Of a DNA stretch of 43,209 nucleotides, positions 1-43,209 are shown one piece after another. The first letter of the stretch is position 1; each line of letters starts with the position of its first letter. The stretch comes from a virus: IMG/VR virus record IMGVR_UViG_3300037264_004848, positions 1 through 43,209 of that record; one strand, written 5' to 3'. A program made the position numbers and the translations under genes. A model generated the notes under the pieces. That model worked only from the letters and a program-made list of their open reading frames with translations. It was not told the origin of the DNA and did no database searches.

Positions 1-1
1 C

Positions 2-121
2 GCCAGAAAGATGCTCCAGGATATCCAGAAGGCTAGGCGAGAGCACGCGGGCGACGCGCTGGCCCACGCGCTCATCGTGCTGGGCGAGATCCAGAAGCTG
101 CGAGAGCTCGCGATTGTATGA
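2..121 (+). CDS. 3' end of a gene cut by the left edge (unknown)
   Basis: Only the last 39 codons are visible. They form a charged, probably helical tail with two Ile-Gln-Lys tripeptides and end at the TGA at 119-121. That stop overlaps the ATG of the next gene (118-120) in an ATGA junction, the same coupling used through most of this region, so it is probably a real gene end. The fragment is too short to assign a function. Confidence 0.6.
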   Translation, partial: ARKMLQDIQKARREHAGDALAHALIVLGEIQKLRELAIV

Positions 122-768
122 CCGAGAAGAAGGCGAAGAAGCCCCCACTGGAGCCGGAGGTCGTCAAGCTGACGGCGCAGATCGAGGTTCCCTTCCCCAA
201 GCACGGCGACCCGCGCACCGCCTACGCGCAGATGCAGTCCCTGCGCTTCTCGGCCGGCATGCGCTTCGTGCTCGACCTGGACGGGATGACCATCGAGGCC
301 CTGTCGAACCTCCCCGAGTACAAGCACATCGGGAAGGGGACGATCTACCAATGGGCCGCGCGGGACAAGTGGACCGAGCGCCGCTCCCGGCTCTTCGAGG
401 AGGTGCAGGGGCGGCTCGAGCGGCGCATGTCCGCCACCCTCACCGAGGCGCTCGCCAAGCGGATGGAGCACCTGATCGATCTCCAAGGCCTCGCCTACGA
501 GAAGCTGATGAGCAAGAAGACCAAGACGGGGAGCTGGGAGAGCGTCGGGCACTTCTTCCTCAAGATTGGCGAGCAGCTGCTCGACGTCCAGAAGACCACG
601 GTCCAGAACTTTGCCGCCAGCATCACCCCCGAGGGCGGTGAGCCCCTCCCGGTCGAGCTCGACGAGCAGGAGCTCCGGGACACGGCGCGGATCATCCTCA
701 GGCAGCGCCGCGAGAAGCTGCGCGAGCGCATCGCGGCCGAGAAGAAGCTGGGTGACGGCACTCCGTGA
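118..768 (+). CDS. Putative terminase small subunit-like HTH protein
   Basis: 216 aa. Residues ~55-95 form a helix-turn-helix whose recognition helix reads IYQWAARDKWTERR. The W-A-x-R-D-x-W pattern is typical of phage terminase small subunits and related site-specific DNA binders. The rest is helical, with a basic C-terminal tail after ~180. The family role would be recognising the packaging site and loading the large subunit on DNA. Here TerL lies 15.7 kb away (16429-18444) rather than next door, so a transcription regulator is the main alternative. The ATG overlaps the upstream stop, and its own stop overlaps the next start (GTGA). Confidence 0.45.
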   Translation: MTEKKAKKPPLEPEVVKLTAQIEVPFPKHGDPRTAYAQMQSLRFSAGMRFVLDLDGMTIEALSNLPEYKHIGKGTIYQWAARDKWTERRSRLFEEVQGRLERRMSATLTEALAKRMEHLIDLQGLAYEKLMSKKTKTGSWESVGHFFLKIGEQLLDVQKTTVQNFAASITPEGGEPLPVELDEQELRDTARIILRQRREKLRERIAAEKKLGDGTP

Positions 769-1439
769 AGGCCTGGGCCCCCAAGGAGCGGCGCGCCCTG
801 CTCGACGCGGTCGGGGCCTTTGGCTGGATCGCGCTCCAGCGAAAGTGCGGGCTCGGCGAGGACAAGCGCCAGCGCACCAAGGGGGCCATCACCCAGAAGA
901 TCCGCCGCGACTTCGGCGGAGGCGGGATCACGCGCGGCTCGTACTCGCTCGAGGAGGCGATGGCCGAGACCGGCTACGCCAGGACGCAACTCCGGCGAGC
1001 AGCCAAGGCACTCGGGCAGCGCTGGGTCAGGACCGCCAAGGGCGGCAACTTCCTCATCTCGGCGGAGCAGCTCGAGGACATGTCCGGCTGGCTCGCGCGC
1101 GACTACTGGAGCAAGCCCCTCGAGCTCTACGCCTGCGTCCAGTGCGGGACCGAGACCCGCCCGCACCACCGCTCCGGCTGCTGCGAGCCATGCTACCACC
1201 GCCTCCGCAGGCTCGCTGCTAGCCTGGGGCTGCCGCGCGCGACCCGGCCCCTCTTCGCCCTCGTTCAGATCGCACGAGCCCAGGGCACGGACCCCGTGCT
1301 CGACCGCGTCGAGGCCAGGCTACGGCACGGCAAGGCGCCGGACGCCGCCGAGCTCCGCCACGTGGCCGAAAGGATCAAGAATGCTGCTCCGGACCGCCCT
1401 CACCCGAACGCTCCAGCACCTGAAGGCGGCCCCGAGTAA
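765..1439 (+). CDS. DNA-binding protein: Myb/SANT-like + HTH + zinc ribbon
   Basis: 224 aa, GTG start overlapping the previous TGA. Residues 1-50 resemble a Myb/SANT module: aromatic and acidic residues open the domain, a central FGW follows, then basic residues before the last helix. Residues ~58-110 look like a second helix-turn-helix ending in LISAEQL, as in excisionase or MerR-like folds. Residues ~120-150 hold four Cys in CxxC pairs (CVQCG and CCEPC), a probable zinc site. The combination suggests sequence-specific DNA binding, perhaps a phage transcription regulator. No target can be read from the sequence. Its 3' end overlaps the next gene by 59 bases. Confidence 0.5.
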   Translation: MKAWAPKERRALLDAVGAFGWIALQRKCGLGEDKRQRTKGAITQKIRRDFGGGGITRGSYSLEEAMAETGYARTQLRRAAKALGQRWVRTAKGGNFLISAEQLEDMSGWLARDYWSKPLELYACVQCGTETRPHHRSGCCEPCYHRLRRLAASLGLPRATRPLFALVQIARAQGTDPVLDRVEARLRHGKAPDAAELRHVAERIKNAAPDRPHPNAPAPEGGPE

Positions 1440-2325
1440 CGGCTGCGTATTCCTCGCGCCGCAGTCGGGCTCCAAGCCCGCCGCGCTGATCTCCAAGGCC
1501 GGGGACGTCTCGCTATCCTGCCTGCTTGATCTCGGGATCGATTTTCCCTTCCCGCTCGCCGTTCAGGTCGATCACCTTGCTCCGACGCAGGTCAAGGCGC
1601 TTCCGCCTGGTGACCTCTTTTTCGGTCTCGGGTACACGCCTTTTTTCAAAGTAGAGGGCGTCGATCTCCAGGTCCAGAAGCGGGCCGAGCTCGACGTCCG
1701 GCGCTTCGCCCCGCCGCGCGATCCCGCCGATGTCCTGCTCGACGCCATCCCCGCTTTCGCGGACGTGCTGAGCGTGCTCCACGCGGTCGGTGACTGCCCC
1801 AACCGGCCCGGCCTCTCGTGCGTCCTGTTCGCCAAGGATCACGTGGCGGCGGTGTCCGAGGACCGGGCCGCGTTCGCGGACCTCGAGCTCGGCACCGGGC
1901 AGCTAGTGCCAGCGCTGGCGCTCGACCGCTGGCCGAAGAAGGCGGACGCGTACGCGCTGATCGAGGACGACTATGCCTGGTTCCTCGGCGGCGACGAGCT
2001 CCGCGTGGCCCCAGTCCAGAAGCACCCGTTTCCGCCGCTAGGGCTGATCAAGATGCAAGCCTGGGGCAAGCCGGCCGTCCTCGTCGATCGCGCCAGCGCG
2101 GACGGATGGGTCAAGCACGCCAAGGAAGCGAAGCAGCGCTACGTGCAGCTCTACGCAGGTGACGGCAGCCCGGTCCGAGTGGACCGCGACTCGTTCAAGG
2201 CGGCGGTCGAGTCCGTGCAGCCCGACAAGAAGATCTCCTTCTCCGCGCACTACGGCGACGGCCGCGTGTACCTTCGGGCGGCCAATCGCTGCGCTGTTCT
2301 GGCGGGTCTCCGCGCGGTAGCATGA
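1381..2325 (+). CDS. Unknown protein, possibly sliding-clamp-like
   Basis: 314 aa from the ATG at 1381. The protein alternates beta-rich segments with short acidic helices and has three similarly sized blocks (about 1-110, 110-215, 215-314). The last ends in repeated strand-like stretches (KKISFSAHY, GRVYLRAAN). This overall look recalls phage DNA sliding clamps, which load on DNA and tether the polymerase, but I recognise no diagnostic motif, so this is a guess from texture. It sits between DNA-binding proteins and the endolysin. Structure prediction compared with gp45/DnaN-like rings would decide. Confidence 0.3.
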   Translation: MLLRTALTRTLQHLKAAPSNGCVFLAPQSGSKPAALISKAGDVSLSCLLDLGIDFPFPLAVQVDHLAPTQVKALPPGDLFFGLGYTPFFKVEGVDLQVQKRAELDVRRFAPPRDPADVLLDAIPAFADVLSVLHAVGDCPNRPGLSCVLFAKDHVAAVSEDRAAFADLELGTGQLVPALALDRWPKKADAYALIEDDYAWFLGGDELRVAPVQKHPFPPLGLIKMQAWGKPAVLVDRASADGWVKHAKEAKQRYVQLYAGDGSPVRVDRDSFKAAVESVQPDKKISFSAHYGDGRVYLRAANRCAVLAGLRAVA

Positions 2326-2329
2326 GCGC

Positions 2330-2791
2330 ATGCCGCAATTCTCGAAGGAATCACTCGACAAGCTCGCCACGTGTCGCCCGGAGCTCCGCCTCCTGTTCAC
2401 GGAGGTGATCAAGCACGTCGACTGCACGATCCTCTACGGCCGGCGCGGGAAGGCCGAGCAGGACAAGGCCGTCGCTGCTGGGCACTCGAAAACGAAGTGG
2501 CCCTTCAGCAAGCACAACTGCCCCGACCCGCTCGATCCGCAGAAGGAGGATCCCAACGGGCTATCGCGCGCGGTGGACGCGGGGCCCTACCCAATCTTGT
2601 GGCCGGAGCACGAGCCCGACCCGAAGAAGCGAGTCTTGATCCTCGCGCGCTGGTACGCCTTCATGGGCTTCGTGAAGGGCGTGGCCGCCATGCAGGGTGT
2701 TAGGCTGCGTTTCGGATTTGATTGGGACGGCGATTTTGATTTCACAGATCAGACATTCCACGATCTCCCGCACGCGGAACTGGTTGAATAG
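2330..2791 (+). CDS. M15-family peptidase endolysin (L-Ala-D-Glu / D-Ala-D-Ala type)
   Basis: 153 aa. It matches the T5-endolysin/VanY-like M15 layout: a substrate segment around SKHN with His62, an Asp in SRAVDAGPYP (Asp83), and a C-terminal Trp/Asp-rich block (GFDWDGDFDF) followed by DLPHAEL with His148. His62, Asp83 and His148 are the expected zinc ligands, with an acidic catalytic residue near 145-150. The enzyme would cut peptidoglycan stem peptides at lysis. There is no signal peptide or membrane segment, so it would need a holin, and none is obvious next to it. It starts five bases after the preceding stop. A lower-GC stretch and a strong promoter follow, so it probably ends an operon. 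Confidence 0.8.
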   Translation: MPQFSKESLDKLATCRPELRLLFTEVIKHVDCTILYGRRGKAEQDKAVAAGHSKTKWPFSKHNCPDPLDPQKEDPNGLSRAVDAGPYPILWPEHEPDPKKRVLILARWYAFMGFVKGVAAMQGVRLRFGFDWDGDFDFTDQTFHDLPHAELVE

Positions 2792-2821
2792 CGCCGGCAA
2801 AATAATTTCGTGATAATGCGC

Positions 2822-2850
2822 TTGACAGCACAACCGGGCGGTCGTATGCT
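2822..2850 (+). promoter_or_regulatory. Sigma70-like promoter P1
   Basis: TTGACA (2822-2827), a 17-base spacer and TATGCT (2845-2850) follow an A/T-rich stretch ending AATGCGC. Expected +1 is near 2857. It belongs to the same promoter series as those at 6413, 10097, 12497, 15206 and 18486, but this one has a leader of about 46 bases before the gene at 2903. Confidence 0.75.
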
Positions 2851-2861
2851 CCGATCAGAGC

Positions 2862-2903
2862 ATGGGACTCAGAGAGTCCAGAAAGAAAAAAGGGAAAGAA
2901 TAA
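2862..2903 (+). other. Possible 13-codon leader ORF
   Basis: Five bases after the predicted +1, an ATG opens a 13-codon frame (MGLRESRKKKGKE). Its TAA (2901-2903) overlaps the ATG of the next gene by one base. Its last codons form a purine-rich stretch that also serves as the Shine-Dalgarno region of the gene at 2903. It includes one TCCAGAA copy (2877). It may be only a ribosome-binding leader. Confidence 0.25.
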
Positions 2904-3274
2904 TGACGAACAATCAAACGCAAATTCTCATCGCTGCCCGGAACACTCCGCTCGGCTTCAAGCTGTGCGCGCACAACACGGATCCTAACCAGGTCGTGGT
3001 CAAGTCGCACCACCCCGAAGTCGGCGCCCTCATCGCGACCATCGCGAAGACGGACGCCGTGACCACCAAGGGGGCGGCCTACTTCATCACGTTCCTGCCG
3101 AAGACGGTGTTCTTCGCGGCCCTCCCGGAGCTGGTCCAGAACATCTTCGACCAGAAGATCCAGATGGCGCCCACGCCGAGCGTCCCCAACAACCCCAGCC
3201 TCACGGAGGCTGACGCGAGCTACGGAGACGATGATGGCGAAAGCGACGGCGACGACGGCCAAGAGGATGACTAG
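2903..3274 (+). CDS. Unknown protein with acidic tail
   Basis: 123 aa from the ATG at 2903, chosen over earlier in-frame starts because of the purine-rich AGGGAAAG just upstream and the promoter at 2822. Residues 1-95 look compact and mixed alpha/beta. The last 20 residues are almost all Asp, Glu, Gly and Ser, resembling DNA-mimicking or partner-binding tails. Its own promoter suggests separate and perhaps strong expression. I do not recognise the family. The 3' end overlaps the next gene by 44 bases. Confidence 0.6.
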   Translation: MTNNQTQILIAARNTPLGFKLCAHNTDPNQVVVKSHHPEVGALIATIAKTDAVTTKGAAYFITFLPKTVFFAALPELVQNIFDQKIQMAPTPSVPNNPSLTEADASYGDDDGESDGDDGQEDD

Positions 3275-3512
3275 CCCGGATACGGTCACTCTGTCCGAGG
3301 CGGTGGATCACGGGCGCGCGCACCACGCGCGCTCCCCCCACCGCATCCGAAAGAAGGGGCGCGAGGTGCTCTTCGAGGTGGGTGGTCCCATCTTCGGGGA
3401 GGGCGGCGCTCCCGAGCACGACGAGGACGGCGAGCTGCTGATGAGCTGGCGCGAGGTGCCGATCTCCCGTGTCGAGAAGGATTGGGACGCGGACGGGTGG
3501 GTTCTGGACTAA
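3231..3512 (+). CDS. Small unknown protein
   Basis: 93 aa if the first ATG is used. A second plausible start at 3267 gives an ATGA-type junction with the upstream stop and 81 aa, so the true start is uncertain. The N-terminus is Ala/Thr/Lys-rich, the centre is basic, and the C-terminal third is acidic and ends in WVLD. Two His-rich bits (HGRAHHA) have no clear motif. No function assigned. Confidence 0.5.
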   Translation: MMAKATATTAKRMTSPDTVTLSEAVDHGRAHHARSPHRIRKKGREVLFEVGGPIFGEGGAPEHDEDGELLMSWREVPISRVEKDWDADGWVLD

Positions 3513-3515
3513 CGC

Positions 3516-3851
3516 ATGGGACGCGAGAAGGAAGACCTCTCCGCCAAGCTCTGCTGGCGGGACTACTGGGAGCGGAACCATTCCTTCGCCGAGATGGCGA
3601 AGGAGTACGGCGTCTCGGTGACCACGCTCCAGCGGCGCTTCATCGAGTGGGGCTTCCCGATCCGTCGCCGCGGACCGCGCCGCGCGGTGCTCGAGGAGGG
3701 CGACCTGACCGACGCGGCCATCCGGGAGATCTTGAAGGCGGACGCGGCCGGCGTGTCGCAGTCCGAGCAGGCTAGGATCCGCGGCGTGTCGCGCCAGCGG
3801 ATCCATCAGATCCTGCGCGGCGAGCGCCGCATGCTGAGGGGGGAACTGTGA
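3516..3851 (+). CDS. Small double-HTH DNA-binding protein
   Basis: 111 aa. Two helix-turn-helix units are visible. Residues ~22-48 (MAKEYGVSVTTLQRRF) match a resolvase/IS-like HTH, and residues ~80-104 (QARIRGVSRQRIHQIL) match the HTH often seen in sigma-70 region 4 and small phage regulators. A basic linker (RRRGPRRA) joins them. It probably binds DNA as a transcription regulator or a packaging accessory factor; small terminase-like proteins can also look like this. The stop overlaps the next GTG start. Confidence 0.6.
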   Translation: MGREKEDLSAKLCWRDYWERNHSFAEMAKEYGVSVTTLQRRFIEWGFPIRRRGPRRAVLEEGDLTDAAIREILKADAAGVSQSEQARIRGVSRQRIHQILRGERRMLRGEL

Positions 3852-4315
3852 GCGGGCAGAACGGGACGAACAAGCATCGATGGACGGAGGCGCAGTTAGG
3901 GCAGCTCATGCAGCTGGTCGACGTCGACCTCCAACCTTACTTTCGCGAGGCGAGCGAGAAGGGCATCAGCGCGGACGCGGTCTGGGGCCAGGTGCCGGGT
4001 CGGCTCGGTCTCTTGATCTCGCCGCTCGCTGCGCGGTCAGCGTACGAGCGCGCTGCGGCGGCGGAGCGGCGCAAGCTGGCCGATCGGCCGCAAGCGACCG
4101 AGCCAGAAGAGCCCCCGCCTGGGGTGGCACTCCACGGTCGCCTCGAGCGCATCGAGGACGCGATCCTCACCACGGGCGCCGAGCAGGTGCGGGTCCTCCG
4201 GCAGTGCCTCGACGCGCTCCAGACGATCCAGGTCGCGAGCGAGCTGATCCACAAGCAGGTGGAGGAGACGCTCCGCGAGCTGCGGGAGGCGCGCGATGCG
4301 GAAGGCCAAACCTAA
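3848..4315 (+). CDS. Myb/SANT-like and coiled-coil protein
   Basis: 155 aa, GTG start in a GTGA overlap with the previous stop. Residues ~10-70 open with RWTEAQLGQLMQLV and hold spaced aromatic and Leu residues, resembling a SANT/Myb-like three-helix unit. Residues ~95-152 are a long amphipathic helix with heptad Leu/Ile/Val positions, probably a coiled coil for oligomerisation. A DNA-binding or scaffolding role next to the HTH protein is likely but unproven. Confidence 0.45.
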   Translation: MSGQNGTNKHRWTEAQLGQLMQLVDVDLQPYFREASEKGISADAVWGQVPGRLGLLISPLAARSAYERAAAAERRKLADRPQATEPEEPPPGVALHGRLERIEDAILTTGAEQVRVLRQCLDALQTIQVASELIHKQVEETLRELREARDAEGQT

Positions 4316-4336
4316 GGCGATCGTGCTGGGGGTGCC

Positions 4337-4561
4337 GTGAGCCTCGCGGTCGAGATCCGCCGCTGCCCGCGCTGCGGGGCGAGGCTTGATTTTATCCATG
4401 GCCCGGCCGAGGAGCCGCCGGGCCGCCTCTGGGTGCTCTCGGTCTACCGGTGCAAGCCGTGCGGATACAACCAGGTCGAGGAGAAGCTCGACGTGGCGCA
4501 GGAGATCGCGGAGCTGATGGGCGCCGCGGTGAAGAGGGAGAAGGGCGATGTCTGGTGGTGA
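4337..4561 (+). CDS. Small zinc-ribbon protein
   Basis: 74 aa, GTG start. Two CxxC knuckles (CPRCG at ~10 and CKPCG at ~36) form a typical zinc ribbon, followed by a helical tail ending in two Trp. Such mini-ribbons in phages usually bind nucleic acid or a protein partner. The stop lies inside the next gene, whose start is 14 bases upstream. Confidence 0.55.
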   Translation: MSLAVEIRRCPRCGARLDFIHGPAEEPPGRLWVLSVYRCKPCGYNQVEEKLDVAQEIAELMGAAVKREKGDVWW

Positions 4562-4745
4562 CCTCGAGGCTGACGAGAATAAGCAGATGTACTGCTACGA
4601 ATTGATGATCGACCGCGCGCTTCTGGACCGGTGCCGCCTGCTCGAGGAGCAGGTGCGATCACTCGAGGCCTCGCGCGCGGAAGCAGCAGAGCGCATCCAG
4701 GGCATGCGGAAGCAGATCGCCGAACTGGAAGAGAGGAACAAGTGA
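4548..4745 (+). CDS. Small coiled-coil protein
   Basis: 65 aa. From residue ~18 to the end it is one amphipathic helix with regular Leu/Ile spacing (LLDRCRLLEEQVRSLEAS then IAELEERN), so a dimeric coiled coil is expected. There is no catalytic motif. It overlaps the zinc-ribbon gene upstream by 14 bases and the next GTG start downstream, so the three are probably translated together. Confidence 0.5.
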   Translation: MSGGDLEADENKQMYCYELMIDRALLDRCRLLEEQVRSLEASRAEAAERIQGMRKQIAELEERNK

Positions 4746-5353
4746 TCGGGCAGCCGGGATGTACGGTCTGCAAGGGGACCGGCAGGGTCATCCAGAAGAC
4801 GACGGGCACCATCAATATTTACGAGGACTGCGCGCTCTGCGCGCTGACGAAGGGACAGAGCATGGCCAATCAGCAAGTACCGAACGGAACAACAGCACCC
4901 GCCGCACCGCAGACCGCGGAGCTGAGCCTCGCGGACGCGCTCAAGGAGGTGGCCTCGAGCGTCGGGTCCGCCTACTGGGAGGCGACCAAGATCGAGGGCG
5001 CCGGCGAGGTGGCGAAGGGCCTCTACCAAGCCGCGCGCGCGCAGTTCGCGGAGGACGAGTGGCCGCGCTTCCTCGACACGCCGTTCGGACGCCTGCTGGT
5101 CATGGCGGGCCTCCCGGCGATCATCCAGATCGTGGTGAAGGCGTACCCGCAGCTCCCGCAGGCGAAGCTCATCGAGGCCGTCGCGGCCCTGGCGATCAAG
5201 GGCGTGGCCCACGACCAGAGCAAGGAGCTCGTCCAGAAGGCGATGCCGTTCATCGGCGAGGTCGTGAAGCTCGGGATGGGGGCGATGGCGCAGGGTCTGC
5301 TCACGGCAGGCCAGCCGAACGTGCTCCCGCCGGAAGCAGGGTCTGGAGGCTGA
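4742..5353 (+). CDS. Protein with DnaJ-type zinc knuckle and hydrophobic helices
   Basis: 203 aa from the GTG at 4742, chosen because it makes the usual GTGA overlap with the previous stop. An ATG at 4862 would give 163 aa without the zinc part. Residues ~7-36 carry CTVCKGTGRV and CALC, the CxxCxGxG pattern of DnaJ zinc fingers. After a Pro/Ala/Thr linker, residues ~95-190 are helical. Two hydrophobic stretches there (LLVMAGLPAIIQIVV near 118-132 and a later Ala/Gly/Met-rich helix) could touch a membrane. A holin-like or membrane-adaptor role is possible but not shown. Confidence 0.5.
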   Translation: MIGQPGCTVCKGTGRVIQKTTGTINIYEDCALCALTKGQSMANQQVPNGTTAPAAPQTAELSLADALKEVASSVGSAYWEATKIEGAGEVAKGLYQAARAQFAEDEWPRFLDTPFGRLLVMAGLPAIIQIVVKAYPQLPQAKLIEAVAALAIKGVAHDQSKELVQKAMPFIGEVVKLGMGAMAQGLLTAGQPNVLPPEAGSGG

Positions 5354-5358
5354 AGCTC

Positions 5359-5688
5359 GTGGCTGACCAAGATGCACCAATCGCACGCCAGGACGCGGTC
5401 CATCATCGGGATGCATTCATCCGTAAATGGGCGCCGAAGTCTGATCGCACCGAGTTTGCGAACGATCTACGCCGCATGCTCGACTTGATCTGGTCGGACA
5501 TGTTGCACGACGTACTTGTGTCGATCGAGTACGAGGCGGGGGCGAAGCGAAAGCGTCTCGACGTAGGCGCCAAGAAAGTCGCGCGGACTACGAGAAAAAC
5601 CGAGGTCAATGTCTGTCCGTCCTGCGGTGGTCCTATGGCGATCGAGCGTGGATTTTACGCACGGGCGTTTTGCCCGAACTGCGGATGA
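5359..5688 (+). CDS. Small protein with C-terminal zinc ribbon
   Basis: 109 aa from the GTG at 5359, five bases after the preceding stop. Residues 1-60 are helical and charged. The last 20 residues hold two CPxCG-type knuckles (CPSCGG and CPNCG), a compact zinc ribbon at the very C-terminus. This C-terminal ribbon recurs in several proteins of this genome and probably mediates nucleic-acid or protein contact. No family recognised. Confidence 0.5.
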   Translation: MADQDAPIARQDAVHHRDAFIRKWAPKSDRTEFANDLRRMLDLIWSDMLHDVLVSIEYEAGAKRKRLDVGAKKVARTTRKTEVNVCPSCGGPMAIERGFYARAFCPNCG

Positions 5689-5697
5689 GGTGCTGTC

Positions 5698-6000
5698 ATG
5701 GCAAGCGAAATCCAGAAGCCAGGAGTGATCGAGGACCGCGTGGTGCAAGAGGTTCGCTCTTTGTTTCGGCTCGCAGCGAAGGGGGCTACTTCGCTTCGCG
5801 AAGCGATCGAGGCTCGCTCTGGCGGCGAGGCTGTGCTTCGCGAGCTCCTGGAGATTCGCGGTAAGCTGGACGAGCTCGAGCGGCGGATCGCCCGCCTTGA
5901 GATCGAGGCCTCCGCGCCGGGCGAGAAGGCGGCTATCTCCGAGCTCTCCGCTCGCGTGGGGGCCCTCGAGATCCTCTCCCAAAGGAAGGCGAAGCCGTGA
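5698..6000 (+). CDS. Coiled-coil protein
   Basis: 100 aa. Residues ~38-72 read as a strong heptad helix (LRELLEIRGKLDELERRIAR), followed by a second helix. It likely oligomerises. Base usage around 5790-5840 is slightly unusual, with a 14-base palindrome of alternating GCTTCGC. No function assigned. The stop overlaps the next GTG. Confidence 0.5.
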   Translation: MASEIQKPGVIEDRVVQEVRSLFRLAAKGATSLREAIEARSGGEAVLRELLEIRGKLDELERRIARLEIEASAPGEKAAISELSARVGALEILSQRKAKP

Positions 6001-6404
6001 GCAGCAGGACGAAGCTGACGCCGTCCGAGTGGTCCTCGCACGTCAACAACCTCGAGTTCCCGGAGCCGCTGATCGCGAACGTGTTCGGCCCGGTCGTGGT
6101 CGGAGTCATCGCGCGCGCGATCGCCTTCCGGCAGACGCAGGCGAAGGCCTTCGTGATCAGGCTAGGCACTGCGGGGACGAGCGGGACCACCCGCGTCGAG
6201 GTGCGCCGAAACGGTCAGCCCTTGCTGTTGTACGACGGCGCGCAGCTCTCGATCTCGAGCGCCGACCCTGACGGCACAGTGCGCGCGCTCTCGCTCGGCT
6301 CGGATCTCAACCCGAGCGACCTCGTCGAGATCGTCGTGCTCGAGGCGGCCGAGGGCGCTGAGGATCTCACCGCGGAACTCGACGTCGTCCGCCGCTTTTC
6401 GTAA
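5997..6404 (+). CDS. Beta-rich unknown protein, possible virion decoration
   Basis: 135 aa, GTG start in a GTGA overlap. From residue ~45 the chain alternates beta strands with Gly/Asp turns (VEVRRNGQPLLLYDG, then a strand-turn-strand up to AELDVVRRF), like jelly-roll or Ig-like phage decoration and baseplate proteins. The 136-aa protein at 31052, next to the portal, has a similar texture and ends in a similar strand pair. I cannot show homology. It is the last gene before the promoter at 6413. Confidence 0.4.
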   Translation: MSSRTKLTPSEWSSHVNNLEFPEPLIANVFGPVVVGVIARAIAFRQTQAKAFVIRLGTAGTSGTTRVEVRRNGQPLLLYDGAQLSISSADPDGTVRALSLGSDLNPSDLVEIVVLEAAEGAEDLTAELDVVRRFS

Positions 6405-6412
6405 CAATAGGC

Positions 6413-6442
6413 TTGACACCACAGAGCCATCCGCGTGAGGAT
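6413..6442 (+). promoter_or_regulatory. Sigma70-like promoter P2, leaderless
   Basis: TTGACA (6413-6418) is preceded by A/T-rich AACAATAGGC. With an 18-base spacer the -10 is GAGGAT (6437-6442), a weak match. Expected +1 is 6449, the A of the ATG of the ADP-ribosylglycohydrolase gene. No Shine-Dalgarno sequence is therefore available to that transcript. Confidence 0.6.
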
Positions 6443-6448
6443 CGATGC

Positions 6449-7477
6449 ATGAGCATACAAAAGAGGATTGAAGGCAGCTTGTACGGATTGGCGATCGGGG
6501 ACGCGCTCGGGTGGCCGGTGGAGTTCGCGAACGTCTCGCCGGCCGACCCGCAGGTGACCGACTTGATCACGCGCTACCGCGGAGCCGAGGAGCACGAGGC
6601 CCTCTTCACCGACGACACCCAGATGACGATCGCCGTCGCCGAGGGCCTGATCCGCGCCGGGACCACCGATGTCGATCGGGCCGCGGAGGAGGTGGCCGAG
6701 GAGTTCGTGGCCTGGCTGCGCAGCCCCGAGAACAACCGGGCCCCGGGCGGGTCGTGCCTGCGTGGATGCCGCGCGTTGGCCGATGGAGTCTCCTGGCGCG
6801 AGGCGGGCGTGGTCGGCGGGGGCGGCTGCGGCGCGGCGATGCGCTCGGCGCCCTACGGGTGGCTCCACCCCGGCGAGCCCGAGAAGGCGGCCGAGATCGC
6901 GGCCGAGCACGCTCAGATGACCCACCGCTTGGCCATGGCGCAGGCCTCCGCCGCCGCGGTGGCCGCGGGGGTCTCGGTGGCGCTCGTGACGGAGGTGTCG
7001 ACGGGGACGGGTGACTCTGACGTTCAGGATCCCTGGATGCCGATCGCGGTGGCGATGGTGGACGCCGCGATGGCCTACGATCACGGCACCGCCCGCATGC
7101 TGCTCCAGGCGATCAACGCCGCGACCCAGGAGGTCAGCCCGGTCACCGTCTTGGACAAATGGCGCGGCTGGGCCGGGCACGAGGCGGTGGCGGCGAGCCT
7201 CTACTGCCTGCTCTATCCCACCTCCCGCTTCAGCTACGAGTCCGCGGTCCTGCTCGCGGTGAACAGTCCGGGGGACTCGGACAGCCTCGGGTGCATCGCG
7301 GGCGCGATCCACGGCGCCCTCTTCGGGGTCGACGCTGTTCGTCCGGACTGGATCGCGAGGATCGAGAAGACCGAGTACCTCGGGCAGCTCGCCTCCCGGT
7401 TCGCCGCGTCGCTGGACAAGCGGGATCAACCCGAGCAGGAAGAAGGGACCGATGGCGGCCACCCCAACGTCCAGTAA
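6449..7477 (+). CDS. ADP-ribosylglycohydrolase (DraG/ARH family)
   Basis: 342 aa from the ATG at 6449. Family hallmarks are in order: GLAIGDALGWPVEF at ~14, the metal-binding DDTQMT at ~55-60, GGGCGAAMRSAPYG in the centre, HRLAMAQASAA helices, and the C-terminal GDSDSLGCIAGAIHGA with Asp276 and Asp278. The two Asp clusters bind the Mg2+ or Mn2+ ions that position ADP-ribose. The enzyme removes ADP-ribose from protein side chains or nucleic acid. In a phage it could undo ADP-ribosylation by host defence toxins or by phage-encoded transferases, but the substrate cannot be read from sequence. It follows a leaderless promoter and overlaps the next gene by 26 bases. Confidence 0.9.
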   Translation: MSIQKRIEGSLYGLAIGDALGWPVEFANVSPADPQVTDLITRYRGAEEHEALFTDDTQMTIAVAEGLIRAGTTDVDRAAEEVAEEFVAWLRSPENNRAPGGSCLRGCRALADGVSWREAGVVGGGGCGAAMRSAPYGWLHPGEPEKAAEIAAEHAQMTHRLAMAQASAAAVAAGVSVALVTEVSTGTGDSDVQDPWMPIAVAMVDAAMAYDHGTARMLLQAINAATQEVSPVTVLDKWRGWAGHEAVAASLYCLLYPTSRFSYESAVLLAVNSPGDSDSLGCIAGAIHGALFGVDAVRPDWIARIEKTEYLGQLASRFAASLDKRDQPEQEEGTDGGHPNVQ

Positions 7478-7940
7478 CGGAGCCACCCACGCGGAGCCCG
7501 CGCTCGACGCGCTTCGGTGCGAGTGCGCCTCGCCCCGCGATCCCGACGCCATCCACGCGTCCGGCTGCCCCTGGTGGCAGCAGCTCCAGAAGCTGCGCCT
7601 CACGAAGCCGCGACCAGTCTCGGAGGCCTACGCGTCCTTGTTCGGGGAGGGGTGCGCTCCGGAGCCCCGCCACGACGCGCCGTTGATCCCGGTGACGATA
7701 CCGGTCACCCATCGGTCCGGATACGTTCAGTACGAGCCGGCACCGAACCCAAGCGCTGCCCCCGCCGTCTGGGATCTCATCCAGAAGGACATCGCCGAGA
7801 GGGATGAGTTCGGGCGCCTGAAGTACGGAACTCGGCTTCGGCCACACAACGGGCGCGATTTTCTCGTGGACCTATACCAGGAGCTTCTGGACGCGATTGT
7901 CTACGCGAGGGGTGCGCTCTTCGAGAAGTACGGGAAGTGA
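7452..7940 (+). CDS. Phage protein with MazG-like C-terminal region
   Basis: 162 aa. The first ~100 residues include a Cys pair (CECASP then CPWW) and a Pro-rich linker. From ~108 the sequence DIAERDEFGRLKYGTRL, then NGRDFLVDLYQELLDAIVYAR, matches a segment frequent in phage proteins that are predicted all-alpha NTP pyrophosphohydrolases. The acidic ExxxD pattern on the last helix could bind Mg2+. A role in dNTP clean-up would fit the dCTP-deaminase-like gene 1 kb downstream. The short C-terminal domain may instead be only a structural helix pair. Confidence 0.45.
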   Translation: MAATPTSSNGATHAEPALDALRCECASPRDPDAIHASGCPWWQQLQKLRLTKPRPVSEAYASLFGEGCAPEPRHDAPLIPVTIPVTHRSGYVQYEPAPNPSAAPAVWDLIQKDIAERDEFGRLKYGTRLRPHNGRDFLVDLYQELLDAIVYARGALFEKYGK

Positions 7941-7944
7941 CAGA

Positions 7945-8325
7945 ATGCAGATCCAAGGCGTCGACATCCAGAAGGGTGACTTCAAGCTCGAGCCCAAGGA
8001 GCTCGTGGTGCTCCGGTCGGACACGGCCTCGCCGCAGCGGGTGAAGGCCGTCTACAAGGCGCTCCGGCGCGCGAACAAGAATTGGGAGGGGCTCTACCTG
8101 CACCTCCGCTCTGACGAGCGCCTCGAGCGCATGCCGGTCCGGATGCTCTACGACCTGTTCAAGCTGCTCCGGCAGATCTTCGAGCCGCTCGAGGCGGAGA
8201 TGGAGCGCCGGGACGTCACCCCCGAGCAGGCGATGGCCGCGTACGAGGCGGCGAAGAAGGGGCAGCTCGAGCCTGTCCAGAATCCGATGGCCACCGGATC
8301 CGATCCGGTCCCCACGGGAGAGTGA
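7945..8325 (+). CDS. Unknown helical protein
   Basis: 126 aa from the ATG at 7945, four bases after the previous stop. It opens with a short beta stretch (VDIQKGDFKLEPKELVVL), then three or four helices with Arg/Leu periodicity (residues 35-105) and a disordered Gly/Asp/Pro tail. It contains two in-frame TCCAGAA copies. No family recognised. Confidence 0.5.
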   Translation: MQIQGVDIQKGDFKLEPKELVVLRSDTASPQRVKAVYKALRRANKNWEGLYLHLRSDERLERMPVRMLYDLFKLLRQIFEPLEAEMERRDVTPEQAMAAYEAAKKGQLEPVQNPMATGSDPVPTGE

Positions 8326-8328
8326 GTC

Positions 8329-8895
8329 GTGGCGGAGTGGTTCTGGTACGTGTTCGGCGCTGCCGGCGTCCTGATCGCGGGCATTGTTTCGGCTTTGGCG
8401 GCGCGCAAGAAGCCCCCCGAGGCCGCGCAGATCCAGACCCCGCAGGGTGAGCTCCGATGGGAGAGGAAGCACCTCCCGATCCTGGTGGTGCTCGACCCGA
8501 CTGTTTACTTCTGGACGCCGGACGTCCGGGCAGCGATCGACTGGTGGAACCGGGAGCTCGGCTTCTTCGCCTTCGTGTTCGGCGACGAGCGCGAGGCGGG
8601 GTCCTTCCAGATGACCAGCACGCCGGGCATCGTGCCGATCGCGGCGAGCACCGCGCGGTTTCACACGCGGCTCTTTTGGGACGAGGCGGGGAAGATCCAG
8701 GCGGCGCCGATCCGCGTCTTCCCGCACGCGGACCCCGGGCTTCGCGAGCGGATCATCGCGCACGAGCTCGGGCACGTCGCCGGGCTCGAGCACGATCCCG
8801 AGATCACGGAGTCGGTCATGCACCCCGTGGCGTTGCCGTCGCCGTGGATCCTGACCGCGAACGATCGCGAGCGGCTGCGCAAGTTGTACGGATAA
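8329..8895 (+). CDS. Membrane-anchored metzincin-type metalloprotease
   Basis: 188 aa, GTG start. Residues ~4-24 form one transmembrane helix (FWYVFGAAGVLIAGIVSALA) followed by a basic ARKK stop-transfer. The catalytic zinc signature HELGHVAGLEH spans His145-His155 (ligands His145, His149, His155; catalytic Glu146), and a Met-turn SVMHP follows with Met164, as in matrixin-like metzincins. There is no propeptide. The topology would place the protease outside the membrane if the N-terminus stays in. It could cleave an envelope protein at entry, lysis or exclusion of other phages. A membrane-anchored metzincin is unusual in phages. Confidence 0.75.
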   Translation: MAEWFWYVFGAAGVLIAGIVSALAARKKPPEAAQIQTPQGELRWERKHLPILVVLDPTVYFWTPDVRAAIDWWNRELGFFAFVFGDEREAGSFQMTSTPGIVPIAASTARFHTRLFWDEAGKIQAAPIRVFPHADPGLRERIIAHELGHVAGLEHDPEITESVMHPVALPSPWILTANDRERLRKLYG

Positions 8896-8906
8896 GGGGA
8901 GAGAAG

Positions 8907-9446
8907 ATGCTCGGCAGGAATCAGATCCTCAAGGCCATCGATCAGGGGGACATTCTCATTGACCCGTTCACCATCGAGCACGTCGGACCGAACAGCGTCG
9001 ATCTCCGGCTCGGCGATCAGCTCTTCGTGCACGAGCTGAACGCGCTCGACATGAAGAAGGAACCCAAGGGGCGGATGCACACGATCCCGCTTTCTGGATT
9101 CTGCATGGAGCCTGGCGAGCTCTACCTCGGCGCCACGCTCGAGCGCGCGGGGTCCAAGAAGTATGTGCCGTGCATCGAGGGGAGGAGCTCGGTCGCGCGC
9201 CTGGGCCTCACGATCCACGCCTCGGCGGGTTTCGGTGATCGCGGATTTTTGGGAAATTGGACGCTCGAGCTGAGCGTGGTTCGGCCCCTCTGGATCTACG
9301 CCGGCGTGCGGATCGCGCAGGTTCACTTCTTCGTGACTGGGGATGATCCCGGCTCGGTATACGTCGGCAAGTACACCGACTACGAGGACCGGAGCCCGAA
9401 GCCCTCTCGCATGTATCGCGAGTTCACGGAGCCGGGTCGTGGCTGA
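8907..9446 (+). CDS. dCTP deaminase / dUTPase-superfamily enzyme
   Basis: 179 aa with a good GGGGAGAG ribosome site before the ATG at 8907. The trimeric dUTPase-fold motifs are visible: NSVDLRLGD near 31-39, GRSSVARLGL near 92-101, then an aromatic/Gly loop and NWTLEL with Glu121 in the place of the catalytic Glu of Dcd. It would deaminate dCTP to dUTP, or in the bifunctional type yield dUMP, supplying thymidylate synthesis. The usual HxTAxxIDPG segment is replaced by HASAGFGDRG, so substrate preference is uncertain. The possible MazG-like gene upstream fits nucleotide metabolism. It overlaps the next GTG start. Confidence 0.75.
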   Translation: MLGRNQILKAIDQGDILIDPFTIEHVGPNSVDLRLGDQLFVHELNALDMKKEPKGRMHTIPLSGFCMEPGELYLGATLERAGSKKYVPCIEGRSSVARLGLTIHASAGFGDRGFLGNWTLELSVVRPLWIYAGVRIAQVHFFVTGDDPGSVYVGKYTDYEDRSPKPSRMYREFTEPGRG

Positions 9447-9786
9447 CAACGACGCTGCCCACAAGGCGCGCGTGCTCGGCGGGGCTCCGCTCCGGAAGGC
9501 TCCTCCCCCCGTCCGCACCCCCGAGGAAGCGCTCCGCTACGCAGCTGAGATGCTCGATATCCTTCGCCAGAAGCGCCTCGCCTGCAATGTGGTCGTCCCC
9601 GGTGACATGACGACGACGGTCGCGCAACAGAAGCGCGCCGAGCGTGCGTACCTGATGCACGTCGGCCGGGCGCTTGAGGCCTGCAACCTCTTGTGCGCGT
9701 TCGGTCTCCTCGAGCAGCGCGCCTTCGAGGCTCTCTACCAAGAGGCGCTCGACACGCTCGCTCCCACCGTAACGGGTTCCGTCTAG
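9439..9786 (+). CDS. Unknown helical protein
   Basis: 115 aa from the GTG at 9439, overlapping the end of the deaminase-like gene by eight bases. It is mostly alpha-helical, with a Pro-rich stretch (KAPPPVRTPEEAL) before the first long helix and two further helices with three Cys. No motif recognised. It is the last gene before the intergenic operator-like site at 9800-9836. Confidence 0.5.
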   Translation: MADNDAAHKARVLGGAPLRKAPPPVRTPEEALRYAAEMLDILRQKRLACNVVVPGDMTTTVAQQKRAERAYLMHVGRALEACNLLCAFGLLEQRAFEALYQEALDTLAPTVTGSV

Positions 9787-9799
9787 TCTAAAGGTGCGC

Positions 9800-9836
9800 T
9801 TGCCAAGGTCAGTCCAGAACGAGTAGTGTTCTGGAC
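9800..9836 (+). promoter_or_regulatory. Promoter overlapped by a perfect inverted repeat (operator-like)
   Basis: TTGCCA (9800-9805), an 18-base spacer and TAGTGT (9824-9829) resemble the window's TTGACA promoters, including the GCGC just before the -35. A perfect 9-base inverted repeat, GTCCAGAAC (9812-9820), 7 bases, GTTCTGGAC (9828-9836), occupies the spacer and covers the end of the -10 and the expected +1. Each arm contains the over-represented heptamer. No T-run follows, so it is not a standard terminator. A GGAGG ribosome site lies just after it, before the ATG at 9856. It is most likely a protein-binding operator. Confidence 0.6.
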
Positions 9837-9855
9837 GTGACCGGAGGCTAAAGCC

Positions 9856-10071
9856 ATGACGACGAAGAGCCAGAACCACCAGCAGTGCGCGCGATGCCTC
9901 GAGGTCGAGGAGACCATCGACGAGATCTTGACCGCGATCCACTCGTCCGGCGTGACCGCGCCGCTCTCCATCGGCGACGTCGCGTCCCAGGAGACGCAGG
10001 ACGCCGTGCGCCTTACCATCGCGCGCCTCGCCCGCCTCAAGCAGCGCTGCCAGAACCCGCGCGCGGCCTGA
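9856..10071 (+). CDS. Small CxxC protein
   Basis: 71 aa, with GGAGG nine bases before the ATG. It has a single CARC knuckle near residue 12 and two helices rich in Ile/Leu; the last third is basic. With only one CxxC it may bind zinc as a dimer. It is the only gene directly behind the inverted-repeat promoter, so it is a candidate for regulation through that site, possibly autoregulation. No family recognised. Confidence 0.5.
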   Translation: MTTKSQNHQQCARCLEVEETIDEILTAIHSSGVTAPLSIGDVASQETQDAVRLTIARLARLKQRCQNPRAA

Positions 10072-10096
10072 CCGAATTTATTTTGTAAGAATGCGC

Positions 10097-10125
10097 TTGA
10101 CACCGCGGCGAGCGTGTTCTACCGT
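10097..10125 (+). promoter_or_regulatory. Sigma70-like promoter P3, leaderless
   Basis: An A/T-rich upstream stretch and AATGCGC precede TTGACA (10097-10102). A 17-base spacer leads to TACCGT (10120-10125). Six bases later comes the ATG at 10132, so the predicted +1 is the A of the start codon. Confidence 0.65.
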
Positions 10126-10131
10126 CAGCGC

Positions 10132-10518
10132 ATGATGCTGGCAGAGAGACTCGACGCGGCTTACTCACTCAATCCGTACACGGGCGACGACGGCGCGGAG
10201 CGCCAAGTGCGGGACCTCAAGGAATGGCTGCTCCGCCTCGCGCGCGACGAGAAGCATCTCCACCACCTCACCCTCGCGGCCCGCAAGGCGGACGAGGCTG
10301 CGCGCGGCTACCTGTACGGCGCGCTCCTGGTCCACGCCTGCCAGGTCGAGGTCAGGCTCACCGAGATGATCCGGGCCTTCAACCCGTCGCGTTCGATGCT
10401 CGTCAGCGATGCCACCACGCGCGCGGCGAAGCTCTCGCAGGAGACGCAGGTGGTGATCGCGGAGAGCAAGCGCGAGCTGGGCCGCGGCGCGCTCCGCGCG
10501 TTGGGGGTGACGGCGTGA
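10132..10518 (+). CDS. Unknown helical protein, leaderless
   Basis: 128 aa. The start is set at the ATG 10132, the predicted +1 of the promoter at 10097; a GTG 18 bases upstream would lie inside the promoter. It is all-helical, with charged N-terminal helices rich in Leu/Arg/His and a C-terminal helix ending in GALRALGVTA. No recognised family. Expression directly from a strong leaderless promoter suggests an early or constitutive product. The stop overlaps the next GTG (GTGA). Confidence 0.55.
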   Translation: MMLAERLDAAYSLNPYTGDDGAERQVRDLKEWLLRLARDEKHLHHLTLAARKADEAARGYLYGALLVHACQVEVRLTEMIRAFNPSRSMLVSDATTRAAKLSQETQVVIAESKRELGRGALRALGVTA

Positions 10519-10760
10519 GCAATGATCGAAGCCGGGAGGTTGGTGCCGGACCGCGAGGCGATGCCCCGCGCGATCCCCTCGCCAGCCCGAGGTCGCGCGG
10601 TGCTGTAGGCCCTCAGCGAGGGTGCGGGGCACCGGAGATCGGATGGCGCTGGTCCCACGTGGCGGCGCGATCTGACAGAGTCGGGGGAGCTTGCCGTCCC
10701 CCTCTGGCGCCAACCTTCCGGCGGAGTGTTCTGGACGGAGAAGAGGGGTCCGAGGAATGA
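10515..10760 (+). CDS. Possible small Arg/Gly-rich protein
   Basis: 81 aa, GTG start. The composition (Arg, Gly, Pro, Ala, no clear secondary structure) looks like a shadow frame. However, the start overlaps the upstream stop (GTGA) and the stop overlaps the next ATG (ATGA), the exact coupling used by neighbouring real genes, and otherwise 238 bases would be empty. It contains a GTTCTGGAC copy near its 3' end. It may be a degraded gene or an intrinsically disordered protein. Confidence 0.3.
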   Translation: MSNDRSREVGAGPRGDAPRDPLASPRSRGAVGPQRGCGAPEIGWRWSHVAARSDRVGGACRPPLAPTFRRSVLDGEEGSEE

Positions 10761-11890
10761 GCCACACCAGCGCGGGACGCATGACGAAGATTCGCGGGCG
10801 AGACATCAAGCCCGAGCTGCGCGAGCGCGGCTGCACCTTCCTGCGCGCGGCCGGCAGCGATGAGATCTGGACCATGCCCGGGAACGGGCAGCGCATCACG
10901 ATCAGGCCGAACGGGGGCATGGTGCCCGAGGCGGTCCTGATGCGCGTCAACCAAGCCCTGCGGGCAGCAGGCGCGGAGGAGATACACAACCATGGGCGCA
11001 CGCCACCCAAGGCAAAGCGAAGAGGTCAGTCGGTTGCCGGCGAACAGGTCTCGGTTGCTGATCCTTCTGAGAAAAGCGTACGAGGAGCTGGAGAATGGGA
11101 CGCTCGAGGATGCGCTCCCGGCACTCCTGGAGATCCAGAAGATGTTCTCGCCCCCTCCGACTTTGTGCCGGCACCAGTGCCCGAGGCACCACCTCGGCGG
11201 CGACCGGTACCGCTGCTCCTCGTGCTCGCGGCTCGTCTCCGGTCCGCCCGTCGGCGAGCTTGCGCTCTTGATCTGCGAGCTCTGCCCGGAGCCGGCGAGG
11301 CACTTGGCGAGCGACGAGACCCCGAGGTGCCCAGCGCATCAGCGCCCGCCAGCGGAGGAGAGTCCGGACGAGGTTCTGGAGGACCGCTTCCGCCTGGTCC
11401 AGTTGCCCCGGACGCGGACCTGGTACCTGATGGACGATTGGATTCTGGAGGGGAGCCAAGGGATCCCGAAGTGCATCGCGGAGGGGACGAAGCCGCATTG
11501 CCTGTCGTTCCTCCGCGAGTACCAAAATCGGAGCCCACGCTGATCGACCGGCTCCGGTTCTGGGGCGAGTGGGTTCAGAAGTTCGGGGACGCGAGGACGC
11601 CGCGGGCGCTCACGCGCCTGGCGATCGGCACGAGGCAGGACCGGCGCGAGCTGCGTCGGTTTTGTCAGCGCGTCGGCATGCCGGCACCACCCATCCTAGG
11701 CCCTAACTTCGAGGTGATGACCCGAGCCCAGCTCGCCGAGCAGTTGAGGCCGTCTGGGATCCTCGTTCCGGACGGGGCTGGGGACTTCGAGCTCGTGACG
11801 CAGTACGGGGACGTGGTGTTCCGGCTCGGCGAGGACGGGGAGCCGGAGGGCTGCGGTCTCTGGCAACTCAGGAAGGAGGCCGCCCCCTAA
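10757..11890 (+). CDS. HicA/YcfA-like N-terminal domain in a long frame that spans a nested gene
   Basis: Up to 377 aa from the ATG at 10757. Residues ~10-75 resemble the HicA/YcfA dsRBD-like fold: a charged helix, a glycine turn, the strand IWTMPGNGQRITIRP, then a helix ending in ALRAAGAE. The usual catalytic His after GS is Asp here, so RNase activity is doubtful. Residues ~80-260 are Pro/Arg/Ala-rich and probably a shadow of the gene at 10992-11543. From ~262 (LIDRLRFWGEWVQKFG) the frame again looks like genuine protein to the stop at 11888. It may really be two genes, 10757 to ~11000 and ~11471/11498 to 11890, with the intervening stop lost. Confidence 0.4.
   Translation: MSHTSAGRMTKIRGRDIKPELRERGCTFLRAAGSDEIWTMPGNGQRITIRPNGGMVPEAVLMRVNQALRAAGAEEIHNHGRTPPKAKRRGQSVAGEQVSVADPSEKSVRGAGEWDARGCAPGTPGDPEDVLAPSDFVPAPVPEAPPRRRPVPLLLVLAARLRSARRRACALDLRALPGAGEALGERRDPEVPSASAPASGGESGRGSGGPLPPGPVAPDADLVPDGRLDSGGEPRDPEVHRGGDEAALPVVPPRVPKSEPTLIDRLRFWGEWVQKFGDARTPRALTRLAIGTRQDRRELRRFCQRVGMPAPPILGPNFEVMTRAQLAEQLRPSGILVPDGAGDFELVTQYGDVVFRLGEDGEPEGCGLWQLRKEAAP
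10992..11543 (+). CDS. Cys/His-rich zinc protein nested in another frame
   Basis: 183 aa. GGAGG lies about 11 bases before the ATG at 10992. Residues 1-50 are helical; ~56-110 carry paired Cys/His (CRHQCPRHH, CSSCS, CELCPEPARH, CPAHQ) consistent with two zinc sites; the C-terminal part has TWYLMDDW. Its codons favour G/C at the third position, and the heptamer copies in it fall in the same frames as in other genes, so this is probably the true frame between 11000 and 11540, although the overlapping frame stays open. Function unknown. Confidence 0.6.
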   Translation: MGARHPRQSEEVSRLPANRSRLLILLRKAYEELENGTLEDALPALLEIQKMFSPPPTLCRHQCPRHHLGGDRYRCSSCSRLVSGPPVGELALLICELCPEPARHLASDETPRCPAHQRPPAEESPDEVLEDRFRLVQLPRTRTWYLMDDWILEGSQGIPKCIAEGTKPHCLSFLREYQNRSPR

Positions 11891-11949
11891 AAGAAGGTAC
11901 CATCGAGTATTACGAACCCCGAAAAATCAGAACAAAAGGAAGGAACCTA

Positions 11950-12438
11950 ATGCGCTCAACTCTCGCGGCTTTGATCATCACGCTGGTATCGGCGTGCACG
12001 AACACCGAATATGAAGTCCGGGATACGAATCCGGTTTCGGTTTCAGATTCGGACCTGAAGACGCGTTGTGGAGATCGTGTCTGCAACGGCACCGAGACCT
12101 GCACGTGGTGCTCGAAGGATTGCGGGGCGTGCCCGTACTGCGGAGACGGGAGCTGCAACGGCTCCGAGTCTTGCTCGTCGTGTACCGCTGACTGCGGGGC
12201 GTGCCCCGCACCGGTATGTGGAAACGGCCTGTGTCAGATCGCCGAAAATTTCGTGAACTGCCCGGCCGACTGCTGGAGCATGTGCGGAGACACAATCTGC
12301 GATGCCGCGATCAACGAAAGTTGCGACACGTGCAGCCCGGACTGCGCGCCGTGCTACATCTGCGGCGACGGCATCTGCGACCCGGGCGAAGAGTGCTACT
12401 GCGATCCTTTGGATCCGGACTGCGTACCCGAATGCTAG
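11950..12438 (+). CDS. Lipoprotein with five Cys-rich CGDGxC repeats
   Basis: 162 aa with a strong AGGAAGG ribosome site. A short signal peptide ends in lipobox VSAC (Cys16), so the mature protein should be lipidated and exposed at the envelope. After a 25-residue Ser/Asp linker come five repeats of about 22-26 residues with the theme CGDGxCNGxExCxxCxxDCGACP; the third and fourth are degenerate. Six or more Cys per repeat imply disulfides or metal sites. Such repeats are frequent in secreted Myxococcota proteins, so the gene may come from the host. A phage lipoprotein could mask a receptor (superinfection exclusion). A/T-rich flanks support late acquisition. Confidence 0.75.
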   Translation: MRSTLAALIITLVSACTNTEYEVRDTNPVSVSDSDLKTRCGDRVCNGTETCTWCSKDCGACPYCGDGSCNGSESCSSCTADCGACPAPVCGNGLCQIAENFVNCPADCWSMCGDTICDAAINESCDTCSPDCAPCYICGDGICDPGEECYCDPLDPDCVPEC

Positions 12439-12496
12439 CCTAGTGTCCAGAAGTCCTGGCGCTTCTCCTCCTCCCAAAAATACAGGAACAATGCAC

Positions 12497-12525
12497 TTGA
12501 CACTACGAGATGGCGGGCGTAGTCT
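12497..12525 (+). promoter_or_regulatory. Sigma70-like promoter P4, near-leaderless
   Basis: AACAATGCAC precedes TTGACA (12497-12502). A 17-base spacer leads to TAGTCT (12520-12525). The ATG at 12533 begins seven bases later, so the transcript has zero or one leader base. A TCCAGAA copy at 12446 lies in the same intergenic region. Confidence 0.7.
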
Positions 12526-12532
12526 CTGGAGC

Positions 12533-12970
12533 ATGAGCAGCATGGAAACGACAGGGCACCCAATCCAAAATGAGAACGTCGCGGCGTTCGTGAAGGCCGG
12601 CCGGGCCGTCTTCACCGTGGTCAGCAAGAAGACCGGCGCGCGCTTCACCTTCCGGGTTCAGAAGGGGCGCGACAGCGAGCGGTACTTCGCGTCGGTCCTC
12701 ACCGGCGCCGACAACACGCGCGACTACCAGTACCTCGGGACCATCTTCGAGGACGGCGCTTACCGGCACGGCCGGAAGTCCGAGATCAAGCCGACCGCGC
12801 CGAGCGCGATGGCCTTCGACTGGTTCTGGCGCTGCCTCACGGCCAACCAGCTCACGAGCCTCGACGTCCACCATGAGGGGCGCTGCGCGCGCTGCGCTCG
12901 AGTGCTGACGGTGCCCGAGTCGATCCTCACTGGGTTCGGTCCAGAATGCGCTGGGAAGGTGGCCGCGTGA
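12533..12970 (+). CDS. Zinc-binding phage protein, DUF6011-like
   Basis: 145 aa from the ATG at the predicted +1. Residues ~20-105 form a beta-rich domain with strands and aromatics (FTFRVQKG, YFASVLTG). The last 30 residues read GRCARCARVLTVPESILTG then GPECA, the C-x2-C, Pro-Glu-Ser, Gly-x-Gly-Pro-x-Cys pattern of a small zinc motif common in phage proteins of unknown function (DUF6011). One heptamer copy here is used as Gly-Pro-Glu rather than Gln-Lys. The stop overlaps the next GTG. Confidence 0.6.
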   Translation: MSSMETTGHPIQNENVAAFVKAGRAVFTVVSKKTGARFTFRVQKGRDSERYFASVLTGADNTRDYQYLGTIFEDGAYRHGRKSEIKPTAPSAMAFDWFWRCLTANQLTSLDVHHEGRCARCARVLTVPESILTGFGPECAGKVAA

Positions 12971-13119
12971 GGTACCCGACGGACGCCGAGATCGCGGAGC
13001 GCGAGGAGGCCATCATGTGGCTCTTCGACGAGATGAACGCGGAGGACGAGGAGTGGGACCGGCGCGAGTACTATTGCCCGGAGTGGGACGCGTCCTTCGA
13101 CGCGTGGTGGACGGTATGA
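12967..13119 (+). CDS. Very small acidic protein
   Basis: 50 aa, GTG start. The GTGA overlap upstream and ATGA overlap downstream (ATG 13116, TGA 13117) support translation. It is rich in Glu, Asp and Trp (five Trp, one Cys), with a net charge strongly negative. Such tiny acidic phage proteins are sometimes DNA mimics or inhibitors of host enzymes, but nothing in the sequence shows the target. Confidence 0.5.
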   Translation: MRYPTDAEIAEREEAIMWLFDEMNAEDEEWDRREYYCPEWDASFDAWWTV

Positions 13120-13325
13120 GCGAGGACGGGATCAACAACAGGCCGAGCGCGCCCACGAGGGCGATCTGCGGCGAGCACCTCGAGTTGATCTGCGACCTCG
13201 CCAAGGCGTTAGGCAAGCCGCGCGCGCTCGTCCTGCGGTCGATCATCGATCAGTGGGTGAAGAGCGCGGAGGGGGATGTGGCGTGGGCCGTGGTGGAGAA
13301 TTGGCGAAGGGAGCAGGGGCGATGA
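13116..13325 (+). CDS. Small ribbon-helix-helix-like protein
   Basis: 69 aa. After a disordered start, residues ~14-55 read as a strand followed by two helices with the spacing of ribbon-helix-helix regulators (LELICDLAKALGKPRALVLR then IIDQWVK). It may bind DNA as a dimer. It is coupled at both ends by four-base overlaps. Confidence 0.45.
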   Translation: MSEDGINNRPSAPTRAICGEHLELICDLAKALGKPRALVLRSIIDQWVKSAEGDVAWAVVENWRREQGR

Positions 13326-13732
13326 ATAAGGCACAGGCACTGAAGCGGGCGATCGAGGTCCTAGGGCCTAAGGCCGTGGTTCACAGCATCCCGAAGGCTG
13401 CGATCAAGAGGCTAGGCTCTGACGCCAGGCAGATCGTGAAGCCGTTCGAGGTCGGCCACGTCGTGGAGTCGATCTTCACGTACGTGAGCATCGATGGCAC
13501 CGGCGACTCGTGGGAGGAAGCGCTTCAGAGCGCGACGCACTCCACCACGGCGAAGGCGTTCGCGGAAGAGCGGCTCAACGACTTCATCCAGAAGGAGCTG
13601 CGCAAGGGCCGGACGAAGGACCAGGTAGTCGGAGACGCGTTGGTCGAGTTCCCGTCCGCCGATGTCCAGAAGATAAAGCACGCTGCGGAATACTTCCGCA
13701 GGACGATGGGGAAGCCTGCGAGGAGGGCGTGA
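13322..13732 (+). CDS. Unknown protein with two helical blocks
   Basis: 136 aa, ATG overlapping the previous TGA. Residues 1-50 are basic and amphipathic, 50-75 form a short Gly/Ser/Thr stretch, and ~78-130 are helices carrying two in-frame TCCAGAA copies (Ile-Gln-Lys and Val-Gln-Lys) and a basic end (RRTMGKPARRA). No motif recognised. Confidence 0.5.
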   Translation: MNKAQALKRAIEVLGPKAVVHSIPKAAIKRLGSDARQIVKPFEVGHVVESIFTYVSIDGTGDSWEEALQSATHSTTAKAFAEERLNDFIQKELRKGRTKDQVVGDALVEFPSADVQKIKHAAEYFRRTMGKPARRA

Positions 13733-14013
13733 TGGCGTTCGTAGTCTGGAAGCAAGAGATCGCGCGCTTCACGATCAAGATCGAGACCGCAGAGGACGTG
13801 GACGAGGGCACTGCGTTCCGCAATCAGCTCGATGAGTTTCTGAAGCGCTTGCACGCCGAGTTTCAAGACGATCACCGCGAGGCTGCGCTCGAGTTCAGCC
13901 ACAGCGGATGGGATCGAGTGAGCTTCGAGATCTCTGCGAAGCACGCGGACAGAGTCCAGAAGCTGATCGACGCGATGGAGTTTCCGCGAGAGAAGCCGTG
14001 GGGTGCAGAATGA
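13732..14013 (+). CDS. Small alpha/beta protein
   Basis: 93 aa in a TGATG overlap with the previous gene. The pattern is strand (FTIKIETAED), helix (FRNQLDEFLKRLHAEF), strand (RVSFEISAKHA), helix (RVQKLIDAMEF), resembling a ferredoxin-like beta-alpha-beta unit. It may be a small nucleic-acid-binding fold. No family recognised. Confidence 0.45.
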   Translation: MAFVVWKQEIARFTIKIETAEDVDEGTAFRNQLDEFLKRLHAEFQDDHREAALEFSHSGWDRVSFEISAKHADRVQKLIDAMEFPREKPWGAE

Positions 14014-14393
14014 AAGCGCGAAAGCGAGACTTGATCGGGCGAAGAATCGTGGCGGTTGATTGGTGCGCGTTCTCGGACGGCTGCGGGGGCAGGACCTGGG
14101 ACCCCGCTATAAAGCTGGACAACGGCACAGTTCTCAGGTTCAACACGACCGAGACCGAGGTTGGTCGGTACGGGATCACCGTGGTCGTGCACCGCGGTGC
14201 GAAGCCCGCCAAGTTCAAGAACGAGAGGACCTGCTGCGTCTGCAAGCGGAAGTTTCCGGGCGTGAGGGGCGCGTTCACGCCGTACTGCTCGGATGCTTGC
14301 TACCGGAAGCACGAAGAAGAGCTGTCCGCGCAACGCGCGGACAGGCAGGACATCGAAAGGCTCGAGGCTCAGCTCACGTTGGTGAAGCCGTGA
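14010..14393 (+). CDS. Small protein with treble-clef-like zinc site
   Basis: 127 aa. Residues 1-65 are beta-rich (IVAVDWCAFSDG, TVLRFNTTETEVG). Residues ~74-103 carry CCVCKRKFPG, then YCSDACYRKH, a C-x2-C with a second C-x3-C knuckle typical of a treble clef or MYND-like zinc unit. The C-terminus is a charged helix. A nucleic-acid-binding role is likely but unproven. The stop overlaps the next GTG start. Confidence 0.5.
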   Translation: MKARKRDLIGRRIVAVDWCAFSDGCGGRTWDPAIKLDNGTVLRFNTTETEVGRYGITVVVHRGAKPAKFKNERTCCVCKRKFPGVRGAFTPYCSDACYRKHEEELSAQRADRQDIERLEAQLTLVKP

Positions 14394-14680
14394 TCGACGA
14401 GACGCTCCTGACCATCACGCTCCAGGCGGCGGTGCCGCTACACATCCTCGAGCTCCAGAAGATCCCGCTCGGCGAGGTCATGAGGATTGCGCGCGAGTGC
14501 GGGCAGGTCGTAGCCGAGAAGGGCGACGTCATCCAGTTCAAAGGGAAGAAGGGGGAGACGGCGAAGGCCTTCAATCAGCTTGCGCGCGGGATCGCCTGTC
14601 TCGCGTTCGCGCCGGGTGGTGTGCGGTTCATGGGTCTCCACTTCGAGGCGGAGCATCCAGAGAGGGGGATCGCGCCATGA
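14390..14680 (+). CDS. Small unknown protein
   Basis: 96 aa, GTG start in a GTGA overlap. Pattern: strand and helix (LLTITLQAAVPLHILELQ), helix (GEVMRIARECGQVVAEKG), a short basic strand (VIQFKGKKGE), helix, and two final strands. This could be a small alpha/beta fold. No conserved motif seen. The stop overlaps the next ATG (ATGA). Confidence 0.5.
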   Translation: MIDETLLTITLQAAVPLHILELQKIPLGEVMRIARECGQVVAEKGDVIQFKGKKGETAKAFNQLARGIACLAFAPGGVRFMGLHFEAEHPERGIAP

Positions 14681-15192
14681 GGAAGCAGAGGAAGAAGGCT
14701 TTGCTGCTGGACGGGAAGCGGAAGAAGACGCCGAAGGAGCACTGGGACGCGCGGCTCAAAGACTATGACCTCGTCGTCTTTCGCGAGAAGCACGGGAGCT
14801 ACTACCTGAGCCTCACACCGCAGAACCCAGAGCTGGACTCGCGTTCGCGCGGCGAGGTCTGGGCGGAGATCTGCATGGCCGTGGTCGAGATGCGGATCCG
14901 CAGCAAGTACATCTCGACCAAGGAACCGAAGATCCCGGTGGCCCCGAAGCCGATCGACAACCGGGAGCCGCTCAGCGAGCAGAAGCAGCGGCTCCGAGAG
15001 CTGGAGAACTACGAGCATGCGCTGGAGTGGGCCAAGACCGAGCGGCAGGAGTGGGAGCTCGTGCAGAGGATTCGCGCGGGGGACAAGTGGGCGGCGGTCG
15101 AGCTGGTCATGCTGCGCGAGGGTGGAGAGTACGAGGGCTTTTCGTTCGAGGCCTTCAGGGATCCTTCGGATTTCTATGCCAAAGACGAATAG
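14677..15192 (+). CDS. Unknown basic/acidic protein
   Basis: 171 aa. The N-terminus is very basic (MRKQRKKALLLDGKRKK), followed by an alpha/beta region (DLVVFREKHGSYYLSLT), a Pro/Lys linker near 90-100 and a long charged helix (~105-150) that is probably coiled. The end is acidic and aromatic. It is the last gene before the leaderless promoter at 15206. Function unknown. Confidence 0.5.
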   Translation: MRKQRKKALLLDGKRKKTPKEHWDARLKDYDLVVFREKHGSYYLSLTPQNPELDSRSRGEVWAEICMAVVEMRIRSKYISTKEPKIPVAPKPIDNREPLSEQKQRLRELENYEHALEWAKTERQEWELVQRIRAGDKWAAVELVMLREGGEYEGFSFEAFRDPSDFYAKDE

Positions 15193-15205
15193 TGGAACAA
15201 TAGAC

Positions 15206-15234
15206 TTGACAACGTTCCCGAGCGTCTGTATTCT
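15206..15234 (+). promoter_or_regulatory. Sigma70-like promoter P5, leaderless
   Basis: AACAATAGAC precedes TTGACA (15206-15211). A 17-base spacer leads to TATTCT (15229-15234), the best -10 of the set. Six bases later the ATG at 15241 coincides with the predicted +1. Confidence 0.8.
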
Positions 15235-15240
15235 ACGATC

Positions 15241-15444
15241 ATGAAGAACGAAGCAAGGAACGAGACGAGGCAGGACGCGGCGACCCGTGTGATTCAAGCG
15301 CGGTTCGGCAGCCTGTCTAGCGCGAGCCCGGAGTACATCGCGGAGCTGCGGAAGCAAGTCGTGTTCTGGCTCGAGTCGATCGACCTGCAGATCGCGCAGG
15401 ACGAGATCATCGAGCGGAAGCGCGCGCTGGCGGAGAGGAGCTAG
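15241..15444 (+). CDS. Small helical protein, leaderless
   Basis: 67 aa whose ATG sits at the predicted transcription start. It is charged and helical throughout (RQDAATRVIQARFGSL, then LQIAQDEIIERKRALAERS). No motif. Being the first product of a near-consensus promoter, it may be made early and abundantly, and a small regulator or anti-host protein is conceivable. It is followed three bases later by the next gene. Confidence 0.55.
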   Translation: MKNEARNETRQDAATRVIQARFGSLSSASPEYIAELRKQVVFWLESIDLQIAQDEIIERKRALAERS

Positions 15445-15447
15445 TCA

Positions 15448-15657
15448 ATGCTGCACCGGAAGCCGCACAAGGGAGATCGAGTCTCCTTTCCGCCGAGCAA
15501 GTACAGCCCGAAGGGCACGACGGGGATCGTGACCCGCACGCCGGAAGGCGACGATAACATCTGCTGGTTCTTGCCGGACGGGCAGAAGGAGCCGACCTGC
15601 TTCATCTGGCGATTCCCGGACGGGCGCAACGTGCTCGCAGAGCTGGAGGGCACATGA
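15448..15657 (+). CDS. Small SH3-like/KOW-like protein
   Basis: 69 aa. The layout KGDRVSFPPSKYSPKGTTGIV then NICWFLPDGQ and TCFIWRFPDG is a set of short strands with Gly turns, like small SH3/KOW-type barrels that bind nucleic acid or ribosomal partners. It has two Cys but no CxxC. It overlaps the start of the PHP gene by four bases. Confidence 0.45.
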   Translation: MLHRKPHKGDRVSFPPSKYSPKGTTGIVTRTPEGDDNICWFLPDGQKEPTCFIWRFPDGRNVLAELEGT

Positions 15658-16643
15658 AGATCGAGATGCATTGCCACTCTTTTGGATCTGACGGACACGG
15701 GAAGCCGAGCGAGTTCGTCGCCGCGGTCCAGAAGGCCGGCATCAACGGGCTCGTCCTGACCGACCACCACGCCAGCCTCACCCCCCAGGGGATGCTGGTG
15801 CTCCGCGCGCTGAAGGCGGCGGGGATCTTCGCGTGCATGGGCTGCGAGTACAGCACCGCGCAGGGCCACATCCTGATCTACGGAGTGAACGCGGCTCAGT
15901 TCGGTTGGGGCATGTACCCCGAGATGCAGCGGGTGATCGACGAGACCTGGAAGGCGGGAGGCGTCGCGATCCCGAGCCACCCGTACCGGGGCTACCGGAA
16001 GGTCCTGCGCGACGACGTCTACAAGATGGAGCGCCTGGTCGCGCTCGAGGTCCGGAACGGCCAGAATCAGACCCAGGGCTTCTGGAGCAGCGACGACGAG
16101 CCGGCCGAGAAGGCCCAGAAGCTGATCGGGCTCGCCGGCATCGGCGGCTCCGACGCGCACTGGCCGGAGGACATCGGGCTGTGCTGGACAGAGTTCGACG
16201 GCGACGTCCGAACCCGCGAGGAGCTGGTCGAGGCGCTGCGGAGCGGGAAGGGCTACCGCCCCGCGGTCAACGAAGAGAGGATCAAGAAGAAGCTCGCGCG
16301 CTGGACGCCGGCCAAGTTCCGCGCCGAGTCCGAGGCGATCACGTCCAGAACCAAGCCGACTACACCCCAGGTCACCGGCCGCACGGCCCTGGACCTCTTC
16401 GAGTGGGCGGCGCAGAATCGCGGCCCCGATGACGCTCCCGCCCAAAGGGAAGAAGACGAAGCGTACGCCCGTTCCCTGGCCGACTATGAGCTCTCCGGCA
16501 GCTTCGGAGACGAAGACGCAGGCAGCGCCGAAGTCGACTACCCAAGCTGGTTCGACGAAGCCGACGAGCTCCAGCGCTACCTCCGGGGCGCCCCCGAACG
16601 GAAGCAAGAAGGAAAAGCAAAAGGCCGCAAGCGCCGCCGCTGA
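15654..16643 (+). CDS. PHP-domain metal-dependent hydrolase
   Basis: 329 aa. The four classical PHP motifs are present: HCHSFGSDG (His6, His8, Asp13), TDHH (Asp37-His39), a Glu in GCEYS near 64, PSHPYRGY near 106-113, and GGSDAH (Asp167, His169). These ligands bind a trinuclear metal centre that hydrolyses phosphoesters. Standalone PHP proteins include nucleotide and histidinol phosphatases and DNA-processing enzymes, so the substrate is open. Residues ~260-329 are a charged extension (acidic, then a very basic KAKGRKRRR end) that shares its DNA with the start of the terminase gene in another frame. Confidence 0.8.
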   Translation: MKIEMHCHSFGSDGHGKPSEFVAAVQKAGINGLVLTDHHASLTPQGMLVLRALKAAGIFACMGCEYSTAQGHILIYGVNAAQFGWGMYPEMQRVIDETWKAGGVAIPSHPYRGYRKVLRDDVYKMERLVALEVRNGQNQTQGFWSSDDEPAEKAQKLIGLAGIGGSDAHWPEDIGLCWTEFDGDVRTREELVEALRSGKGYRPAVNEERIKKKLARWTPAKFRAESEAITSRTKPTTPQVTGRTALDLFEWAAQNRGPDDAPAQREEDEAYARSLADYELSGSFGDEDAGSAEVDYPSWFDEADELQRYLRGAPERKQEGKAKGRKRRR

Positions 16644-18444
16644 GGCGCACCTCCGCGAGCTGCTGAAGCAGCTCGATGTGGAGGCGGAGGCGCTCGGGCT
16701 CGACATCGGCCAGGGCGTGAAGTTCGAGGAGTCCGAGGAGGACCTCCCCGAAGATCCAGAAGACAAGCAGCTCCCGCTCCTGCCCGAGCTCGAGAAGCAG
16801 CAGGGCTCCGTCTACGAGAAGATCCGCAGCGAGGCGAGGAAGGCCTCGCTCGCCTTCTTCGCCTCCGATCTACTCTCGGGTCCCGAGCACGCTCCGTACT
16901 ACGGCCGGTTCTTCGTCTCAGATCATCACGAGGAGTGGTCGGACCTCATCGCGCTCCACAAGCGCCTCTGCATTCTCGCCCCTCGCGATCACGGCAAGAG
17001 CTACATGCTCACGCTGGCCTACCCGCTCTGGAAGGCCTGGAAGGAGCCGGGCTCCACCGGCTTCATCTTCAGCAAGACGCAGGACCAGGCGGAGCGCATC
17101 CTCCAGCTGATCCGCGAGGAGATCGAGAACAATCCGCGGCTCGCGTTCCTGCGCCCGGATGGTCGGAAGGCCAGGTTCTCGGCGCGGCTCCTGCGCCTCC
17201 CGAACGGCTCCAAGATCTACGCGCGCGGGTTCGGCACCCGGGTTCGCGGCGCCCACCCGCACTGGATCGTAGTCGACGACGGACTCGCCGACGAGGTGGC
17301 CTGGAGCGAGGTCTCCAGAACACGGTCGATCGAATACTTCAAGGCGGCCATCACGAACATGATCGTGCCCGAGGGGCAGATCATCGTCGTCGGCACGCCG
17401 CTGCACTCGCTGGACCTGTACGGCGACCTCGCGAAGAACGAGGCGTACGTCTTCAAGCGCTACCAGGCGATCATCGACGACGGCAAGAAGACGGAGCGCG
17501 CGCTCTGGCCGGAGCGCTACTCGCTCGAGCAGCTCAAGGCGCGACGGATCGAGATCACCTCGATCCTCTTCACGCGCGAGTTTCAATGCCTGCCCGTCTC
17601 GGACGACATGTCCCTCTTCCCGAAGTACCTGTTCGACGGGCCACCGGTCGAGCAGTACCAGCTGCGGCTCGGGATGCCGCTCGAGTTCTGGGCGGACAAG
17701 GGCATCGACATCTACGTCGGCGTGGACTTCGCGATCAGCTCCAACGTGCAGGCCGACTACACGGTGATCTGGGTGATGGGCGTGGACCGCTCGGGGAACA
17801 GGTGGATCATCGACGTCATCCGCGAGCAGGGCCTGAGCTACAACAGCCAGAAGAGCCTCATCCAGCAGGTCGGGATGCGCTACCAGCCCTCGCTGATGTA
17901 CCTCGAGAGCAACGCCATGCAGCGGATCTGGGGAGACCAGCTGATCGAGGAGACGGACCTCCCGATCAAGAAGTTCATGACGACCAGCGAGAAGAACAGC
18001 CTCGAGAAGGGCATCCCGTCCATGCGCGTGCTGTTCGAGAGCAAGAAGATCAGGATCCCGCGCGGGGACCTCAACAGCATCCGGCTGACCGAGATCTGGA
18101 AGGACGAGATGCACGGCTTCACGTTCCAGAAGGGCGACCTGCTCCACGTCGGCGAGCACAAGGACTGCGCGATGGCCGCGTATATCTGCGATCAGGCGAT
18201 CCGGCAGGGCCGCTTCTCCTTCTCCGTCGGCCCGCGCGAGGCGAACGCCGCGCCGAAGGAAGAGGCGTACGTGACCGGCGCGGTCGCGGCCCAGAACCAG
18301 CTCGCCGGCACCGCGCCCGTTGCGCAGGCCCAACCGGAGCGCGTCTCGGACGTCTTCACCGGCGAGCCGATCGAGGAGAACCGGTGGAAGCCGGTCGAGG
18401 GCGCCCCCGTCCCGCGCGGGGGTGGTTGGGGTCGTGGGTACTAA
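16429..18444 (+). CDS. terL: Terminase large subunit (TerL)
   Basis: 671 aa from the first ATG; starts at 16486 or later are also possible, since residues 1-80 are disordered Lys/Ser/Thr/Pro and lie over the PHP gene. The ATPase shows Walker A APRDHGKS (Lys190, Ser191) and Walker B WIVVDDGLADE (Asp283, Asp284). The RuvC/RNase H-like nuclease follows with Asp433 in YVGVDFAIS, Glu493 in MYLESN and Asp579 in HKDCAMAAY. The protein would cut concatemeric DNA and pump it into the prohead through the portal. All expected catalytic residues are present. The tail after ~620 is Ala/Pro-rich and ends in GGGWGRGY. A promoter for the next operon follows at 18486. Confidence 0.9.
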   Translation: MTLPPKGKKTKRTPVPWPTMSSPAASETKTQAAPKSTTQAGSTKPTSSSATSGAPPNGSKKEKQKAASAAAEAHLRELLKQLDVEAEALGLDIGQGVKFEESEEDLPEDPEDKQLPLLPELEKQQGSVYEKIRSEARKASLAFFASDLLSGPEHAPYYGRFFVSDHHEEWSDLIALHKRLCILAPRDHGKSYMLTLAYPLWKAWKEPGSTGFIFSKTQDQAERILQLIREEIENNPRLAFLRPDGRKARFSARLLRLPNGSKIYARGFGTRVRGAHPHWIVVDDGLADEVAWSEVSRTRSIEYFKAAITNMIVPEGQIIVVGTPLHSLDLYGDLAKNEAYVFKRYQAIIDDGKKTERALWPERYSLEQLKARRIEITSILFTREFQCLPVSDDMSLFPKYLFDGPPVEQYQLRLGMPLEFWADKGIDIYVGVDFAISSNVQADYTVIWVMGVDRSGNRWIIDVIREQGLSYNSQKSLIQQVGMRYQPSLMYLESNAMQRIWGDQLIEETDLPIKKFMTTSEKNSLEKGIPSMRVLFESKKIRIPRGDLNSIRLTEIWKDEMHGFTFQKGDLLHVGEHKDCAMAAYICDQAIRQGRFSFSVGPREANAAPKEEAYVTGAVAAQNQLAGTAPVAQAQPERVSDVFTGEPIEENRWKPVEGAPVPRGGGWGRGY

Positions 18445-18485
18445 CCTCCGGTCGTGACAAGGATATTCATTCTGTAAAAATAGAC

Positions 18486-18514
18486 TTGACACCGCGCGGC
18501 CTCGAGGCTAGGCT
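18486..18514 (+). promoter_or_regulatory. Sigma70-like promoter P6, leaderless
   Basis: An A/T-rich stretch ending AAAAATAGAC precedes TTGACA (18486-18491). A 17-base spacer leads to TAGGCT (18509-18514). The ATG at 18521 coincides with the predicted +1. Confidence 0.75.
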
Positions 18515-18520
18515 CTTTTT

Positions 18521-18898
18521 ATGAATAACAAAGCAGTGAAGATGACGATCAAGACCTGGAGCTACTCCGATGACGCGACCGATGAGCGCATCAAAGTCCC
18601 TGCGCCGTCGAGCGCCGCGGAGTTCGACGAGACCACGCGGTTCAATCTCCGCTGGATGGCGGCGGTGTTGGATAATTTTAGTTGGGCGTTGATCACTGAT
18701 AGCCCTTTGTCTCCGGGCGTGGAGCAGGCTCGGGAAGCGTTGATCGACGCGTACATGGCGCGCGGCGAAACGGGCTCCGTGTGGACGCCATGGGAGATGG
18801 CTGGGATCGACATCCTGTTCCGCCTCGACGAGATGGACCCGGATGACGGCGCGGACGGTGATTCCTGGGCGGCGGCGACCGAGGCGGCGCTTCGATGA
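18521..18898 (+). CDS. Unknown protein, leaderless
   Basis: 125 aa, ATG at the predicted +1. It starts with a basic, aromatic stretch (KAVKMTIKTWSYSDD), continues with helices around two Trp (RWMAAVLDNFSWALI) and ends acidic (DEMDPDDGADGDSW). The helical layout with two Trp-rich faces recalls small phage regulators but matches nothing I can name. It is the first gene of the 18.5-21.4 kb operon. The stop overlaps the next ATG. Confidence 0.55.
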   Translation: MNNKAVKMTIKTWSYSDDATDERIKVPAPSSAAEFDETTRFNLRWMAAVLDNFSWALITDSPLSPGVEQAREALIDAYMARGETGSVWTPWEMAGIDILFRLDEMDPDDGADGDSWAAATEAALR

Positions 18899-19623
18899 GC
18901 GACCTTGTGGAGGGGCAAACGATGAACAACCAAGCAGCAATTGAAGTCACCATCCAACACGAGCAGAAGCGCGGATGCGGTTACCGCAAGCCCGCCGTCG
19001 GCGGCGTCGGCATCTACCTCATGTCCGGCAAGCTCACGGCGACCTGCGATCGCCTCCCGTTCCCGCTCGATGTCTGCCCGTGCTGCTCGGCCGGGATCAA
19101 GCAGACGCGCGCCTTCACCTGGATCCAGCCCCGCAAGCTGTTCGAGTCCGCGTTCGCGGCCCCGTGCGTGTACGGCGACGCGACCTGCTCGATGGGTCCG
19201 AACGCGCCCGAGAAGGCCGGGCTCCTCTGGATCGGCGAGCAATACTACGCGACGCCGGACGCCTTCCTCCAGGAAGCGGCGATCCTCGGCATCTCGCGCA
19301 AGCTGCCGGCGATCCCGCGCGGCTTCAAGGTCGGCGAGACGCGGATCTACCTCGCGCACTCGAAGGCGATTGCCTACGAAGGGCTAAACGGCGAAGGCAT
19401 CATCGCCACCAAGCCGGGCGTGTTCGCGAGCTTCATCCCGACCAGCGTGGACCTTGTGATCGACGACCCGAACCAGATCCCGGAGCGCGCGCTCAAGCTG
19501 AAGGAGCGCCTCGGCGACTTCGCGCAGCTGGTGAAGGTCCTCCCGATCGAGGTGCTCGAAGTCCTGGCAACGGTCCCGCAGGTCCAGAAGTCCACGGCCA
19601 AGCAGCTCGCGCTGGTGATGTGA
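18895..19623 (+). CDS. Conserved-looking phage protein with paired Cys
   Basis: 242 aa (ATGA overlap); an ATG at 18922 would give 233 aa. Residues ~25-70 carry GCGYRKPAVGGVGIYLMSG, CDRLP and VCPCCSAGIKQTR, a layout I associate with a family of phage proteins of unknown function. The Cys pairs probably bind zinc. Later parts are beta-rich (TRIYLAHSKAIAYEG), followed by a helical end with Val-Gln-Lys. Possibly an adaptor or host-takeover protein. No catalytic motif. Confidence 0.5.
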   Translation: MSDLVEGQTMNNQAAIEVTIQHEQKRGCGYRKPAVGGVGIYLMSGKLTATCDRLPFPLDVCPCCSAGIKQTRAFTWIQPRKLFESAFAAPCVYGDATCSMGPNAPEKAGLLWIGEQYYATPDAFLQEAAILGISRKLPAIPRGFKVGETRIYLAHSKAIAYEGLNGEGIIATKPGVFASFIPTSVDLVIDDPNQIPERALKLKERLGDFAQLVKVLPIEVLEVLATVPQVQKSTAKQLALVM

Positions 19624-19928
19624 TGGTGAATCAGCTTCACTATATGATCGAGTTTCGCGGTTCGGGTGAGCGTTGCCTCGCGGAAAGGTCGTGGACCTTT
19701 ATCTGTGCCTGTGGCGCGCAAGAGAGCGCGCATTCGCGGGAGGCCGAGGTCGCGGAGCTGATCGGCCTGATTGGCGACATGATCGAGGAGCGGCGCGTGA
19801 TGCGCGCGGAGCTCGTCCAGCACCAGATCGAGATGCGGAACGCGGACCACTCGATCCGCGGCGTGCTCAACCGGCTCTACAAGACGATCGATCCCAAGCG
19901 CGCGCTCGAAGAAGAAGAGGAGGAGTGA
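19623..19928 (+). CDS. Small protein with CxC motif and coiled coil
   Basis: 101 aa in a TGATG overlap. Residues 1-45 are beta-like with CLAERSWTFICACGAQES (three Cys), possibly a small zinc or redox site. Residues 50-90 form a long helix (ELIGLIGDMIEERRVMRAEL), and the tail is all Glu. Function unknown. Confidence 0.5.
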   Translation: MVNQLHYMIEFRGSGERCLAERSWTFICACGAQESAHSREAEVAELIGLIGDMIEERRVMRAELVQHQIEMRNADHSIRGVLNRLYKTIDPKRALEEEEEE

Positions 19929-20566
19929 TGGGGTTTGAAGAAGACGGACTCTTGCGGACATTGCACCGACTGTTCGGGGAGTACCGGCATGACTCATTGT
20001 GTGCGGACGCGCTAGAGGCGGCGATCGAGATTCTGGACCCGGATTGGGGAGGAGAAGGTGAAGTGTTTGAGGCTGAGAAAGTCAGAAGGATGAACGACGG
20101 AATCGAGACGCCGCGCTTCATGCGGCTCTTGAAGGATCTCGACAGTCTGCTGCCCCGTAGGTTCGTGGTGCTGATCGGGTCGGCGGCGCTGGCCGTGCGG
20201 GGTGCGCGCGACGTGCGGGACCTGGACGTGCTGGTGGCGGCGGCGACGCTCGAGGCGTTTCGTGGTGGGCACCACAAGCTCCCGCGCGACTGGGGCTTCG
20301 AGGCGGGCGATCGCGCGGTGCAGGTCAGCGCGCCGGCGGGTACGATCCAGATTTCGGATCGCCTGAGCGTGCACGGTCCCGCATGCGAGATCGACGAGGT
20401 GGAAGTCATCGCCAACGCGGATGCCTTCTACGTCGCGCTTCCAGAGCAGGCGCCGCAGCCCTGGCGCGTGATCGCGCTGTTCGATCTCGTGCGTTTGAAG
20501 AAGGCGCGGGGGCTTGCGAAGGATCTGGAAGACCTGCGGCTCATCGAGTCGTTGAGGGGGGAGTGA
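19928..20566 (+). CDS. Nucleotidyltransferase-fold protein (MNT/AbiEii-like)
   Basis: 212 aa. After a helical N-terminal ~70 residues, the sequence VLIGSAALAVRGARDVRDLDVLV shows the GS motif and the DxD metal-binding pair (Asp98, Asp100) of the Pol-beta-like nucleotidyltransferase fold. The third acidic residue is not certain. Downstream, ALFDLVRLKKARGLAKDLEDL matches the helix of AbiEii/MNT-type proteins that closes over the NTP. Such enzymes add AMP or other nucleotides to proteins, RNA or small molecules and are often toxins or antitoxins. No partner toxin is next to it. Overlaps at both ends show it belongs to the operon. Confidence 0.65.
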   Translation: MGFEEDGLLRTLHRLFGEYRHDSLCADALEAAIEILDPDWGGEGEVFEAEKVRRMNDGIETPRFMRLLKDLDSLLPRRFVVLIGSAALAVRGARDVRDLDVLVAAATLEAFRGGHHKLPRDWGFEAGDRAVQVSAPAGTIQISDRLSVHGPACEIDEVEVIANADAFYVALPEQAPQPWRVIALFDLVRLKKARGLAKDLEDLRLIESLRGE

Positions 20567-20943
20567 TGGAAGAGTTCTGGCTGGAGCTGTTTCAGGTCGA
20601 CAAGGCGGACGCGCAGGGTGACGTCATCCCGAAGACGGCGGCCGAGGAGGCTATCCTTCGCCAGAAGGCATCCTCGACGCACCTCCCGGTGACCAAGAAC
20701 TACGACGCGGCGACTCCGCCGCTTGGGCGCGTTCTGGACTTCGACATCGTGGACGGGATCGTGCTCGCGCGGATCGATGTCGGCGAGGAGGGCGCGAAGC
20801 TGGTGAAGGCCGACTGGGAGCTCGCGGTGGGCTTCACCGCGGACCCGAAGGATGTCGTCGAGGTTGCGCCGGGAAGGCGCGAGATCCGCGCGCTGCGGCT
20901 CACGCAAGCGGCGCTGACCAAGAAGAAGGTGGGGTACGCGTGA
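20566..20943 (+). CDS. Unknown beta-rich protein
   Basis: 125 aa, TGATG overlap upstream. It opens with FWLELFQVDKADAQGDVIP and continues with strands (GRVLDFDIVDGIVLARIDV, then ELAVGFTADP) and a basic C-terminus (LTKKKVGYA). The layout resembles the N-terminal part of phage prohead proteases or minor structural proteins that begin with a protease-like beta sandwich, but no catalytic residues stand out. Function unassigned. Confidence 0.45.
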   Translation: MEEFWLELFQVDKADAQGDVIPKTAAEEAILRQKASSTHLPVTKNYDAATPPLGRVLDFDIVDGIVLARIDVGEEGAKLVKADWELAVGFTADPKDVVEVAPGRREIRALRLTQAALTKKKVGYA

Positions 20944-21383
20944 TGATCGACTGGATGATCCGCATGGAGGCGCTCTTGGGTGGGCTGATCTCTGCGGCTG
21001 AGGATACTGCTGCCATGGATCCTTCACTCGTCGTCCAGAAGGCGAAGGAAGCGCTCCTCGAGCTTCAAAAGGATCGCACCACGCGCCAGCGGAGCGAGGA
21101 GAAGGAGCTGACGGTTACGGCGTCCGGTCACTGCGAGTGCGGTGCCCTCGTGCGGATCCGCGTCCGCGCGGTCTGGCGCTTCGTCTACGGCGATCCGATG
21201 TTTGGCGACTACGTGCAGGCGCCGATCGAGGCCATCATCGCGGATGACGTGCTTCCGCGTTGCGCGAAGTGCGGCTCTAACTCTTGCTACTCGAATCGGC
21301 TGTTGCTCCCGAAGATCGATCTGAAGACGCAGCAGCCCGTCGAGGGGTTGGGCGTGATCGTGGAGGTGGAGGGGTCCTTTTGA
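20943..21383 (+). CDS. Zinc-binding unknown protein
   Basis: 146 aa from the ATG at 20943; GTG 20940 adds one codon. Residues 1-55 are helical. Residues ~62-145 are beta-rich with CECG (near 65) and CAKCGSNSCYS (near 113), an expected zinc site. It is the last plus-strand gene of the operon and converges on the minus-strand beta-helix gene 16 bases downstream. No clear terminator hairpin separates them. Confidence 0.5.
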   Translation: MIDWMIRMEALLGGLISAAEDTAAMDPSLVVQKAKEALLELQKDRTTRQRSEEKELTVTASGHCECGALVRIRVRAVWRFVYGDPMFGDYVQAPIEAIIADDVLPRCAKCGSNSCYSNRLLLPKIDLKTQQPVEGLGVIVEVEGSF

Positions 21384-21399
21384 AGGAAAGAATGATCGA

Positions 21400-22374
21400 T
21401 TATGTCGCTCTCCTGTAATTGCAGTTCGTGAAGGTCCAGTTATATTCTGGATGATCCGTGTCGATCTGGAAGATGTTCGGCCACGGGTTCCAGCGGTCCG
21501 TTCGGATCGTTACGTCCTGCATCAGGCACCCGAGCAACCTTACGCGTCCGTCTGGCGTGAGCGTCGGGCGCGGCAAACCTAACGCCGCGTCCACGCCGGG
21601 GCCCCCGTCCATGTTCATGTCGATCAGGACGCGCTTGGCCACAAAACGGCGAGAAACGTCCGGCCGATACTGCGTTGAATCGGGCATCGTGGCGATCATC
21701 ATTCCTCGCCGCCGCAGCACGCAATCGTAGACGCCGTTATCGCGCGAGATGTCGAGGTCCTGAATGTAGTCCGTACCGTGCACGCGGAGGGTGTGCTTCT
21801 CGGCGATCGTGCCGAGCACGCAGTTCGCGACGACCACTCGCTGCGTGCTCATCGCGCGGTAGCAAGCCTCTTCGCCCCACGTCCAGAGGTTCGAGTCTTG
21901 GACGAGCCCATCACACGTGCCGGGGTCCAGCCACAAGGCGAACGCCTCGAAGCCGTCGCCTCCGTCGCGGGCCCGCGCGGCCACCGTCTTGATGTCGGAG
22001 ATCAAGAACCGCTGTGCTCGAAATTGGTTCCCAGCTCGCCGAGGCCCGCGACCGGTGCAAAGCAGGTTGTCGATCGTGAGGTCCGTGACCTCGTTCGGGG
22101 CTTCGGGCGTAAGCGAGTGGAGGTTCTGAGACCGGAACGTGCCCACCCGACCGTTCGTGACGCGTCCGTGATGGTAACCTGGCCCAAAGACCAGGTCAGT
22201 GATCTCGAAGCCGTTCAGGTCGATCACTCGGTTGGAATCAGCGGGTCCCAATGTTCTCATCGGCGCGTCGCTGGTGAGTACGACCGGCGAGAGCGTCCCG
22301 TCGGGAGCGGCCGGTGGTGCGGGCGGGTTCACCGCCACGTCGAGGGGCAGTCTGTAGATCGGTAATGCTTGCAT
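21400..22374 (-). CDS. Right-handed beta-helix protein (tailspike/depolymerase-like)
   Basis: 324 aa on the minus strand with a strong GGAAGGAAAG ribosome site before the ATG. After a Pro-rich N-terminus (~20-30), residues ~45-320 show repeating coils of ~22-28 residues with V/I-x-x-x-N/D patterns (VIDLNGFEITDLVFG, VTDLTIDNLLC, VVVANCVLG, VRLLGCLMQDVTI), the signature of pectate-lyase-like beta-helices. It lacks long N- and C-terminal domains. It may be a host-glycan depolymerase or a surface protein. It is the second gene of the only minus-strand cassette. Its heptamer copy (21445) is co-oriented with it and is read as Pro-Glu. Confidence 0.7.
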   Translation of the reverse strand: MQALPIYRLPLDVAVNPPAPPAAPDGTLSPVVLTSDAPMRTLGPADSNRVIDLNGFEITDLVFGPGYHHGRVTNGRVGTFRSQNLHSLTPEAPNEVTDLTIDNLLCTGRGPRRAGNQFRAQRFLISDIKTVAARARDGGDGFEAFALWLDPGTCDGLVQDSNLWTWGEEACYRAMSTQRVVVANCVLGTIAEKHTLRVHGTDYIQDLDISRDNGVYDCVLRRRGMMIATMPDSTQYRPDVSRRFVAKRVLIDMNMDGGPGVDAALGLPRPTLTPDGRVRLLGCLMQDVTIRTDRWNPWPNIFQIDTDHPEYNWTFTNCNYRRAT

Positions 22375-22414
22375 TCTTTCTTTCCTTCCTTTGGGTCGCG
22401 ATCGGAAGAATAGA

Positions 22415-22585
22415 TCACGGGCTGGTGGTCGACGTCCTGCTGGTGGTCGACGTTCTGGACTCGAGCGCCCAAGTCTTGGCGCTCTCTTCTTTGACTTGAT
22501 CGTAGATCGACCACGCCGTCACGACCGCCACGATCCCGAAGAACACCAAGCCGACGATCATGACCGGATTCCACTTCCATCTCAT
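22415..22585 (-). CDS. Small single-pass membrane protein
   Basis: 56 aa on the minus strand from the ATG at 22585; a GTG nine bases further upstream is in frame. Residues ~9-28 are a transmembrane helix (VMIVGLVFFGIVAVVTAW) between a basic WKWN start and a soluble tail. The tail ends in a duplicated RTSTTS hexapeptide encoded by a direct DNA repeat. It lies 40 bases upstream of the beta-helix gene and is probably co-transcribed. It could anchor, export or protect against the beta-helix protein, or be a small lysis or exclusion factor. Confidence 0.5.
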   Translation of the reverse strand: MRWKWNPVMIVGLVFFGIVAVVTAWSIYDQVKEESAKTWALESRTSTTSRTSTTSP

Positions 22586-22663
22586 GGGCGTCACGTTGCC
22601 GGGCTTCACGTCGCTGTGTCCAGGCCCTTCCCAACCCCGGACCCCTGTGGCACCTTCCCCCGC

Positions 22664-24073
22664 ATGCCGGACCGACGGGGTGCGCCGGATTGCGACTTCA
22701 CGCTCGAGAAGGCCTACGGGCGCGTCCCAGGGCAGGTCCCGGGCGTCACTCCTCCCCTGTCCTCCGGCTTCCGGCGCCTGGATCCCGCGATCGAGCGGAT
22801 GCTGACCGAGAAGCCGCCCGACTTCACCCTCGACGCGTACACGGACAGGCCGATCGCGACCCCGCGCGCGGTGGTGTCCGGCTTCGGCTTCACCCCGACG
22901 CTCGAGAACATGCTGGCCAAGGCGATCGGCGAGATGGTCGGCACCGCGCCGAACGAGCTCGTCTTGCGGCAGCGCCTGATGGAGAAGATGCTCTCGGACG
23001 GCTACCCGTTCGAGGCGCGGCAGCTGATCTTCAAGCGCTCGCTCGCGTTCTTCCGCCACACGCTCCAGAAGTCAGGCGACCCCGAGATCTTCAAGCCCGA
23101 GGAGCTCCACCCGGACCGCTACCCGAAGCTCCGCCGCACCGGCGAGAAGAAGCGCGAGAAGGACCAGCGGAAGAAGCAGGGCCTCGAGAAGGCCGGCGGC
23201 GAGGGATCGAGGGGCGGTCGGGTCATCGGGCACACGAGCGGAGGGAAGCCGGTTTACGCAAGCGAGACCGGGAGTCCATCCTTTCACGCAAATAATGCGA
23301 GTCACGCCGCAGAAAACACCCCCACGAAAGAAGCGCACGAGCGCGCTGCCATTTTGCATTCGCACGCGGCGTCCGTCTCGGACGGGCAGCAGGAGCACAT
23401 GCACCAGAGAACCGCTGCGCAGCATAAAGAGGCGGCTGGTAAGTTTGATGAATTGGCGATCGCTCACCACCAGAAGCAAGCCGCTCACTTCGAGCAGAAA
23501 ACGACCGCGGCGCGCATGGCGGGCGACCACGCCTCCGCTGACCGCTACGATCGCGCCGCGTTCTCGCACGAGAAGATTGCCGAGCTCCACGCGGCCGGCG
23601 CGCACGAGGACGCCGAGAAGATGAAGACGCAGGAGGCCGGCGCGCTCTCCCCGAAGGCGGTCGAGTCCCCGAAGAAGACCGGCGTCACCTGGGGCAAGCT
23701 GTTCGAGAAGGCGGAGGCGCGCGGCGGCAAGTACCATCGGCGCGTCACCCAAGGCGGGGAGCACCGCTACTATTACGACGAGAAGAAGTACGAGAAGGAC
23801 CACGGCAGCCATCTCGACGGCGCCGAGGCCCGGCACCAGCACCTCTCGTCCTCCGTGCTGAAGTGCGTGGAGAAGGCCGGCGAGGCCGGTTGCGATCTGA
23901 CCGCGTTCGCTCCGCTCGTGAAGAAGCACGGCGCCCAGGCGGTGCACGACGCGGTGAGCGGGCAGGTCGGCAAGTCGATCGGGTTCAAAGCCGGTCGCTT
24001 CTACAAGAAGCCGGGAGACGTCCAGAAGTCGATGCGCCCGGATGCGCGGTTCATGATCGGCGAGCCGCCGTGA
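22664..24073 (+). CDS. Virion-block polyprotein with GGKxIGH-type and His-rich helical modules
   Basis: 469 aa from the ATG at 22664 (no clear Shine-Dalgarno, start uncertain). Residues ~1-150 are helical and presumably structural. Near 186-200, RGGRVIGHTSGGKPVYAS is one of the short linker modules shared with the proteins at 24349 and 37047. Residues ~210-330 are a helical array dense in His and Ala (HERAAILHSHAASV, HQRTAAQHKEAAGKF). Near 355-375, KAEARGGKYHRRV plus HRYYYDEKKY matches the KYIRR/YQYEY module of the next polyprotein. It ends in basic repeats. It is probably a capsid-associated or ejected protein. It starts divergently from the minus-strand cassette and overlaps the next GTG. 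Confidence 0.55.
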   Translation: MPDRRGAPDCDFTLEKAYGRVPGQVPGVTPPLSSGFRRLDPAIERMLTEKPPDFTLDAYTDRPIATPRAVVSGFGFTPTLENMLAKAIGEMVGTAPNELVLRQRLMEKMLSDGYPFEARQLIFKRSLAFFRHTLQKSGDPEIFKPEELHPDRYPKLRRTGEKKREKDQRKKQGLEKAGGEGSRGGRVIGHTSGGKPVYASETGSPSFHANNASHAAENTPTKEAHERAAILHSHAASVSDGQQEHMHQRTAAQHKEAAGKFDELAIAHHQKQAAHFEQKTTAARMAGDHASADRYDRAAFSHEKIAELHAAGAHEDAEKMKTQEAGALSPKAVESPKKTGVTWGKLFEKAEARGGKYHRRVTQGGEHRYYYDEKKYEKDHGSHLDGAEARHQHLSSSVLKCVEKAGEAGCDLTAFAPLVKKHGAQAVHDAVSGQVGKSIGFKAGRFYKKPGDVQKSMRPDARFMIGEPP

Positions 24074-24345
24074 TCCCGCACGAGAGAATCATCGTCGAGG
24101 CAGCCGAAGCGTTCCGAAGAGAGGCCGTCATGATCACGCAGGGAGATCTCGAAAACTGGTTCACGTACCACGCTCCGAGCGAGGCGGATCAGCTCAAGTT
24201 CAAGGCCATCCGCGCAGCGGCGCACGCCTTCGCGAAGGTCCTCCTCGAGAACACGCCGCCGAGCGCGGACCAGACGGTGGCCGTGCGCCACGTGCGCGAT
24301 GCAGTGATGAGCGCGAACAGCGCGATCGCCTGCGGCGGGAGGTAG
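24070..24345 (+). CDS. Acb2/Tad1 hairpin-like protein (candidate anti-CBASS/anti-Thoeris sponge)
   Basis: 91 aa, GTG start overlapping the upstream stop. After ~20 residues the chain reads ENWFTYHAP, a helix with IRAAAHAFAKVLLE, a TPPSADQT turn and a last helix VRHVRDAVMSANSAIACGG. This FxYHxP, PxSxx(x)A, R(E/D)AVMxANxAIA pattern matches, from memory, small phage proteins grouped with Acb2/Tad1. In that group, oligomers sequester cyclic-nucleotide or cyclic ADP-ribose signals and so block CBASS or Thoeris. The family call is by eye and needs a profile search. It is wedged between two structural polyprotein genes. A later ATG (24130) would give 71 aa. Confidence 0.6.
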   Translation: MIPHERIIVEAAEAFRREAVMITQGDLENWFTYHAPSEADQLKFKAIRAAAHAFAKVLLENTPPSADQTVAVRHVRDAVMSANSAIACGGR

Positions 24346-24348
24346 CCC

Positions 24349-27300
24349 TTGAATTGGATCACGCCGAGTGGCCAACCGGACAGGAGCATCCCGCTCGGCG
24401 AGGACCCGCACGTCTCCGCCACGGAGGAGAACAGCGCCGCGCGCGCGATCGCCGAGGGAACCTCCGTCGGCATCACTGATCAGGTCATGGCGCTGGCGCG
24501 CAACATGGACCTCGTCCAGAAGGGCTTCTCGATCGAGCAGATCCAGCAGCTCCGACCGGGCAAGAAACAGCCGCCGCTCGTGCAGTCGCACGGCAACTGG
24601 TACGTGCCGAAGGGCGAGGAGACCGCGGACCTCGACTTCGCCAAGTCGATGACGGCCGAGATGGTGACCGTCGGGCAGGACGGCTACGGGCGCCCCCAAC
24701 CGCAGGCCGCGGTGGTCAACCTCCAGAAGGGGCAGAAGCCCAAGGTCGAGGTGCGCGAGCCGAAGCCGCAGGAGATGGTCACCGTCGGGGATGACGACGA
24801 CGCGGGCCCGCCGGAGAGGCTCCAGAAGGACGCCGTCCAGAAGAGCATCGAGCAGGACGACGGCGTGGACGTCAACGAGCCCCTCTCGAAGAGCGACATG
24901 CTCCACGGGGGCGGGCGCAGCTGGGCGGATCAGTTCCAGGGGACGCCGCTCTACTCCGAGGCCCTGAAGTGCGAGGAGGACAGCCTCGAGCGCGAGATCG
25001 AGCTCCGCCGAAGGAAGCGCGCGCAGCGCCAGCAGGACGATCAGCGAAAGGCCTCCGCAGGGCGCGACGAGAAGGCCTGGAACGCGATCTACGAGATCGA
25101 AGAGCAGGGTCGCGCGGAATACGATCAGGCCAAGGAGGACCTCGCGCTCAAGCTCGTGAGGCACCGCCGGAGCGAGGAGGAGCTGTACCAAGAGCAGCGC
25201 CGGCTCCGCGAGGGCATGTCAAAATCTCGCACGCCGTTCGACAGCCTCCAGAAGGCGATCGACGAGGCCGAGAAGGCGCAGCCGTCGGCCAGCGCGGACG
25301 TCACCCCGGAGAAGGCGCGGAAGATCCTGCACGACGGATCCGTGCGCGGCCACCCGCTCACCGAGCAGCAGCGCAAGATGTTCGGGGCGATCGCCTCGCG
25401 AGGCAAGAAGGTCGAGAAGGCGGAAGGACCGCCTCCGGTCAAGAAGCCGCCGGACGCACCCAAGGCCACGCTCCAGAAGCCCGAGATGACCGACGAGCAG
25501 AAGAAGGTCGCGGCGGAGCTCCGCGCGGCCCGGAAGAGCCTGTCGATCGGAGCGGCCATCCTGGAGGACCACCTCGAGAAGTCGGGCGAGTGGTTCGCCA
25601 AAGCAGAGGGGGGCGGGCACAAGTACATCCGCAGGACGGGAATGCCGGGCAGCTACCAGTACGAGTACGCGGAGGCCGAGGGGCCGAAGCCCGCGCATTC
25701 GGCCGAGGACATGGTGAGCGGGAAGGGTCCGTACAAGCCGGGCGAGACGCTGAGCCACCTCCACGACAGTCCGGAGACCGCGCACGTGATTGCCGATTAT
25801 CCGTACGGCAGCCATCGCACGGAGAAGCGCGTATGGGTCGAGAGCCACCCGAAGAAGGGCCAGCGCGCGATGAGCCAAACCAAGAACCCGAAGACGGGAC
25901 TTTGGAACAAGCCGGACGCGAGCGTCTACCACGACGCGCACGTGCTGCACGTGGATGACGTCGGGCACGTCAAGCACGATGCCTTCTCGCTCGCGTACAC
26001 CAGCGGGGCCACGGCCCAGAAGTTCCTGGACGAGCACAAGGACGGGATCGCCCCTGATCGTCTGGCCAAGATTCAGTTTCGCATCGACTACGACAAGCTG
26101 ATGGATGCGAAGAAGAAGGAGGCCGAGGAGAAGGGCGGCAAGCTCGAGTACGGGACGCCCGAGTACGCGGCGGCCCACAAGGAGTCGATGAGCGCTGCGA
26201 TGCACTCCAGCGGGCAGCTCGAGCAGATGAAGCAGGAGGGCGCGAAGGAAGCCGAGGCGGCCAAGGAGAAGAAAGCCGCGAAGAAGGAGAAGGCGGCGGA
26301 AGCAAAGCACGCACGTGTGACTTACGAGGCTGCGATGGGTGAGTTTAGAACAGCATCTTCAAAGCACAGCGAGGTCACGGCGGCCTACCGTGCGAAAAAG
26401 GTGGGCGATGCTGAATTTTTGGCGTCAAAAAAGGCGCTGGATGCCGCGAGCAAGAAGGCTGATGCCGCTGAAGCGTTGGTGAAGAAAAGCATGGACCCAT
26501 TCAAAGACTTTTTGGCTAAGGCCGAGGGCGAGCGGGGTGGGAAGATCATCGGTCACTCAGCCGGTGGGAAGCCGATCTACGAGCCCCACGCGGATGCGGT
26601 GGCTCGGATGCGCGAGCACGTGAACCTCCAGAAGAAGACGGCGAAGGGGAAGCTGGCGGAGCACGCAGCCGATCACCTTCACCGAACATCGAAGGACTTC
26701 TCTCCAGCCGACCACGCGGACGCGGCCAAGGAGCACAAGAAGGAAGCGAGCGACCATTCGAAGAGCGAGAAGGTCCGAGCCTTCCACCAGGCGATCTCGG
26801 AAGCTCACGATGCGAAGGCGTCCAACAAGGCCACACCAGCGGCAGCAGCTCGGGCCAAGGCGGATGCGTCAGCAGCCAAGCGGGAAGCGTCAGCCAAGAA
26901 GAAGGAAGAAGCTCGTCCGAAGCAGACAATCGCAACCACGTCGGGTGGGCACGAGATCAAGAACACGCACCACATCCGGGACAGCGCGGCGGGGACGAGC
27001 CTCAACGAGGGTCCAGCTTCGAGCGCCAAGGGCACGGTCAACACGCCGATCGAGACCGAGATGGGTCCGCACCTCTCGCCCGAGCAGCACCGCGACATCG
27101 CGCAGCACCACAAGGACCAGGCGCACGCGCACGCGGCGAAGCACGACCGGGATAAGGGCCCCACCATGCGCATCAGCCCCACGCGGGTGGAGCGCTTCGG
27201 CGAGCACGGCACGAAGATCCGCCAGCACGAGCACGCGGCCGAGCTCCACGAAGCGGCGGCCAAGCTCAAGGAGGCCGCGCCGAAGGGCCAGGCCGGCTTC

Positions 27301-28344
27301 GCGTTCAAGAGCTTCGGGCGCTGGTACGATAGTCTGATCAAGTCCGGCGAGGACAAGGAGAGAGCGATGACTCAAGGATTCAGCGATCTGGACAACTGGC
27401 TCCAGAAGGCCGGCGACCGCGTCGTCAACGACGGCGAGGATCGCGTCAGCGTCGGCCGCGCCGGCTCACCGGCCAACACCGGCGCCCCTGGCGTCGGCAC
27501 CGAGGATCTCGAGTACGACGGCGACATGACGTCCGGGAACGGCTCGCGCACGATGGAGGGCCGCACCTCGATCGAGAAGGAAGGCGAACCGGCCGACACC
27601 GGCGTCACCGCCGGCTACGGCAGCGAGCACGACCTCGAGGGCGACGATGGCCAGGACCGCGGCATGACCGACCGGACCACCGTCGACTCGCCCGGCTCGC
27701 CCGCGAACACAGGGGCACCGTCGATCTCGTCCGAGGACCTCGAGCACCCCTCGATGTCAAAGGCGCACCAAGGCAGCATGGGCCTCGATCCCGACGACCC
27801 CATGGAGGCCATGGTCAAGAACGAGGACGAGGAAGAAGGGGACGACGAGGACGAGGAGAAGGCCATGACCAAGGCCGACCACATCCTCGACGGCGGCGAG
27901 CACGCGCGCGCGGCGATCATCTCGCAGCTCCAGAAGAGCCGCGACGTCTTCGTGGGCTACGGCCAGGAGGGAGACTCGACGCTGCCTTCCTTCCAGAAGT
28001 CGCGGCCCGAGGTCGAGAAGCCGTCCTACTGGATGCAGAAGGGCGGATCGATGCTCTACTCCGACCAGGAGGACAAGCTGATCGAGCGCAACCTGAACAT
28101 GGTCGACGACCTCAATTTCTACCAGACGCCGAAGCTCGAGCTCGAGTCCCAGCTCCAGAAGTCGCACGAGTGCCCGCTCTGCAAGTCGCTCACGCCGGTC
28201 ACGCTCTCGGACTGTCAAAATTGCGGACACATGGTGATGGGCGGCGACGTGGCGGTGACTGGCACCGGCGGCGCGATGATCCTCGAGAAGGCCGTGGCGA
28301 TGACGTTGATCCCGCCCGACCTCGACGACGTCTTCGTGAGGTAG
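24349..28344 (+). CDS. Large modular virion polyprotein
   Basis: 1331 aa. The TTG at 24349 is chosen for the GGGAGG seven bases upstream. Order: Gln/Lys-rich helical region with many Leu/Val-Gln-Lys (1-400); KYIRR/YQYEY module (~425-445); a conserved-looking phage domain with YPYGSHRTEKRVWVES, RAMSQTKNPKTGLWNKP and GHVKHDAFSLAY (~475-560); Lys/Ala coiled coil (~585-720); GGKIIGHSAGGKPIY (~730-745); His/Ala helical tracts (~750-980); three Gly/Pro/Asp repeats with SPANTGAP (~1025-1140); an acidic stretch; and a terminal zinc ribbon CPLC / CQNCG (~1275-1298). It lies immediately upstream of the portal. It could act as scaffold or internal head protein. No protease site is proven. Confidence 0.55.
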   Translation: MNWITPSGQPDRSIPLGEDPHVSATEENSAARAIAEGTSVGITDQVMALARNMDLVQKGFSIEQIQQLRPGKKQPPLVQSHGNWYVPKGEETADLDFAKSMTAEMVTVGQDGYGRPQPQAAVVNLQKGQKPKVEVREPKPQEMVTVGDDDDAGPPERLQKDAVQKSIEQDDGVDVNEPLSKSDMLHGGGRSWADQFQGTPLYSEALKCEEDSLEREIELRRRKRAQRQQDDQRKASAGRDEKAWNAIYEIEEQGRAEYDQAKEDLALKLVRHRRSEEELYQEQRRLREGMSKSRTPFDSLQKAIDEAEKAQPSASADVTPEKARKILHDGSVRGHPLTEQQRKMFGAIASRGKKVEKAEGPPPVKKPPDAPKATLQKPEMTDEQKKVAAELRAARKSLSIGAAILEDHLEKSGEWFAKAEGGGHKYIRRTGMPGSYQYEYAEAEGPKPAHSAEDMVSGKGPYKPGETLSHLHDSPETAHVIADYPYGSHRTEKRVWVESHPKKGQRAMSQTKNPKTGLWNKPDASVYHDAHVLHVDDVGHVKHDAFSLAYTSGATAQKFLDEHKDGIAPDRLAKIQFRIDYDKLMDAKKKEAEEKGGKLEYGTPEYAAAHKESMSAAMHSSGQLEQMKQEGAKEAEAAKEKKAAKKEKAAEAKHARVTYEAAMGEFRTASSKHSEVTAAYRAKKVGDAEFLASKKALDAASKKADAAEALVKKSMDPFKDFLAKAEGERGGKIIGHSAGGKPIYEPHADAVARMREHVNLQKKTAKGKLAEHAADHLHRTSKDFSPADHADAAKEHKKEASDHSKSEKVRAFHQAISEAHDAKASNKATPAAAARAKADASAAKREASAKKKEEARPKQTIATTSGGHEIKNTHHIRDSAAGTSLNEGPASSAKGTVNTPIETEMGPHLSPEQHRDIAQHHKDQAHAHAAKHDRDKGPTMRISPTRVERFGEHGTKIRQHEHAAELHEAAAKLKEAAPKGQAGFAFKSFGRWYDSLIKSGEDKERAMTQGFSDLDNWLQKAGDRVVNDGEDRVSVGRAGSPANTGAPGVGTEDLEYDGDMTSGNGSRTMEGRTSIEKEGEPADTGVTAGYGSEHDLEGDDGQDRGMTDRTTVDSPGSPANTGAPSISSEDLEHPSMSKAHQGSMGLDPDDPMEAMVKNEDEEEGDDEDEEKAMTKADHILDGGEHARAAIISQLQKSRDVFVGYGQEGDSTLPSFQKSRPEVEKPSYWMQKGGSMLYSDQEDKLIERNLNMVDDLNFYQTPKLELESQLQKSHECPLCKSLTPVTLSDCQNCGHMVMGGDVAVTGTGGAMILEKAVAMTLIPPDLDDVFVR
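27457..27765 (+). repeat. Threefold Gly/Pro/Asp repeat inside the 1331-aa protein
   Basis: Three tandem copies of about 37 codons share the theme R-x-(S/T)-(V/I)-x-x-x-G-(S/E)-P-A-(N/D)-T-G-(A/V), ending in E-D-L-E or H-D-L-E. Copies 1 and 3 are closest (both have SPANTGAP); copy 2 is more diverged. They are probably a flexible spacer. Confidence 0.6.
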
Positions 28345-28360
28345 GCCGGAGACAAAACGG

Positions 28361-31042
28361 GTGGCGTCGCTCCTCGACAGACTGGCCGGCATCGGCAGCA
28401 TGACCGTCGAGCGCGCGCTCGGGGGCCTCGAGGGCATGCTCAAGGCGAACGGGGCGACAGCGCCGGTAGTCGAAGAGGCGAAGGACCCTCCGACCAGTCT
28501 TTTTTGGGATCCGTTCTCGATCATCGAGCAGCTTGGCTACAAGGAGAAGCCGGGCGCGATCACGTACGGAACGCTCCAGGCGATGGTGTGGCGACTCCCG
28601 CTGATCCACGCCATCATCCTCACGCGCATCAACCAGGTCGCTGCATTCGCGAGACCTCAGCGCGACCTCTTCCAGGTCGGCTTTCGCGTGAAGCTCGTCG
28701 ACAGCACGGCGAAGCCGTCACCCGCCGATCGCAAGTTCATCCGGCGCGCCGAGGACATGATCATGACCACCGGCGTGACGGACAACCCGATCATGCGGGA
28801 GGGCTTCGAGAAGTTCCTGCGCAAGGCCGTGCGCGACTCGATGACCCTCGACCAATGGTGTCACCCAGCCGGAACGAGCATCGAGACGCTCGGAGGCTAT
28901 CAGGCGATCGAAGAAATCGAGGTTGGGGATTTTGTCCGAACGCATACAGGGCGCCTGCGGCGGGTCGCGGAGCTGAAGCAGCGCAAGTATTCGGGGCTGA
29001 TGATTCGAGCGAAGGCTAGGGCGCAATCAATCGAGATGACCGCTGCGCATCCTATTCTTGCGATTAAGGATCGCTGGTTCAATCTGACCCCCAATCGTGG
29101 CCAAAAACCAGAATGGATCGACGCCTCGCAGCTGCGGGAAGGCATGTACCTTTGCTACCCCAAACCGAAGCTGAAGGTTGATCCTCAGGAGACGAAGGCC
29201 GGACCACTGACTTCAGAGATTGCTTGGATGCTCGGGTTGTATGTTGCGAACGGAAATACAGATCGAGGGCGATCGAAGCAACCTGGTGCTGGGGTTCAGT
29301 TCACGCTCAATGGGGCGGATGGGGCGATCGCGGATCGACTGGCGGCGGTGGGGACTGGGCTTGGATTCAAGGTGAGGATTACGACGTACGAAGATCGCTA
29401 CGCGATTCGCGTCGGCTTCGCAACGGGGTCCGCTGATTGGGGGGTTTGGTTCTGCGATGCATGCGGCCCTAATGCGGGAGCCAAGTACATCCCTTCTTTT
29501 ATCTGGACCGCGGAGCCAGAGCACCAGCGCTCGTTCTTAGCTGGGTATCTTGAGGGGGACGGTTGCTTCAAGGGAACGCGCGTGTCGTTCAATACAACTA
29601 GTCGGCAATTATTTCATGGATTGCGCACCTTGTTCGCGGCGCACGGAATGCTGGTTTCTGAAACTCGGATCTCTGAGGGAGGTTCTCCTGGTTCTGGATG
29701 GTCGGATCAAAGCTCTGGGCAGACGTCAGGCCCGGCGTATCGTGCGTTCGCGCGAGAGCAGGGGCTTCCGGTTGTTGATCCTCCAAAAAAGAGAGCGGCG
29801 TGGATTGAAGACGCTGATTTTTATTATCTGCGGATCAACGAAGTGGCGCAGTGGGAAGTCGAAGATCTTCCAGTCTACAACTTCGAGGTCGAAGTCGATC
29901 ACAGCTACGTGGCGAATGGGTTCGTGAGCCACAACTGCTTCGAGGTCGTCAAGAACCGGAAGGGGCAGCCGGCCGCGTTCTACGCAGTGGACGGCAGCAC
30001 GATCCGCCTCGCTGACACCGCGAGCGTCTACTTTGACGAGAACGCGGTCACCGAAGAGGCGTACACCGTCCAGATCTACGACGGCATGGTGATCCGCGAG
30101 TGGGCCCGGGACGAGATGGCCTTCTGCATCCGCAACCCGTCCACCTCGATCCGTAACTACGGGTACGGGATCGCCGAGGCGGAGATGCTGGTCACCACCA
30201 TCACGCAGCTCCTCTGGTCGATCGAGTACAACAGCAAGTTCTTCCAGCAGGGCAGCGCCGCGAAGGGGCTGCTCAACATCAAGGGTCCGATCAACCAGAC
30301 CCAGCTCGATGGCTTCCGGCGCATGTGGTACCAGATGGTTTCAGGCGTCGAGAACGCGTGGCGCACGCCCGTCCTCAACAGCGAGGAGGTGCAGTGGATC
30401 CCGATGCACTCCAGCAACCGGGACATGGAGTTCTCGGCCTTCATGGATTTCCTGATCAAGGTCGCTTGCGGTGTATTTCAGATGGATCCGATCGAGGTCG
30501 GGTTCAAGTACGGCAACCAAGGTCAGCAGCGCTCGATGTTCGAGGCCGCGAACAAGCAGAAGCTGATGGAATCGAAGGACAAGGGCCTCAAGCCCCTCCT
30601 TCGATTCATCGCGCGGAACCTCACCAACTACGTGATCCGTCCGATCGACCCGGACTTCGAGCTCGAGTTCGTGGGCCTCGAGGCGCAGACGCACGACGAG
30701 CTCGCCAAGCTGAACGCGCAGCGCGTGAAGACCACGCACTCCGTCAACGAGCTCCGCGCCGAGTACGATCTCCCGCCGATCGAGGGCGGCGACATCATCC
30801 TCGATCCCGTCTTCGCGCAGGCGCTCCAGATGGCCAAGATGGCGGAGCAGGGGCTCGATGCGAGCGGCCAGCCGATCGGCGCGGGCTCGGACCAAGCCGG
30901 CGCGGGTGACCACAACAACGACGGCAAGACGGACGAGAACGCGGCCAACCACGACTTTGGTCCGGAGGACTTCGAGGCGCTCGAGGGTCCGGACGACATC
31001 GAGCCGGAGGCCAAGAAGGCGCTTCTGGACTTCGAGTTTTAG
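28361..31042 (+). CDS. Portal protein interrupted by an intein
   Basis: 893 aa as encoded; removal of the intein (residues 167-525) leaves 534 aa, normal for a portal. GTG start with a purine-rich leader. N-extein: helical, with WRLPLIHAIILTRINQVAAF and a clip/stem-like region. C-extein: EVVKNRKGQPAAFYAVDG, then WSIEYNSKFFQQGS and FRRMWYQMVSGVENAWRTP, features of SPP1/HK97-type portals (12-mers at the capsid vertex through which TerL pumps DNA). The C-terminus (~800-893) is acidic and disordered. It lies directly after the 1331-aa polyprotein gene, with a short protein gene next. Confidence 0.85.
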   Translation: MASLLDRLAGIGSMTVERALGGLEGMLKANGATAPVVEEAKDPPTSLFWDPFSIIEQLGYKEKPGAITYGTLQAMVWRLPLIHAIILTRINQVAAFARPQRDLFQVGFRVKLVDSTAKPSPADRKFIRRAEDMIMTTGVTDNPIMREGFEKFLRKAVRDSMTLDQWCHPAGTSIETLGGYQAIEEIEVGDFVRTHTGRLRRVAELKQRKYSGLMIRAKARAQSIEMTAAHPILAIKDRWFNLTPNRGQKPEWIDASQLREGMYLCYPKPKLKVDPQETKAGPLTSEIAWMLGLYVANGNTDRGRSKQPGAGVQFTLNGADGAIADRLAAVGTGLGFKVRITTYEDRYAIRVGFATGSADWGVWFCDACGPNAGAKYIPSFIWTAEPEHQRSFLAGYLEGDGCFKGTRVSFNTTSRQLFHGLRTLFAAHGMLVSETRISEGGSPGSGWSDQSSGQTSGPAYRAFAREQGLPVVDPPKKRAAWIEDADFYYLRINEVAQWEVEDLPVYNFEVEVDHSYVANGFVSHNCFEVVKNRKGQPAAFYAVDGSTIRLADTASVYFDENAVTEEAYTVQIYDGMVIREWARDEMAFCIRNPSTSIRNYGYGIAEAEMLVTTITQLLWSIEYNSKFFQQGSAAKGLLNIKGPINQTQLDGFRRMWYQMVSGVENAWRTPVLNSEEVQWIPMHSSNRDMEFSAFMDFLIKVACGVFQMDPIEVGFKYGNQGQQRSMFEAANKQKLMESKDKGLKPLLRFIARNLTNYVIRPIDPDFELEFVGLEAQTHDELAKLNAQRVKTTHSVNELRAEYDLPPIEGGDIILDPVFAQALQMAKMAEQGLDASGQPIGAGSDQAGAGDHNNDGKTDENAANHDFGPEDFEALEGPDDIEPEAKKALLDFEF
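28859..29935 (+). mobile_element. Intein with LAGLIDADG endonuclease domain, in the portal gene
   Basis: 359 codons inserted between Trp166 and the +1 Cys526. Block A starts CHPAGTSIETLGGYQAIEEI, block B is EMTAAHPIL, and the C-terminal blocks are VYNFEVEVDHSYVANG then FVSHN followed by Cys. Cys1, the block B His, the penultimate His, terminal Asn and +1 Cys are all present, so class-1 splicing looks intact. The homing domain has GYLEGDG (intact Asp) but LGLYVANG in the first motif, where Asn replaces the usual acidic residue, so cutting may be weakened. GC is visibly lower than in the flanking exteins, suggesting recent arrival. Confidence 0.9.
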
Positions 31043-31051
31043 GAGAGAACC

Positions 31052-31462
31052 ATGGCGAAGCGGATCAGGATCAAGTCGTGGGTGAAGATCTTTCGGGAGC
31101 TGAAGGAGACGAACGCCGAGCACGCGCCGGACGACAAGGCGGCCGAGGAGATCATCGACGGGCTCGATCGCGGCAGCTACCGCGACGTCAACATCGCGGC
31201 GACCACGAGCGAGGCGCAGACGTTCCCCGACGTCACCACCGTGAAGGGCGTCTACTTCCTCGCCGACTCGGACTTCGACGCCGCGATCAACGGCGCTGCG
31301 GCCCTCGCGTTCCGCCGCCTCGACAACGCGGAGACGAACACCACCGAGAAGCTGCGCATGCTTCTCCAGGCGAACATCACCAGCCTGACGCTGACGAGTC
31401 CGGTGGGGGCGACCTTCGCGCTCACCGGCGTGCTCGTCTACGTCGGGGACCCAACCCCGTAG
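31052..31462 (+). CDS. Small head-region protein
   Basis: 136 aa with a GGAGAG ribosome site nine bases after the portal stop. The N-terminal ~45 residues are basic and helical. The rest is beta-rich (VKGVYFLADSDFDA, then ITSLTLTSPVGATFALTGV), like head decoration, head-tail connector or neck proteins. Its position between the portal and a capsid candidate fits a connector or decoration protein. No firm family. Confidence 0.45.
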   Translation: MAKRIRIKSWVKIFRELKETNAEHAPDDKAAEEIIDGLDRGSYRDVNIAATTSEAQTFPDVTTVKGVYFLADSDFDAAINGAAALAFRRLDNAETNTTEKLRMLLQANITSLTLTSPVGATFALTGVLVYVGDPTP

Positions 31463-31497
31463 CCTGTCAAGGCTATTGGTTCACACGCGCGTGACGG

Positions 31498-31527
31498 TTG
31501 CGCGATCTCGATCTGGAGTCGTAGGAT
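31498..31527 (+). promoter_or_regulatory. Possible weak promoter before the 31538 gene
   Basis: TTGCGC (31498-31503), an 18-base spacer and TAGGAT (31522-31527) lie in the 75-base gap before the ATG at 31538, which also has GAGG at a normal ribosome-site distance. The -35 is poor. A separate promoter would suit a highly expressed capsid gene. Confidence 0.3.
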
Positions 31528-31537
31528 TCGAGGCAGC

Positions 31538-32767
31538 ATGGTCATCGCGGGCAAGAAATACGGGATCGAGGTAGGGCAGACGGCGGCTCAACGAAAGAAG
31601 GAGCTGCTCAAGGCGGTCGCGGAGGGAAAGCAGCTCGTCCTCGGGGAGTACAGCGAGCTGAAGGTCCTGCTCGCCGCAGAGTACCAGCCGCCCATCGATC
31701 CTGCGTGGCTAATGATCCCGATCCACCAGCTCGCGGACAGCAGTTTCTTGACGCGGCAGGGGCACGAGCTGGTTCCGATGATGGGTGCTCCGTATCCTGA
31801 GCCGGAAGAATTATCCGTCGTGACCCTGAAGCCTGGGCAGTATTTCCAGTCGAGCAATGGAGTTCAGATTCAGAACAAGGGCCACAGCGAGATCGTGGTT
31901 CCGGCAGGGCTCATCCTCGAGGCTCAGGAATCCAAGAAGAACATCGTTCTTGCTGAGGGTGAGATCGGAGTGCTTCCTCCAACACACGTGGTGATCGATG
32001 AGGATGATTTTGCTCCTGTACCGAAGGACAGCTATCCAGACCCGGACAAGCAGCTCCAGCTCCTCCCAGAGCTCGCTGCGCAGGAAGAGTACAAGGCGGT
32101 CCAGCAGGGCCTGATCGATGGGCTCTCGAAGTCCGGCTGGACGGTCGCGCGATCGAGCTCGAAGCTAGACGGGCCCGCAATCGTGGACGCCGCGATGGAC
32201 CTGACCGAGGCCATGGAGAAGCAGGCGAGCGAGCCGGCGTCGGTCCTCATGCACCCGAGTGTGCACGCGGACATCCTCAAGGAAGTAGTCGGCGCCGCGC
32301 AGGCGTCGACCGCGAAGTACCTCGCGAACGGCTTCTGGGATCCGTTCGACTCATTCGAGAAGAGGCTTGAGTCGATCAGCGTTGCGATCTCGCAGTCAAC
32401 CGCGTACGCGTCCGGAAGTCTCAACTCCGTGCTACTCGCAGCGAGTAACATCATTCTGGCCATGCTCGATTTCGGATACCTGGACTCGGCGATTGAGGGT
32501 GAGCTTCCCAAACGGTTGAAGCCGTACCTAGCTACCGGCTGCGGCGTGGTCTCCGTCTTCACTAAGGCGAGTGACATCGAGTCGTACCACGGCGCGCGGT
32601 GCTACGGCGTCGATCTGGACGGTGGTCCCGTGATCGATCGACTTCTAGTGTACGTGAGGCGTCCGACCAAGGCGCTCAAGGCGGGGATCATGCACTCCAC
32701 CCTCGAGGTGATCCCGAAGCAGGATCCGATGAAGTGGGATCCGTACAAAATGGAGTTGCTGGGATGA
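31538..32767 (+). CDS. Candidate major capsid or other abundant head protein
   Basis: 409 aa. Residues 1-45 are a charged helix (possible scaffold-like arm), and ~50-165 are beta-rich with many Pro/Gly turns. From ~205 there are helices and the stretch VLMHPSVHADILKEVVG, which resembles the spine segment of HK97-fold coat proteins. A hydrophobic helix-rich part and strand pairs with GCGVVSVF and GGPVIDRLLVYV then follow. Size, isolation behind a gap, and the position after the portal argue for a coat protein. The motif evidence is thin, and the true capsid may lie beyond the window. Confidence 0.4.
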   Translation: MVIAGKKYGIEVGQTAAQRKKELLKAVAEGKQLVLGEYSELKVLLAAEYQPPIDPAWLMIPIHQLADSSFLTRQGHELVPMMGAPYPEPEELSVVTLKPGQYFQSSNGVQIQNKGHSEIVVPAGLILEAQESKKNIVLAEGEIGVLPPTHVVIDEDDFAPVPKDSYPDPDKQLQLLPELAAQEEYKAVQQGLIDGLSKSGWTVARSSSKLDGPAIVDAAMDLTEAMEKQASEPASVLMHPSVHADILKEVVGAAQASTAKYLANGFWDPFDSFEKRLESISVAISQSTAYASGSLNSVLLAASNIILAMLDFGYLDSAIEGELPKRLKPYLATGCGVVSVFTKASDIESYHGARCYGVDLDGGPVIDRLLVYVRRPTKALKAGIMHSTLEVIPKQDPMKWDPYKMELLG

Positions 32768-33027
32768 GGATCCGAGTCGAGGCGACGCCGGCGGAGATCC
32801 GCGAGCGCGGAACCGAGGCGCTCGAGCGCGTGGCGGAGCGCCTCTCCGTCTTCTCTCCCGGCGCCGAGGAGGCGCTGGGGCTGATCAAGGCCGCGCGCGA
32901 ACCCAAGAGCACCGCCGAGCGCCACGCCGTCACCCACCACCTCCAGGAAGAGGCCTCGAAGCTCTACGCGCGACAGCTCGATCTCATGCTGGCTGAGATT
33001 TACCAAGTCATCGAGCGAGAGGTGTGA
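32764..33027 (+). CDS. Small helical protein upstream of the MuF-like gene
   Basis: 87 aa in an ATGA-type overlap with the previous stop. It is all helical, with a Glu/Arg/Leu-rich pattern (ERGTEALERVAERLSVF, HHLQEEASKLYARQLDLML), probably a coiled-coil bundle. It could be a scaffold or assembly chaperone for the next protein. No family. Confidence 0.45.
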   Translation: MRIRVEATPAEIRERGTEALERVAERLSVFSPGAEEALGLIKAAREPKSTAERHAVTHHLQEEASKLYARQLDLMLAEIYQVIEREV

Positions 33028-33028
33028 A

Positions 33029-36000
33029 GTGCGGCTCCTGACGCGCGATCAGCTTTTGGAGATCAAGGAAATTATCCGCCGGCACCACGCGGCGGTGATC
33101 GTGTCCGTCGCGGGCGCCACCGCGCTCTCCGAGGCCGACAAGCATCTTCTGGTCTCGGCCGGCATCCAGCCAGAGGAGCTCGGGACGATCGAGGAGAGCT
33201 ACCTCTTCGGTCGGGTGCTCGCGATGCGGCCGAAGGCGTCAAAACTCTCCTACCCCGACTTCAAGAGCCTGCTCGAGAAGAACCCGGTCCCGCTCACGGA
33301 GCACGAGGAGGCGGCGGTCAACGCTGCGCGCCACTCGGCCGGAACCCATATTCAGAATCTTGGGATGAGGATCGATTCTGACGTCACGCAATCCATCCTC
33401 GAGCAGGACGCGTCCCTGAGGGCCGAGCGCATCGACTCAGTCCGCGAGCACGTGGCGGAGGCGATCGCCAAGCGCGAGGGCATCCAGGCGCTCAGGAAGC
33501 GGCTGGGGGACTCGGTCGGGAGCTGGAACCGGGACTGGATCCGGGTGGCGGTCACCGAGCGGGCGCAGGCCATGAACCAGGGCAGCGCCGACGTCATCCA
33601 AGATCAGCACGGGGCGGAGTCGTACGTCTTCAAGAGGCCGCAACCCGGGGCGTGCGAGCATTGCCTGGCTCTATTCCTGGGACCGGACGGGCACCCGCGC
33701 ATCTTCAAGCTGAGCGAACTGACCGCGCACGGGCACAACCACGGGCGCAAGGCGAAGGATTGGCTGCCCACGATCGCCCCCGTGCATCCTCACTGCCGGT
33801 GTACCCTCGAGCGCGTTCCGCCCGGCTGGGGCTTCGACGAGTCCGGCGACCTCGTGCCCGGCGGGACCGGCGGGCGGCGCTACGAGTCGGCCGAGGAGAT
33901 CGAGCTCGCGCTCACCGGCGAGGCCGAGCTCCAGAAGGCGGGACGGGTTCGCGGTCGTCTCAACTACCGCGGGCTCCCCATCGCGATCGAGAATCCCGCC
34001 GGGAGCGTCCGGAAGTGGCGCGGTGGCGAGACGACGATGCTCGTCCCCTACGGCTACGTCGAGGGGACGCTGGGCGCGGACGGCGACGAGTACGACGCGT
34101 ACGTGGGCCCCGATCCCCTCGCCGAGTTCGTCTACGTGATCGATCAGGCTGATGGGGACGGCGGTTTCGACGAGCAGAAGGCGATCGTCGGCGCCTCCGA
34201 CATCCACCAGGCGCGGGCGATCTACCTCGCGCACCGGGACGACGGCGAGGCCGCTCTGCAGTCGATGGCGATCCTCCCGTTCGAGGAGTTCCGGGCCAAG
34301 GTGCTCGGGACCGGCAAGCCGGGGCTCATGCAGGACGGGCTCGTGAAGTCTCCCTCAAACGGGGCGGGCTATTTGAAGGATCGCGTGTTCTTTCTTCCAG
34401 AAGGCTTGGATCCTGAAGCACCGCTCCAGAAGGCCCTGAACGCGGAGCACGCGGCGGACGGGTCCCAGTGGGGCAACCGGTCCGTCCGAGGGACTCCGAA
34501 CCTCGGCTTCGGCTACGGGCGCACGGCGGGCGAGTCGGCGCGCACCAAGGCGGACGTTGCGTTCCCGGTCGAGGAGCTCGCGGAGCCGTACCCGCTCCTC
34601 TACGTGCCGATCAAGGACCCGACCATCTACGAGCCCGGCGAGCGCGAGCGGCAGGTGCGGCCGGTCGAGGTCCCCGACGGCTGGGCCGAAGCGCAGCAGT
34701 CCGTGCGCGACGAGGCGGGGCACAACGCGTTCGTGCTGGTCGAGACGGCGAAGCGGAGGGCGAAGGGTCGGATCACGAACTACGCCGACGTCGAGGCCGA
34801 AGAAGTCCAGAAGGCCGAGAAGGGCGAGCAGGTCTCGGGGCACAAGTACACCGAGCGCGAGTGGATGGTGGACCACTGGGCCTATACGTACGCGGCCGAG
34901 CGGGGCGGCAAGATCGAGGGGCACGCGATCGACCTGGACGCGGTCATTCTCAAGTTGCCGAAGGCGAAGCTCGCCGAGCTCAAGGCGTTCGCCCAAAAGC
35001 ACCACCTCGCGCACGAGCCGTTCGAGGGCGGCAAGTACGCCATGGTCCAGCTCAGCCAGTCCGAGGCGCATCAACTCCGGCAGCTCGCGCAGGCGAAGAA
35101 GCCCGCGGTCGTGCAGCAGGCCGAGGTCCAGAAGCCAGCCACAAAGAAGCAGGATTTTTGGAAGGGGGAGCCGGTCGACCAGAAGGATCTTTCTCTCCCC
35201 GCAACAAAACTCCTCCAGGCCGGGCAGGGCGTGACCGCAACGATCGGCGGCAAGGCGGTCAGCGGGCAGCTCGAGGGCTGGGACTACCAAGGCCGAGCCG
35301 TCATTCGCGCCGAGGGTCAGCGGCGGATCGCGAAGTTCTCGGACGTGAAGCCGAGCGGCGACAAGCAGCCGCAGAAGCGAAGCTACGACAAGCTCCAGAA
35401 GGGGCAGATCGTGCGCGCCACCGAGCGGCACCAGAAGCTAGTCAACGAGATCGTGGCCGAGGAGGTGCTTCCCGGGCGCCAGGCGTCGGCATATCTCGGA
35501 TGGCTCCACCAGCGCGGGATCGAGGCGTACCTGGTGGGTGGTGTGGTGCGCGATCTGATCGCCGGCACCTCGTCGGGACTCACTGACGACGAGGTCAAGG
35601 AGAAGATGAGGGACGTGGACATCGTGGCGGCGGCCCCACCGATGGTGGGCGTTAAAATGTTCGCCGAGCACCCCGTGGCTGGCGGCAAGAGCTACAACCA
35701 GGCCGGCGGTGTTTGGTCGGACGCGGGTAAGTGGGGGATGGTTCTCGCGGGCGGTGCGAAGGGCGGGTTCGGCAACCGCGAAGAGGGGCTCGACTACGCG
35801 AGCATGCTCTCCGCCGGAGCCTTCCAGCCCGTGATTCAGAATCAGGATGCTCCGGCCGAGCCGGACGTCGCCCCGCTCGACTTCGACCACGACATCCAGA
35901 AGGACGCGCGTCGCCGCGACTTCAGCGTGAACAGCCTTTACTATGATCCCCACAACCACGCGATCCTGGATCCCACCGGCTACGGCATCGAGGACGCCCA

Positions 36001-36379
36001 GAAGAAGCATCTTCGCGTCATCGCCGGTGACAAGGAATTGGTCGGGAACCACAACATCAGTTTTCGCTTCTGGAAGTTCAGGATTCGCGGCTACACTTCG
36101 GACAAGGAGAATATCCAGAAGATGCGGGACAGCTTCGCGCACTTCGCTGCGCACGGAAACGACTGGATGTCAGCGGAGAAGCTGATCATCACCGAGGCCG
36201 TGAAGGCGTGCGGGAAGGTCTGCAAGACGCCTCAGGACTTCCTCACCAATCTGCGAAAGGTGATGACGGAGGATGGCTGCGCGGATCTTTACGACAAGCA
36301 CGTTTTTCCTCTCGAGGACCAGATCAAGGCCGTCGCGAAGAAGGAAGCCACCAAGCTGCTCCTGCATGGGAGCGCCTGA
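33029..36379 (+). CDS. MuF/SPP1 gp7-type head protein fused to pyrophosphatase and nucleotidyltransferase domains
   Basis: 1116 aa, GTG start. Domain order: helical arm (1-160); gp7/MuF minor-head region (~163-262) with WIRVAVTERAQAMNQG and the Cys-His cluster HPHCRCTLERV; inorganic-pyrophosphatase-like domain (~307-435) with RGLPIAIENPAGSVRKW, YGYVEGTLGADGDEYDAYVG and VYVIDQ; an unknown middle with a WGNRSVRGTPNLGFGYGR segment (~480-500) and GGKIEGH (~628); and a CCA-adding/poly(A)-polymerase-like transferase (~818-1040) with VGGVVRD, the metal pair Asp862/Asp864 in DVDIV, RRRDFSVNSL and ILDPTGYGIED. MuF-type proteins are packaged and may be ejected, so the enzymes could act in the infected cell. 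Pyrophosphatase would pull the transferase reaction by removing PPi. The substrate (host tRNA 3' ends or other RNA) is unknown. Confidence 0.75.
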   Translation: MRLLTRDQLLEIKEIIRRHHAAVIVSVAGATALSEADKHLLVSAGIQPEELGTIEESYLFGRVLAMRPKASKLSYPDFKSLLEKNPVPLTEHEEAAVNAARHSAGTHIQNLGMRIDSDVTQSILEQDASLRAERIDSVREHVAEAIAKREGIQALRKRLGDSVGSWNRDWIRVAVTERAQAMNQGSADVIQDQHGAESYVFKRPQPGACEHCLALFLGPDGHPRIFKLSELTAHGHNHGRKAKDWLPTIAPVHPHCRCTLERVPPGWGFDESGDLVPGGTGGRRYESAEEIELALTGEAELQKAGRVRGRLNYRGLPIAIENPAGSVRKWRGGETTMLVPYGYVEGTLGADGDEYDAYVGPDPLAEFVYVIDQADGDGGFDEQKAIVGASDIHQARAIYLAHRDDGEAALQSMAILPFEEFRAKVLGTGKPGLMQDGLVKSPSNGAGYLKDRVFFLPEGLDPEAPLQKALNAEHAADGSQWGNRSVRGTPNLGFGYGRTAGESARTKADVAFPVEELAEPYPLLYVPIKDPTIYEPGERERQVRPVEVPDGWAEAQQSVRDEAGHNAFVLVETAKRRAKGRITNYADVEAEEVQKAEKGEQVSGHKYTEREWMVDHWAYTYAAERGGKIEGHAIDLDAVILKLPKAKLAELKAFAQKHHLAHEPFEGGKYAMVQLSQSEAHQLRQLAQAKKPAVVQQAEVQKPATKKQDFWKGEPVDQKDLSLPATKLLQAGQGVTATIGGKAVSGQLEGWDYQGRAVIRAEGQRRIAKFSDVKPSGDKQPQKRSYDKLQKGQIVRATERHQKLVNEIVAEEVLPGRQASAYLGWLHQRGIEAYLVGGVVRDLIAGTSSGLTDDEVKEKMRDVDIVAAAPPMVGVKMFAEHPVAGGKSYNQAGGVWSDAGKWGMVLAGGAKGGFGNREEGLDYASMLSAGAFQPVIQNQDAPAEPDVAPLDFDHDIQKDARRRDFSVNSLYYDPHNHAILDPTGYGIEDAQKKHLRVIAGDKELVGNHNISFRFWKFRIRGYTSDKENIQKMRDSFAHFAAHGNDWMSAEKLIITEAVKACGKVCKTPQDFLTNLRKVMTEDGCADLYDKHVFPLEDQIKAVAKKEATKLLLHGSA

Positions 36380-36606
36380 TGATCCCGGTCGTCACGATCT
36401 ACAAGAAGGCTGATGGTGTGTACCGCGCGCCCGACTTCCCGTTCACCGATCACGGCGACATCGTCGAGCTGGACGAGACGCAGGCGACGCAGATCGACGT
36501 CGAGGTCCGCGTGCGCGGCGCGCCAGTCAAGATGAGGGCCTGGACGCTAGGCACTGACGACGAGTGCCACATCGATTACAAGCAGTACAGCTCGCTGTTC
36601 GGGTGA
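36379..36606 (+). CDS. Small beta-rich protein
   Basis: 75 aa in a TGATG overlap with the fusion gene. Mostly strands (VVTIYKKADGVYRAP, IVELDETQATQIDVEV) with an aromatic end (YKQYSSLFG). It may be a small head or neck component. No family recognised. Confidence 0.5.
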   Translation: MIPVVTIYKKADGVYRAPDFPFTDHGDIVELDETQATQIDVEVRVRGAPVKMRAWTLGTDDECHIDYKQYSSLFG

Positions 36607-36614
36607 GGCGGAAG

Positions 36615-37037
36615 ATGACGAAGAAGCAACCCAAGATGGTGATCAAGATCGATGGACTTCCGGTCGGCCACGTCACGGGTCTCGCCAAGGCAGAGAGCAC
36701 GCCCGTCATCCCGTTCGATCCATTCGGCCCAGAACACGCCGTCCCCAAGCCATCGAAGATTCCGTATGCAGAGGGGAAGCAATTCTTCGAGATGAACTTC
36801 GCGAAGATGCTCTACGGCCACGATGTCTCATTCGCGCTGATCAAGGGCGAGGTGCTCGAGGACGAAGATGGCTTGCTCACCAAGCGCGGGATGGAGATCA
36901 TCGCGGAGTACGCCACCGCGTGGGTGAAGCGCGGCGCGCGGAGTCTCGAGCTCGAGCGTCGCTACCCGGAGTTCGGCGGATTTTTCTACGACCTGCGAGT
37001 TGATCCAGACCTGGCCGCAATGCACGCCGCGGGATAG
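36615..37037 (+). CDS. Unknown protein between head genes
   Basis: 140 aa with GCGGAAG just before the ATG. N-terminus basic (MTKKQPKMVIKIDG), Pro-rich middle (VIPFDPFGPEHAVPKP), then an alpha/beta half ending in YPEFGGFFYDLRVDP. Possibly a head-completion or packaged protein by position. It is followed nine bases later by the giant gene. Confidence 0.5.
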   Translation: MTKKQPKMVIKIDGLPVGHVTGLAKAESTPVIPFDPFGPEHAVPKPSKIPYAEGKQFFEMNFAKMLYGHDVSFALIKGEVLEDEDGLLTKRGMEIIAEYATAWVKRGARSLELERRYPEFGGFFYDLRVDPDLAAMHAAG

Positions 37038-37046
37038 TCTCGCGGC

Positions 37047-40000
37047 GTGGTCAAGTCAGCGCACGATGATCCGGTCATGTCTGCGTTCTTCAAGGCGGCC
37101 GGCGTAAAGGGAACAAAGGACTTGACAAAAGGGTCGGTCAAACTGAAGATCCCGGCCACAACCATGACGGGCACGCTCGCCGACCAAAAGGGGAAGATCA
37201 AGTTCAAGCCGCAACCGGCGCACGCCTTCGAGGAGCTGTCCAAGGCTGACTCCACGAAGGTCGCGCACCACACCATCAACTACGGCTACTGGAAGCACAT
37301 GCCGATCATCGCGCGCGGCCCTAAGGGCGGGAAGATCGTTGGCTACAGCAAGGGCAAGCCGATCTACGCCGGCACGCACGAGGCCGAGCAGCTCGCCCAG
37401 GTGCACGGCGAGCACGCGCAGCACGGGCACGTTCTGGACAAGGCGCTGGGTCTCGCCAAGGATTGGCTGAAGCAGCTCGGGATCCTCGCGAGCGTGGATC
37501 AAGCCGCGACGCCGTCCGTGATTCGCGTGAGCCCCGAGGACGGCAAGGCGCTCTCGGACGCGTTCGGCATCCATCCGGATAGCGTGACCACGCACGCCGC
37601 TACCTTCAAGTACGAACAGCTCAAGTCTCACGTCGGACACCCGCTCAAACCACGCCCGGAGGAGATGCTCCACTACGGCGCCAAGGTCGCGAGCGGGGAC
37701 CACGAGCACGACCCGTTCCCGGACCTCAAGACGCTCAAGTTGATCGAGGCCGGCAAGTTCAAGGGCTCGCACGACAACACGCTGTGGCAGGCACCCGACG
37801 GCCGGCGCTTCCTGTTCAAGAGCAAGGATCCGACCATCGCGCGCGCAGAGGAGGCGGTCTCGCGGATCGCCCGCTTCGTGCTCCCGAAGAAGGTGCCCGC
37901 CGCGCGTTACGTGAAGCTCCACGGCAGCGACGGCGCGCTGATCGAGGTGCTCGAGGGCCATGAGGCGGATCCAGCACACCAACTTTTAGATGACGCCTTC
38001 TACCAGACGCACTTCGCGGACCTCATCCAGCACCAGGTTCTGGACTGGCTCGTCTCCAACCACGACAGCCACAGCGGCAACATGCTGGTGCAGCCGGACG
38101 GTACCCTCGTCGCGATCGATAAGGGCCAGGCGTGGAAATTCATCACCAAGGACAAGCTGGCCGCGGACTACAAACCGCCGAACCCGAGCCCGCCGATCTA
38201 CAACCGGCTCTGGGAGCTGTTCCAGCAGAACAAGATCCTGGGATCGCCGGTCCCGTACGTCCAGGAGGCCGTCAACCGAGCGGCCGAGATGTCCGAGGAC
38301 CAGTACCGCGCGCTGATCGGTCCCTACGTGGCTACGCTCGCCGGCGGCACCGAGCAGGATCCCAAGCAGATCGAGGCCCGGCTGCTCGCGCGCTTCCAGG
38401 CGCTGCGTTCGGACTGGGAGAAGTTCCTCTCCAAGATGGAGGGGGCACCAGTCACGCTCTCCTCTGTCCAGAAGCCCGTCCCGAAGGAACCGCCGCCGGC
38501 GATGATCATCCCGCTCGAGCCGGTCGCGGCTCCCAAGCCGAAGGAGCCCGTGAAGGCCCCCGCCCCCTTCGGCCAGAAGGTGGCCGGCTGGCCGGTGAAG
38601 AAGGGCGCGGTCACGATCCACCATCCCGGCTCGATCGCCCCGACTGGCTGGGCGAAGGGCTACCCAGGTCCTGGGTTCAGGGCCGAGGTCGTCTACAAAG
38701 GCAAGCCGTTCCAGATCTCCTTCGACGCCGTCGGCGGGAAGCTCGAGGCCTTCGTCGAGTACCCGGACGGGACCAAGGCCAACTTCGACTCGCCGAACAA
38801 GGCGACCGACTCCTTCTATCTGTGGTCGAACGGCCTGCCGCTCACCATGAGCTCGACCGAGAAGAAGGCGAAGAAGATCTCGTACAGCCCGACCAAGATG
38901 CTCCAGCTCGACAAGTTCCAGGCGGAGCTGGCGGGCGTGGGCCTCGAGTCGACCAAGCCGGCGAGCAGCAAGACGGTGGCCGAGATCGAGACCGAGTCCC
39001 CGGGCACCCAGCACCAGGCCGAGCTCAGCGCGTACCACGTGACCGGGGCGATGCCGGACGGTCTGGTCACGGATCCTGGATCGCTGCCGTGGGACGTCCA
39101 GAACCACCTCAAGAACCACGCGCAGACCAAAGTCGGGCCCCAATGGGAGGGCCAGCTCGCACCCGGCTACGCGGTGAAGAAGCAGCTGGGGGACCCCGGC
39201 AAGGGCCCGGTCATCATCCTAGCGAGCTACTACTCGGATCAGGGACCCGCGTACAAGACTTGGGCGATCGCGCCGAGCGGCGACGTCGACATGACGGGCG
39301 ACTGGATTGCATCCGCCCTGCCTTCGTTCATCAAACCGGCGATCGCAGCGGCCGATGTCCAGAACGTCACCAAGGCCAAGATCCAGAACACGCAGACGAT
39401 TGACGAGAAGCAGGGCCAGTCCCCGATCGCGGAGCCCCAACCGAAGGCGAAGGTCAGCGAGCCCAAGATCAAGCAGGCGACCAAGGGTCCTCTCGCTGCG
39501 GGCACCGTGGTGAAGGTCAAGAAGAAGTTTCAGGACGGCAAGGAGAAGGAGATCGAGCTCCACGCGCTGCCGGATGGTTCGTTCAGCTTGTTCGTCCCGA
39601 AAGATCAGGGCACCGAGCAGACCACGCACAAGACCATCAGCAGCGCGGCGAAGCACGCGTGGGTCGCGACCAAGGGCTACGGCTCGGTCGCGAACTACGA
39701 ACTCGGCGTGAAGAAGAAGGCCCCCGGCGTGAACTGGCCCTTCTTCGGGCTCAAGAGCGCCCCGGCTCCCGCTCCTGCCCAAGAGGCGCCCGCCTCGCTC
39801 CAGGTCACTCCAACGGCCCCCAAGGAGCCCGGAGAGGCCAACTGGGAGGCCATGCCGCCGCCGCAGGAAACGAGCTGGTGGGCGAACCAGCCGCTCGGCA
39901 CCATCGTCGAGTACAGCGACGACGCGGGCGCTAAGAACGTGGCCACCAAGACGGTCACGGGCTGGTCCGTCAGCGTGAACGGCGGTGCGCCGTACCACGA

Positions 40001-43000
40001 GAAGCACTCCGAGATCAGCAGCAACGCGAGCATCGCGGACGCGATCGTGGTGAAGAAGCCCGAGCCCGAGCTCGAGTACGAAGAGCCGCAGCACGCGGGC
40101 GCGCTCGCCCCGAGTCCAGAAGTCCCCGTCCCGAGCGGCTTGCCGCTCCAGCAGATCACGCAGGTCAAGGAGCTCGAGGCGCTCAAGCCCGGCGCCGTCG
40201 TCCTGTTCGCTCATACTCAAGCCGGCTGGCAGGGGATCTATGAGAAGCAGCCAGACTACGGCTGGAAGTCGAGTAAGACCGGTGCGATCTTTACCCCAGA
40301 TCAGTTCGCTGTGCTCTTCGCGGATGGCAAGATCAGCCTCGTCCACGATCCCGGCAACGTTATCTCCGCTCCAGAACCCAAGCCGGAGCCCCAAGTCCCG
40401 AAGACGGCCCTCCAGACCAGCCAGCATCCCGCGAGCGAGTGGTCGAAGATGGACTTCTGGCTGAAGCTCGCCGATGAGGCGAAGAAGGGGGTCAGCTGGA
40501 TCGCGCTCTGGAAGCACGACGATGATGACTACTCAGTCACGCCGAACCCGGAGTGGGTGCAGCACGGGACGAGCAAGCCGTTCTTGATCCAGTACCCCAC
40601 GGGGGGCACTCCCGTCCCGTCCGTCATCAGCATCCCGACCGAGCTTCCCGGGATCCCGTCGTTCATCGACAAGGTCGGCGTTCCGCTCCACCTAGCCAAG
40701 ACGCCGGCCAAGAGTCCAGAAGCCAAGACCGAACCAGGCGCGAGCAACTGGGCCTGGTTCGAGGGCAAGGACGAGACCGAGGTGAAGGGGCACCTGATCG
40801 GCCTCCCGGTCGGCGCGCAGATCAAGTTCACCAGCGAGGCGGGTGGCAGCACCTACGCGTGGACCGCGACCAAGACCTCGGGCCTCGAGTTCAGCTGGGT
40901 GATGCAGGGCGCAGGCACTCCGGCCGTGCAGTCACCGAACCAGTTCCCGATCGACGGCTTGTCCAAGCTGATCGCCTTCGCCCACGACAAGGGCGGCGCG
41001 GGCGGCAAGTACCAGTACCACTCGGCCCCCGAGGCAGCTCCGACCGTCCCGAAGTCAGCGTACGCGACGAAGGTGCACGCGGAGCTCCCGGTCAAGGGCG
41101 CGATCGGGCCGCAGCTCGCGAAGTCCATCGAGGACATGCAGGCGGTGAAGAACCAGGTCGGCGGCACCGCGGCCGACAAGCCCGCCACCTGGGCGCCCTG
41201 GATCCCGCCCCCCGGCGTCTGGATCGAGGGCTCCTTCCAGGGCAAGCCGGTCTACCTGACCACCGCGGTCTCGGGCTACACCGGCGGCGGAGAGCCGGGC
41301 ACGAAGGTCAAGTTCGCGCTGGTCACCGAGGACGGCACCGTGCACCTCAGCAAGGAGGTCCCGCACGAGATCGCCACCAGCGCCGTGCTCGAGCTGGTCG
41401 ACAAGCTGACCGCTCCGAGCCTCATCACGTCTCAGGGCGTGTTTCCGGGCTTCATCGACAACGTGTTCGCCGCGGGCGAGTCCGCAGCGAGCCTCAAGCC
41501 CGGCCACGTTCCGAGCGCGAATTACCCGCCGACCGCGGCCCCGGGCGACCTCACTCCGGCCCAAAAGACCGGCACCGTCAAGAAGACGATGGCCGCGGGC
41601 GAGTACGTCAAGCCCTTTCTTTCAAAATATCCAGAAGTCAAGCTCAAGAAGGCCGGCAAGGTCGGGCACACCAACATCATCATCGAGAGCCCGTCTGATT
41701 TCGTCTCAGCCAGCCAGGATCTCCAGAAGCTCGCCACCCTGTGCGGCCTGACCATCACCAACAGCGGTGGCGTGCCCGGCAAGTTCTACAGCAGCCCGGT
41801 CATCACCATCAAAGACTCCGACCTCCAGAAGCAGGTCACGGTCGAGGTGGAGGGGATCGAGGCGGCGAGCCAACCACCACCGCAACCGGCCTACCAGAAG
41901 ATCCAGGTCGGGCAGGTGTTCACAGGCAGCAGTCAGGACAAGCAGAACGCGCTCAACGCGCTGCCGGTCGGGGCCGTGGTCGGGGTGCCGCAGGGCGACG
42001 ACGAGTACAAGCACGCGCTGGCGGGCCACGCTTGGATCAAGGACACAAGCGGCGAATGGTCCAAGACGCTGAGCGCTCCGCCAGAGGCCTACGCGTACCC
42101 GAGCCTCGGCTATGTCGCGGGCACGGTCGGCCTCCACCTTCAGTCCCTGCCGGGCGAGCCCGGAAAGAAGTCACCCGACAACTTCGAGACCATGCCGGAG
42201 AGCGTGGCGACGGAGAGCAAGCAGCACCCGAAGAAGCTGTTCGAGAGCTGGTCGCAGAAGAAGATCGCGGAGCACCTCAAGGCGCTGCCGGTCGGCACCA
42301 AGCTGCAAACCAAGAGCGCGACCCACTTCGTCAAGAAGTCGGAGCACGCGTGGACGCACCACTACAACGAGTTCGACGCGGGCATCCAGAAGAACGCGCT
42401 CGGCATCGCGGCGGACGTGCAGCACGCCAAGGGCGCCACGGTCATCCTGCCGGGCATGCCGTCCGCACCGGCGGCACCGAAGGCGAAGCCGATCGCTCCG
42501 TACGTCCCTGACCCGGAGCAACAGAAGAAGATCGAGCAGGCGAAGAAGGTCGCGGAGTGGGCCAAGCAGCACACCGCGATCAGCGCCGAGACGCAGGCTC
42601 ACCTGAGTCACCTCGCGCCGGGCGGCAGCTTCTACGCGAGGGAGGACCTCGCGGCCGGCGTGATCCTCCTCGGTGATGGGACCGAGGGCTGGGCCAAGGA
42701 GATCACCAAGCACGGCATCCCGGCGATCCCGGTCCAGACCCCGCTCGGAACGCTCTTCTCGGTCAGCAAGGAGGTGCTCAAGAAGGCTACTCCGGGCAGC
42801 ACCAAGATTACCGGCCCCGACGGCGTCGAGTACCCGCACGGGACGACCTTCGAGACCACCAGCACGACCCCCACGCTCAAGGAGGCGCTCCAGGGCGAGG
42901 AGGGCTTCAGCAAGCTGGCCGAGCACCTCACCGACAAGAAGCTCACGATGGTGAAGCTCGGGGGCGCGGGTGACGAGCAGAAGAAGAAGGCCGAGCAGCT

Positions 43001-43209
43001 CATCCAGAAGTACGGCATCCCGAACAGCTTCGTGATCAAGGGGACCGCGTACACGATGTTCTCGTGCCCGACGGCGATGCTCCAGCAAGAGGTCGGCAAG
43101 CCGATCGTCGAGGTGAAGGCGAAGGTCCCGCCGCAACCGAAGCCGTTCGTGCCGAAGGCGCTCCCGCTGGCTGGCGGCGCGCTGCTCTCAGGGCAGCCGG
43201 CACCGAACA
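37047..43209 (+). CDS. Giant modular protein with kinase-like domain, open at the right edge
   Basis: Open for 2,054 codons from the GTG at 37047 (ATG 37077 also possible) with no stop before the window ends. Domain order: residues ~93-110 GGKIVGYSKGKPIYAG linker module; ~235-370 a kinase-like domain with FLFKSKDP (possible nucleotide-binding Lys), the catalytic-loop-like LDWLVSNHDSHSGNML (~331-346) and the metal-binding-like VAIDKG (~354-359), the arrangement of HipA/PI4-kinase-like enzymes; then many beta-rich modules of about 70-90 residues separated by Pro/Lys/Ala linkers, several sharing a LPVGT or LPVGA strand and W-containing turns. Probably virion-associated and perhaps ejected. The kinase target is unknown, and the C-terminus is missing. 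Confidence 0.65.
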   Translation, partial: MVKSAHDDPVMSAFFKAAGVKGTKDLTKGSVKLKIPATTMTGTLADQKGKIKFKPQPAHAFEELSKADSTKVAHHTINYGYWKHMPIIARGPKGGKIVGYSKGKPIYAGTHEAEQLAQVHGEHAQHGHVLDKALGLAKDWLKQLGILASVDQAATPSVIRVSPEDGKALSDAFGIHPDSVTTHAATFKYEQLKSHVGHPLKPRPEEMLHYGAKVASGDHEHDPFPDLKTLKLIEAGKFKGSHDNTLWQAPDGRRFLFKSKDPTIARAEEAVSRIARFVLPKKVPAARYVKLHGSDGALIEVLEGHEADPAHQLLDDAFYQTHFADLIQHQVLDWLVSNHDSHSGNMLVQPDGTLVAIDKGQAWKFITKDKLAADYKPPNPSPPIYNRLWELFQQNKILGSPVPYVQEAVNRAAEMSEDQYRALIGPYVATLAGGTEQDPKQIEARLLARFQALRSDWEKFLSKMEGAPVTLSSVQKPVPKEPPPAMIIPLEPVAAPKPKEPVKAPAPFGQKVAGWPVKKGAVTIHHPGSIAPTGWAKGYPGPGFRAEVVYKGKPFQISFDAVGGKLEAFVEYPDGTKANFDSPNKATDSFYLWSNGLPLTMSSTEKKAKKISYSPTKMLQLDKFQAELAGVGLESTKPASSKTVAEIETESPGTQHQAELSAYHVTGAMPDGLVTDPGSLPWDVQNHLKNHAQTKVGPQWEGQLAPGYAVKKQLGDPGKGPVIILASYYSDQGPAYKTWAIAPSGDVDMTGDWIASALPSFIKPAIAAADVQNVTKAKIQNTQTIDEKQGQSPIAEPQPKAKVSEPKIKQATKGPLAAGTVVKVKKKFQDGKEKEIELHALPDGSFSLFVPKDQGTEQTTHKTISSAAKHAWVATKGYGSVANYELGVKKKAPGVNWPFFGLKSAPAPAPAQEAPASLQVTPTAPKEPGEANWEAMPPPQETSWWANQPLGTIVEYSDDAGAKNVATKTVTGWSVSVNGGAPYHEKHSEISSNASIADAIVVKKPEPELEYEEPQHAGALAPSPEVPVPSGLPLQQITQVKELEALKPGAVVLFAHTQAGWQGIYEKQPDYGWKSSKTGAIFTPDQFAVLFADGKISLVHDPGNVISAPEPKPEPQVPKTALQTSQHPASEWSKMDFWLKLADEAKKGVSWIALWKHDDDDYSVTPNPEWVQHGTSKPFLIQYPTGGTPVPSVISIPTELPGIPSFIDKVGVPLHLAKTPAKSPEAKTEPGASNWAWFEGKDETEVKGHLIGLPVGAQIKFTSEAGGSTYAWTATKTSGLEFSWVMQGAGTPAVQSPNQFPIDGLSKLIAFAHDKGGAGGKYQYHSAPEAAPTVPKSAYATKVHAELPVKGAIGPQLAKSIEDMQAVKNQVGGTAADKPATWAPWIPPPGVWIEGSFQGKPVYLTTAVSGYTGGGEPGTKVKFALVTEDGTVHLSKEVPHEIATSAVLELVDKLTAPSLITSQGVFPGFIDNVFAAGESAASLKPGHVPSANYPPTAAPGDLTPAQKTGTVKKTMAAGEYVKPFLSKYPEVKLKKAGKVGHTNIIIESPSDFVSASQDLQKLATLCGLTITNSGGVPGKFYSSPVITIKDSDLQKQVTVEVEGIEAASQPPPQPAYQKIQVGQVFTGSSQDKQNALNALPVGAVVGVPQGDDEYKHALAGHAWIKDTSGEWSKTLSAPPEAYAYPSLGYVAGTVGLHLQSLPGEPGKKSPDNFETMPESVATESKQHPKKLFESWSQKKIAEHLKALPVGTKLQTKSATHFVKKSEHAWTHHYNEFDAGIQKNALGIAADVQHAKGATVILPGMPSAPAAPKAKPIAPYVPDPEQQKKIEQAKKVAEWAKQHTAISAETQAHLSHLAPGGSFYAREDLAAGVILLGDGTEGWAKEITKHGIPAIPVQTPLGTLFSVSKEVLKKATPGSTKITGPDGVEYPHGTTFETTSTTPTLKEALQGEEGFSKLAEHLTDKKLTMVKLGGAGDEQKKKAEQLIQKYGIPNSFVIKGTAYTMFSCPTAMLQQEVGKPIVEVKAKVPPQPKPFVPKALPLAGGALLSGQPAPN

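Follow-up and report, generated by a model that had tools for sequence, protein, structure and literature searches.

A MuF-type phage head protein joined to an inorganic pyrophosphatase and to a class II nucleotidyltransferase head without motif D

A fusion gene in a head-gene region

The DNA analysed here, referred to as the window, is a virus record of 43,209 bases (IMG/VR IMGVR_UViG_3300037264_004848), and the fusion gene with its parts, the portal gene, the small downstream ORF and the giant ORF described below lie on its + strand. A gene with a GTG start (33029..36379) encodes a protein of 1116 amino acids (aa) in which a MuF-type head module, an inorganic pyrophosphatase (InPase), a linker, an SH3-like barrel and a class II nucleotidyltransferase (NTase) follow one another. 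GC3 is 0.82-0.95 in all 100-codon blocks of this ORF, and the longest stop-free run among 200 shuffles of the window was 531 codons; the ORF is therefore regarded as a single uninterrupted coding sequence. Misassembly or a chance ORF as the source of the fusion was ruled out by GC3, by the shuffles and by recurrence of the arrangement in the relatives L007 and L080.

Pfam assigns to the protein PF18823 (InPase, residues 308-424, 4.9e-27), PF01743 (PolyA_pol, 7.7e-15; 55.8 bits with a cut-off of 23) and Phage_Mu_F PF04233 (residues 137-260, 2e-5, just under the curated cut-off), and PHROGs matches on the same stretches belong to minor head protein, tRNA nucleotidyltransferase and head morphogenesis families. 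Together with the relatives, these matches confirm what a sequence-only reading of the locus had claimed, namely that MuF-like, InPase-like and class II NTase domains share one 1116-aa chain. The fusion has no match among 50,697 annotated phage records, nor among plasmids, and the best 80 loci from bacterial genomes contain single NTase domains only and no fusion. Scans of IMG/VR with a single sequence, either the whole protein or the NTase, were empty because unconserved peptides had been chosen; alignment searches gave the relatives L007, L080 and L085.

The N-terminal MuF-type module (aa 1-282; 33029..33874) contains a CxxC...HPHCRC motif. It is 31-36% identical to phage proteins of comparable length, among them a protein of a Lysinibacillus phage (herellevirus) whose gene lies near the portal gene (36% over 282 aa), and an alignment search found 67 relatives of the module in IMG/VR. 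This identity and these relatives allow the MuF assignment to stand despite the sub-cut-off Pfam score. Intein-like inserts interrupt the module within its HPxC-RC motif at L019:222-2201, L044:5989-7953 and L070:1726-3642.

A portal protein gene (28361..31042) lies upstream of the fusion and itself carries an apparent intein (about aa 167-523, with Hint and LAGLIDADG matches, ending in HN followed by C); its relatives in L007, L006, L013, L014 and L025 are without intein. The gene order portal, 139-aa gene, MuF protein, 159-aa gene and giant ORF is partly common to L007, L006 and L080. The portal gene, the MuF module and the partly conserved gene order assign the fusion protein to the head-gene region, a setting that had been proposed for it earlier, and homology together with gene order identifies its MuF module as a minor component of the head.

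Further downstream, the giant ORF (37041..43208) is an open frame of at least 2056 aa that leaves the window and is common to L080 and L006. It displays kinase-like motifs near its start (SNHDSHSGNMLV ... IDKGQAW); Pfam gave no match for it, and its L080 homologue gives a weak kinase match. The same record also holds ADP-ribosylglycohydrolase, dCTP deaminase and PHP-domain genes (window 6413-7477, 8457-9446 and 15654-16643).

Catalytic domains and the loss of motif D

The InPase domain (aa 308-424; 33950..34300), of type I, has conserved D351, D353, D356, D381 and K384, which form the metal-binding DxDxxD and D...K of the phage-type enzyme (PF18823), together with E321 and Y341. Eleven relatives conserve the arrangement of the active site, in which E and Y precede DxDxxD and DExK comes after it. 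The predicted structure resembles solved pyrophosphatases, and the profile matches the C-terminal InPase domain of the portal gp19 of Pseudomonas phage Pa193 (PDB 9b41; profile E 3.1e-43). The same InPase family is thus fused to a head protein in both cases, whereas in Pa193 the partner is the portal itself and there is no NTase. The virion map of Pa193 shows no density for residues 529-765 (PMC11042391), a stretch that contains the InPase, so that the structure is no proof of the InPase staying in the virion. This type of InPase and its fusion to virion proteins have already been described (PMC5512222).

The linker starts at about aa 429 and is mostly disordered (model pLDDT is low before about aa 612). 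It is followed by a small alpha/beta domain without family match (about aa 612-692; 34862..35104; pLDDT 86-96), which is conserved in L007 and L080; for the linker and alpha/beta region, no relatives in phage records and no Pfam family were found. The SH3-like barrel (about aa 734-776; 35228..35356) is modelled with strands of pLDDT 82-94 and gives weak matches of the biotin-ligase C-terminal type, and by inspection, segments resembling such a barrel precede the NTase in all three relatives.

The class II NTase head (about aa 816-1000; 35474..36028) comprises motif A GGxxRD (G837, G838, R841, D842), the DxD pair D862/D864, a third acid (D922) and motif B RRDF (R962, R963, D964, F965). All motifs named in the sequence-only reading are present (GGVVRD at 837-842, Asp862/Asp864 and RRRDFSVNSL at 961-970), and its description of intact-looking catalytic residues holds for the InPase as well as for the NTase head. 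A model of residues 715-1116, built from a 50-row alignment (mean pLDDT 81.6, pTM 0.84), has CCA-adding enzymes (E about 1e-8) and bacterial poly(A) polymerase as its best PDB matches; the flexible loop is poorly modelled. The structure prediction and profile search of each domain, which had been suggested as a check, hence lead to CCA-adding enzymes for the NTase and to solved pyrophosphatases for the InPase. GGxxR, DxD, the third acid (in LDxAS or VDxAS), RRDF[ST]xN and DPxG are invariant in the NTases of the window and its three relatives, and these catalytic head residues are unchanged at about 30-46% identity; the Asp of GGxxRD is missing in L085.

While the head fold, GGxxRD, DxD, RRDF and DPxG are shared with class II CCA-adding enzymes and poly(A) polymerases (PF01743), the fusion differs from these enzymes in a longer stretch between motif A and DxD, in the loss of the EDxxR of motif D, in the lack of body and tail and in being joined to head modules. 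The neck region (about aa 1001-1112; 36029..36364) was placed by alignment, and by inspection the nearly invariant Arg of its RxxxE motif is Leu. The chain stops about 100 aa past motif D; the model contains neck helices only, and the domains that hold tRNA, body and tail, are absent. The earlier assignment of a CCA-adding or poly(A)-type transferase domain therefore stands for the class II head, but what is present is head plus neck only, with NHNIS in place of EDxxR.

This replacement (NHNISFR, aa 1007-1013; 36047..36067) was located by alignment with standalone and bacterial enzymes. EDxxR is lost in all four fusion NTases, which have NHNIS, NKTLG, NQNIA and HKNIA at this position; in the same alignment, xDxxR is kept in 46/46 standalone phage enzymes and in E. 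coli PcnB and Cca. Bacterial genomes give a similar picture, with xDxxR in 80 of 82 ORFs, the remaining two not being NTases by inspection. When a profile built from the four fusions is aligned with the solved CCA enzymes that match it best, the match stops just short of motif D. A motif that had merely shifted was rejected, as inspection found no EDxxR elsewhere in the NTase segment. Three further loci, L142-L144, fail the RRDF pattern; by inspection xDPLR is kept in L142 and L143, and L144 is a fragment. The 1407-aa phage protein at L143:6740-10960 joins a canonical NTase to a 2H/LigT-type phosphoesterase. In a tree that leaves out most motif D columns, the four NTases group together as a single clade apart from 48 standalone enzymes (100/100), with long branches meeting inside this clade. 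Since the four sequences (n=4) belong to one clade, the loss of motif D probably reflects one event.

Relatives and the independence of the modules

The full layout occurs again in L007 (IMGVR_UViG_3300009515_000156), where a MuF-InPase-linker-SH3-NTase protein of 1092 aa is 36% identical overall. L080 encodes InPase, linker, SH3 and NTase and is truncated where its contig stops; for the NTase, identity is 45-46%. In L085 a different protein, of 1530 aa, carries the NTase as its C-terminal part; no InPase was found in it, and a separate MuF-like gene lies downstream. By inspection, this 1530-aa protein (L085:3209-7798) seems to unite a kinase-like region with the NTase, whereas the window encodes its kinase-like region separately, as part of the giant ORF.

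Eight relatives have an InPase on a MuF chain without detected NTase (L006, L009, L013, L025, L027, L036, L008 and L014, the last two cut at contig ends), and in L020, L047 and L060 the InPase is a separate gene adjoining the MuF gene. The protein of L013 (L013:2395-8025) is a 1877-aa MuF protein with PAPS reductase, ADP-ribosyltransferase and InPase domains. InPase chains without NTase, together with the L085 NTase without InPase, indicate that the two are independent modules. The idea of the InPase as a dedicated NTase partner was consequently rejected, and the integrated, PPi-coupled machine that had been proposed from the sequence finds no support. Removal of PPi may help the NTase, but it is not the reason for the presence of the InPase.

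As judged from domain content, InPase, NTase and the other domains follow the mix-and-match pattern of phage polyvalent proteins (Iyer et al. 2017, PMC5512222), which are likewise multidomain chains of the head-gene region with MuF and InPase joined to further enzymes, and for which injection with the DNA has been proposed. Several effector domains per chain are found here as InPase and NTase in one ORF, and again in L007 and L080, and the virion or late-gene location of such proteins has its counterpart in the upstream portal, the N-terminal MuF module and the shared gene order. The fusion differs in its CCA/poly(A)-type NTase: that paper names none (no match for CCA or polyA), and the pol-beta NTase that it describes is reported only in conjugative-element proteins.

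Possible roles of the nucleotidyltransferase

Motif D acts as an amino-acid template that bonds the incoming base, and in vivo selection for CCA addition yielded no replacement for either its Asp or its Arg (PMC11784652). The loss of this motif in 4/4 fusion NTases and the missing body and tail make ordinary CCA or A addition improbable, and the CCA-adding or poly(A) activity of the earlier reading is not supported. The same features weigh against the role that had been envisaged alongside it, in which an injected machine that repairs CCA or tRNA 3' ends, and whose InPase removes PPi, would counter host defences that damage tRNA ends. The class II fold and the catalytic motifs speak for such a machine, CCA-adding enzymes for RNA repair have been described in jumbo phages (PMC7824862), and a defence that cuts CCA tails exists, for which the viral counter is unknown (Cas12a3, PMC12851939). 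However, the residues of motif D that proved irreplaceable in the CCA-addition selection are gone, the NTase has no tRNA-binding body or tail, no tRNA gene was found within the 43,209-base window, and the InPase is separable from the NTase. tRNA repair is now a less likely reading among several, and we regard it as quite improbable; the attractive link to CCA-tail defence is disfavoured by the motif D loss.

The domain might also be catalytically dead and act as an RNA-binding or structural module. The neck Arg of RxxxE is lost along with motif D, nothing of body or tail remains, and L085 is without the Asp of GGxxRD, all of which would be in line with inactivity. Retention of the catalytic acids nevertheless argues against a dead domain, as DxD, the third acid, RRDF and DPxG are invariant across deep divergence, which would be unexpected for a dead enzyme; this explanation appears very unlikely to us.

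A possible partner of the NTase is encoded by the small ORF that follows the fusion. This ORF (36379..36606; 75 aa) starts on the fusion stop codon, and L007, L080 and L085 likewise have an ORF directly behind the NTase gene, of 88, 74 and 73 aa, respectively. Local alignment against 500 shuffles beats 500 of these for L007/L080, 498 for window/L080 and 492 for window/L007, and profile searches link the small ORFs weakly; that of L085 has no sequence relation to the other three. L006, which has no NTase but shares the neighbouring gene, has no such ORF, and the likewise NTase-less L009 has an unrelated one. An AbiEi match of the window ORF (E 0.013) is weak and was taken as chance. The position and similarity of the 75-aa ORF are no more than suggestive of a cognate NTase partner, and they are too unspecific to mark it as an immunity gene.

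MuF polymorphic toxins resemble the fusion in their MuF N-terminus, variable C-terminal enzyme and small downstream ORF, which they usually have (PMC5576092). The NTase could accordingly be a polymorphic-toxin domain on a MuF carrier that blocks host RNA, for instance by unwanted addition to tRNA ends, and the small ORF could encode its immunity protein. MenT toxins are indeed nucleotidyltransferases that extend tRNA acceptor ends (PMC10435456), and an ORF of 73-88 aa right after the NTase gene is found in 4/4 cases. Yet the fusion contains no known toxin domain, its NTase lies outside the known toxin families, the similarity between the small ORFs is weak and does not extend to L085, L009 has a small ORF without having an NTase, and MuF toxins are tied to temperate phages. 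We consider a toxin unlikely.

We give an even chance to an overall reading of the fusion, based on its sequence features, as a phage polyvalent virion protein with an NMP transferase cargo of altered specificity that probably reaches the host by delivery. For this polyvalent protein we infer packaging into the virion, injection, the transfer of nucleotides, a target, and regulation by the small ORF. Through its MuF module the chain would sit in the capsid, close to the portal, and the attached enzymes would enter the host with the DNA. From its conserved residues, the NTase head is predicted to move NMP from NTP to an acceptor, releasing PPi. With the motif D template gone and no body or tail after the neck, it probably builds no CCA ends; the nucleotide would go to an RNA 3' end or to another host acceptor, with other or loose specificity, and host RNA or translation would be altered in the early phase of infection. 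The InPase, a module acquired separately, may serve to pull the reaction, or else to break down nucleotide signals, and the small downstream ORF might restrain the NTase in the producing cell. Only tentatively do we propose the more specific notion of a virion-delivered NTase subfamily that kept class II catalysis, replaced the C/A template and modifies host RNA or protein with a different nucleotide as infection begins; a pyrophosphatase would share its chain, and a small cognate regulator would be encoded alongside.

Altogether, the NTase is an addition to the known cargo of phage head proteins, and it defines a class II clade that has given up the amino-acid template still present in its standalone relatives. 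If the NTase is active, it would show how nucleotide choice can be rewired within the superfamily; it would then also represent an RNA- or protein-modifying effector that is delivered ahead of phage gene expression, which bears on tRNA-based phage defences.
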